Assembly (NCBI GenBank): GCA_019634625.1
Contig: JAHCBA010000051.1
Span: 1-41,977, forward strand
Direction of reading: 5' to 3'
DNA length: 41,977 nucleotides
Source: Verrucomicrobiia bacterium
Lineage (GTDB): Bacteria > Verrucomicrobiota > Verrucomicrobiia > Limisphaerales > CAIMTB01
Numbering within the stretch: position 1 is the first letter of the stretch; the number at the start of each line of letters is the position of its first letter. Both the position numbers and the translations under genes were made by a program. Shown here piece after piece: positions 1-41,977 of the stretch. The notes under the pieces are model-generated. The model was not told the DNA's origin and ran no database searches. It saw only the letters and a program-made list of their open reading frames with translations.

Positions 1-327
1 GCGACCGACGAGCTCAGTGAGGATGCGGTCGAGCTCCGCGATGCGCGTCCGGCAACCAGCCTGGACATCGCCATCGGCCGCGAAAACGTGGAGCCGGGCG
101 AGAGTATCGAGGCAGGCGCGGGCGTAGAGTGCATCCAGGACCTCGCCCGGCTGCCAGGGTGGAGGCGGGTCGCCGTCGAAAATCGCCCCGTCTCCGGCGA
201 CGGCGGCGCGCCTGAGCGCGATGACGAGACCCTCCGCCCCCTCCCCAGGCGGGATGGACAGCATCGACTCGTCGATCTCGATGGGTTCGGGCTTGCTGGG
301 CCCGCCCGCAGGCGGTAAGGCAGGCAT
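1..327 (-). CDS. Hypothetical protein, 3' end beyond the window
   Basis: An open frame of 109 codons starts at ATG (complement of 325-327) and runs without a stop to the window edge, so the C-terminus is missing. The protein begins MPALPPAGGPSKPEP and is followed by an acidic stretch and an Ala/Arg/Leu-rich predicted helical part near its visible end. I recognise no domain. It is the last visible member of a minus-strand run (integrase, HTH protein, hypothetical protein) and probably belongs to the same integrated element. Coding is supported by the uninterrupted frame, GC-rich third positions and matching orientation; function is unknown. Confidence 0.55.
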   Translation of the reverse strand, partial: MPALPPAGGPSKPEPIEIDESMLSIPPGEGAEGLVIALRRAAVAGDGAIFDGDPPPPWQPGEVLDALYARACLDTLARLHVFAADGDVQAGCRTRIAELDRILTELVGR

Positions 328-384
328 GTCTGGTTGGTTTCCTGGACGGCCCCCAGTTGGCGCTGAGGGCCGTCCGCTTTTCGA

Positions 385-987
385 TCAGGACGCTCTCAGC
401 TCGCGGATCATGGCCACGGCGCGCTTTTCGCTGAACTTGCCGAGGCGTGCCATTTCGCAGATGATTTCTGCAACCTCTTTATTGGACAATTCGCACTTGC
501 GGGGGAAGCCCAGGCCCTTTTCCAGCATCTCCCACTTGGGGCCGCGGGCCTTCCGGCGTCTGCCCATCCGGGCGAGCTGGGTATCCAGCGGCACCAGGCA
601 TCGTCTTTTGACGTCCACGGCGCGCCGGAACTGGGGTACAGTGAGATCGCGCCAGGGCACCAGGTCGTGCTCCTCGATTTCGCTGGCCCCGTATCGGAGG
701 ACCGGGATGGGTTTGCTCATGATGGGGATCCGCTGCGGGGCCGGTATGTCCAGCCAGTCCCTGGCATTGGCGCTCATGCTCAGTAGGATGCGGGCGGCGT
801 TCTCCGGATCCCCGTCGCATCCGACTCGATAAATCTGGGCCAGGAGCTCTCTGTCGACGGCGCCGCCGCACATCTCCAGCCCGCGCTGTATACACTGTTC
901 GGCGTCCAGTCCGGGCAGCACGATGTCTCGTGCGATTGCGAGCATCTCGTCTACTTTTTCGTCGAGGATGGTTTTTTTCTCGGTCAT
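385..987 (-). CDS. Hypothetical protein of the integrated element
   Basis: A 200-residue protein starting MTEKKTILDEKVDEM at ATG 987. The frame stays open upstream to 1293, but that part overlaps the HTH gene at 1010-1252 and does not look coding, so the internal ATG is preferred. The sequence is charged and soluble with no membrane segment. A basic GRRRKARGPKWEM patch lies in the second half, and the C-terminus (KEVAEIICEMARLGKFSEKRAVAMIREL) is predicted to be helical. I recognise no family. It lies 22 bp downstream of the HTH gene and is probably co-transcribed with it. Upstream of the start there is an A-rich tract but no Shine-Dalgarno motif. Confidence 0.6.
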   Translation of the reverse strand: MTEKKTILDEKVDEMLAIARDIVLPGLDAEQCIQRGLEMCGGAVDRELLAQIYRVGCDGDPENAARILLSMSANARDWLDIPAPQRIPIMSKPIPVLRYGASEIEEHDLVPWRDLTVPQFRRAVDVKRRCLVPLDTQLARMGRRRKARGPKWEMLEKGLGFPRKCELSNKEVAEIICEMARLGKFSEKRAVAMIRELRAS

Positions 988-1009
988 GTTCGTTTGTTTT
1001 TTTGGGGTT

Positions 1010-1252
1010 TCACAGTTTCCCGGTCGCGAACCTCGTCTGGAGTTTCTCCACGTCGCCGCGGTGCCAGAGATAGCTGGCGCCACCCACCCGGCTGCCGGTG
1101 GGGCGCACGCTGCGCACCCTATGGCGCCTGAGCCACAGCATGACGGTGCGCCGGGAGGGCGGGGGCTGGACCAGGCCCTTGAAGAGCCGGAGGGCCTCGG
1201 CGGTGGTGAGATACACGGCTCTTGCGGCCGGGGGAGAGTCAGTAGTCTGCAT
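1010..1252 (-). CDS. Small helix-turn-helix DNA-binding protein (excisionase/AlpA-like)
   Basis: An 80-residue protein. After a short polar N-terminus comes YLTTAEALRLF, then a recognition-helix-like segment SRRTVMLWLRRHRVRSV, then a wing-like GASYLWHRGDVEKL. This is the layout of the HTH_17/MerR-like excisionase and AlpA families, which bind DNA to control excision or early element genes. The second position of the HTH (residues about 35-52) is strongly basic. The position between an integrase gene and a hypothetical gene, all on one strand, supports a recombination directionality or regulatory role; that role is inferred. A possible promoter lies just upstream. Confidence 0.65.
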   Translation of the reverse strand: MQTTDSPPAARAVYLTTAEALRLFKGLVQPPPSRRTVMLWLRRHRVRSVRPTGSRVGGASYLWHRGDVEKLQTRFATGKL

Positions 1253-1262
1253 GTCAGCCGCC

Positions 1263-1293
1263 AGACTACCACAAAAACCGCCAAGAATGTCAA
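1263..1293 (-). promoter_or_regulatory. Possible promoter for the HTH gene
   Basis: Reading the minus strand, a perfect TTGACA (complement of 1288-1293) is followed after 19 bp by TAGTCT (complement of 1263-1268), 10 bp before the ATG at 1252. The spacer is longer than optimal and the -10 is weak. A second -10-like TATACT lies at 1313-1318 on the same strand. The assignment is tentative. Confidence 0.3.
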
Positions 1294-1378
1294 ACCTGTG
1301 TAGAGTCCGTCAAGTATAAATCCACAAAAGTCCGATCTGCCTGAATCGCTGTCGTTTACCAGCGGAAAAGCCGCCGGC

Positions 1379-2557
1379 TCATGGCAGCAGGCCGAAAAAT
1401 TTCTCGGTGTCCGCCGCCGAAACCCGCCCCACGTAGTGCTCCCGCAGCATCTTCTCGGAGTTCCCGCCTGCCATGGCCGTGTCGGCGAAGCTGCCCAGCC
1501 GCTTGAGCAGGAAGCTGAGCCCCGTGTGCCGGATGGCGTTGACGGGCCAGTCTATGAACCCAGCCGCCTCCCGCACCCGAACGAACGAGCGCTGGTCGTA
1601 GGCCAGATCGCGCTGGCCATGAGCGTCAGCCCACTTCAGCCAGGCGATCAGGTTCGGCTGAAGGTCCACGACGCGGGCCTTGCCCGGCTTGGTTTGCCTG
1701 CCCTCCAGGCGCACGGTTCCATCGGCGAGGTTGAACTGCCCCCACGTCAACCGCCCCAGCTCCGCGTTGCGGATGCCGGCGAACAAGCCGACGGCGAGAT
1801 AAGGCACCATCCGGCCACCGTCAGTCTCCTGGGCGGCGCGCAGCAGGGCCTCGGCCTGGGCCACGGTCAGGAGGGTGGGCTCTTCGAGTTCGCCAACCTC
1901 GACCTTCACCACGCTCACCGGGTTGGACTTGATCCAGCAGCGGGGACGCTCCATGCACCAGCTCATGAGCCGGGAGAGGACGAGACGGTCGTTGGCCCTG
2001 GAGCGGGCGGAGACCTGACGGCTGTTCAGGAGCCGGTCCACGTCGTCCGGCGTGATCTCGTGGATCGCACGGTGCCCGACCCGGACCCGGAACTTCTCCA
2101 GGCGCGTTCGGAGGTTCTTCCTGGTCCTGTCGCGCAGCGTGGGCGTCTGGTTCACCCAGGTCTGGAACTGGTCCATGGCGTCGCCGAAGTATACAACGAC
2201 CGGAACGAGCTGGCCCTCGGCGCGCATCCGAAGCCAAACGTCTACGGCACCGAGGAGGCTGCCCGGTCCAGCCTCCGCCTGGGCGAGCTTGACCCAGGCG
2301 GCTTCCGCCTCCGAAAGCTGTTCCCGCGTCAGCGAGGTGGCCCGCAAGGATTCCGGCTCCGGTTCCGCTTGAAGATGTTCGCGCTCCAGTTCGCGGCGAC
2401 GCTCCAAAGCCCGGGCTTCGCTGGGGTAGTTCTCCCGCACCCGCCGGCCGTCGGCGCTACCCTGCACCCTCCAGACGAGGTCACCGCTGGGGTTCCGAAA
2501 CCGAACGACGCTGAAGCCGCTCTTGCGGGGCCGGCCTCTGCCAGGGGTCGCTGTCAT
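1379..2557 (-). CDS. Tyrosine recombinase / phage-type integrase
   Basis: A 392-residue site-specific recombinase. The N-terminal ~90 residues are basic and arm-binding-like, a SAM-like core-binding domain occupies about 100-215, and the catalytic domain about 228-390. Catalytic residues seen are R263 (GIRNAELGRL), a likely lysine at 290/293 (QTKPGKARVV), R343 in NAIRHTGLSFL and the nucleophile Y375 (LREHYVG). Two positions that are usually His are changed: Asn340 in the HxxR box and Gly/Asn in place of the GH pair (AGGNSEKM, 364-370). The frame extends to a TTG at 2575, but ATG 2557 is preferred. Its 5' end points at the half tRNA-Ser gene, so it most likely integrated this element there. 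Confidence 0.88.
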   Translation of the reverse strand: MTATPGRGRPRKSGFSVVRFRNPSGDLVWRVQGSADGRRVRENYPSEARALERRRELEREHLQAEPEPESLRATSLTREQLSEAEAAWVKLAQAEAGPGSLLGAVDVWLRMRAEGQLVPVVVYFGDAMDQFQTWVNQTPTLRDRTRKNLRTRLEKFRVRVGHRAIHEITPDDVDRLLNSRQVSARSRANDRLVLSRLMSWCMERPRCWIKSNPVSVVKVEVGELEEPTLLTVAQAEALLRAAQETDGGRMVPYLAVGLFAGIRNAELGRLTWGQFNLADGTVRLEGRQTKPGKARVVDLQPNLIAWLKWADAHGQRDLAYDQRSFVRVREAAGFIDWPVNAIRHTGLSFLLKRLGSFADTAMAGGNSEKMLREHYVGRVSAADTEKFFGLLP

Positions 2558-2587
2558 ACCCGCAGAGTACGACAAAGCTGATTTTAT

Positions 2588-2619
2588 GGCAAATCAAATG
2601 GCAAATCCCAAAGGCAAAT
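2588..2619. repeat. Three direct GGCAAAT repeats upstream of integrase
   Basis: GGCAAAT occurs at 2588-2594, 2600-2606 and 2613-2619, a spacing of 12-13 bp. The repeats lie between the integrase start and the half tRNA gene. Short direct repeats in this position are typical arm-type integrase or excisionase binding sites; that role is inferred. Confidence 0.5.
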
Positions 2620-2638
2620 GCGGCTTTTGCTGGGATTT
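2603..2638. promoter_or_regulatory. AAATCCCA / TGGGATTT inverted repeat by the attachment junction
   Basis: AAATCCCA at 2603-2610 is mirrored by TGGGATTT at 2631-2638, giving 8-bp arms with a 20-bp spacer. A related GGGGATTT lies at 2641-2648. The pair sits between the integrase gene and the tRNA half and may be part of the recombinase recognition region. Confidence 0.4.
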
Positions 2639-2656
2639 CAGGGGATTTTCACCGAC

Positions 2657-2695
2657 TTAGCAAACCGCCGCCTTCAGCCACTCGGCCACCTCTCC
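2657..2695 (-). tRNA. 5' half of tRNA-Ser(GCU), truncated at the anticodon loop (attachment-site remnant)
   Basis: On the minus strand from 2695 the sequence reads as a canonical tRNA-Ser 5' half: acceptor strand GGAGAGG, TG, D-stem GCC, loop GAGTGGCTGAA, GGC, G, anticodon-stem strand GCGGT and loop TTGCTAA with anticodon GCT. After the loop the expected ACCGC stem strand, long variable arm, TTCGAAT T-loop and CCTCTCC acceptor strand are absent, and integrase-proximal DNA begins. The gene is therefore split at the anticodon loop next to a tyrosine integrase, the classic picture of an attachment site. The partner half should lie at the other end of the element, left of this window. Confidence 0.8.
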
Positions 2696-3006
2696 GTCGC
2701 CTTCGGAACTGTGCTTCGCAGGACCGCTGTCCTCCTGACCGTCAACCGGTTCCGCACAAGGGAGGGCACTTTATCAGGTCGCCGGACGATGTCGAGCCCC
2801 AGCCTGTTCCACACGGCCAGCCGTTCAGCCGTTCGATGCGTTATTGCCAGGGCATGCCTGAACTTCGCACCGTGGCTTCTTGCGCGGCGACTCGAAGGCC
2901 GTCGCCCGGGTCGATGGCTCAGACCATGGACAACCCGGCAGAGGTCGCGCCCGAATCGCCCGCGAAGCCACCCCGGGCTCCCCCCATCCCGGAACGCCCA
3001 ATCCCT
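2696..3006. other. Intergenic stretch without a convincing gene
   Basis: This lies between the tRNA half and the hydrolase gene. Open frames here have poor composition and resemble no family. On the minus strand a TTGACG (near 2740) could belong to the tRNA promoter, but I see no good -10. No other structure is evident. Confidence 0.4.
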
Positions 3007-4110
3007 TCAACGAAGGTAGGCCCTCAACCATGCCTCCATCCGCTCCACAGCCACCGGTGGCACCGAGTGGCCCTGTCGATGATTGAACAAACCCAGGCGT
3101 GCCATCGGTCCGTAAAGGCGGTAGATCCGCAGGGCCGCGTCCATAAAGGGCCAACTGGCGTCCCCGTCCGCCGATTCTCCGCCAATCAGCAGGAAGGCCC
3201 GCGGCGCCACCAGGGCCAGCAGTTCGTGATGCTCCCGTTCGAAGCCCGCCTCCCGGATTCCCGGCCCCAGGTACCAATCGTCGTGCCAGTTCGAAAACCG
3301 CGTTCCAATGCCGCCCTCGCTGCTGACCGTCGCCCGGATCCGCTCATCAAAGGCCGCCAGGTACAGCGCCTCCTTGCCGCCCAACGAGTGCCCCACGCAC
3401 CCCAACCGTGCCGAATCCACTTCTGGCAGCGACGCCAGCACATCCACCGCCACGAGACCGTCCAGCAGCATCCGGTCCATCCCTCTCGCCCCAGGGTGAC
3501 GCTCAAGAAATCGTCGCGCCTGACCCGCCGCGTCCATGCTTCGATTCGCGGTCCACAGGAAGTTGCGCGGCGAGAGCGTGACGTACCCCTGCTGCGCCAG
3601 GCGCAGTCCAAACGCCTTCTCCGGCTCCCCCTCGATCCCTGCCGGCTGCAGGATCGACTGCCGAACCGTCGAGTGGAACACCACCACGCCCGGACGCGGC
3701 GAATGCCCGTCGCCCGGAAACATCAGATACGCCTCCACCTCCTGATCCGACTCCACCGCATACCGAATCAGCAGTCGGCGCACCCCGTTGGGACGATCCT
3801 CCTCCAGCACGCTCCACCGAGGGGCTTCACGCGCCGGCCCCCCCGCCAAATGCCGGCGCGAAAGGGGCCCCAGGAACGTCAGCCAGCGGGATCGCAGCCC
3901 CTGCCGTCGCGCTTCCCAGTCCAGCCGCATGTCCTCCAACGTCCCTGCCTCCTCCCGCAGCAGTGGCGTCAGAACGTGCCCGTGTTCCGCCACGAAAGCG
4001 GGTGGACGTTGCACCGTGTCCAACCAGGCCACTTCGTGATCCGCCGCAGCCGCCAGCCAGGTGGCCAGCCCAATTCCCAGTCCGAGAGATCCTCGCATGC
4101 GCATCGCCAT
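3007..4110 (-). CDS. Secreted alpha/beta hydrolase (dienelactone hydrolase / acetyl-esterase-like)
   Basis: A 367-residue protein. Starting at ATG 4110 gives a signal peptide (MAMRMRGSLGLGIGLATWLAAAA), so export is expected; the open frame extends to 4245 but without signal-like sequence. The fold is indicated by VEAYLMFPGD, a GVVVFHSTV strand, a nucleophile elbow CVGHSLGGKEALYL with Ser242, an acidic segment GGESADGDASWPF and a terminal His348 in NHRQGHSVPP. This layout is typical of large secreted hydrolases related to acetyl xylan esterase and dienelactone hydrolase; the substrate cannot be told. The gene diverges from the VCBS-repeat gene with about 100 bp between starts, so the two may share a control region. 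Confidence 0.8.
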   Translation of the reverse strand: MAMRMRGSLGLGIGLATWLAAAADHEVAWLDTVQRPPAFVAEHGHVLTPLLREEAGTLEDMRLDWEARRQGLRSRWLTFLGPLSRRHLAGGPAREAPRWSVLEEDRPNGVRRLLIRYAVESDQEVEAYLMFPGDGHSPRPGVVVFHSTVRQSILQPAGIEGEPEKAFGLRLAQQGYVTLSPRNFLWTANRSMDAAGQARRFLERHPGARGMDRMLLDGLVAVDVLASLPEVDSARLGCVGHSLGGKEALYLAAFDERIRATVSSEGGIGTRFSNWHDDWYLGPGIREAGFEREHHELLALVAPRAFLLIGGESADGDASWPFMDAALRIYRLYGPMARLGLFNHRQGHSVPPVAVERMEAWLRAYLR

Positions 4111-4210
4111 CGATACCCGCTTTGGGGTCCCGGAACCAAGACCTCCCCTCCGGGGATTGAGAGCCGTTCCACGGTTGGTCCCCCCGCTGGTTCTCTGGTA
4201 GCAACGTCCC

Positions 4211-7200
4211 ATGCCGCCGTTCGTCCGCCCCTGCTTCCTGGCCATGGGCCTGTATGCCCTGATCGCCCAGGGAGGTGAAGCGCCCCAACTGGACTGGATC
4301 GAGGGCGACGGCTACCGGCGCCTTCCTCTGAAACCTTCGACCCAGGGAACGGGCTTCACCCGCCTTGCCCCTGCGGATCTGGGCATCACCTGGACCAACT
4401 ACTGTTCACCCGCCCGATACTCGCGTCGCCAGAACCTCATGAACGGTTCGGGTGTGGCTCTCGGCGATTTCGACGGCGACGGCTGGTGCGACATCTACTT
4501 CTGCAACCTCGAAGGCCCGAATGCCCTCTACCGGAATCTGGGCGGCTGGCGGTTCACCAACGTGACCGAACAGGCCGGCGTCGCGGCACGCCACCTCCTC
4601 TCAACCGGCGCCCTGTTCGCGGACTTCAACGGCAACGGGCTTCTCGATCTGCACGTGACCTCCTTCCTGGGGCCGGACGCCCTCTTCCTGAATCAAGGTG
4701 ACGGCACCTTCACCAACGTGATCGACCAGGCCGGGATCTCCATCCCGGGTGCCGCAACCTCCTCGGCCGCCGCGGACCTGAATGGCGACGGCTGGCTCGA
4801 CCTGTATGTGGCCCGCTTCGCGGTGGAGGCGTTCCTTCGTGACGGTGCGGCCATCGCCACCCGCATGGTCGGTGGCCAGCCCGTGGTCACCGGCCGGCCC
4901 GGCCGCCGCCTCCAGATCCTGAACAACAAGCTCTACGAAAGCGGCGAACCTGACCTCATCTTCCTCAACCAGGGAGGCGCCCGCTTCGTCCCGATCTCCT
5001 GGCCCGACCATTTCACTGATGAACAGGGGAAACCGTTCCCCGCCGCGCCCCCGGACCTCGGCTTCACCGTCCAGTTGCGGGACATCAACGGCGACGGATT
5101 CCCAGACATTTTTGTCTGCAACGACTTTCAAACGCCCGACCGCATCTGGATCAATGATGGCAAGGGCCGGTTCCGCGAGGCCCCTTCCCTGGCCATCCGC
5201 AATATGAGCTACGCCTCCATGGGCGTGGACGTCGCCGATATCGACCGGGATGGATTCCTCGATTTCTACACGGTCGAAATGCTCCCCGTGGACCACTTCC
5301 GCCACATGACCCACGTGGTTCGCGGCGCCGATCCCGACTGGCGTCGTCCCAGGGATCCATTCTACCGGGACGAATTCTCGCGCAGCATCATGGCTTTGAA
5401 TCGCGGGGACGGCACCTACGCCGAGATCGGCTGGTACTCCGCCACAGCAACCAGCGACTGGTCCTGGACGCCGATCTTTCTGGATGTGGATCTCGATGGA
5501 TACGAGGACCTGATCATCTCCAGCGGGTATCCCCACGACGTCAACGATCTCGACGTCGCCGGCGGTGCCGGGCGCGGCGAGGGCCGGCGCTTCAATGACT
5601 CGTTCGTGGACCAACTCCTGCGCTATCCGCCCCTCGACTCACCGCACCTTGCCTGGAGGAACCGCGGCGATCGCACCTTCGAAGACGTCAGCCGCGAGTG
5701 GGGTTTCGATTTCAGAGTGGTCACCCACGGAATGGCGCTCGCCGACCTCGACAACGACGGCGACCTCGACGTCGTTGGCAATTCGTTCAATCACGCCCCC
5801 CTGATCTGTCGCAACGAAGCCACCGGTCCCCGCATTGCCGTGCGCCTGGTCGGACAGCCGCCCAATACCCATGGCACCGGGGCCCGAATCCGCGTCCTGG
5901 GCGGCCCTGTGCCCGTGCAGGAGCAGGAAATGCTGACCGGAGGGCGCTACCTCTCGAGTGACCAGCATCAACGCACGTTCGCCACGGGCACCAACACCTC
6001 CGGCCTCTCCATCGAAGTGCGCTGGCGGGACGGGACATTCTCCCGCGTTTCCCGAGCCCTCCCCGACAACCTCTACGAAATCCACCAGTCCGGAGCCCGG
6101 CCGGGTCCCTCACCTGCCACCCCATCCGAAACCCCTTCCCCGCACTTCGTCCCCGTCGCCGTCCCGCCTGAAATGCTCCACCACGACCCGGATTTCGACG
6201 AGTTCACCCGTCAGCCCCTGCTGCCCTGGCGCCAATCCTTCCAGGGACCCGGAGTCCTCTGGCTCGATGGCTCGCACCAGGATGATGACCGGGTCCTGAT
6301 TGGCAACGGACGCGGAGGCATTCCGCGAAGTGCCTTGGTGCGTCCCACTCCGACCGGCCCCGAAATGGGTCCGGACCCGATCGCCTGGGGCACCGAAAGC
6401 CCGGACGACACACTGGGCCTCCTCGCAGCGTCCTTCGTCGAAGGCACCACCACGGTCCTCCTCGCCACGGCCAACTACGAATCGGCTTCGCCCGGCCACC
6501 CCGCCGTCCTGCGGTTTGACCGGACTGCCTCCGGTTGGAGCCCCGGACCTGCTCTGCCGGGCGGGAGCAGCAGTCCCGGGCCGATGGCGGTCGGGGATAT
6601 CGATGGTGACGGGGACCTTGACTTGGTGGTGGCTGGACGGATGGTCGCGGGTCGCTACCCGGAGGCGGCGGATACCCGGGTGTTCCGCAACGAAGGCGGG
6701 CGCCTGGAGGAACTTGCGGAGGCCGGCCGGGCCCTCGCAGGCATCGGCCTGGTAACCGGCGCCCTCTTCGCCGACCTCACCGGAGACGGCACCCAGGAAC
6801 TCGTGCTCGCCTGCGAGTGGGGTCCCCTGCGCGTCTTTCGCTGGTCCGACGGACAACCGCGCGAAATCACTTCCAACCTCGGTCTCGATCGGGTGCGCGG
6901 CGTCTGGCAGGGGATCGCTGCGGCGGACTTCGACGGGGACGGACGCATCGATCTCGTTGCGGGCAATTGGGGACGTAACAGCTACCAGCAGCGGGCCCCC
7001 GGCGGTCCTTGGCAGCTGCACTTCGCCGATCTCGAAGGCGACGGCCGGGTGGCCATCGTCGAGAGTTACTGGCATCCCGGCGAACGGGATCAACTGCCCT
7101 TTCGCACCCGGGACACTCTCGCCACCCAGCTGCGCTGGCTGCCCGCCGCCTTCCCCCGGCATGCCGATTTCGCCCGGGCCAATGTGAGCCGTCTCCTCGG

Positions 7201-7897
7201 AGAACACGCCCCGCGCTTCGCCTCCGTCGAGGCCACCACCCTCGCTTCCGTCGTCCTGCTCAATCGCGGCAGTCACTTCGATCTCATCGAACTTCCCCCC
7301 GAAGCCCAGTGGACCCCCATCTTCGGCTTCGCCGTGGCCGACTTCGACGGAGATGGCAACGAGGACCTCTTCTGCGTCCAGAACTTCTTCGGACCGCGCG
7401 ACGAGGACGATCGGCAGGACGCCGGACGCGGACTGCTTCTGGTCAACGACGGAACCGGACGGTTCGCCCCGGTTTCTGGTGCCCACAGCGGCCTGAGGAT
7501 CCATGGAGAACAGCGCGGAGCGGCCGTCGCTGACCTCGACGCGGACGGCAGGCCCGACCTGCTGGTGACCCAGAACTCCGGTCCACTGACCGCCTGGCTC
7601 AACAGGACGGGACAACCCGGACTTCGCGTGCGCCTGCAAGGCACCGCCGCCAATCCCGATGCAGCCGGCGCCCAGCTCCGACTTCTGCGCGACGACGGAC
7701 CCGGTCCTCTGCGGGAGGTGCGCCTCGGCAGCGGGCGATATTCCCAGGATTCCAGGATCCAGATCCTCGGCGGGGTGACCCCCGGAACACGCCTCTGGTG
7801 GCGATTCCCCGGCGGCGCTCCACAAAATGCCCCAATCCCCGACCGGGCCCGGGAGATCGAACTGTCCGACAAGGCCGGACTGCGCCTCGTCAGGTAG
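4211..7897 (+). CDS. Large secreted VCBS/FG-GAP repeat protein with ASPIC/UnbV domains (CRTAC1 family)
   Basis: A 1228-residue protein with an N-terminal signal-like segment (residues 1-23). It has repeated Ca-binding-type blades: DFDGDGWCDIYF (~87), DLNGDGWLDLYV (~194), DINGDGFPDIFV (~292), DIDRDGFLDFYT (~344), DLDNDGDLDVVG (~513), DIDGDGDLDLVV (~796), DFDGDGRIDLVA (~906), DFDGDGNEDLFC (~1044) and DLDADGRPDLLV (~1107). ASPIC/UnbV-type modules follow each propeller block, at about 537-617 and about 1137-1205. The architecture predicts one or two beta-propellers displayed outside the cell or in the periplasm. Such proteins are expanded in Verrucomicrobiota, Planctomycetota and Acidobacteriota, mostly with unknown ligands. 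It stands alone and diverges from a secreted hydrolase. Confidence 0.88.
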   Translation: MPPFVRPCFLAMGLYALIAQGGEAPQLDWIEGDGYRRLPLKPSTQGTGFTRLAPADLGITWTNYCSPARYSRRQNLMNGSGVALGDFDGDGWCDIYFCNLEGPNALYRNLGGWRFTNVTEQAGVAARHLLSTGALFADFNGNGLLDLHVTSFLGPDALFLNQGDGTFTNVIDQAGISIPGAATSSAAADLNGDGWLDLYVARFAVEAFLRDGAAIATRMVGGQPVVTGRPGRRLQILNNKLYESGEPDLIFLNQGGARFVPISWPDHFTDEQGKPFPAAPPDLGFTVQLRDINGDGFPDIFVCNDFQTPDRIWINDGKGRFREAPSLAIRNMSYASMGVDVADIDRDGFLDFYTVEMLPVDHFRHMTHVVRGADPDWRRPRDPFYRDEFSRSIMALNRGDGTYAEIGWYSATATSDWSWTPIFLDVDLDGYEDLIISSGYPHDVNDLDVAGGAGRGEGRRFNDSFVDQLLRYPPLDSPHLAWRNRGDRTFEDVSREWGFDFRVVTHGMALADLDNDGDLDVVGNSFNHAPLICRNEATGPRIAVRLVGQPPNTHGTGARIRVLGGPVPVQEQEMLTGGRYLSSDQHQRTFATGTNTSGLSIEVRWRDGTFSRVSRALPDNLYEIHQSGARPGPSPATPSETPSPHFVPVAVPPEMLHHDPDFDEFTRQPLLPWRQSFQGPGVLWLDGSHQDDDRVLIGNGRGGIPRSALVRPTPTGPEMGPDPIAWGTESPDDTLGLLAASFVEGTTTVLLATANYESASPGHPAVLRFDRTASGWSPGPALPGGSSSPGPMAVGDIDGDGDLDLVVAGRMVAGRYPEAADTRVFRNEGGRLEELAEAGRALAGIGLVTGALFADLTGDGTQELVLACEWGPLRVFRWSDGQPREITSNLGLDRVRGVWQGIAAADFDGDGRIDLVAGNWGRNSYQQRAPGGPWQLHFADLEGDGRVAIVESYWHPGERDQLPFRTRDTLATQLRWLPAAFPRHADFARANVSRLLGEHAPRFASVEATTLASVVLLNRGSHFDLIELPPEAQWTPIFGFAVADFDGDGNEDLFCVQNFFGPRDEDDRQDAGRGLLLVNDGTGRFAPVSGAHSGLRIHGEQRGAAVADLDADGRPDLLVTQNSGPLTAWLNRTGQPGLRVRLQGTAANPDAAGAQLRLLRDDGPGPLREVRLGSGRYSQDSRIQILGGVTPGTRLWWRFPGGAPQNAPIPDRAREIELSDKAGLRLVR

Positions 7898-7924
7898 ACC
7901 TCCCCAAGACCGCCACCCAACCCG

Positions 7925-8953
7925 TCAGTCCGTTCCCTCCATCCCGGATTCCCGCATCTCCTCGAGCACGCCCCGCAGCTCGTCGAGGTCGCCGGGACAA
8001 ATGGCCCGTATCTCCTTAAGGAACGGTCCATAGGAACGGGAGGCTCGGCCACCCACCACTATCTCCGCCTCGGGCGGAAGCAGCTTCCGGAGAAGCACCA
8101 TTTCGCCCCCTAACTGCGGGTCATCCGACGGATACACGAGGCTGAGCAGGACCGCCGAAGCCCGGTTCTGCTTGCAGGCGCCGGCAATCTCGGCCGCCGG
8201 GAGGCTCGACCCGAGGTAAATGGTCCGCCATCCCAGGTTGCTCGCCAAAGCAGCCACCATCACCGCCCCCAGTTCGTGCAACTGCCCGGCGGGAGTCCCC
8301 ACCACCGCCCGCGGGGCCGTGTCCGATAACGCAAAAGGACGTCCCGTTCGCACCAGAAAATCGCGTATGGCCGCAGAGGCGAAGTGCTCATGCGCCGCCG
8401 CAATCTCCCCCCTTTGCCAGCGCTCGCCGATCTCCCGCGCCAACGGACATACAATTCGATGCAGCAACCCGCTGTACCCGAAGTGCATCGCCCCCTGCTC
8501 CATCGCCTGAACGAGTCCATCCGCATCGTATGCCCGGATTCGTTCCATCGCCGCCTGTACCAACTCCCGGGAAGCCCGCCCCTCCGCCCCAAGTCCTCGC
8601 TCCTGCCCCAATGCCCCACCCCATCGCTGCCCTCCCTGGGCCGGATGACCATTCCCGCCCCGGCTCTCCCCGGTCCCGTTCGCATCCCCCCCCGCCGAAC
8701 CCGACGTCAACCGCACCAAACGCTGCAGATCCTCCAGGGGCAGCTTCGCGATAATCCCAATCTTGTGCCCCGCCTCCGTCGCCAATCCCAGTAACCGCAA
8801 TCGCTCCACCTCGTCATCGGTATACAATCGACGGTTCGTCTCCGTCCGGGCCGGCGTCACTGCCCGATAACGCTTCTCCCACACGCGGATCACGTGGGGA
8901 CTTAAACCCGTCAGGCGGGAGACGACCTGGATGGGATGCTGAAGTTGAACCAC
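7925..8953 (-). CDS. carH: CarH-like MerR-family repressor with cobalamin-binding domain
   Basis: The protein has an N-terminal MerR winged helix (PIQVVSRLTGLSPHVIRVWEKRYRAV, residues ~7-75 from the GTG), a Gly-rich linker (~84-125) and a B12 four-helix cap plus Rossmann domain (~127-340). The adenosylcobalamin motif W-x9-EH is intact (W179, E189, H190), as is the lower-ligand motif QLHELG (H226). Known family members (CarH, LitR, CarA) repress in the dark and release DNA when light breaks the Co-C bond. An ATG at 8983 would add 10 residues, but the -35/-10 promoter elements lie across those codons and place transcription initiation at the GTG, so GTG 8953 is chosen. It sits next to a sigma factor and a carotenoid operon, its likely targets. 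Confidence 0.85.
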   Translation of the reverse strand: MVQLQHPIQVVSRLTGLSPHVIRVWEKRYRAVTPARTETNRRLYTDDEVERLRLLGLATEAGHKIGIIAKLPLEDLQRLVRLTSGSAGGDANGTGESRGGNGHPAQGGQRWGGALGQERGLGAEGRASRELVQAAMERIRAYDADGLVQAMEQGAMHFGYSGLLHRIVCPLAREIGERWQRGEIAAAHEHFASAAIRDFLVRTGRPFALSDTAPRAVVGTPAGQLHELGAVMVAALASNLGWRTIYLGSSLPAAEIAGACKQNRASAVLLSLVYPSDDPQLGGEMVLLRKLLPPEAEIVVGGRASRSYGPFLKEIRAICPGDLDELRGVLEEMRESGMEGTD

Positions 8954-8959
8954 CGCGGT

Positions 8960-8987
8960 ACTATAGACAAAGGATAGACGCATTCAA
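8960..8987 (-). promoter_or_regulatory. Promoter of the CarH-like gene, overlapped by an 11-bp repeat pair
   Basis: On the minus strand TTGAAT (complement of 8982-8987) and TATAGT (complement of 8960-8965) are 16 bp apart. Six bases follow the -10 before GTG 8953, so transcription would start at the first base of the codon (leaderless mRNA). The spacer and -10 are covered by the two 11-bp-spaced GTCTAT motifs, as expected for autorepression. Confidence 0.5.
8963..8980. promoter_or_regulatory. Putative CarH operator, pair 1
   Basis: ATAGACAAAGGATAGACG holds two ATAGAC motifs exactly 11 bp apart (8963 and 8974). CarH-type proteins are known to bind 11-bp direct repeats across promoter elements. 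The same 18-bp layout recurs at 9111. The motif sequence differs from published CarH sites, so binding is inferred from geometry. Confidence 0.5.
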
Positions 8988-9013
8988 TGGCATTATTGAC
9001 ACAGCTTTATCGA

Positions 9014-9019
9014 ATAGAC
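9014..9019. promoter_or_regulatory. Single ATAGAC half-site
   Basis: An isolated copy of the ATAGAC(G) motif lies between the two pairs in the carH-sigma factor intergenic region. It may be a weaker binding site. Confidence 0.3.
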
Positions 9020-9076
9020 GCATGCCCTAACCCACAGCGGTTGATCTGGACCCTCTTCTGGGCCATTGCGTCCACC

Positions 9077-9091
9077 GTTTGTTAAACAAAC
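9077..9091. promoter_or_regulatory. Palindromic operator candidate upstream of the sigma factor gene
   Basis: GTTTGTTAAACAAAC has 7-bp arms around one central base and lies 2 bp before a perfect TTGACA (9094-9099). This placement is typical of a dimeric regulator site just upstream of a -35 element. The regulator is unknown. Confidence 0.4.
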
Positions 9092-9093
9092 AA

Positions 9094-9128
9094 TTGACAA
9101 AGCGCACTGCATAGACAAAACATAGACG
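9094..9128 (+). promoter_or_regulatory. Probable sigma-factor promoter region with CarH operator pair 2
   Basis: TTGACA at 9094-9099 is a consensus -35. The region where a -10 is expected is occupied by ATAGACAAAACATAGACG (9111-9128), the second 11-bp-spaced ATAGAC pair. It matches pair 1 at 16 of 18 positions. No good -10 hexamer is visible at 16-18 bp, so the exact start is uncertain. Confidence 0.4.
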
Positions 9129-9192
9129 TGTCTAACCCATGGGGAAAAATGTTGAACAGAGGTTGGCTCTCCGTGGTCTAGGAAAGGGTACG

Positions 9193-9211
9193 CTGAATCG
9201 GATCGGTTCAG
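9193..9211 (+). promoter_or_regulatory. Leader hairpin before the sigma factor gene
   Basis: CTGAATCGGATCGGTTCAG can form a 7-bp stem (one G-U pair) with a 5-base loop, followed by TCCTTTATT, about 33 bp before the start codon. It could be an attenuator-like or stabilising leader structure; the evidence is weak. Confidence 0.25.
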
Positions 9212-9244
9212 TCCTTTATTGGCGAAGCATCGAATCGAGAGGAT

Positions 9245-10258
9245 ATGGGAATGAAGAAAACACTGAAAAGGGTCGGTCCCAAAGGTTCCATCGACGCAGC
9301 AGCCCGTCGCACCCCTCGTGAGGCGCCCCGAACGTCGCCTCCGATCCACAAAGATCAGCCCCCCCAGGATCCATCGCTGTCCGCGCCCCTTCCGAAGACC
9401 AATCCCATCGAGTCCGTCCCCCGCGAATTGGGCGTCCGATCACCCCTCGAACAGTACCTCCGCGAAGTGTGCGAAGTGCCCCTCCTGACGCCCGATCAGG
9501 AGGTGGAATTGGCCCAGCGCATTCAGAAAGGCGACCAGCGCGCCAGGGAACACATGATCCGCGCCAACCTCCGGCTGTGCGTCAAGATCGCCCGCGACTA
9601 CGAACACCATGGAGTGCCCCTTCTGGACCTCGTCAACGAGGGCAACATCGGCCTGATGAAGGCGGTGGATTACTTCGATCCCACCAAGGGAGCCAAGTTC
9701 TCCACCTACAGCTCCTGGTGGATCAAACAGGCCATCAAACGGGCGGTGGCCAACCAATCCCGCACCATCCGCATCCCCATCCACCTCCGAGACCGTATCG
9801 CCCACTTCTGGCGCGCCCATTCCCGCCTGCATGACGAATTGAAGCGGGAACCGACCGACGAGGAGATCGCCGACGAGTTGGGCCTGCCCATGAGCCGGAT
9901 CAGGAAGATGCGCCGGGCCATGCTCAGCACCATCTCCCTTGATGCCCAACTCGGAGATGACGACAGCAGCACGATCTCCGAGGTGATCGCCGATGAACGG
10001 TCGAGCACCGCTTATCAGGACCTCGAACAACGGACCAGGACGGACCTGGTTCGCGAACTCCTCGACCGCCTCAACGACCGGGAACTGACGATCCTCCGCC
10101 AGCGTTTCGCCCTAGAGGGAGGTTCGGAAAAAACCCTCGAAGAGGTCGGTGTCCTGTTCAACCTCACCCGAGAGCGCATCCGCCAGCTTCAGAACATCGC
10201 CCTCACCAAGCTGCGCAAGTGGATCGAACAGCGGGAGGCGCTCCCGGATGCGGCCTGA
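9245..10258 (+). CDS. RNA polymerase sigma-70 family factor, group 2 (RpoD/RpoS-like)
   Basis: A 337-residue sigma factor. A basic, Pro-rich N-terminus (~1-60) precedes region 1.2 (SPLEQYLREVCEVPLLTPDQE). Region 2 is well conserved (RAREHMIRANLRLCVKIARDYEHHG, DLVNEGNIGLMKAVDYFDP, KFSTYSSWWIKQAIKRAVAN). Region 3 (EPTDEEIADELGLPMSRIRKM) and region 4 follow, with the recognition helix LTRERIRQLQNIALTKLRKW. It lacks the long acidic region 1.1 of a primary sigma, so it is probably an alternative group 2 factor. AGAGGAT before the start could serve ATG 9245 or ATG 9251. Divergence from the CarH-like gene and the pigment operon downstream suggest light- or stress-linked control of the operon; this is inference. 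Confidence 0.9.
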   Translation: MGMKKTLKRVGPKGSIDAAARRTPREAPRTSPPIHKDQPPQDPSLSAPLPKTNPIESVPRELGVRSPLEQYLREVCEVPLLTPDQEVELAQRIQKGDQRAREHMIRANLRLCVKIARDYEHHGVPLLDLVNEGNIGLMKAVDYFDPTKGAKFSTYSSWWIKQAIKRAVANQSRTIRIPIHLRDRIAHFWRAHSRLHDELKREPTDEEIADELGLPMSRIRKMRRAMLSTISLDAQLGDDDSSTISEVIADERSSTAYQDLEQRTRTDLVRELLDRLNDRELTILRQRFALEGGSEKTLEEVGVLFNLTRERIRQLQNIALTKLRKWIEQREALPDAA

Positions 10259-10293
10259 TCCCCCCCAAGCCCCCCCCTACCAACCCTGCTCGA

Positions 10294-10332
10294 ATCACCG
10301 CCGGTGGACCATGACGGGTCCCCGGCGGTGAT
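10294..10332 (+). terminator. Strong hairpin between sigma factor gene and carotenoid operon
   Basis: ATCACCGCCGG (10294-10304) pairs with CCGGCGGTGAT (10322-10332), and inside it GGACC pairs with GGTCC around ATGACG: a 16-bp stem with one bulged T. No U-tract follows, so it is not a textbook intrinsic terminator. It could terminate partially, be processed, or stabilise the downstream message. Confidence 0.5.
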
Positions 10333-10421
10333 GTGGATATCGACAGAAGATCGGGAAAAGCGCCTCATGGCGGCAGGCCCGGGCAGTGGTTCATCTTCCT
10401 CCGGGGGAATCTTCATTTTCC

Positions 10422-11969
10422 ATGAGCAAGGAAATCACCATCGTCGGGGCGGGGCCGGGCGGCCTCGCTGCCTCCATTCTGCTGGCCGCGAGCGGACAGC
10501 GCGTTCAAATCCTCGAGAGGCTCCCCTCCGTCGGAGGTCGCACGTCCGCCATCGAATCGAACGGATTCCGGTTCGACCTCGGTCCGACCTTCTTCCTCTA
10601 TCCGCAGGTGCTTCGAGACATCTTCGCCGCCGGTGGGGCGGATCTGGACAAGGAAGTGCCCATGGTGCGGCTGGACCCGCAGTATCGCCTGATCTTCGGA
10701 GGGGGCGGCGAACTTCGTTGCACTCCCGATGTGGCCGAGATGGAGCGGCAGATCGCCGCCATCGCACCCGGCGACGCCCCGCGATTTCGCAACTTCCTGT
10801 CTGAAAACCGGACCAAGATGCAGGCCATGCTTCCCTGCCTGCAGAACCCCTTCCCCGGATGGAAAAGCCTTCTGAGCCTGCGGCTGCTGCGCATGCTTCC
10901 CATGATTCGCCCCCATCAGTCGGTGGATACCTACCTTAAGCGGTTCTTCCACGACCCCCGCATCCGGCTGGCCTTCTGCTTCCAGTCGAAGTACCTCGGA
11001 ATGTCCCCGTTCCGTTGTCCCAGCCTCTTCAGCATCCTTTCCTTCCTCGAATACGAACATGGTGTCTTCCACCCCATCGGCGGCTGCAATGCCCTCAGCC
11101 AGGGAATGGCCCGCCTGGCCGAACGCCTCGGCGTCCGGATCCGCCTGAACGAACCCGTCGAGGAAATCCTCTTCGAAGGCCGCCGGGCCGTCGGCGTAAG
11201 GACCCGGCAGGCCCGCTACCGTTGCGATGCCCTCGTCATGAATGCCGACTTTGCACGCGGCATCTCGCGGCTGGTCCCCAACGCCCGCCGACGCCGGTGG
11301 ACGGATCAACGCCTGGCCCGCAAGAAATACTCCTGCTCGACTTTCATGCTGTATCTCGGGGTCGAGGGCCGGTTCGATCTGCCTCATCACAACATCTACA
11401 TCGCCGACGACTACCGCCGAAACCTCGAGGACATCGAGTCCCGCCACGTCCTCAGCGAGGATCCCTCGTTCTACGTGGAAAACCCCAGCGTCACCGATCC
11501 CACCCTCGCGCCCCGGGACCATTCGGCCCTCTACGTCCTTCTCCCCGTCAGCCATCAACATCCCAACATCGACTGGTCCCGCGAACGCTCCCGCTTCCGC
11601 GAACTGGCCCTCGACCGAATCAAGGCGGCGGGTTTCGACCTCGCCGGCCGGCAGATACGGTTCGAGTCAATCCTCACTCCGGCGGACTGGGAGAACCGTT
11701 ACGAAATCTACCGCGGGGCCACCTTCAATCTCGCGCATACCCTCGACCAGATGCTCCATCTGAGACCCCGGAACCGTTTCGAGGAGTTCGATGGCATGTA
11801 CCTCGTCGGCGGTGGCACCCATCCCGGCAGCGGCCTTCCCGTGATCTTCGAAAGCGCCCGCATCAGTTCGCGACTCGTCCTCGAGGATCTGGGAGTGTCC
11901 CCAACCTGGGCCACCTCGGAGGATCGCCTCGAAACACCTCTGCCGGGAACCCAGCCCCTGTCGGCGTGA
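10422..11969 (+). CDS. Carotenoid desaturase/oxidase, CrtI/CrtN/CrtP family
   Basis: A 515-residue FAD-dependent amine-oxidase-fold enzyme. The N-terminus has the dinucleotide-binding motif IVGAGPGGLAASILLAASG (residues 6-24) and the family continuation ERLPSVGGRTSAIE with RFDLGPTFFLYP. The C-terminal CrtI signature is GMYLVGGGTHPGSGLPVIFESAR (~463-485). These enzymes desaturate phytoene or diapophytoene/squalene, or oxidise a terminal methyl group (CrtP); sequence alone does not settle which. The following aldehyde dehydrogenase, acyltransferase and glycosyltransferase favour a C30 route with terminal oxidation. ATG 10422 places the FAD motif close to the N-terminus; the frame is open further upstream from 10386. 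Its stop overlaps the next start (GTGA). Confidence 0.85.
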   Translation: MSKEITIVGAGPGGLAASILLAASGQRVQILERLPSVGGRTSAIESNGFRFDLGPTFFLYPQVLRDIFAAGGADLDKEVPMVRLDPQYRLIFGGGGELRCTPDVAEMERQIAAIAPGDAPRFRNFLSENRTKMQAMLPCLQNPFPGWKSLLSLRLLRMLPMIRPHQSVDTYLKRFFHDPRIRLAFCFQSKYLGMSPFRCPSLFSILSFLEYEHGVFHPIGGCNALSQGMARLAERLGVRIRLNEPVEEILFEGRRAVGVRTRQARYRCDALVMNADFARGISRLVPNARRRRWTDQRLARKKYSCSTFMLYLGVEGRFDLPHHNIYIADDYRRNLEDIESRHVLSEDPSFYVENPSVTDPTLAPRDHSALYVLLPVSHQHPNIDWSRERSRFRELALDRIKAAGFDLAGRQIRFESILTPADWENRYEIYRGATFNLAHTLDQMLHLRPRNRFEEFDGMYLVGGGTHPGSGLPVIFESARISSRLVLEDLGVSPTWATSEDRLETPLPGTQPLSA

Positions 11970-13480
11970 GTCCCCCCAAGTCCACCACCCGCAGACTGCC
12001 CCCGCCGTCTCCTCAGATGGAGACCGCCGTGGTGGCCGCCTTCGCCGCCGCCCGCAATGCCCAACGCCTCTGGGCCCATCGCCCGCTCCCGGAACGCCTC
12101 ACGGTGCTGCGACGCTTCCGGGGCCTCCTCGCCCGCCAGGCAGTCCCGCTCGCCGCCACCGTTCGCAGACCCGTCTGCGAAACCCTCACCGCTCAACTGG
12201 TTCCCCTGGCCGATGCCTGCCGGTTCATCGAACGAACGGCGTCGGCAATCCTTCGTCCCAGACCGTTGGGAGTCGCCGGTCGCCCCCCCTGGTTGTGGGG
12301 GGTGCGCTCCGAGGTGAGAAGGGAACCGCTCGGCGTCGTCCTGATCCTGACGCCCTCCAACTACCCCCTCTTCCTTCCAGGCGTCCAAGTCCTCCAGGCC
12401 CTGGCCATGGGCAATGCCGTGGTCCTCAAGCCCAGCCCGGAAGGCCAGTCCGCCGCCGTGGCCCTCGCCGAACTCCTCACCCAGGCCGGCCTCGATCCCC
12501 GCCTCCTCGGCCTGTTGCCCGTGGCCGTCGAATCGGTCGGTGCCGCCATCCAGCGCCATCCCGACAAAATCCTCCTCACCGGTTCCGCAGAGTCCGGCCG
12601 CTCGGTCCTCAGGGCCGCCTCCAGCCACCTCATCCCCTGCACCCTGGAACTGTCCGGCAATGACGCCGTCTTCGTCCGTTCCGACGCCAGCCTGGAACGG
12701 GTGGTCGAAGCCCTCCTCTTCGGCCTCCGCCTCAATGACGGCGCCACCTGCATCGCCCCGCGCCGCGTCTTTGCCCACCGATCGGTCCACGCCGAACTGG
12801 AAAGCCGTCTGGCCACGGCTCTGCCTTCTCTGGCTCCCATCCCGATCGCCGAACGGCAGCGTGAACGGTTGGTGCCCCTCGTCCTCGCCGCCCGCGCCCG
12901 AGGCGCCATCCTCCTCGGTTCGGACCGCGTCGGCGAAGACCTGTCGTCGGGTCCGGTGATCGTCTCCCGCGCCACCGTCGGCATGCGACTGATGCAGGAA
13001 GACCTCTTCGCTCCGGTCCTCTCCCTGATGGCTGTGGAAGACGATGCCGAAGCGCTTGGGGCAGCCGCCCACTGCCCGTACGCCCTCGGTGCTTCGATCT
13101 TCACCCGCGACGTCGCTGCAGGTCTGGACCTGGCGGCCCGGGTCTCCGCCGGCGTGGTCAGCCTCAACGACCTCATCCTGCCCACCGCGGACCCCCGGGT
13201 GCCTTTCGGCGGTCGCGGCGCCAGCGGTTTCGGCCTGACCCGAGGGCGGGAGGGCATGGAGGAACTCACCCGGATCAAGGTGGTCGCCGTCCGGCGCGGC
13301 CGTTGGATGCCGCACCTGGAACCCGCCAGGGAGGGCGACGACGAATTGTTCGCCGCCTCGCTCGAATGGACCCACGGCACCCGTCTTTCCCTCCGCTGGC
13401 GGGCCCTGCTGCGTCTCGTGCGGGCCGCCTGGCGGCGCCGTCATCAACCCTTCGTCCGGCAGGAATCCATCAGCCCATGA
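11966..13480 (+). CDS. Aldehyde dehydrogenase of the carotenoid operon (AldH-like)
   Basis: An NAD(P)-dependent aldehyde dehydrogenase of 504 residues from a GTG that overlaps the preceding stop by 4 bp (GTGA). ATG 12017 (487 residues) is an alternative. The catalytic Cys262 (NDGATCIAPRRVF) and general-base Glu228 (TLELSGND) have the usual 34-residue spacing. Other family motifs seen are LTPSNYPLFLPGVQ, NAVVLKPSPEG, LTGSAESGRSVL and VPFGGRGASGFGLTRG. In staphyloxanthin-type pathways such an enzyme oxidises the C30 terminal aldehyde to the acid before glycosylation. The C-terminal ~60 residues are basic and hydrophobic beyond the usual domain end. Position in the operon supports this role, but substrate is inferred. 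Confidence 0.82.
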   Translation: MSPPKSTTRRLPPPSPQMETAVVAAFAAARNAQRLWAHRPLPERLTVLRRFRGLLARQAVPLAATVRRPVCETLTAQLVPLADACRFIERTASAILRPRPLGVAGRPPWLWGVRSEVRREPLGVVLILTPSNYPLFLPGVQVLQALAMGNAVVLKPSPEGQSAAVALAELLTQAGLDPRLLGLLPVAVESVGAAIQRHPDKILLTGSAESGRSVLRAASSHLIPCTLELSGNDAVFVRSDASLERVVEALLFGLRLNDGATCIAPRRVFAHRSVHAELESRLATALPSLAPIPIAERQRERLVPLVLAARARGAILLGSDRVGEDLSSGPVIVSRATVGMRLMQEDLFAPVLSLMAVEDDAEALGAAAHCPYALGASIFTRDVAAGLDLAARVSAGVVSLNDLILPTADPRVPFGGRGASGFGLTRGREGMEELTRIKVVAVRRGRWMPHLEPAREGDDELFAASLEWTHGTRLSLRWRALLRLVRAAWRRRHQPFVRQESISP

Positions 13481-14313
13481 GCCTGGCTGCCCGTGCCGTC
13501 CCCCCCGATTCACCCCGCCTGCGCGCCCTCTTCGCCGCGTACGCAGGATGGTACGTCTCCAGGCATTTCCACGCCGTCCGGATCAGCAAGGCTTCCCCAC
13601 CGCCCATCCACGACACCCCCGCACCCCTCGTCGTATTCCTGAATCACGCCTCGTGGTGGGACCCCTTGATATGCCTCCTGCTCTGGGCGCGTTGGTTCCC
13701 CGACCGAAGACCATTCGCACCCATCGACGCCGCAGCACTGACCCGCTACCGCTTCTTCGAGCGCCTCGGCTTTTTCGGTGTCGAGGGCGGATCCCCCCGT
13801 GGCGCCGCCACGTTCCTGCGCCGATCCGTTTCCCTCCTGCAGCAACCCGGCACCATGCTGTGGGTGACCCCGCAAGGGCGATTCTCGGATGCACGCGAAC
13901 GTCCCCTCGCCTTCCGTCCCGGTCTCGGACACCTCGCAACCCGCTGCTCCCGCCAACCGGCTCCCTTCCCCTCACCCCCTCCCGCAACCGGTCACGTCCT
14001 GAGCCTCGTCCCACTCGCCATCGAGTACACCTGGTGGCACGAACGCCTCCCCGAAGTGCTCGTCCGGTTTGGCCCCCCTGTCGTCCTCCCGCCCGACCAG
14101 AAACGCGATCCGGAACTCTGCTCCGCAGCCTGTGAGTCGGCCCTCGAAGTCACCATGGATGCCCTCGCACAAGACGCCCGCGACCGGCGCCCGGAAGCCT
14201 TCGTCCCGTTGCTGTCCGGTCGCGCCGGAATCGGCCCGGGCTACGACACCTGGCGCCGCCTCCGAGCCTGGTCCAAAGGCCGCCCCTTCGATGCCAGACA
14301 CGGAACATTATGA
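13477..14313 (+). CDS. Lysophospholipid-type acyltransferase (PlsC-like, CrtO-like role)
   Basis: A 278-residue protein with the PlsC/LPLAT catalytic box NHASWWDPL (H57-x4-D62) and a second block VTPQGRFSDAR in place of FPEGTRS. It also has VPLAIEYTWW, the usual block IV region. The start ATG overlaps the previous stop (ATGA). No long N-terminal membrane anchor is seen, only a short hydrophobic surface. In staphyloxanthin-like pathways an acyltransferase (CrtO) adds a fatty acid to the glycosylated carotenoid. The gene order with AldH and a GT2 enzyme suggests the same role here. Family membership is clear; substrate is inferred from neighbours. Confidence 0.78.
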   Translation: MSLAARAVPPDSPRLRALFAAYAGWYVSRHFHAVRISKASPPPIHDTPAPLVVFLNHASWWDPLICLLLWARWFPDRRPFAPIDAAALTRYRFFERLGFFGVEGGSPRGAATFLRRSVSLLQQPGTMLWVTPQGRFSDARERPLAFRPGLGHLATRCSRQPAPFPSPPPATGHVLSLVPLAIEYTWWHERLPEVLVRFGPPVVLPPDQKRDPELCSAACESALEVTMDALAQDARDRRPEAFVPLLSGRAGIGPGYDTWRRLRAWSKGRPFDARHGTL

Positions 14314-15482
14314 TCCTCCCCGCCTGGATCGCCGTTGCCTTGGCCGCCCTCCCGGCCGTCCTCTTCCTCTCCAACCTCCCCCTCTACCGCCGCCTCGGCC
14401 GACCCACACCGGCAACCGCCCCCGCCCCTGCCAGTCTGCCCGCAATCTCCGTCCTCATCCCCGCCCGCAATGAAGCCGCCACCATCCAGTCGGCACTCGA
14501 ATCCGTCCTTCATGCCGCCGGTTCCGCACCCCTGGAAGTGGTGGTCCTCGACGATCACTCCACCGACGCCACCGCCTCCCTCGTCAGGTCCGCTTCGGAC
14601 CGCGATCCCAGAATCCGCCTGATCCAGGGCCAACCCCTGGCCGAGGGTTGGTGCGGCAAGCAACACGCCTGCTGGCAACTGGCCAATGAGGCCCGACACG
14701 ATCTCCTCCTGTTCCTGGATGCCGATGTCCGCCTCCTGCCGGACGCCCTGGAACGCCTCGTCCGGCACATGCAGCAGCACCCCCAAATCGACCTCCTGAG
14801 CGGCGTTCCCCACCAGCAAACGGTCGGCCTCCTCGAACGTCTCCTCCTCCCCCTGATTCACTTCGTGCTGCTCGGATTCCTCCCCATGCTCGCCGCCCGA
14901 CGAAGCCGCTGGCCGGCCTTCGCCGCAGGATGCGGTCAACTCTTCCTCGCCCGCCGTACGCCCTACCTCGCCTCCGGAGGACATCGGACCATCCGGACCT
15001 CCCTTCACGACGGCGTCACCCTCCCCAGAGCGTTCCGGAATGCGGGTCACTTCACAGACCTCTTCGATGCCACCGACATCGCCACCTGTCGGATGTACCG
15101 GTCCGCGTCCGAGGTCTGGCAGGGTCTCGCCAAGAACGCCACCGAGGGCATGGCCAGTCCGGCTGCCATCGTGCCCTGGTCCATCCTCCTCCTGGGCGGA
15201 CAGGTGCTCCCCTGGATCGTGGCCGGCGTGGCGTCGATGGGAACGGACGCCTTCCGCCTCGGCATCCTGGCCATCCTCCTCTCCTACCTGCCGAGAATCC
15301 TTGCCACCCTGCGCTTCCATCAAAGCGCACTGGGCGCACTCCTCCATCCGGTCGGCATCCTGGTCCTGATGGCCATCCAGTGGGTCGCCCTGTTCCGACA
15401 ATGGCGCGGACAACCCATGGAATGGCGTGGCCGCAGTTATCCCCCGTCGTCCACTCCCATCGGCCATCCTCCCGCCCCATGA
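14310..15482 (+). CDS. Membrane GT2 glycosyltransferase (CrtQ-like)
   Basis: A 390-residue protein. An N-terminal membrane helix (1-22) precedes a GT-A domain: SVLIPARNEAATI (47-59), the first acidic motif VVLDDHSTDAT (79-88) and the metal-binding LFLDADVRLLPDA (D137, D139). Three C-terminal hydrophobic segments follow (about 287-375). Members of this group glycosylate carotenoid acids (CrtQ) or act in hopanoid synthesis. The ATGA overlap with the acyltransferase and its own ATGA overlap with the next gene mark tight translational coupling. The likely reaction is transfer of a sugar to a C30 carotenoic acid, inferred from operon context. Confidence 0.82.
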   Translation: MILPAWIAVALAALPAVLFLSNLPLYRRLGRPTPATAPAPASLPAISVLIPARNEAATIQSALESVLHAAGSAPLEVVVLDDHSTDATASLVRSASDRDPRIRLIQGQPLAEGWCGKQHACWQLANEARHDLLLFLDADVRLLPDALERLVRHMQQHPQIDLLSGVPHQQTVGLLERLLLPLIHFVLLGFLPMLAARRSRWPAFAAGCGQLFLARRTPYLASGGHRTIRTSLHDGVTLPRAFRNAGHFTDLFDATDIATCRMYRSASEVWQGLAKNATEGMASPAAIVPWSILLLGGQVLPWIVAGVASMGTDAFRLGILAILLSYLPRILATLRFHQSALGALLHPVGILVLMAIQWVALFRQWRGQPMEWRGRSYPPSSTPIGHPPAP

Positions 15483-16156
15483 CGATGCGATCGTTCACCT
15501 GCCGCCCGGTGGGAATCGGGTCAAGGTCCCCGCGGAAGGGCGGGACCGGCGCGGCCAGGCCGCGTGAAGCCGGCGCCCTCCATCCTGTCCCCGCGTGCCT
15601 GGCCTTGGCCTTGGCCGTCGCGTTGGCCACGGCAGTCGCCCCGGAAACTCACGCGGCATCGCCGGACCCGATCGTTCTCAGGAACTTCGAACTCCAGGAC
15701 CAGTCGGGTCACACCCACCACACCGAATTTCCACGCTCACGCCCGCTCCTGCTCGTGGTCGGCGACCGCCAGGGGGTCGAGACCGTGGAATCCTGGATCC
15801 CCACCCTCAAACAACACTGGGGCGATCGCGCCGATATCGTGGGCGTCGCCGCCCTCCGGGGAATTCCCAGAATGTTTCAAAGCCGCATCGCCGAATCCGT
15901 AAGGCGCACCCAACCCCGCCCCGTCCTGCTCGACTTCGACGGCACCGTGACCGGCCAACTCGAATACACGAGGCGCCAGGCCAACGTGTACATCGTCGAT
16001 GCGCAGGGGCGCCTGCGAGCCCATGTGTCCGGCCCTCCGACCGCCGAGGCGATAGGCGTCCTCCATGCCGCCTTCAATGCCGCCAGTGCCGTCCCAGCCC
16101 CGTCAACGGACTCCACCCCGGCTTCGCCAGCCCCGCCCCAGGCACCGCCCCGATAA
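15479..16156 (+). CDS. Secreted thioredoxin-fold-like protein at the end of the carotenoid operon
   Basis: A 225-residue protein. A long basic N-terminus (~35 residues) precedes a hydrophobic segment (VPACLALALAVALATAVA) and a probable cleavage site near residue 60. The mature part has a thioredoxin/peroxiredoxin-like pattern: LRNFELQDQSGHTHH, RPLLLVVGDRQGV, DIVGVAALRGIP, PVLLDFDGTVTGQLEY and a final strand pair NVYIVDAQGRLRAHVSG. No CxxC is present where redox members carry it, so a disulfide role is unlikely. The C-terminus is Pro/Ala-rich. The start overlaps the GT2 stop (ATGA), so it is in the operon. Function is unknown; binding or delivery of the pigment or its precursor at the envelope is only a guess. 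Confidence 0.6.
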   Translation: MTMRSFTCRPVGIGSRSPRKGGTGAARPREAGALHPVPACLALALAVALATAVAPETHAASPDPIVLRNFELQDQSGHTHHTEFPRSRPLLLVVGDRQGVETVESWIPTLKQHWGDRADIVGVAALRGIPRMFQSRIAESVRRTQPRPVLLDFDGTVTGQLEYTRRQANVYIVDAQGRLRAHVSGPPTAEAIGVLHAAFNAASAVPAPSTDSTPASPAPPQAPPR

Positions 16157-16184
16157 GAGCCTGTCGGAAAACTGGAAGGGGCCC
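16154..16184 (+). repeat. Degenerate half copy of the palindromic element
   Basis: Starting at the TAA stop of the preceding gene, about 31 bp match the left arm and centre of the 51-bp palindrome at 18444-18494 with one mismatch. The right arm is eroded. Both copies begin directly at a TAA stop codon. It lies in the convergent gap before cysK. Confidence 0.6.
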
Positions 16185-16287
16185 TGTTGTCCCGGAAAAG
16201 GCCGGATGGCGAGGTGCGACGAGGGAGCATCCCCGCCAGTCCCGCGACCGCGCGAAGACCGGGAAGCAACGAAGCCAGCCGGCCTTC

Positions 16288-17283
16288 TCAGCCTCCCACT
16301 TCCGCGCGCGCCTCGGCCGCCAGCGGGGTGCTGAGGTAGCGCTCCCCGGTCGAGCAGGCGATCGTCACGATCGTCTTCCCCTTGTTCTCCGGTCGCCGCG
16401 CCACTTCGCACGCGGCCCACACGTTGGCGCCCGTCGAAATCCCGCCGAGGATGCCCTCCTCCCGCGCCAACCGGCGCGCGATGGCGAAAGCGTCATCGTT
16501 GGAAACCGGGATGCACTCGGTGATCTGTTCCTCCCCGCCCTCCCCCTTCAGATGAAGGTTCGCCGGCACAAACCCGGCCCCGGTCCCCTGAATCTTGTGC
16601 GGCCCCGGCTTCAAGGGCTCGCCCTTCAAGGTCTGACTGATGACCGGCGAATCCTTCGGCTCGACCGCGATCGCACAAAAGGACGGTTTGCGCGGCCGGA
16701 TCACCTCGTAGCATCCCGTGATCGTCCCGCCCGTCCCCACCGCAGCCACCAGGATGTCGATCTGGCCATCGGTGTCCCGCCAGAGTTCCTCCGCCGTCGT
16801 CCGACGATGCACCTCGGGATTCGCCGGGTTCTCGAACTGCTGCGGAATCCACGACCCCGGTATCTCCTTCGCCAGTTCCTCGGCACGCCGGATCGCCCCC
16901 TTCATGCCCTCGGTCCCCGGCGTCAGCACCAGCCGCGCCCCCAGCATCGCCAGCAGCGTGCGCCGCTCCAGCGACATGGTCTCCGGCATGGTCAGGATCA
17001 ACGAATACCCCTTCGCCGCCGCCACAAACGCCAGCGCAATCCCCGTGTTGCCCGACGTCGGCTCGATGATCGTCGTATCGGGCTTCAACACCCCACGCCG
17101 CTCCGCATCCTCAATCATCGCCATCCCAATCCGGTCCTTCACGCTCCCCAGCGGATTGAAGAACTCGCACTTCAATAGAAGGGACGTCGAGGGATCCACG
17201 CCGAGCGAGGCGGGAATCCGGTTCAATCGGACCAGAGGCGTGTTGCCGACCGTTTCAACGATGTTCTGATAAATGCGACCCAT
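16288..17283 (-). CDS. cysK: Cysteine synthase (O-acetylserine sulfhydrylase)
   Basis: A 331-residue PLP enzyme that makes L-cysteine from O-acetylserine and sulfide in the cytoplasm. Motifs are [11 protein letters not shown], the PLP lysine K49 in [11 protein letters not shown], the substrate loop [11 protein letters not shown] (~75-85), VGTGGTITG for PLP phosphate binding, and [12 protein letters not shown] near the end. Length and motif order match CysK/CysM. ATG 17283 was chosen because [17 protein letters not shown] is the standard family start; the frame stays open far upstream only as the complement of ruvB. It is transcribed convergently with the carotenoid operon and divergently from ruvB. 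Confidence 0.93.
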
Positions 17284-17427
17284 AGAGCTAGGCGAGTTCA
17301 GGCGTTGCAACCGATGCGAATGCGAACCATCCCCACCCCGCCGGCGCCCTGCAAGGCCGGATTGGAGCCCCCCACGCCCGCCCAAAACCGCCTTGTCGCC
17401 GTCCCCGCCTGCCCGAATCCTCGGCCC

Positions 17428-18444
17428 GTGTCCGAACGGCTTGTCACTGACGTCCTGAACCAGCCCGACGCGCAGCTCGAAGTGACGCTGCGCCCGGCCC
17501 TCTTCTCCGACTTCACCGGCCAGGCCAACGTCAAGGAACGTCTCGAAATCGCCGTCGAAGCCGCCCGCCGCCGCAACGATCCCCTCGATCACCTCCTCCT
17601 CAGCGGACCGCCCGGTCTCGGCAAGACCACCCTTGCCGCCATCCTCGCCCGCGCCATGGGCACCAACCTCCGGGCCACCAGCGGCCCAACCATCGAAAAA
17701 GCCGGAGACCTCGCCGGACTCCTCACCAACCTCGAAGCCGGCGATGTCCTCTTCATCGACGAAATCCACCGCCTCCAGAAAACCATCGAGGAGTACCTCT
17801 ACCCGGCCATGGAGGACTTCAAACTCGACATCATCATCGACCAGGGCCCCAACGCCCGCACCGTCCGCCTCAACCTCCCCCGCTTCACCCTCATCGGTGC
17901 CACCACCCGCTCCGGCCTCCTCAGCGCCCCCATGCTCACCCGCTTCCCCATGCGGGAACGCCTCGACTACTACACCGCCGAACAACTCCAGCACATCGTC
18001 CGCCGTTCCGCCCACCTCCTCGACGTCGAAATCGAATCCGACGGCGCCCTCGAAATCGCCCGCCGCTCCCGCGGCACCCCCCGCATCGCCAACAACCTCC
18101 TCCGCCGCGTCCGCGACTATGCCCAGGTCCGTCACGACGGCCGCATCACCCGCGACGTCGCCAACCGCGCCCTCGCCATCCTCGAGATCGACGAACACGG
18201 CCTCGATGAAATGGACAAACGCATCCTCGAAACCATCGTCGTCAAATTCAACGGCGGCCCCGTCGGCGTGAACTCCCTCGCCGTCGCCGTCGGCGAGGAA
18301 CCCGACACCCTCGAGGAAGTGTACGAACCCTACCTCATCCTCGAAGGCTACCTCCATCGCACCCCCCAGGGCCGCGTCGCCACCGAACTCGCACGCCGCC
18401 GCCTCGCCCTGGCCCCCTCTCCAAACCAACCCGGTCTCCTCTAA
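17428..18444 (+). CDS. ruvB: Holliday junction branch migration ATPase RuvB
   Basis: A 338-residue AAA+ motor from GTG 17428. It drives branch migration with RuvA on Holliday junctions. Motifs are Walker [10 protein letters not shown] (60-68), Walker [11 protein letters not shown], sensor I/arginine-finger region [18 protein letters not shown], and the C-terminal winged helix with [11 protein letters not shown] and [17 protein letters not shown]. Open frame continues upstream (TTG 17305, ATG 17314), but those residues are Pro-rich and unlike RuvB, whereas SERLVTD right after the GTG is the usual N-terminus. The TAA stop overlaps the first bases of a strong palindrome. ruvA and ruvC are not in the window. 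Confidence 0.95.
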
Positions 18445-18494
18445 GAGCCTGTCTGAAAACTGGAAGGGGCCCTTCCAGTTTTCAGACAGGCTCT
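18444..18494. repeat. Perfect 51-bp palindrome (24-bp arms, 3-bp centre)
   Basis: The arms begin AGAGCCTGTCTGAAAACTGG and are perfectly complementary around GGC. The element begins at the last base of the ruvB stop codon. Sequence type (AGAGCCTGTC ends) resembles joined terminal inverted repeats of an insertion sequence or a small palindromic mobile repeat. It could also act as a bidirectional terminator, although no T-run follows. A degenerate half copy lies at 16154-16184. Confidence 0.75.
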
Positions 18495-18578
18495 AACCTT
18501 TCCAACCCCTCCCGCTCCTCTCCCGAACCGAACCAGGGATTGATCTGCAACGCCGGGTCCGGTACCCAACACGGCGCC

Positions 18579-19004
18579 GTGTCACAGGAAACCACTCTCG
18601 TACTGTTCAAACCCGACGCCATCGCCAAGGCCCTCGTCGGACAGGTCCTCGCCCGCTTCGAAGCCGCGGATCTCCGGATCCGGGGCATCCGGATGTTCCG
18701 CCTCGACGACGCCCTCCTGCGCGAACACTACGCCCACATCGCCTCCAAGCCCTTCTTCCCCGAGGTCCAGGCCTTCATGCAGCAATCCCCCGTCATCGCC
18801 CTCGCCCTGTCCGGCGACAACGCCGTCAACCGCGTCCGCGACCTCCTCGGCCCCACCGACTCCACCAAGGCCCCCAAGGGCACCATCCGCGGCGATCTCG
18901 GCGTCGATGTGATGGTCAACGTCTGCCACGCCTCCGACTCCCCGGAAACCGCCGCCATCGAACTGAAGCGGTTCTTCGACGACCGGGACCTCTTCGACCG
19001 CTGA
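18579..19004 (+). CDS. ndk: Nucleoside diphosphate kinase
   Basis: A 141-residue cytoplasmic enzyme that transfers the gamma phosphate of ATP to NDPs through a phosphohistidine. Seen are TLVLFKPDAIAK (K11 phosphate contact), the DLLGPTDSTKAPKGTIRGDLG nucleotide loop and catalytic H117 in NVCHASDS. GTG 18579 gives the standard family length (about 140); the upstream TTG extension adds nonconserved residues. The usual NxxHGSDS box appears as NVCHASDS, a common variant. It lies 85 bp after the palindrome that follows ruvB. Confidence 0.93.
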   Translation: MSQETTLVLFKPDAIAKALVGQVLARFEAADLRIRGIRMFRLDDALLREHYAHIASKPFFPEVQAFMQQSPVIALALSGDNAVNRVRDLLGPTDSTKAPKGTIRGDLGVDVMVNVCHASDSPETAAIELKRFFDDRDLFDR

Positions 19005-19094
19005 TCGGACCCATTCGAAAGACCTCAGCCGTATCCGCCCCGGTACAATCCGGTCATCGATCCATTCCCTCACCAGGCATCCTGTTGCTCCAGG

Positions 19095-19172
19095 CCCCTT
19101 CGGCAAGTGAGCCAGGCCGAACGACTCTCCTTCAAGGAGGCCCTCAACGCCACCCTGCGCCGCTGCCGCACA
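19095..19172 (+). pseudogene. Fragment of a VapB-like ribbon-helix-helix antitoxin
   Basis: In the frame of codon 19101 the DNA encodes LRQVSQAERLSFKEALNATLRR. This matches the helical core of the antitoxin at 23709 (LREVSRIEKLSFKEAINTTLRR) at most positions. No start codon with the N-terminal TVTLEPDV segment precedes it, and the C-terminal part is not recognisable. It is a decayed antitoxin piece left between ndk and the RCC1 gene. Confidence 0.6.
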
Positions 19173-19213
19173 TTTCAGCCCGCGCGCCTCGCCCACGACT
19201 TCCAACTCACTCC

Positions 19214-21250
19214 TTACTCCGCGATCGGATCAAATTCGCGCCTCTGGGGATACTCCGCCAAGCGATAGAACCTTGCCGGCGGCAGGGGCAGCGTAGGATC
19301 CTCGATCGTAAGGATCTGCCCCGTACCCGGCCATCGCGTCCCACGGAGTTTCGACCAGCCTCCACCCGGGACCGCGTCGGAATAGGTCACGGCATATTCC
19401 CTTCCCTTGAACGTCTGAAAGCTCAGCCGGGGATGAGGAGACCGCTCCACCTCGATGCGAGCCGGGATCGCACGAATCGCGTAGTCATCGTAGGTTCCCG
19501 CAGCGATCGCCACGATGTCCCGCACATACGAGGGAATCCGCGCACCCCCACCGTCTCCGCGATCCCCCCAACGCACCACGGAACCGTCGCTCTTGAGGCC
19601 CAGGGCATGGGTTCCACTGGTCGCAATGGCAACCACATCGTTCAAATCCTCCGGAATCCGGAGCGCGGGAGCAGAGACCCACCCCCATCCGATCACCCGG
19701 CCGTCGTCCCGCAGTGCCAGCGTATGGTCGTCTCCGGCCGCAATGGCCACGATGTTCGTCGCCTCCGGCGGGGGCAGGATGCGGGGGAATCTGCCCCAGC
19801 GAGACCACTCCTCCACCGTCCCGTCCCGCTTCAGGGCGACGCCGTGAAACAGACCCGCGGCGATGGCCACGACATTGCTCAATCCAGTGGGGGGCAATGC
19901 CGCGAACCCAGTCTCCCGCCCCCATCCGACAACGGTCCCTTCGGCCTTGAGTGCCAGACGATGGTCGCCGCCCGCAGCGATGGCGACCACCCCTTCAAGT
20001 CCCTCCGGCACCGGGACATTGGGACGGCTCGCCGGCAATGCCCATGAAACCACGGTGCCGTCCGGCTTCAGCGCCAGGCCGTAGTCCGGGCCCGGAGCCA
20101 CGGCGATGGCCAGGGTTCCTGGAATCGGCCGGACCAACCCGGCGTCAATGTAGGCAGCGCCCGAGTAACTGCCGACCACCTCCCCGGAAACAGTGATCGC
20201 CAGCGTATGCGATTCCCAGATGTCCCCCGCACTGGCTCCAAAACTGGCGACGGCCACGAACGAGTTGGTGGCCAGACGGTACTCGTTGACCCCCGATCGG
20301 TTCCCTCCCCAACACACCAATCCGCCTTCGGTATCGATCGCGAACTCCGGCCTCATGCCACTTGCCAGGCGGGCAATGTTCGTGAGTCCGGGCAATCCGT
20401 TGAGGTTCAACCGATCGATGATCCGGCCGTCCGACGTGAGCGCATAAGTCGTGTCCATGGCGGCGACAACCGCCTGAACACCCGTGACCCGTGGGAAGCC
20501 GGGAGCTCCATTTCCCCATTGCCAGATCGAGCCCCCTTCGACCAGGGCAACGCTGTGGGCGTTTCCGGCGGACACACCGAGGACACCACCCAGTCCCACC
20601 TGGGCCGCGACCTGGCCGGAGCTGTTGTACCCCCAAGACCCCACCGTCCCGTCGGAGAATGCCACCACGCTATGCCGGCCCCCACCCGCCACCGAAACCA
20701 CCTGGCTCATGCCGTCGGGAAACGCGAAGCGGCCGTCCGCACCATTGCCCCATCCGACGACGGTGCCATTCCTCCGCAAGGCAAGGACATGCTGCCGGCC
20801 CGCGCTAATCGCCGTCACATCGGCCAAGCCGGCCGGGACTGCAACGGATCGAAACGGCTGGCCCCACGTGACGACCGTCCCATCTCGCCTCAGTGCCGCC
20901 CCGAATCCATCCCCTGCGGCAACCGCGATCGCATTGGTGACGCTCTCCCGCACCGCCGTTCTCTCACGCCACTCGAGGTCGGAGCCCCAGGCATCGATAT
21001 GCCCATCGCTCCTTAACGCCACCACGTGCTCTGTGGCACACGCGATCTCGACGTACCGCTGCGCCGGTTCCAGGTAGGGGACAACGCCCCTCCCCCACCG
21101 GAGCAACCGTCCTGGAGGTGCCGACTGCGCCGCCGCCTCGATGGACACCCCGACCATCAACAGCCAGCACAGGATTCGATGACTTCGAAACGTATGGCCC
21201 CAGCCGTTGAACGGGTCTCGATGGGATCCACAAGCTGGCGGAAAAACCAT
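19214..21250 (-). CDS. Secreted RCC1-repeat protein
   Basis: A 678-residue protein from ATG 21250. The N-terminus has a short polar lead and a signal segment (RILCWLLMVGVSIEAAAQ). The body consists of about ten RCC1-type blades with the recurring pattern VVAIAAG..H.LALK.DGTVVGWG (for example near the centre ISAGRQHVLALRRNGTVVGWG). This predicts one or two seven-bladed beta-propellers. The C-terminal ~70 residues (SFQTFKGREYAVTYSDAV to PARFYRLAEYP) look like the short beta-rich tail often seen at the end of secreted verrucomicrobial proteins. It probably acts outside the cytoplasm in binding; partner unknown. Frame upstream to GTG 21382 lacks signal features. Confidence 0.8.
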   Translation of the reverse strand: MVFPPACGSHRDPFNGWGHTFRSHRILCWLLMVGVSIEAAAQSAPPGRLLRWGRGVVPYLEPAQRYVEIACATEHVVALRSDGHIDAWGSDLEWRERTAVRESVTNAIAVAAGDGFGAALRRDGTVVTWGQPFRSVAVPAGLADVTAISAGRQHVLALRRNGTVVGWGNGADGRFAFPDGMSQVVSVAGGGRHSVVAFSDGTVGSWGYNSSGQVAAQVGLGGVLGVSAGNAHSVALVEGGSIWQWGNGAPGFPRVTGVQAVVAAMDTTYALTSDGRIIDRLNLNGLPGLTNIARLASGMRPEFAIDTEGGLVCWGGNRSGVNEYRLATNSFVAVASFGASAGDIWESHTLAITVSGEVVGSYSGAAYIDAGLVRPIPGTLAIAVAPGPDYGLALKPDGTVVSWALPASRPNVPVPEGLEGVVAIAAGGDHRLALKAEGTVVGWGRETGFAALPPTGLSNVVAIAAGLFHGVALKRDGTVEEWSRWGRFPRILPPPEATNIVAIAAGDDHTLALRDDGRVIGWGWVSAPALRIPEDLNDVVAIATSGTHALGLKSDGSVVRWGDRGDGGGARIPSYVRDIVAIAAGTYDDYAIRAIPARIEVERSPHPRLSFQTFKGREYAVTYSDAVPGGGWSKLRGTRWPGTGQILTIEDPTLPLPPARFYRLAEYPQRREFDPIAE

Positions 21251-21378
21251 GCTCCGCACCCTCACACCCCGCCCCAGCCGAGGCAAGTGGCCAGCCGGAG
21301 GCAACGAATCCGGTTTGGTCAACTGCGGATAGAATCCTGCCGTCCGGGGACCCGTTGCATGCACGACCCGGCCGGTCG

Positions 21379-21527
21379 TCACTCCATCCTCAGCGCCACA
21401 ACCGGGTCCACCGGCATCGCGCGATGGGCGGGCTGCCAGCAGGCACGGAGCGTCGCCAGGGTCAGGAGAAGGACCACCATCCGAAAGAGGGTCCAGCGAT
21501 CCTCACCCAGGGCCACCCGCACCCGGA
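21379..21527 (-). pseudogene. 3' remnant of an ADOP/MacB-type permease (left of the IS)
   Basis: The minus strand encodes RVRVALGEDRWTLF, then RMVVLLLTLATLRACWQPAH and RAMPVDPVVALRME before a TGA. It parallels the ends of the intact permeases (for example GVRMALGA... and WWPAVRAARVDPMEALRGE), with the segment between them deleted. It is one half of a gene that the insertion sequence splits; the other half is at 23363-23538. Confidence 0.7.
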
Positions 21528-21533
21528 GCTAGC
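21528..21533. repeat. Target-site duplication, left
   Basis: GCTAGC directly flanks the left inverted repeat of the insertion sequence and is repeated at 23357-23362. The sequence is itself palindromic. Confidence 0.75.
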
Positions 21534-23356
21534 CTAACTTCCTCCTTCGGAGAGCAAAAAGCCCAACGATTCCGAGGATTTCTCGGGCTTGTCGGGCTAC
21601 AAGGCTAGGGCTGGGGTGGCGTCGAAAAGAGCGGCGCCAACCCCAATTTGTGGAGTTGGGCATTCAGTTGGGCGGGCACTTGGGTGATGAGGGCACGATG
21701 CACGTCCTCGCCCATCTGCAAGTGACCGACTCGAATCGTTTGGAGGTGGCGCAGGACGCGTGGGACTTCCTCCGTCTCGCCCTTGGCCCGCCACTCGCCG
21801 CCCAGACGCGCACTCAGCCAGTAGGCCAGAAAACACAACCGAACGTGGTTCACCACACGATCGGGCCGTCGATGGTAAACCGGGCGAACTTCCAGGTAAC
21901 TCTTGAGTTCGCAGAACGCCTCTTCCACGTCCAGGAGACCCTTGTAGTGCCCTAGGACCTGCTCGCTGGGAGTCTTCTCCGTCGATTCGTTCGTGTGCAG
22001 CAAATACCATCCGTCTTGCCGGGCCTCCTGCTCGATCACTTCGGTTTTGCGCTCCCACTCCAAGACTCCCTGCTGGTTGACTCGATAGGTGAAGTACTTG
22101 TGCGCCTTGAGCCGTTGCAGACTGCGTCCGGCCTGGCTGGCCAGCTTTTGAGCGTCCACTTTCTTGCGCTTTACCGCGGCCAGGCGCTTCAACTCCGCCT
22201 CGGCTTTGGCCATCCGGCTCTGGCGGCGCTCCCGGTCGCGTTGCTGACGCCACTGGCCGCCGGCAATGACGTAGCGCTTGGCTTGATGGGTCACTTCCAT
22301 GAGCACCTGGCGGTCGCCGATCTCCATCTGCTTCTCCAAGGCCAATTCGGCCACCAGGCTCTGCAGAGTCGCGGCCGAGAGGCGGGTCACGTACCCCAGA
22401 TTGGCCTCGGTCATCGCTTCCAAATTGAGGCGGCTGCTCATGCCCCCATCGAAGACGAAGGTCGCTTCGGCGATGCCGAAACGACGGCGCAGGGTATGAA
22501 GCAGGCCCTGGAGAGTCTGGGTGTCGTTGCGGTTGCCGCGCAGAACCGACAGATGCAGGGGAACACCCTCGGGGTCGGTCGCCACGGCCAGGAGGATCTG
22601 GGGTCGATCGGCGCGGTGATCGCGGCTGTGGCCGTATCGGGCGAGATGTTCGGGCCCATCGCCCTCGAAGTAAACACTGGTTAAATCGTACAGCACCAAC
22701 CGCACATCCTGAGGGAAGGCGCGTTGGTAAAGTTGCTTCTCCAAGTGGACCCAATGGCCGTTGAGTTGATCCATCGCCTCGTAGAGGTCGTCCTCGTCGA
22801 AGGACTCCTGCGGATCCAGGCCGCAAGCCTGAGCCAGCCAGGTGCCGTCGGCCTGATGAGCCAGGGAGAGCTTGGCGCAGGGAAAGAGGAGGCGACTGTA
22901 GATCATGGCCTGGAGGAGGCCGCGTTGGCGTGGGGAGCCGATATCGGCGAAGAGGGTATGGAGGCTGAAGCGGGCCCAGGCGTCGTTGAGAACGGCGAGG
23001 CCGCCGTAGTCCAGAGCATGATGCAGCTGCACTTGATCGGCTGGAACGAAGTGTTGGCCTTTGAGGGAGGCGGCAATGAGATCGCGGAGGTGGGCGGGCA
23101 GGTCGGTAATATTGCAGACGGTGCGGGAGCGAGGCCCGGATGGGGTGCGGAAGGACTCGCGGACGAGGTAGGAGACGTAGGTTTTGCCGTTCTTACGCGA
23201 GGGAGAGGTGGCCTGAACGAACACGGGCTACACACATATTCAGATGTCCATTGGAAGTCAACATCCGAGTTGGATTATCGTCATATTTTACTTGCTACAC
23301 AATTTGGCAAAACGCCAGCAAAGTCGATGTTTTGGCTCAATTCGGGAGGAAGTTAG
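21534..23356 (-). mobile_element. Complete IS1634-family insertion sequence, 1823 bp
   Basis: Terminal inverted repeats are CTAACTTCCTCC at the left end (21534-21545) and its complement GGAGGAAGTTAG at the right end (23345-23356), flanked by 6-bp GCTAGC duplications. The single long gene on the minus strand is an intact IS1634-type transposase, so the element looks recently active. It sits inside an already decayed ADOP permease gene. Confidence 0.85.
21605..23224 (-). CDS. IS1634-family transposase
   Basis: A 539-residue DDE transposase read from GTG 23224, with no upstream ATG. The N-terminus (SPSRKNGKTYVSYLVRESFR) is the usual IS1634 start. Acidic catalytic candidates are the Asp in VLYDLTSVYFEGDG, the Asp in ATFVFDGGMSSR and the Glu in VEEAFCELKSYLEVRPVYH, the last in the IS4/IS1634-type YREK-like region. 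A lysine- and arginine-rich helical segment lies in the middle (QRDRERRQSRMAKAEAELK). The frame is intact and ends 70 bp before the left inverted repeat. It catalyses cut-and-paste movement of the element. Confidence 0.9.
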   Translation of the reverse strand: MFVQATSPSRKNGKTYVSYLVRESFRTPSGPRSRTVCNITDLPAHLRDLIAASLKGQHFVPADQVQLHHALDYGGLAVLNDAWARFSLHTLFADIGSPRQRGLLQAMIYSRLLFPCAKLSLAHQADGTWLAQACGLDPQESFDEDDLYEAMDQLNGHWVHLEKQLYQRAFPQDVRLVLYDLTSVYFEGDGPEHLARYGHSRDHRADRPQILLAVATDPEGVPLHLSVLRGNRNDTQTLQGLLHTLRRRFGIAEATFVFDGGMSSRLNLEAMTEANLGYVTRLSAATLQSLVAELALEKQMEIGDRQVLMEVTHQAKRYVIAGGQWRQQRDRERRQSRMAKAEAELKRLAAVKRKKVDAQKLASQAGRSLQRLKAHKYFTYRVNQQGVLEWERKTEVIEQEARQDGWYLLHTNESTEKTPSEQVLGHYKGLLDVEEAFCELKSYLEVRPVYHRRPDRVVNHVRLCFLAYWLSARLGGEWRAKGETEEVPRVLRHLQTIRVGHLQMGEDVHRALITQVPAQLNAQLHKLGLAPLFSTPPQP

Positions 23357-23362
23357 GCTAGC
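23357..23362. repeat. Target-site duplication, right
   Basis: GCTAGC adjoins the right inverted repeat and matches 21528-21533. Confidence 0.75.
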
Positions 23363-23538
23363 CCGCTCGACCTCGCACGACGTAAGCCACCACGGCGTAG
23401 AGCCCGGGCTCACCGCGGCGAAGTTCAGTGTTCCGCTCCTGGCCACGCGGAAGGCGCGCCGCGCGGGCCACCATCCCATCACCGCGGTGAAGCCCCGCTT
23501 CCGGCCCATTTGCCGCATCGCCAGTCTCAGTTCGTCAT
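23363..23538 (-). pseudogene. 5' remnant of the same ADOP/MacB-type permease (right of the IS)
   Basis: From ATG 23538 the minus strand reads into LRLAMRQMGRKRGFTAV after an apparent 1-base deletion. That matches the LRLAFRQLGRNPGF start of the intact permeases. It then jumps to WWPARRA-like sequence and, in another frame, GLYAVVAYVVRGRA, the loop that normally precedes the VRMALGA motif. The gene had lost most of its middle and carried frameshifts before the insertion sequence arrived. Confidence 0.65.
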
Positions 23539-23573
23539 CGTCCCAATCCCTTCCGCTGTCGCCTTCCCTCCTC

Positions 23574-23629
23574 CGTCTTCCGTCTTCTGTCTTCAGGTTT
23601 CAGTCTTCAGGTCTCAGGTTTCAGGCTTC
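23574..23629. repeat. Heptamer tandem repeat array 1
   Basis: About eight 7-bp units with consensus (A/C)G(T/G)(T/C)TTC, read equally as (G/T)(T/C)(T/C)TCAG in its second half, lie directly between the permease remnant and the chimeric antitoxin ORF. The same unit family recurs at 24145 and 39901. Confidence 0.6.
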
Positions 23630-23708
23630 ATCGATGCCTCTCCCGAGCATCATGATGCCAAAGATTGGTCGTATTGACGCTCATTTGTCGCCTCCGTAGC
23701 ATCACGGA

Positions 23709-24014
23709 ATGCGAACGACTGTGACCCTGGAACCCGATGTCGCCCGGCGACTGCGGGAAGTGAGCCGGATCGAGAAGCTGAGCTTTAAGGAGGCCATCAA
23801 CACCACCCTTCGCCGCGGCCTGGATCAGCGGTCCATCAAACCGAAATCGAAGCCTTTTCGAACGGCACCGGAGGATATGGGGATTCTTCCGCATGTGAAT
23901 TACGACAATGTCGGTGAGTTGCTGGCCCTCGAACGCGGCGCAACTCTGTGCTCGACCGACGCCGACTTTTCGCGCTTCGACGGTCTGCTCCGACTCAATC
24001 CGCTCAAGCCCTGA
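23709..24014 (+). CDS. Chimeric VapB-VapC remnant (RHH antitoxin fused to a PIN toxin tail)
   Basis: A 101-residue ORF. Residues 1-45 form a ribbon-helix-helix antitoxin domain (MRTTVTLEPDVARRLREVSR... KEAINTTLRRGL). Residues 46-72 look like the antitoxin tail that ends in NVGELL. Residues 73-101 (ALERGATLCSTDADFSRFDG and LLRLNPLKP) match the extreme C-terminus of VapC PIN-domain toxins, which carry a conserved STDADF acidic motif. The start of the toxin and its first catalytic acids are missing, so a deletion appears to have fused the two genes in frame. A residual DNA-binding function is possible; toxicity is not expected. Confidence 0.65.
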   Translation: MRTTVTLEPDVARRLREVSRIEKLSFKEAINTTLRRGLDQRSIKPKSKPFRTAPEDMGILPHVNYDNVGELLALERGATLCSTDADFSRFDGLLRLNPLKP

Positions 24015-24144
24015 CACGCCGCGAGGCGGAGGCGAGCCAGCCATTCTCAACCGGCGCGTCCCCCCTCCCGGACAGGCCACGGCCTTCCGCCCCCTCTCAC
24101 TCCTCTTCTGTCTCAAGTCGCCCATCGTCCTTCTCCGGCCCCAG

Positions 24145-24221
24145 ACCTCAGGTTTCAGGTCTCAGGCCTCAGGTCTCAGGCCTCAGGTCTCAGGCCTCAG
24201 GCCTCAGGTTTCAGGCCCCAG
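24145..24221. repeat. Heptamer tandem repeat array 2
   Basis: Eleven consecutive 7-bp units, nearly all G(T/C)(T/C)TCAG (GTTTCAG, GTCTCAG, GCCTCAG), fill the space just after the last ABC permease gene on the minus strand. The last units degrade to GCCCCAG and CCTTCAC. Confidence 0.75.
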
Positions 24222-24224
24222 CCT

Positions 24225-26657
24225 TCACTCCCCCCGCAACGCCTCCATGGGATCGACACGCGCCGCCCGCACCGCCGGCCACCAGCACGCCGCCACCGTG
24301 GCCGCAAGAAGCAGGATGGGCGGAACTGCCCAGGCCAGGGGATCCGCTGCCGTGACACCCACCAGCACCCCTCCCAGCGCCCGCGCCGCCGCCACCCCCG
24401 CAACCCCACCCAGTCCGAGTCCCAGCGCCGCCATCGTCAACCCCTGTCCCACAATCAACCGTCGGATGTCGCCCGGCCGTGCCCCAAGCGCCATGCGCAC
24501 CCCGATCTCGCGCCGGCGCTGCTGTGCGCCCTGCGCCATCACCGCGTAGGTCCCCAACCCCGCCAATCCAAGGGCGATCGCCCCCAGTGCCGTCAGCAGC
24601 ACCGCCGCCATCCGCGGCACCGCCAGCGCCGCCGCCATGTACTGCTCGTAACTCAGTCCGGCCACCGGACTGAGTTGCGGATCAATGGACACCGCCAACC
24701 GGTCCACCTCCCTACCCACCGCCCTCAACGAACCCCGCGCCCGCACCGCCAGGGTCAGCGTGCGATGCCCCATGGTTTCCGAAAGAACGTAAAGATACGG
24801 CTGCGGCGGCTCGTCCAGCGTCCGGTACTTCCCGGTCGCCACCACCCCAATGATCCGTGCGTCCCCCCCCCAAAGCCGGAACGTCAGCCCAACCGGATCC
24901 CTTCCGGGAAAATACCGGTTCGCGAACGCCCGGTTCACCACCACCGCCCGCATCTCCCCGCCGGCATCGTCATCCCGAAAGTCCCGCCCGGCCTCGATCG
25001 GAATCCGCAGGGTGCCGAAGTACCCCGGGGAGACCACCCCGCTGCGCGCGCTGATGCTTTCCCCCGGCCGGCGGACGTACCCCGGGATTTCGAACCCCGT
25101 CGTGGACCCGTCCTCGAATCCCAGCGGCAACCAGTCCACCAACCCCGCGGATTCCACACCCGGCAGCCGCGCCGCCTCCTCCCGAAGCCTTCGAAACAGC
25201 CCGTTCACCCAGGCGGCGTCCCCCGCATGCGGACTCACCCGGAACCCGGTGACCCACACCTGGGACGGATCCAACCCGACCTCAATCTGTCGGGCCTTCT
25301 GAAAACTGCGCACGCACAACCCCATCCCAAGCAGCACCACGCAGGCCAGCCCCACCTCGCCCACCACCAGACTCCGTCTCAACCACGCGCGGGACGCCGG
25401 CCCCACCTGCGCCCGCCCACCCGCCTTGAGCGTGTCGTGCAGATCCAGTCGCAGTGCCCGCAACGCAGGAACCAACCCAAAGCACAACCCGGCCCCCAAC
25501 GTGAGACCCGCGGTCGCCAGCAACGCCCATCCGTCAATCCGCAGATCGTAGGCGATCGGCAGGTAGGTGGCCGGCATCAGGCTCAACAACAATCCCTTCC
25601 CCAACCACGCCAACGCCACCCCGCCCGCTCCGCCCAGCACCGCCAGAACCAGGCTCTCGGTCAGAAACTGCCGCAGCAACCGGCCCGGCCCGGCTCCCAG
25701 CGCCGCGCGGACCGCAATCTCCGACTCGCGCCCCTGCGCCCGCGCCAGCAGCAGGTTCGCCACGTTCGCCGTCACCAGCGCCAGCAGCAGCACCGCCACC
25801 ACCGCCAGGGCCCGCAACAGCGGCAGAAACACCTCCTGCCCCCCCCACGGCGACCGCCACAGCGGCAGCACCGCAAGGGTGCTGTCCCGGTTCGAATTGG
25901 GATGCGCCTCGGCCAGCCGCTGCCCGATCGCCCCGGCCGCCGCCCGCGCCTCCCGAATCCCCACGCCCTCCTGCAACCGCCCCACCGTGTGCAACCACCG
26001 CCACCCGCGCGACTCCGTCCGCTGCCGCAGCACCTCCGGCGCCACATATCCCGACAGGGGAAACCAAAGCTGAAGATCCAGCCCGCCCATCGTCCCCCGA
26101 AACCCCGCCGGCGCCACCCCCACGATCGTCACCCGCCGGTCCTGAATCTCGATCGTCCGACCCACCACGTCCGCCGAACCCCCAAACCGGTTACGCCACA
26201 ATCGATGCCCGATCACCGCCACCCTCTCCGCCGCCCCGGCCTCATCCTCGCCCTCCACGAAGGCCCGTCCCAATACCGGCCGGACCCCCAGCACCTCGAA
26301 GAAATTGGCCTGGACCGCCTGACCCCAGACCCACTCGATCTCCCGCCCGATCCGCACCGGCATGGCGTCAATCTGCGATCCCGTGATGCCCGCAAACACG
26401 TTCGTCGCCTCCCTCAGACTCCCGATGTCGGCCAGCGACATCGTGTCGTTAACCCCCTGCGTCAGGTGCTGCGGCGCCAAAACCACCAGCCGATGGGCCG
26501 CCTCGGCCCCGGGAATCGCGTCCACCAGCGTCGCCCGAATCCACGAAAGAACCACCGTGTTCGCCCCAATCCCCACCGCCAGCGTGAAGGCCGCCACCCC
26601 CGCAAACCCCGGATTCCTCCCCAGTTGCCGAAAAGCCAGTCGAAGATCGTTGATCAT
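24225..26657 (-). CDS. ADOP-family ABC transporter permease 1 (MacB/FtsX-like)
   Basis: An 810-residue permease. It has the ADOP N-terminal tag MINDLRLAFRQLGRNPGFAG, a first membrane helix (~20-42), a MacB periplasmic core domain (~45-250), an FtsX domain (~285-400), a second periplasmic region and a second FtsX domain (~690-800), ending WWPAVRAARVDPMEALRGE. ADOP proteins are full-length duplicated permeases thought to work with MacB-type ATPases in tripartite efflux. It is the last intact gene of the minus-strand array, separated from permease 2 by the fragment at 27250-27304 and a small gene on the other strand. It may therefore have its own promoter. Confidence 0.88.
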   Translation of the reverse strand: MINDLRLAFRQLGRNPGFAGVAAFTLAVGIGANTVVLSWIRATLVDAIPGAEAAHRLVVLAPQHLTQGVNDTMSLADIGSLREATNVFAGITGSQIDAMPVRIGREIEWVWGQAVQANFFEVLGVRPVLGRAFVEGEDEAGAAERVAVIGHRLWRNRFGGSADVVGRTIEIQDRRVTIVGVAPAGFRGTMGGLDLQLWFPLSGYVAPEVLRQRTESRGWRWLHTVGRLQEGVGIREARAAAGAIGQRLAEAHPNSNRDSTLAVLPLWRSPWGGQEVFLPLLRALAVVAVLLLALVTANVANLLLARAQGRESEIAVRAALGAGPGRLLRQFLTESLVLAVLGGAGGVALAWLGKGLLLSLMPATYLPIAYDLRIDGWALLATAGLTLGAGLCFGLVPALRALRLDLHDTLKAGGRAQVGPASRAWLRRSLVVGEVGLACVVLLGMGLCVRSFQKARQIEVGLDPSQVWVTGFRVSPHAGDAAWVNGLFRRLREEAARLPGVESAGLVDWLPLGFEDGSTTGFEIPGYVRRPGESISARSGVVSPGYFGTLRIPIEAGRDFRDDDAGGEMRAVVVNRAFANRYFPGRDPVGLTFRLWGGDARIIGVVATGKYRTLDEPPQPYLYVLSETMGHRTLTLAVRARGSLRAVGREVDRLAVSIDPQLSPVAGLSYEQYMAAALAVPRMAAVLLTALGAIALGLAGLGTYAVMAQGAQQRRREIGVRMALGARPGDIRRLIVGQGLTMAALGLGLGGVAGVAAARALGGVLVGVTAADPLAWAVPPILLLAATVAACWWPAVRAARVDPMEALRGE

Positions 26658-26700
26658 AAGTCCCCAGAAGCGATGTGCACCGCGAAGTATGAGATCGTCG

Positions 26701-26785
26701 GAAGGGCCCCCCGCCCTTCGGAGAGCGGACAGCCCTGTCCGCTCGGACCCCGGCCCCGTCCCGCGACCCTTGGACAGGGCTGTCC
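26701..26785. repeat. Cluster of three short palindromes
   Basis: GAAGGGC pairs with GCCCTTC at 26701-26719. AGCGGACAGCCCTGTCCGCT is a 20-bp palindrome at 26724-26743. GGACAGGGCTGTCC at 26772-26785 is an inverted copy of the core of the second. They lie upstream of permease 1, a position for REP-like elements or terminators; there is no T-run. Confidence 0.55.
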
Positions 26786-26947
26786 GCGCCCGGTCCCGTG
26801 AATTGGGGATTGGGCATTCTCAGTGCAGCGGAGCCTGCTCCGCCTGCGGATCTCCTGGACGGGCACCCGGCACCCTGACGGACCGCCCGCGCCGCCTCCG
26901 AAGACGTTGATTATCCCCCCCGGCCGGCGCACGCTGTCCACAGATTC

Positions 26948-27187
26948 ATGAAAGTCAGCGATATCCGGAAACTCCGCGACCGGGCTCCGTTCCGCGCCTT
27001 CCAGATCCACCTCACCAACGGGGAAACGCTGCCGGTGCCGCATCCTGAGTACCTCGCCGTACCCCCCGCGGCGGAAGCCGACCTGTTCGTCGTCTGGGTG
27101 GGCTCGGACTGGAACCTCGTCGATGCGTCCCAGGTCGCACGGATGAGCCCGCTCGCCACCCGGACCCCCCGCCGTCCACCCCGCTGA
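26948..27187 (+). CDS. Small conserved hypothetical protein
   Basis: A 79-residue protein: MKVSDIRKLRDRAPFRAFQIHLTNGETLPVPHPEYLAVPP, then a hydrophobic strand DLFVVWVGSDWNLVDASQVARM. It resembles a widespread family of short bacterial proteins of unknown function that share the PFRPFxIHLxDGRxxxVxHPE pattern. It lies on the opposite strand within the ABC operon, between a permease fragment and permease 1, so it was probably inserted there. The Arg/Pro-rich tail (RTPRRPPR) may be an extension. No function is assigned. Confidence 0.65.
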   Translation: MKVSDIRKLRDRAPFRAFQIHLTNGETLPVPHPEYLAVPPAAEADLFVVWVGSDWNLVDASQVARMSPLATRTPRRPPR

Positions 27188-27249
27188 CCTTCCGGCGGAC
27201 CCCCACGCCTTCGGTCCAATCGCCAGCGCCTGAAAAAGGTTCATGGCCT

Positions 27250-27304
27250 TGTGTTCCATCGCACGCTTCCAGATCTGGCGCAGGGCGTGTTTCAAGTCGC
27301 TCAT
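27250..27304 (-). pseudogene. 5' fragment of another ADOP permease
   Basis: ATG 27304 begins MSDLKHALRQIWK, nearly identical to the start of permease 2 (MNDLKHALRQIRR). Homology then stops and no permease-like sequence follows. The fragment lies 13 bp after the permease 2 stop on the same strand. It indicates a further permease copy that was deleted except for its start. Confidence 0.65.
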
Positions 27305-27317
27305 GATGGGAAACACC

Positions 27318-29720
27318 TCACTCGGTTCTTAGCGCCTCCATGGGTTGGATGCGCGCGGCGCGGCGCGCGGGGAACCAGCAGGCAAGCGTTCCCACCGCCA
27401 GCATTAGGAACACAACGACCGTCAAGGTCATCGGATCCGCAGGCGATGTCTCGTGCAGGAGCGCACGCAGGAAGCCGGCACCATACAGACTCAGGCCTCC
27501 CCCCAGGACGATGCCGACCAGGACCGGCGCCAGTCCGCGCCGCAACATCACCAGCAGTATCGCTCTCCGCGTCGCGCCCAGGGCAATGCGCACCCCGACT
27601 TCGCGTGTCCGCCGGGCCACGTGATATCCCAGAACTCCGTACAGCCCGACACTGACCAGCATCAACCCGACAAGGGAACCAAGGCCGAGCACCCAGGAAC
27701 CCACGCGTTGGCGCACATACCCCACTGCAATCAGGTCCTCGTAGTCGGCCGCATAAGGACGGGCACCCCCGGGATCCGACTGTTGCACCCGTTGGGCGAG
27801 CATCGTGCGCAGGGGCGCTGTCTCGCGGGAGCTTCGAGCCACCAAAAAGCCGCCCCCACCGACCCGCCCCTGCCCTTCGTGCAGGTAAATCCCCGCGCCC
27901 GGTTTCTGGTTCACCTGCCAGTAGTAGGCGTCGGCCACGACCCCGATGACCTCGTACTCGCGCCCAAAGAAGCCGAGCCGGCGTCCAAGGGCCGACTGCT
28001 CGGGCCACAGCGCTTCGGCGAGAGACCGGTTCACCACCACCACGTCGGAGCCCTCCTCGATGTCCCGGGAACCAAAGTCCCGACCCGCCAGCACCGGAAT
28101 CTTCAGCGTGTCGAAGAACCCCGGCGACACGGCCCCGAAAAACGTGCCGGAAACGGAGCGCCGATTCTCCACCGCTGAAACGGAGGTGGCGGACGAACCG
28201 GGTCCGAGCGGCGGATGCGTGGCGATCGCCGCCGTCGCAACCCCCGGCATGTCGCGAACGGATGCCAGCAACTCCCGGCGGACGCGCCGGTGCTCGGCCT
28301 CCGAAATGGCAGTGTCCCTTTCCCAAAGCCCCACCACCACACACCGCTCGAAGTCGAACGTCAGCGGCAGGCTCCGCAGTTGTCCCAGGCTGCGCAGCAT
28401 CAATCCGCCGCCCACCAGAAGGACGACGCAGATCGCAACCTGCAACGCGACCAGGACGGACCTCGGATCGAACCCTCGGCGCCCGGGTCCCACACCGCCG
28501 TTGTCGTCCTTGATCGCGGTGTGGCAGGCCACGTCGCTCGTACGCCAGGCCGGGTAGAGGCCGCACACCCCCGCCACCGCCACCGCGGCCATCAGCGTGT
28601 AACCGATGACCCGCCCGTCGAGGGGGAGGGTGAGGTCGAGTGTGTCGAAACCGGGAATGCCCGATGCCACCCACGCGCTTGCCCGGGCTCCCCAGACGGC
28701 GAGAAGCAGCCCCAGCAGTCCGCCCGCCAGCGAGAGAAGTAGCGTCTCGGCCAGCATCTGCCGGACCAACCGCCCGCGTGACGCGCCCAGGGCAAGCCGC
28801 ACGGCCATCTCCCGGTGCCGGCCAATCCCCCGGCTCAGCAGCAGGCAGGCAAGATTCGCGCACGCCACGGCCACCACCAATCCAACCACCGCAAACAGGA
28901 ACATCGAAACCCGGCCGGCGGCTCCCCGGGCTTCGAACTCCGAGATCGAACCGCGTCCGCACGGCGACAGGCGAAGCCGTCGCTGATTCTCGATCATCCA
29001 CGCCTCGAGAAGTCCCGGTTCCAACGGCGCCAGCGATCCGAGGGCCGTCTCGACCCGCACCCCGGGCGCCATCCGACCGAAGACCTCCAGCCAGCGCCGG
29101 TCCCAATCCCGTGACCCGGCAGGAAGATGCGGTTCGGCCAGATCCATGGACAACCAGGCCGCCACCGGCGCCATCGCCCGCATCCCGCCGAATCCCGGCG
29201 CCGCCACCCCGACGATCGTGAAGGGCTCGCCATTGACGACCAGTGGCTGGCCGACGATGTCGGGGTCGGCGTCGAAGCGCGAACGCCACAACCGGTCGCC
29301 TATGACCACATGCGGTTCCCCGCGATCCGATCCGTCGAGCGTTCGACCCCATTGGGGCGGCGTACCCAGCAGGGCGAAGTAACCGTCGGACACAAACTCC
29401 ACATCGGCGCGTTCCTGCCCGTTCCCGGACCGTAGGAGTGCCGTCTGCCGGGAGAACGCAGCGAAGCCTTCGAACGCGCCGGATTCCTGTCGCAGCACTT
29501 CCAGGTTGTCCCGGGAGAACGCACTGCCCATGTGTGGAACTTCCAGAGCCACCAGCCGATCCGGATCCCGCACCGACGCGAGCGGACGCAACAACGCCGC
29601 GTCCACCAGACCGAAGACCACCGCGTTCGCGGCCAGACCCACCGCAAGAATCGAGATGGCGCCGAGCGAAAAGCCGGGGTTCCTCCGGATCTGGCGCAGG
29701 GCGTGTTTCAGATCGTTCAT
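27318..29720 (-). CDS. ADOP-family ABC transporter permease 2 (MacB/FtsX-like)
   Basis: An 800-residue permease with start MNDLKHALRQIRRNPGFSLG, first helix ~20-42, a large periplasmic domain (~45-250), FtsX-type helices (~265-400), a second periplasmic domain, and a closing FtsX block ending WFPARRAARIQPMEALRTE. Its sequence is clearly paralogous to permeases 1 and 3 but diverged in the periplasmic parts, so they may handle different substrates or assemble together. It starts 38 bp after permease 3. ATG 29720 is the first residue of the conserved tag. Confidence 0.88.
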   Translation of the reverse strand: MNDLKHALRQIRRNPGFSLGAISILAVGLAANAVVFGLVDAALLRPLASVRDPDRLVALEVPHMGSAFSRDNLEVLRQESGAFEGFAAFSRQTALLRSGNGQERADVEFVSDGYFALLGTPPQWGRTLDGSDRGEPHVVIGDRLWRSRFDADPDIVGQPLVVNGEPFTIVGVAAPGFGGMRAMAPVAAWLSMDLAEPHLPAGSRDWDRRWLEVFGRMAPGVRVETALGSLAPLEPGLLEAWMIENQRRLRLSPCGRGSISEFEARGAAGRVSMFLFAVVGLVVAVACANLACLLLSRGIGRHREMAVRLALGASRGRLVRQMLAETLLLSLAGGLLGLLLAVWGARASAWVASGIPGFDTLDLTLPLDGRVIGYTLMAAVAVAGVCGLYPAWRTSDVACHTAIKDDNGGVGPGRRGFDPRSVLVALQVAICVVLLVGGGLMLRSLGQLRSLPLTFDFERCVVVGLWERDTAISEAEHRRVRRELLASVRDMPGVATAAIATHPPLGPGSSATSVSAVENRRSVSGTFFGAVSPGFFDTLKIPVLAGRDFGSRDIEEGSDVVVVNRSLAEALWPEQSALGRRLGFFGREYEVIGVVADAYYWQVNQKPGAGIYLHEGQGRVGGGGFLVARSSRETAPLRTMLAQRVQQSDPGGARPYAADYEDLIAVGYVRQRVGSWVLGLGSLVGLMLVSVGLYGVLGYHVARRTREVGVRIALGATRRAILLVMLRRGLAPVLVGIVLGGGLSLYGAGFLRALLHETSPADPMTLTVVVFLMLAVGTLACWFPARRAARIQPMEALRTE

Positions 29721-29758
29721 GAGCTTCGATTCATGACAGTGGCTTCCGGAATCCTCCC

Positions 29759-32182
29759 CTACTCCGCTCGCAGCGCCTCCATCGGATGGACCCGCGCCGC
29801 CCGTCGCGCCGGAACCAGCAGGGCCACCAACCCGACGCCTCCCACCACCATCACCACCGCCCCGTACACCAGCGGACTGTTCACGAATTCATCACCGAAC
29901 ACCCCCTGCAGCGGACGCGTAATGAAAAACGCCGCCACCAACCCTCCCGCCAGCCCGATGCCGATCGGACGTGCCCCCTGCCGCAGGACCAGCCCCAGCA
30001 CCCCCGTCACCGTCGCCCCAAGCGCCATCCGGACACCAAACTCCCGCGTGCGCTGTCCGACCGAGTACGATGTCACGCCATACACGCCGACCGCGCCGAG
30101 AAACAGGGTGATGGCCGCAAAGATCCCTGCCATCACGCCCACGATGGTGAACCCGCGAACCTGGCGGGAGGTGTGCTCGGCAAGGGTCGCGATCGAATGC
30201 AACGGCTGGTCCGGATCGATCGACGCCACCGCGCGCCGCACCGGCCCCGCCAGGCCCGTCGCATCGCCTCGGGTCCGCACCAGGAGGTTGAGCCAGCCCC
30301 AGCCCATCTGCTCCTGCGCCAGATAGAACCCCGCCGCGTTCACGCTGGGCGGCGAGAAGAGACCCTGCATCTGAAGGTCCGGCACCACCCCCACCACGGT
30401 CACCCATTGCTCCTGGGTCTGATCCGACCGGAACCGCCTCCCCGCCGGCTCCTCGTCCGGCCAGAACTGCCTCGCAAACGACTCGTTCACCAGGCCGGTC
30501 CGTCCCTCGTTGCCCCTCTCCCGGGAGTCGAACAGCCGCCCCATCACGGGCGCCACCCCCAGAAGCCGGAAGTAATCGTTCGACACCACCTCCAGCCAGA
30601 CCCGCGGTTGCTCGTTCTCGTGGGCATAGACCCGGCCCTCGGGAACCACCCGGGTCCCGACGCCGGGATGAACCAGGTTGCGGCTGCTCACCGCGACCGC
30701 TTCCACCCCCGGTTCCCCCGCCAGCCGGTCCATCAGGTCCCGGTAGAACCGCGCCCGGTCGGCCGGCTCCGGATGGGTGGCATCGTGCAGTTCGATCCTC
30801 CCGCTCAACAGCCGCTCCGGCTCATACCCGAGATTCGCCTGCCGGGTCTGAAACACCGTCCAGCCCAGCACGCACGCCGCCACCAGAAGCATCGCCGAGA
30901 AGCCGACCTGCGCCGTGACCAGCCCCCTGGAAAACCGGCCCATGCCCAGACTCGAGGCCCCGCGACATTCGTCCTTCAGGGCGGCCTGAACGTCCACCCG
31001 GCCCGCCTGCCACGCAGGCACCAACCCGGCCGCGACCCCCGCCGCCATCGAGACCAGCGCGGCGATCCCCACCACCCGCAGATCCAGCCGGCACTCGAAC
31101 CAGCCGGGCACGTTCATCCGCTCGAACAGGTGCCGCTGCAACTGGTCCGCCCCGATCCACGCGATCAGCAACCCGCCCGCCGATCCCGCCAGGGCCAGCA
31201 CCACCGCCTCGATCAGCAACTGGCACGCCAGCCGCCATCGACCCGCCCCAATGGATGCCCGGACCGCCAGCTCCCGCGAACGTCGCGACGCCCGGGCCAG
31301 CAGCATGTTCGCCACGTTCACGCAGGCCAGCGCCAGGATGAATCCCGTCATCGCCAGCATCAGGTACAGAACCGGTTCGGTTCCGCCGCCCGCGTAGGCG
31401 TGCGCGAACTTCACCACGTTCAACCGTTCGTACCCGCGGTGGGTCTCGGGATACGCCTCCGCCAGTCGCGCCGCGATCCCGTTCAATTCCGCCCGGGCCG
31501 CCTCCAGCGAAATCCCACGACGCAAAATCCCCACCACCTCGACCCGCTGGAGACGCGACTCCCGCGGGTCCGTCGGCGCCGCCCGCAGGTTGGTCCACAA
31601 ACGTTGCTGGTTCGGAAACCGGAACCGCGCCGGCATCACCCCAATGACCGTTCCCATCTCCCCGTTCAACGTCAGCGGGCGCCCCACGATCGCCGGATCG
31701 CTGCCGAACTCTTCCACCCACAGTCCATGCGAGAGCACGATCCGCAGCGCCGCTCCCGGCCGGTCCTCCTCCTCGTCAAACCACCGCCCAAACTGCGGCG
31801 CCACGCCCAGCAGTCGCGTCAGATTCGCCGTCGCCTGGGCCCCGACATGGTGCGAGGCCACCCGGCCCGGCCCCGCCAGATTGAATCCCGCCTCGTCCAC
31901 GGCCGCCAGATCCCGCAACACGGTTTGCTGCTCCCGCAAGGCCAGGTAATCCCGCGTCGGCATCGTCTCCCATTCATGCGGATCCGCCGTCTGCGGATTC
32001 AGCCGCGACACATGAATCAACCGCTGCCCGTCCGGAATCGGAAACCCCCGCAGCAGGATGGCATCGATCAGGCTGAACTGCGTCGCCACCAGCCCGATCC
32101 CCAACGCCAGCGAAAATGCCGCCAACGCCGAGAACCCGGGCTGCCGCAACAACTGCCGGAATGCGAATCGGAGATCGTTCAT
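29759..32182 (-). CDS. ADOP-family ABC transporter permease 3 (MacB/FtsX-like)
   Basis: An 807-residue permease: MNDLRFAFRQLLRQPGFSAL tag, first helix, MacB-type periplasmic core with GTVIGVMPARFRFPNQQRLW, FtsX domain 1 (~275-400), second core (~430-650), FtsX domain 2 with GAVGVYGVTSYSVGQRTREFGVRMALGA, and the ending LVPARRAARVHPMEALRAE. It starts 9 bp after the stop of ATPase B, so the two are co-translated and likely partners in a MacB-like exporter with the HlyD protein. Confidence 0.9.
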   Translation of the reverse strand: MNDLRFAFRQLLRQPGFSALAAFSLALGIGLVATQFSLIDAILLRGFPIPDGQRLIHVSRLNPQTADPHEWETMPTRDYLALREQQTVLRDLAAVDEAGFNLAGPGRVASHHVGAQATANLTRLLGVAPQFGRWFDEEEDRPGAALRIVLSHGLWVEEFGSDPAIVGRPLTLNGEMGTVIGVMPARFRFPNQQRLWTNLRAAPTDPRESRLQRVEVVGILRRGISLEAARAELNGIAARLAEAYPETHRGYERLNVVKFAHAYAGGGTEPVLYLMLAMTGFILALACVNVANMLLARASRRSRELAVRASIGAGRWRLACQLLIEAVVLALAGSAGGLLIAWIGADQLQRHLFERMNVPGWFECRLDLRVVGIAALVSMAAGVAAGLVPAWQAGRVDVQAALKDECRGASSLGMGRFSRGLVTAQVGFSAMLLVAACVLGWTVFQTRQANLGYEPERLLSGRIELHDATHPEPADRARFYRDLMDRLAGEPGVEAVAVSSRNLVHPGVGTRVVPEGRVYAHENEQPRVWLEVVSNDYFRLLGVAPVMGRLFDSRERGNEGRTGLVNESFARQFWPDEEPAGRRFRSDQTQEQWVTVVGVVPDLQMQGLFSPPSVNAAGFYLAQEQMGWGWLNLLVRTRGDATGLAGPVRRAVASIDPDQPLHSIATLAEHTSRQVRGFTIVGVMAGIFAAITLFLGAVGVYGVTSYSVGQRTREFGVRMALGATVTGVLGLVLRQGARPIGIGLAGGLVAAFFITRPLQGVFGDEFVNSPLVYGAVVMVVGGVGLVALLVPARRAARVHPMEALRAE

Positions 32183-32191
32183 GGGCGAATT

Positions 32192-32854
32192 TCACACCTC
32201 CATCCATCCGTCCTTGAGCTTCACGATCTTCCCGCCGTACCGGGCCCATTCCGGATTGTGGGTGACCTGCACGATGGTGGTCCCCTCCTCGTTCAACCGC
32301 TTGAACAGATCCATGATCTCGCGTCCCTGATCCGTATGCAGATTTCCGGTGGGTTCGTCGGCGAGCAGCAGGGAGGGTTTCGCAATGATGGCTCTGGCAA
32401 TGGCCACCAACTGCTGCTGCCCGCCGCTCAATTGCGATGGAAACAGGTCCTTCTTCCCCACGATCCCAAACCGGTCCAGCGTGTCCCCCACCAGCGCTTC
32501 CCGCTCGGAACGCTTGAGGTCCCGGTAGGACAGCGGCAGATCGAGATTCTCCGCCACCGTCAGGTCGTCCAGCAGATGGAACTGCTGAAAGACAAACCCG
32601 ATGTGCCGCTTGTTGAGCGCCGCCCGCTCCCTGGCCTTGAGTTCCCCCACCGCCTGACCCTGGAACCGGTACTCGCCCTCATAGTCGCCGTCGAACATCC
32701 CCAGAATGCTCAGCAGCGTGGACTTCCCGGCTCCACTCGGCCCCATCAACGTCACAAACTCCCCCTCCCCGATGTCGAGGTCGATCCGGCGCAGCACATA
32801 ACTGAACCCGGCCCTGGTCTGATAACGCTTCTCGAGATTTCGTAGCTGGATCAT
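32192..32854 (-). CDS. MacB/LolD-type ABC transporter ATPase B
   Basis: A 220-residue ATPase that powers the adjacent permeases. It has Walker A GPSGAGKST (38-46), Q-loop FVFQQFHLL, ABC signature LSGGQQQLVAIARAI and Walker B LLLADEP, plus the H-loop VTHNPEWA. Two positions deviate: the signature has Leu instead of the usual Arg after LSGGQQQ, and the D-loop reads GNLHTDQG where GNLDS is usual. It lies between ATPase A (81 bp away) and permease 3. Family members energise MacB-like efflux or lipoprotein release. Confidence 0.9.
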   Translation of the reverse strand: MIQLRNLEKRYQTRAGFSYVLRRIDLDIGEGEFVTLMGPSGAGKSTLLSILGMFDGDYEGEYRFQGQAVGELKARERAALNKRHIGFVFQQFHLLDDLTVAENLDLPLSYRDLKRSEREALVGDTLDRFGIVGKKDLFPSQLSGGQQQLVAIARAIIAKPSLLLADEPTGNLHTDQGREIMDLFKRLNEEGTTIVQVTHNPEWARYGGKIVKLKDGWMEV

Positions 32855-32935
32855 GGGAAAAGGGAACCGTTCATTGGCAATCCACCGCGCCCCGTCCGGG
32901 TTGTCGTCCTTCCTTGATGCGGTCCCGCCGCCGCG

Positions 32936-33655
32936 TCACGCGGACGTCACCACCGGCGATTCCAGATGCGCGACCTCCTCGTTGACGATCCGGCCGTCAA
33001 ACAGGTGCACACTCCGCTGCGCGTGCCGGGCGAACCGGGGATCATGGGTGACCATGCAGATCGTCGCCCCCTCGCGATGCAGATCCTGGAGGAGCGTCAT
33101 CACCGCCTCGCCATTGCGCGAATCGAGATTCCCGGTCGGCTCGTCCGCCAGCAGGATCGACGGCTTCCCCGCCAGCGCCCGCGCCACCGCCACCCGCTGT
33201 TGCTGGCCCCCCGAAAGCTGCGACGGATAATGGTTGGTCCGGTGCGCCATCCCCACCTTCTCCAGGGCCGCCATCGCCGCCGCCTTCCGTTCCCCGGACG
33301 GCGTCCCCCGGTAGGTCAGCGGCAGCTCGACGTTCTCATACACCGTGAGATCACCGATGAGATTGAAACTCTGGAAGATGAAGCCGATCTCGCGGTTCCG
33401 GATCCGCGCCCGCTCCCCGAAGTTCAGTCCGGCCACGTCCCGCCCGTTCAGCCAGTACTGACCCCCGCTCGGCGTGTCGAGCAGGCCCAGGATCGAGAGC
33501 AGCGTGGATTTGCCGCAACCCGAAGGACCCGCAATCGAGAAATACTCGCCGCGCCGGATCGAGAGATGCACCTCGCTGAGCGCATGGGTCTCGATTTCAT
33601 CAGTGAGAAACACCTTCTGGATGCCTTCCAGCCGGATCAGGATGTCGTTGTTCAT
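32936..33655 (-). CDS. MacB/LolD-type ABC transporter ATPase A
   Basis: A 239-residue ATPase from ATG 33655; the open frame continues upstream only as the complement of the HlyD gene. It has Walker A GPSGCGKST (43-51), Q-loop FIFQSFNLI, a canonical signature LSGGQQQRVAVARAL, Walker B ILLADEP with a normal D-loop GNLDSRNG, and H-loop VTHDPRFA. The C-terminal tail (EEVAHLESPVVTSA) is unusual but short. It begins 23 bp after the adaptor stop and is the better-conserved of the two ATPases. Confidence 0.92.
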   Translation of the reverse strand: MNNDILIRLEGIQKVFLTDEIETHALSEVHLSIRRGEYFSIAGPSGCGKSTLLSILGLLDTPSGGQYWLNGRDVAGLNFGERARIRNREIGFIFQSFNLIGDLTVYENVELPLTYRGTPSGERKAAAMAALEKVGMAHRTNHYPSQLSGGQQQRVAVARALAGKPSILLADEPTGNLDSRNGEAVMTLLQDLHREGATICMVTHDPRFARHAQRSVHLFDGRIVNEEVAHLESPVVTSA

Positions 33656-33678
33656 GACGTTGTGAAACCGGCGCCATC

Positions 33679-34944
33679 TCAGTTCAGGCGAACCCGCTCG
33701 TGGGCATCCCACGAGGACATGTCGGTGAGGATGATCTGGTCGCCTTCCCGAAGCCCGTCCACGACCTCGATCGTGGTGACCGAACTGCGTCCCAGCCGGA
33801 CCGGCACCCGCATCGCCGTCCGGCCATCCTCGCCCACCCGGAACAGCCCCACCGTGCCGTCGGGCTGGGCGTGAACCGGGCGCCCCACGTAAAGCACATC
33901 CTCCAGACGTTCCAGCTCGATCGTCCCGTCCACGCTCAGATCCGGCCGGGCCCCGCGCGGCAACGGCCCTTCCAGCACGACATCCACAGTGACGGTTCCC
34001 CCGATGACCGCCGGATCGACACGGGAAACGCGGCCTGGAATCACCCCATTGCGGGTGTCCACCTGGGCCCGCTGGCCGATCTGCACGTCGCGGGCCTGGG
34101 TCTCGGCAATCTTGATCTCCGCCTTGAGCCGCTGGGGCTGGACGATCTTGGCCAGAGTGGCCCCGGGACCGATGCGCTGCCCCACCTGCAACATCTCGCG
34201 ATCCCCGATCTGCTGAAGCACGCCCGCCACGCCCGCCTTCACCTGCAGCGCGTCCACCTGCTGCCGTTTCAATTCCCGCGAGGCGCGCAGCTTCGCCAGG
34301 TCGGCCTCGAAGGCCGCCCGTTGCGCCTCGACGGATTCGCCCTGGATCGCCAGCCGCCGCATCTCCACATCCAGCCGCTGCTTCAGTTCGTCCGCCTTGG
34401 CCCGCGAACGTCGCACCAGCAGTTCGGGCACCAGCCCGTCCCGGGCCAGGACGTCGTCCGCCTCCGCCTCGAGCAACGCCAGCGTGTGCTCCGCCCTCAG
34501 CGTGGCGATGCCGGATTCCTGGGTGAGCCGGTCGCTTTCCAGTTGCACGAGGAGCTTCCTGAAATTCGCCTCGGCCGCCTTCACCTGCCACTCCAGGTCG
34601 AACGACTGCTGCTCCAGTTCGGGATTCGAAAGAACCATCAGCAGCGTGTCCGACTCCACCTCGGCCCCGGCCAACGCCAGAATCCGTTCAATCCGGCCGT
34701 CCGTGTCCGACTGCACGTACTGGATCTGCTCCGGCACCAGCGCCCCGTTGCCCCGTACCTGCCGCAACATCTCGCCCCGCTTCACCGTGTCGGTCCACAC
34801 CTGCGCCCGGTCCAGCCTCGGCGCCGCCGGTTCCAACCGTGACAACCCCAACGTCACCATCACCATCGCCCCGATGCCGGCCCCCACCGCCATCAGGCGG
34901 CGGCGTTGCTTGCGGCGTTTCAGATCGGGACGGGCGATGTCCAT
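33679..34944 (-). CDS. HlyD/MacA-type periplasmic adaptor subunit
   Basis: A 421-residue membrane fusion protein. An N-terminal basic stretch and single helix (MAVGAGIGAMVMVTLGL, ~18-34) anchor it. A lipoyl half-motif (SDTDGRIERILALAGAEVESDTLLM) is followed by a long coiled-coil hairpin (~110-235), the second lipoyl half (VKAGVAGVLQQIGDREMLQVGQRI) and beta-barrel and membrane-proximal domains. It would bridge inner-membrane permeases and an outer-membrane channel; no TolC gene is in the window. First gene of the efflux operon. Confidence 0.9.
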   Translation of the reverse strand: MDIARPDLKRRKQRRRLMAVGAGIGAMVMVTLGLSRLEPAAPRLDRAQVWTDTVKRGEMLRQVRGNGALVPEQIQYVQSDTDGRIERILALAGAEVESDTLLMVLSNPELEQQSFDLEWQVKAAEANFRKLLVQLESDRLTQESGIATLRAEHTLALLEAEADDVLARDGLVPELLVRRSRAKADELKQRLDVEMRRLAIQGESVEAQRAAFEADLAKLRASRELKRQQVDALQVKAGVAGVLQQIGDREMLQVGQRIGPGATLAKIVQPQRLKAEIKIAETQARDVQIGQRAQVDTRNGVIPGRVSRVDPAVIGGTVTVDVVLEGPLPRGARPDLSVDGTIELERLEDVLYVGRPVHAQPDGTVGLFRVGEDGRTAMRVPVRLGRSSVTTIEVVDGLREGDQIILTDMSSWDAHERVRLN

Positions 34945-34986
34945 GGCGTCTGGAGATGGAGCGGGTTGGACTGCAGGCGTGGCCCG

Positions 34987-35247
34987 TCAGCGCAGCGGCT
35001 CGATGGTCGCCGGCGTGTTCCGTTCCTGGAGCTGGCGCCATGCGTACTCGATCTCCTCGTGATGCGCCCGCGCCCATTCGAGGACCATCGACTGCACCCG
35101 CAGCGGTGCCGAACCGTCCACGATCTGCAACGTCGGGAGATCCAGCACCAGTTCATGCTCCCCGTAGTTCGCGTAGATCCGCCCGATCGAACCGGGCAGG
35201 CGCAGCAGGCGGATGATGATTCCGTAAAAACGTGAGATGACAGGCAT
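34987..35247 (-). CDS. DUF4160 family protein
   Basis: An 86-residue protein starting MPVISRFYGIIIR, the standard start of the DUF4160 family, followed by YGEHELVLDLPTLQIVDG and LEWARAHHEEIEYAW, also family features. The usual central HxPPHFHxxY block is replaced by LLRLPGSIGRIYANYGEH, so the His pair is gone. The frame extends upstream to 35370 without family sequence, so ATG 35247 was chosen. DUF4160 genes often sit with DUF2442 genes in toxin-antitoxin-like pairs; no such partner is here. It is 42 bp upstream of the efflux operon, same strand. Confidence 0.75.
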   Translation of the reverse strand: MPVISRFYGIIIRLLRLPGSIGRIYANYGEHELVLDLPTLQIVDGSAPLRVQSMVLEWARAHHEEIEYAWRQLQERNTPATIEPLR

Positions 35248-35618
35248 GGCAGTGGCTGAGTGAATGAACCGACCGGAGAATCCTGCGACGAGGCCGGGTC
35301 GGAATTCGGCGCCGTCCCAGGCAACCACTCCCGAATCGACCGTCAGGTTGCATGGGGTTCGCTCTTGCATGCCTTCTCCCTATCACGGTCCATGCCAGCA
35401 TCCCCATCCACCGCCTCCACCCCACCCATCCCAAACCCCGGATTGGCTGACTCAATCCGTTCATCCCCAAAGGATTACACGCATGGCACCCGGCGCCGCT
35501 CCAAGCCCCCCGCTCTCCGACCCATACCCCTTTCGAGTCCCTGTCCGAATCGTCGCCCGTCTCGAGATCGCGAATGCCCCGTCCCGATAACGGGACACGC
35601 ATGGGCACCCTCGCCGAT
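35248..35618. other. Intergenic stretch, no gene seen
   Basis: No plausible gene is seen. GTCCCGATAACGGGAC at 35581-35596 forms a 6-bp hairpin with an ATAA loop just past the end of the next minus-strand gene, and GGATTG/CAATCC near 35440 could form another. Neither has a T-run. Confidence 0.4.
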
Positions 35619-36545
35619 TCATCCGCACCCGGACGACTCTCCTCCCACTCCAGGCACCTCCGCGCCATCCTTGACCCATCCTAGGATCGCCCGCGCCGCA
35701 GCACGACGCCCGCTTCCCAAGACCGTGTGATCCGACGCCCATACCATCCGCCAGGCCCGGAAACCCGGACAATGCCGGCGCAACCAGCCCGGAATCCAGG
35801 GCCATGGAACAATCGGGTCGAAAAGACCCGTGAGATAGTACACCGGAAGCCGCACCTCTCCGGCCAGCTCCGCCGGATCGTTCCCGGCAATCAACCGCAG
35901 GCGGTGCACCGCGGCCTGGCGGTCCTCCTCCGTCCGCCGACCCACGAACTCGGCGAGGTCCGCGACCCGCTCCGGCGCCCCGCCCAGACGCCACCGGCTG
36001 AGAACGGCGTACGCCCGCAGCGGATCGCGAAACCACTTCAACGGAAACCGCCTCCCCACCTCAATCCCCAGCCGCAGTGCCCACGGTATCGGGTAACGCC
36101 CAAACCCGCCTGCCAGAATCAGACCCCGTGGCGCGAATCGCGTCGCCCGGGCGCAGAGGTCCCACGCGATCTGGGACCCGAAGGATTCCGCCAGCACCCA
36201 ACCGCTCCCCACCCCGGCCGTCTCCAGCACCTCCTCGATGGCCCGCGCATACTCGGACAAGGTCCAGGTCACCGTCCGCGGATACGTGAACTCGGCAAAC
36301 CCCACCTCCGACCCCAATGCCGCCCGCAACCCGCCCACCAGGGTCCAGTCGCCATGCAGTCCCGGAAGGTACACCAGCATGGGTCCGCCCGACCGCCCAT
36401 GGAGCCGCAGGATCAACCGTTCCCCGCACGACGCCGCCCCCTCGAAGATCCGAGCGATGCCACCCCCCAATGGCTGCGGGTCCGCCACGCGCCCGGAGCC
36501 TGAAGATCCTCCCCGCCCAGCGCAACCTTCGTGCCCGCGGTGCAT
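35619..36545 (-). CDS. Alpha/beta hydrolase
   Basis: A hydrolase of about 308 residues. Core features are MLVYLPGLHGDWTLVGG (first strand and oxyanion turn), a nucleophile elbow VLAESFGSQIAW (AESFGS instead of GxSxG), the acid in LTGLFDPIVPWPW and the catalytic His in SDHTVLGSG. No signal peptide is evident, so it may be cytoplasmic. The start is uncertain: ATG 36545 falls inside the dispersed repeat at 36541-36676, and GTG 36488 would avoid it. No substrate can be named. Confidence 0.75.
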   Translation of the reverse strand: MHRGHEGCAGRGGSSGSGRVADPQPLGGGIARIFEGAASCGERLILRLHGRSGGPMLVYLPGLHGDWTLVGGLRAALGSEVGFAEFTYPRTVTWTLSEYARAIEEVLETAGVGSGWVLAESFGSQIAWDLCARATRFAPRGLILAGGFGRYPIPWALRLGIEVGRRFPLKWFRDPLRAYAVLSRWRLGGAPERVADLAEFVGRRTEEDRQAAVHRLRLIAGNDPAELAGEVRLPVYYLTGLFDPIVPWPWIPGWLRRHCPGFRAWRMVWASDHTVLGSGRRAAARAILGWVKDGAEVPGVGGESSGCG

Positions 36546-36676
36546 CCCCAAGTTGTCGGTGAGGAGGCTGCAAATCGGAGGGACGAGCTCCGCGAGTCCT
36601 CATCCCAACCCACCCCACCCTTGCGGCCTCGTGGAACTCGGCCCTCCGAGGCGATGCTTCGCGAAGTTCGCGCCTC
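36541..36676. repeat. ~135-bp dispersed repeat, copy 1
   Basis: Runs from TGCATCCCCA to about GTTCGCGCCTC and matches copy 2 (41795-41930) at roughly 80-85% of positions by eye, including the 20-base block GGAGGGACGAGCTCCGCGAG. Both copies lie upstream of minus-strand genes and are in the same orientation. Confidence 0.75.
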
Positions 36677-36755
36677 ACCCACACCTCCGCGATGCACCGC
36701 AGGGAAGGGATTGACGCTTGAGAGCCGTCGGCACGGTCCGATAGATTCCTCGCCG

Positions 36756-36914
36756 ATGAAGTTCCTTGCTGCGTTCGTCGTGACCGTCCTGATCTCGGTG
36801 GTCCTGGGACTGGGCATCGGCCTGGCCGCCCACGGGCACGGCGTGTGGTTCCTGCTTCTCGGCACCGCAGCCTTCCTCGCCCTCTTCATCCGCTACGGCT
36901 GCCAGTCGCACTGA
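36756..36914 (+). CDS. Small two-helix membrane protein
   Basis: A 52-residue protein starting MKFLAAFVVTVLISVVLGL, a first membrane helix, then a GHG turn and a second helix VWFLLLGTAAFLALFI, ending RYGCQSH. No family is recognised. It is flanked by a dispersed repeat upstream and a converging membrane-protein gene 45 bp downstream. Composition (hydrophobic blocks with an inside-positive end) makes it a believable small membrane protein. Confidence 0.6.
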   Translation: MKFLAAFVVTVLISVVLGLGIGLAAHGHGVWFLLLGTAAFLALFIRYGCQSH

Positions 36915-36958
36915 ACGCACGGAACGTCCGGGACGTCCGGAACTCGCCACCCCCCCAT

Positions 36959-37744
36959 TCAACCGCCCGCCAACCGCGTCGGGCGTCCAGCACCCAGCAG
37001 CATCGCCATCACCACCTCCTTCAGCTTCCACGCCACGGCCATCGCCATGGCCACCGGCACCAGCGTGAGCAGCAGCAGGATCGCCTGCCGCCCAAAGCCA
37101 AACGGCTGGCGCGGCAGCGTCAGAAACTCCGCCAGCGGGATCGGCGAAAGTCGCACGTACAGCGTCACGGCCACCCCCAGCAGCACGCAAACCACATACG
37201 TGGACAACCCGTGAAACAGTCGGGCGTCCGCCCGGGCCGTCTCGTCCGGCAGCATCGCCGACAACCGCAGCAGCGCGCGGGTCAACGTCACCACGAAGCC
37301 AAAGGAAAGCGCCAGCAGGATGGCCACGGCGCGACTGAAGAAATCGATGTGCGGCATGCGGCTCCAAAAGAACAGGAAGGGCGCCAGGCCGAGCACAAAC
37401 ACCGCCATGATCTGCGTCAACAGCAACGCCCGCTGCCAGATCCGCTCCTGCCGGTGCAACCCGCCCAATCGTGTCACCCCGTAGGTCAGCAACGCCGCCG
37501 CCGCCACCGGGAACAACAGATCGTACACCGTCGGCCACAACATCAGGAAATGCCGGGCGAACGCCAGAAGCGCCATGGGAAGCCCCCAGAAGATCGCCGA
37601 CAATCCCCGCATCACCCCCGCCAGCTCGCTCCGCAACGCGCCCGCCGCACCCGGCTCGCCCACCCCCTCCACGCCGCTGCCGGCGCCGCCCTCGCGCGGA
37701 GGCGCCGGAGGCCAGCCGGGTTCGATGGGCAGGCGTGCGGTCAA
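36959..37744 (-). CDS. Polytopic membrane protein coupled to speA
   Basis: A 261-residue protein with five to six membrane segments (for example LMLWPTVYDLLFPVAAAALLTYG, ILLALSFGFVVTLTRALL, GLSTYVVCVLLGVAVTLYV, AILLLLTLVPVAMAMAVAW) after a soluble Pro/Gly-rich N-terminus. The start TTG overlaps the speA stop by 4 bases (TTGA), which suggests translational coupling. If the TTG is not used, ATG 37612 gives a shorter protein. No family is recognised; a transport or membrane-stress role next to polyamine synthesis is only a guess. Confidence 0.65.
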   Translation of the reverse strand: MTARLPIEPGWPPAPPREGGAGSGVEGVGEPGAAGALRSELAGVMRGLSAIFWGLPMALLAFARHFLMLWPTVYDLLFPVAAAALLTYGVTRLGGLHRQERIWQRALLLTQIMAVFVLGLAPFLFFWSRMPHIDFFSRAVAILLALSFGFVVTLTRALLRLSAMLPDETARADARLFHGLSTYVVCVLLGVAVTLYVRLSPIPLAEFLTLPRQPFGFGRQAILLLLTLVPVAMAMAVAWKLKEVVMAMLLGAGRPTRLAGG

Positions 37745-39678
37745 GATCCCAGGTAGGTGTAGTCCTTCAAACCCCGCTCGTATTCGTCCAGCAGGCGCAT
37801 CGCTTCGCTGGGCTTCAGGCGGTCCGACTTGATGGCGGCGTCCATCTGCGACTTCATCTGGCGCTTTAATTCGTTCTCGTCGTACTGCACCGAGGTGAGC
37901 GCCTGCACAATGGTGGTGCCTTCGATGACATCCTCGACGTAGTACCCCGCCGCTTCGTCGGGCTCGAGGAAGACATGGACCTCATTCACACGCCCGAACA
38001 GGTTGTGCAAGTCCCCCATGATGTCCTGGTAGGCGCCCATCAGGAAGAACCCGAGGTAATACGGCTCCGGACCATGCCCGTTGCCCCGCAACGCATGCAC
38101 CGGCAGCGTGTCCCGCACGTCCCGAAGATCGATGAACTTGTTGATCTGCCCGTCCGAGTCGCAGGTGATGTCCACCAGCGTCGTCTCCCGCGACGGGCGC
38201 TCCTCGAGCCGGTCCAGGGGCATGATCGGAAACAACTGCCCCAGCGCCCAGTGGTCGAGCAACGACTGAAACACCGAGAAATTGCACAGGTACTGGTCCC
38301 CCAGACTGTCCTCCAGTTTGCGGATCTCCTCCGGGATGTACGCCTGGCCCCGGAAACTCGCCACCACCGCCTGGCTGATCTGCCAGTACAACGCCTCGAT
38401 CTTCGCCTTGTCCTGCAGATCCATCAGCCCCAGCACAAACATGTTGTGGGCGTCCTCCCGCCGCTCCGCCGCGTCGTGGAAGGCCTCCAGCTTGTTGAGC
38501 CGGGCCAGGTTCTTTCGCATGTCGAGCAACTCCCGCACCAGGGCGTGCTCGCTCTCCCCATACACCAGCGTCTCCGCCAGCCCCGTCTTGTGAATCGACC
38601 CGAACACCTCGACCACCAGCACGCTGTGGTGCGCCACGATCGCCCGCCCGCTCTCGCTCACCAGGTCCGGGTGCGGGACCTTTTCCTGGTTGCACACGTC
38701 CGCCACGTAATACACCACGTCGTTCGCATACTCCTGCGGCGTGTAGTTCGTCGAACTGTCGAACGCCGACCGGCTGCCGTCGTAGTCCACCCCCAACCCC
38801 CCTCCCACATCGAGAAACTGCGGCGCAAACCCAAGCTTGTGCAGCTTCGCATAGTACCGCGCCGCCTCCTGCACCGCCTTCTTGATCGTCAGAATGTCCG
38901 GCACCTGCGACCCGATGTGGAAATGCACCAGCTTGAAACAATGGGTCAGCCCCTCGCTCCGCAGCAGATCGCAGGCCGCCAGGATCTCCACCGCGCTCAA
39001 CCCGAACTTCGCGTTCTCCCCCGCGCTCTCCGCCCACTTCCCCGCCCCCTTCGCCAGCAGCCGGATCCGCACGCCGATCTGCGGATCCACCCCCATCTGC
39101 CGCGATATGGCGATGATCTGCCGCAGTTCCTCCAGCTTCTCCACCACCAGGATCACCTGCTTCCCCAGCTTGATCCCCAGCAACGCCATCCGGATGTACG
39201 CGGTGTCCTTGTACCCGTTGCAGATAATCAACCCCCCAGCCCGGTCCTGCAGCGCCAAGGCCGCAAACATCTCCGGCTTGCTCCCCACCTCCAGCCCGAA
39301 ATCGTACGGTCGCCCCGCCTCCAGGATCTCCTCCACCACCTCCCGCAACTGGTTCACCTTGATCGGAAACACCCCCCGGTACTGCCCCTGATACCCGAAC
39401 TCCACGATCGCCGACCGGAACGTCTCGTTGATCGCCTGCACCCGGTGACGCAGGATGTCCTGGAACCGGATCAGCAGCGGAAACTTCAACCCCCGGCCCC
39501 GCGCCTCCCCAATCACATCCGTGAGATCCACCGATGCCCCCTTCTCCTGAAGCGGACGGGCCACCACATGACCCTCCCCGCTGATGTCAAAATATCCCCC
39601 TCCCCACCGGTCGATGTTGTACAGGCCTCGGGCCGCTTCGATGCTCCACGCCGGAGCCTCGGACAAAGGTTCGCTCAT
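37741..39678 (-). CDS. speA: Biosynthetic arginine decarboxylase
   Basis: A 645-residue PLP-dependent fold-III decarboxylase that makes agmatine, the first step of the arginine route to putrescine. Motifs are YNIDRWGGGYFDIS at the start, FPLLIRFQDIL, the PLP lysine K107 in GVFPIKVNQ, FGLEVGSKPEM, LVHFHIGSQ, LDVGGGLGVDYDG (phosphate loop), the SESGRAIVAHHS block and LVDITCDSDG (active-site Cys/Asp). Length and order match SpeA closely. It diverges from the Nif3-like gene across a 285-bp region with a heptamer array. The following gene starts within its stop codon. Confidence 0.95.
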   Translation of the reverse strand: MSEPLSEAPAWSIEAARGLYNIDRWGGGYFDISGEGHVVARPLQEKGASVDLTDVIGEARGRGLKFPLLIRFQDILRHRVQAINETFRSAIVEFGYQGQYRGVFPIKVNQLREVVEEILEAGRPYDFGLEVGSKPEMFAALALQDRAGGLIICNGYKDTAYIRMALLGIKLGKQVILVVEKLEELRQIIAISRQMGVDPQIGVRIRLLAKGAGKWAESAGENAKFGLSAVEILAACDLLRSEGLTHCFKLVHFHIGSQVPDILTIKKAVQEAARYYAKLHKLGFAPQFLDVGGGLGVDYDGSRSAFDSSTNYTPQEYANDVVYYVADVCNQEKVPHPDLVSESGRAIVAHHSVLVVEVFGSIHKTGLAETLVYGESEHALVRELLDMRKNLARLNKLEAFHDAAERREDAHNMFVLGLMDLQDKAKIEALYWQISQAVVASFRGQAYIPEEIRKLEDSLGDQYLCNFSVFQSLLDHWALGQLFPIMPLDRLEERPSRETTLVDITCDSDGQINKFIDLRDVRDTLPVHALRGNGHGPEPYYLGFFLMGAYQDIMGDLHNLFGRVNEVHVFLEPDEAAGYYVEDVIEGTTIVQALTSVQYDENELKRQMKSQMDAAIKSDRLKPSEAMRLLDEYERGLKDYTYLGS

Positions 39679-39963
39679 TTCAGATTCGCTTCCGCGGGTG
39701 CTGCGCGCGCGCGACTATAAAAATCCACCCCGCGGATGCAATGCACACCATCCCCCGATCGAAAATCGTCGTCCCGCTCTCCCCTGAACACCCTGACCCC
39801 TGACCCGGACCGGGAAACCCAGCAGCAAGACCAAACCGGGTTCCTCCAACTCTCCCACCCCACCCAGTTGCCCCCCCCAACCGCGCCCCCCCGTCCTCCG
39901 CCTTCAGCCTTCAGCCTTCAGCCTTCAGCCCTCAGCCTTCAGCCCTCAGCTCCCCCCCCCACC
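39679..39963. other. speA/nif3 divergent intergenic region
   Basis: It must hold the promoters for speA (minus) and the Nif3-like gene (plus), but I see no convincing -35/-10 pair. Its right half is the heptamer array at 39901-39949, followed by a C-run just before the ATG at 39964. Confidence 0.4.
39901..39949. repeat. Heptamer tandem repeat array 3
   Basis: Seven contiguous 7-bp units: CCTTCAG four times, then CCCTCAG, CCTTCAG, CCCTCAG. The unit ends in TCAG like the units of arrays 1 and 2. Confidence 0.8.
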
Positions 39964-40725
39964 ATGGCCGCCGCACCCCTCGACGTCCTGATCCGCTACT
40001 GCGACAGGACCCTCCGCACCCACGCCTTCACCGACTGGCCCGGCGCCGTCAATGGCCTCCAGGTCCAGAACTCCGGCCGCGTCACCCGCCTCGCTGCCGC
40101 CGTCGATGCCCGCCGTGCCACCATCGAACTCGCCATCGAAGCCGGGGCCAACCTGCTCGTCGTCCATCACGGCCTGTTCTGGACCCCGCCCCAACCCTGG
40201 ACCGGCAACCATTACCAGCTCCTACGCCGCCTTCTCGACCATGATCTCGCCGTGTACAGCTCCCACCTGCCCCTCGATGCCCACCCGCGCCTCGGCAATT
40301 CCATCCAACTCGCCCGCGCCGTCGGCCTGACCTCCCCGAAACCCTTCTTCGAAACCAAGGGCCAGCCCATCGGCTTCCGTGCCGAAGCCCGACTCGATCG
40401 CGACGCCCTCCGCGACCGCCTCGCCAAGGCGACCGGTTCCTCCCCCATCCTCCTCCCGGGAGGCCCCCGAATCTGCCGCGCCATCGGCGTGGTCACCGGC
40501 GGCGCCGGGGCCGAACTGCGTCAGGCCGCCGAAGCCGGCATCGACACCTTCATCACCGGCGAAGGACCCCACTGGACCGCAGCCCTCGCCGACGACCTGG
40601 GCCTCAACGTCTTCTATGCCGGCCACTACGCCACCGAAACCTTCGGCGTCCGCGCCCTCACCGCCCAACTCGCCCGCCGCTTCCGCCTGCCCTGGGACTT
40701 CATCGACTGCCCCACCGGCCTCTAA
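39964..40725 (+). CDS. Nif3-like dinuclear metal-centre protein
   Basis: A 253-residue protein of the Nif3/DUF34 (GTP cyclohydrolase I type 2-like) family, whose members bind two metals through conserved His and acidic residues. Seen are DWPGAVNGLQVQ, LLVVHHGLFW (metal His pair), VYSSHLPLDAHPRLGN (metal and substrate residues), and the C-terminal TGEGPHWTAAL and YAGHYATETFGV motifs. ATG 39964 matches the family start; the frame extends upstream through the heptamer array without homology. It converges with the methyltransferase gene, 4 bp apart. Its cellular role is not settled for this family. Confidence 0.88.
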   Translation: MAAAPLDVLIRYCDRTLRTHAFTDWPGAVNGLQVQNSGRVTRLAAAVDARRATIELAIEAGANLLVVHHGLFWTPPQPWTGNHYQLLRRLLDHDLAVYSSHLPLDAHPRLGNSIQLARAVGLTSPKPFFETKGQPIGFRAEARLDRDALRDRLAKATGSSPILLPGGPRICRAIGVVTGGAGAELRQAAEAGIDTFITGEGPHWTAALADDLGLNVFYAGHYATETFGVRALTAQLARRFRLPWDFIDCPTGL

Positions 40726-40729
40726 CCCT

Positions 40730-41704
40730 CTAACCCTCGCCCCGTCGCGCCCAGACGAACTGGTTCGAAGTCGCCCCACCCAGTTTCAGCCACAGCAGGT
40801 CCAGCAGGTAGAACGTCCCCACCACCGGCAGACTCTTCAGGCTCAAGAACTCCCAGAATGATGCCCCCCTCTCCAGCGAGTTCAGTCCCAGCCTGTTGCG
40901 CAGGCTGATGATCCAGAACGCGATCGAAGGCGTGCAGCCCTGGCGCTCGATGTCATACCCGCTCTCCCGCAACAGCCCCGCCAGCGTCGCCCGGTCGAAC
41001 AAATGAAAGTGCCGCGGAACATGGTACCCACCCCAGTACCGGCGCCGGAACAACCGGTAATCCCACCCCCCCCGGTTCGGCGTGTCGATCACCAGCAGCC
41101 CCCCCGGCGCCAGTTTGGGCCTCACCTGACGCAATGCCGCCCCCGGGTCCCGCAGATGCTCGATCAACTGCCGCATCACGATCAGGTCGTGCGCCCCTTC
41201 GGCCAGCTCCGACAGGTCGGTCTCCACATTCCCCACCACGCACCGCACCCCCGCCCCCTCCGCCAACCGACGCATCCCGTCATCGAACTGCAGATCCACG
41301 CAGGTCGCCTCGACCCCCTGCCCGCCTGCCGCCTCGAAAACCTTCTTCAACCGGATCAACCGGCTCAGATTCCCGCCGCCGAGATCCACCACCGAACGCA
41401 CCCGGCGATCGCCCAACTGCCGTCGCAATCCCTCCGCGTCCCGCGTCATCTTCGCCTCCACCACCCGCCCTTCCATCCAGATCGGCGACTTCGGATTAAC
41501 CGTGTAGTACCCCGGCGGATACAGCGCCCCCACCTCCTCGATCGAGGGCAGCGGATCGAGAAACACATGCCCGCACCGCCCGCACTCCGCCAGCATCCAC
41601 TCCCCCGGACGACATCGATACTCGAAGTCCGGCGCCCGCAGCACGACCCGCGTGCCCGCGTCGTCGCAGAGCGGACAACGCGAGGCGTTCCCGGACGGCT
41701 TCAT
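40730..41704 (-). CDS. SAM-dependent methyltransferase with N-terminal zinc ribbon
   Basis: A 324-residue protein. Cys10/Cys13 and Cys41/Cys44 (CPLC and CGRC) form a zinc ribbon; the SAM domain has motif I VVDLGGGNLSRL (~106), and IVMRQLIEHLRDPGAALRQV with VIDTPNRGGW. The C-terminal region has hydrophobic stretches (AFWIISLRNRLGL, VVGTFYLLDLLWL). The architecture resembles Methyltransf_23 enzymes found with sugar or surface-glycan genes; the substrate is unknown. ATG 41704 precedes the ribbon directly, whereas the upstream frame runs into the dispersed repeat. Confidence 0.85.
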   Translation of the reverse strand: MKPSGNASRCPLCDDAGTRVVLRAPDFEYRCRPGEWMLAECGRCGHVFLDPLPSIEEVGALYPPGYYTVNPKSPIWMEGRVVEAKMTRDAEGLRRQLGDRRVRSVVDLGGGNLSRLIRLKKVFEAAGGQGVEATCVDLQFDDGMRRLAEGAGVRCVVGNVETDLSELAEGAHDLIVMRQLIEHLRDPGAALRQVRPKLAPGGLLVIDTPNRGGWDYRLFRRRYWGGYHVPRHFHLFDRATLAGLLRESGYDIERQGCTPSIAFWIISLRNRLGLNSLERGASFWEFLSLKSLPVVGTFYLLDLLWLKLGGATSNQFVWARRGEG

Positions 41705-41794
41705 CCCTCGATCGTCTCCAGTCACCCGACCTCGATACGGCCCGCCCGCCACCGGGTCAATCCAACCCGCAGAGGTTCCCTTCCCCAACCTCGT

Positions 41795-41930
41795 TGCATC
41801 CCCAACGTGTCGGTGAGGAGGCAGCAACTCGGAGGGACGAGCTCCGCGAGTCCTCCCTCCAACGCTCCACACCGTTGCGGCCTCGTGGAACCCGGCCCTC
41901 CGAGGCCTCGCTTCGCCAAGTCCCCACCTC
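41795..41930. repeat. ~135-bp dispersed repeat, copy 2
   Basis: Starts TGCATCCCCA and ends near GTCCCCACCTC; see copy 1 at 36541. Differences are scattered substitutions without frame pattern. It lies upstream of the methyltransferase gene; the rest of 41705-41977 shows nothing further. Confidence 0.75.
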
Positions 41931-41977
41931 TCCCCACGACTTCAGGACGCAAGGTCGCAAAAATGCCGCTGCAAAAT

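Follow-up and report, generated by a model that had tools for sequence, protein, structure and literature searches.

Displaced 5′ tRNA fragments were recorded in 159 of the 3919 islands described with Islander, and anticodon-centred sites in 2083 (PMC4383910). The pTN3-type integrases of Thermococcales use the 5′ half of a tRNA gene as their attachment site, with expression of the rebuilt tRNA coming from element DNA (reviewed in PMC8371274). In the tRNA-dependent lysogeny of actinobacteriophages, the cores are short and the interrupted gene stays broken, its loss being made good by a separate phage tRNA (PMC10865867).

The window analyzed here (the whole stretch of 41,977 nt) is the entire contig C51 of a draft genome of 6.74 Mb in 88 contigs. 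We conclude that a tyrosine-integrase element (a temperate phage, satellite, or island) has very probably integrated into the host's only tRNA-Ser(GCU) gene and rebuilt it with a promoter, leader, and 5′ half of its own. The arrangement is a variant, already known but uncommon, of an insertion strategy that is itself common, and this locus would offer a clear example of an element that carries the 5′ half. Like the Islander 5′-fragment islands, it combines a displaced 5′ fragment, a whole tRNA apparently rebuilt elsewhere, a tyrosine integrase, and an anticodon-centred site. Nothing essential differs; here the ends lie on separate contigs, and the putative replacement promoter and leader bear a visible likeness to the native pair left stranded. 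The fragment is the 5′ end, as in that class, while its upstream position and same orientation hold only if the contigs join as proposed below. The pTN3-type integrases would match this locus in both respects named above, but they are archaeal and suicidal, being split by integration, whereas the integrase gene described here is whole, with the putative attP outside it.

A stranded tRNA half beside a tyrosine integrase

The features of C51 that bear on the junction are as follows.

1..327, minus strand: ORF inside the proposed element, running off the contig end
385..987, minus strand: ORF inside the proposed element, no Pfam or PHROG family match
1010..1252, minus strand: 80-a.a. ORF whose sequence suggests a small helix-turn-helix (excisionase-like) product; unmatched in Pfam and PHROG
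1379..2557, minus strand: tyrosine integrase, 392 a.a. (Pfam Phage_integrase; PHROG 1 integrase)
2588..2619, minus strand: three ATTTGCC repeats, putative arm-type sites, with more copies on contig C32 and similar repeats before related integrases
2657..2695, minus strand: stranded 5′ half, tRNA-Ser(GCU) positions 1–39, 100% identical to the intact gene at C32:70701-70609
2696..2709, minus strand: 14-nt 5′ flank completing a 53-nt repeat in common with C32:70663-70715
2768..2795, minus strand: promoter-like TCGACA-16-TAAAGT (predicted), read as the stranded native tRNA promoter
3007..4245, minus strand: gene resembling glucuronyl esterases/dienelactone hydrolases, in the chromosomal flank on the upstream side of the stump

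The original prediction, made from the sequence of this region, had read nt. 2695–2657 (minus strand) as a perfect 5′ half of tRNA-Ser(GCU) that ends in the anticodon loop beside an integrase, with no 3′ half restored at the junction, and each of these points was borne out. The match to the intact tRNA covers positions 1–39 at 100%, and its last base is also the last of the anticodon loop (positions 33–39). The sequence that follows is GTCGGTGAAAATCCCC, where the anticodon stem would read ACCGC, and is unrelated to tRNA; ARAGORN found no tRNA in the window, nor does any 3′ half lie within it. The stump is ~100 nt from the integrase and runs in the same direction (both on the minus strand). An intron-split tRNA was rejected, given that no 3′ half follows the stump and ARAGORN reports none in the window. 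The idea of a special fold in the stump transcript was likewise dropped (z 0.10).

The interval nt. 2588–2695 also contains the three ATTTGCC repeats, which the original prediction had not mentioned. They lie on the integrase side of the stump, with no copy within 300 nt on its outer side. Beyond the hydrolase gene in the outer flank is a gene for a MerR/B12-binding protein.

The integrase residues R263, K290, R343, and Y375 are invariant among 20 homologues. Among the sampled genomes of the order, no homologue exceeds 42% identity to the integrase of the window, and a scan of genome contigs with the integrase found no relative. Classical tyrosine recombinases carry H-x-x-R and GHS motifs; integrases of the window's group read D/N-x-x-RHT and GNS in the alignment columns around residues 340–366.

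The intact gene on a second contig

A genome search with 501 nt around the junction gave one match besides itself, a 53-nt block at 100% identity on the minus strand of contig C32 (C32:70663-70715), with an E-value of 2.3e-20 against the whole 6.7-Mb genome, which is far beyond chance. The block comprises 14 nt of 5′ flank plus tRNA positions 1–39, as far as the 3′ loop edge, and leads into an intact gene:

C32:70701-70609, minus strand: intact tRNA-Ser(GCU), the sole GCU serine tRNA in the genome
C32:70800-70773: TCGACA-16-TACGAT, the aligned counterpart (predicted) of the promoter-like site on C51
C32:70828-70844: two ATTTGCC repeats on the 5′ side of the intact gene (p = 0.0006 by shuffling)

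A count of tRNA-Ser(GCU) genes, as proposed in the original prediction, thus returned this one intact copy; the remaining serine tRNAs have the anticodons UGA, CGA, and GGA. A matching 3′ half, which was to be sought to the left of position 1, does exist, only at C32:70609-70701, the window starting at the first base of its contig. Two outcomes had been offered for the host: that the tRNA was disrupted, or that a new 5′ half and promoter come from the far end of the element. The second is supported by the intact gene, the 53-nt block, the arm-type repeats, and the promoter-like upstream region. The loss of tRNA-Ser(GCU) was rejected, the single genomic copy being whole on C32.

C32 terminates 398 nt upstream of the intact gene, and this end has a G+C content of 59%, compared to 67% in the adjoining 10.6 kb. 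On the 3′ side of the gene lie a tRNA-Thr and then cellular genes, and the outer flank of C32 includes genes for a GFO/IDH/MocA oxidoreductase and a SIS-domain protein, both cellular. Given the repeats inward of the stump, the low G+C content of the C32 end, and the cellular outer flanks, the best reading is that C51:1-2656 and the last ~380 nt of C32 are the integrase end and the far end of one element, respectively. Candidate arm-type repeats would then lie on both sides of the core (ATTTGCC three times and twice). We infer that the element connects C51 with C32; joining their outer flanks in silico yields a complete tRNA-Ser(GCU). No contig bridged the two ends in a contig-overlap search for the element interior, and a search of the genome for the terminase large subunit ATPase (TerL_ATPase) gave no match. 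An ORF start (MQRIDMPHHRHHPRKQGRTVVLRRGTHSTASLARRLG...) at C32:70989-71099 (plus strand) points away from the intact tRNA, is cut off by the contig end, and is possibly an element gene at the far end.

The regions upstream of the two tRNA copies are also alike. Both promoter-like sites lie ~72–100 nt before the tRNA, both leaders contain GTGCGGAACC, and the 92 nt upstream of each copy, outside the 14-nt repeat, align with a score of −1 against a shuffle mean of −20.6 (s.d. 4.7; 0 of 3000 shuffles as high). The element therefore seems, judging from these alignments, to carry a diverged copy of a promoter and leader of tRNA-Ser type, for which a related host may have been the source. The C32 leader has a strong predicted hairpin (−34 kcal/mol).

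The single intact copy would also suit tRNA-dependent lysogeny of the kind described in actinobacteriophages (PMC10865867), with the host tRNA broken and not rebuilt, and the C32 gene being a complete, element-borne tRNA-Ser(GCU) that rescues the cell. The two are alike in that the crossover would fall inside a single-copy host tRNA gene, leaving the host dependent on element DNA for that tRNA. However, the known cores of such systems are 8–10 bp and do not rebuild the gene, whereas the long core proposed here (the 53-nt repeat, which includes the whole 5′ half) would do so; moreover, the 3′ side of the C32 gene consists of a tRNA-Thr and cellular genes, and the arm-type repeats occur only on its 5′ side. 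We therefore regard this explanation as very unlikely.

Related integrases at split tRNA genes

We examined 30 loci with a homologous integrase, calling tRNA portions by BLAST. A 3′ tRNA portion lies antisense just upstream of the integrase in nine of them (Lys, Thr, Met, Arg, and Ser), mostly reaching the anticodon loop, and a 5′ half in the sense direction in two (the window and L131). A few of the 30 have intact tRNAs, and further fragments are visible by eye. The expectation in the original prediction that tRNA-targeting elements mostly rebuild the gene at the integrase end fails as a general rule for this clade: within the order, a stump, usually the 3′ half, is commoner there. In the wider phylum sample, other arrangements are seen, among them many cases of an intact tRNA that precedes the integrase in the sense direction.

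The carriers of 3′ halves (L109, L117, L123, L130, and the viral contigs L137 and L138) share with the window a homologous integrase (31–42% identity among the aligned genome loci), an anticodon-loop site, and a stump (in L137, a tRNA half) just upstream of the integrase. They differ in that the tRNA runs opposite to the integrase and in carrying the 3′ half, by which the host promoter is kept. In L137 and L138, ATTTGCC arms, as found in the window, flank a tRNA-Arg 3′ half on both sides in an attP-like layout. The viral contig L139 holds, in one piece, two ATTTGCC repeats, a TTGACA box, a tRNA-Thr 5′ half, two ATTTGCG repeats, and the integrase. A similar split was noted in the genome G024, where a tRNA-Thr 5′ half adjoins an integrase and an intact gene located on a separate contig gives a 45-nt match to it. 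The repeat found on both sides there is GTTGCTA instead of ATTTGCC. On its upstream side, the intact copy has a transposase and then cellular-looking genes, which are not clearly element genes.

These layouts bear on two further explanations. The stump and the intact gene sit in two places on different contigs, and the repeat alone is silent on which copy is native, so the C32 gene might be the untouched native one and the half in the window an element's attP copy carried into another site. An attP, however, would be expected to flank its half with arms on each side, as L137 and L139 do, whereas the window has them on the integrase side only, and C32 has arm repeats upstream of its intact gene; this explanation is accordingly also very unlikely. 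In a draft assembly of 88 contigs, the half might also be a duplication that arose by chance, a decayed tRNA pseudogene, or an assembly error, none of them connected with the integrase; but the break coincides precisely with the edge of the loop, only 100 nt away from the integrase, and related integrases repeatedly adjoin anticodon-split tRNAs; we give this possibility the least credence of all.

The 5′ halves stop at or just past the 3′ edge of the anticodon loop, while the best-matched 3′ halves (L137, L138, L142, and L143) begin at its 5′ edge. These edges point to the 7-bp anticodon loop as the probable overlap region. A single integrase clade would use this near-palindromic loop whichever half of the tRNA its elements carry.

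Other features were seen among the relatives. Four more distant integrase relatives (L140, nt. 3312–3343; L148, nt. 9757–9788; L183; and L187) have an antisense 5′ tRNA half (Phe or Ser) close to the integrase, with the tRNA whole beside it in L187; apparently this is a further route to 5′-half replacement, with rebuilding at the end that bears the integrase. In L110, L112, L115, L119, L121, and others, paired GTTGCC/ATTTGCC-like repeats, often at a spacing of ~12 bp, overlap with a TTGACA-like box that precedes the start of the integrase gene, an arrangement which suggests that integrase binding could affect its own promoter.

Proposed integration and its consequences for the host

Returning to the preferred reading of an element that rebuilds its target, the attP would consist of a tRNA-Ser promoter, a leader, and a 5′ half up to the anticodon loop, placed between two sets of ATTTGCC arms. 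Strand exchange across the 7-bp loop would join the 5′ half of the element to the chromosomal 3′ half at the far end (C32), where the whole gene would be rebuilt under the element's promoter, and would leave the original promoter and 5′ half stranded beside the integrase (nt. 2657–2795 in the window). We likewise infer the cut positions and which of the predicted promoters are active. This reading is supported by the 53-nt repeat, the single intact copy, the inward repeats, the similar upstream regions, the L139 and G024 layouts, the related integrases at loop splits, and the joined flanks. It is weakened by the lack of a bridging contig, an empty site, or a TerL ATPase, and by the G024 upstream genes that are not clearly those of an element.

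If correct, the host's sole gene for reading AGC and AGU codons would be expressed from element DNA, and imprecise loss of the element could therefore be lethal. The swap may also be regulatory, with the promoter and leader hairpin of the integrated element setting the level of the sole tRNA-Ser(GCU) and the stranded host promoter transcribing the integrase. No terminator-like site was found in nt. 2500–2900 of the window, which cover the stump and the integrase start, so the predicted stranded promoter could read into the integrase. We consider this regulatory extension unlikely; if true, growth-linked tRNA expression would feed the supply of integrase.

A search of 58 genomes, with comparison of same-genus loci, found no empty site, and DNA synteny was absent beyond the tRNA. 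Protein-level synteny matches in relatives were too sparse to decide, tblastx gave only noise, and the hydrolase, used as a synteny marker, had matches of at most 59% identity, none of them near a tRNA-Ser(GCU) match. The genome G001, from the same genus, has a distant integrase homologue (26% identity; L097, nt. 4917–6107) just downstream of its intact tRNA-Ser(GCU), and in view of this position, the tRNA-Ser(GCU) gene may be a repeated integration target.
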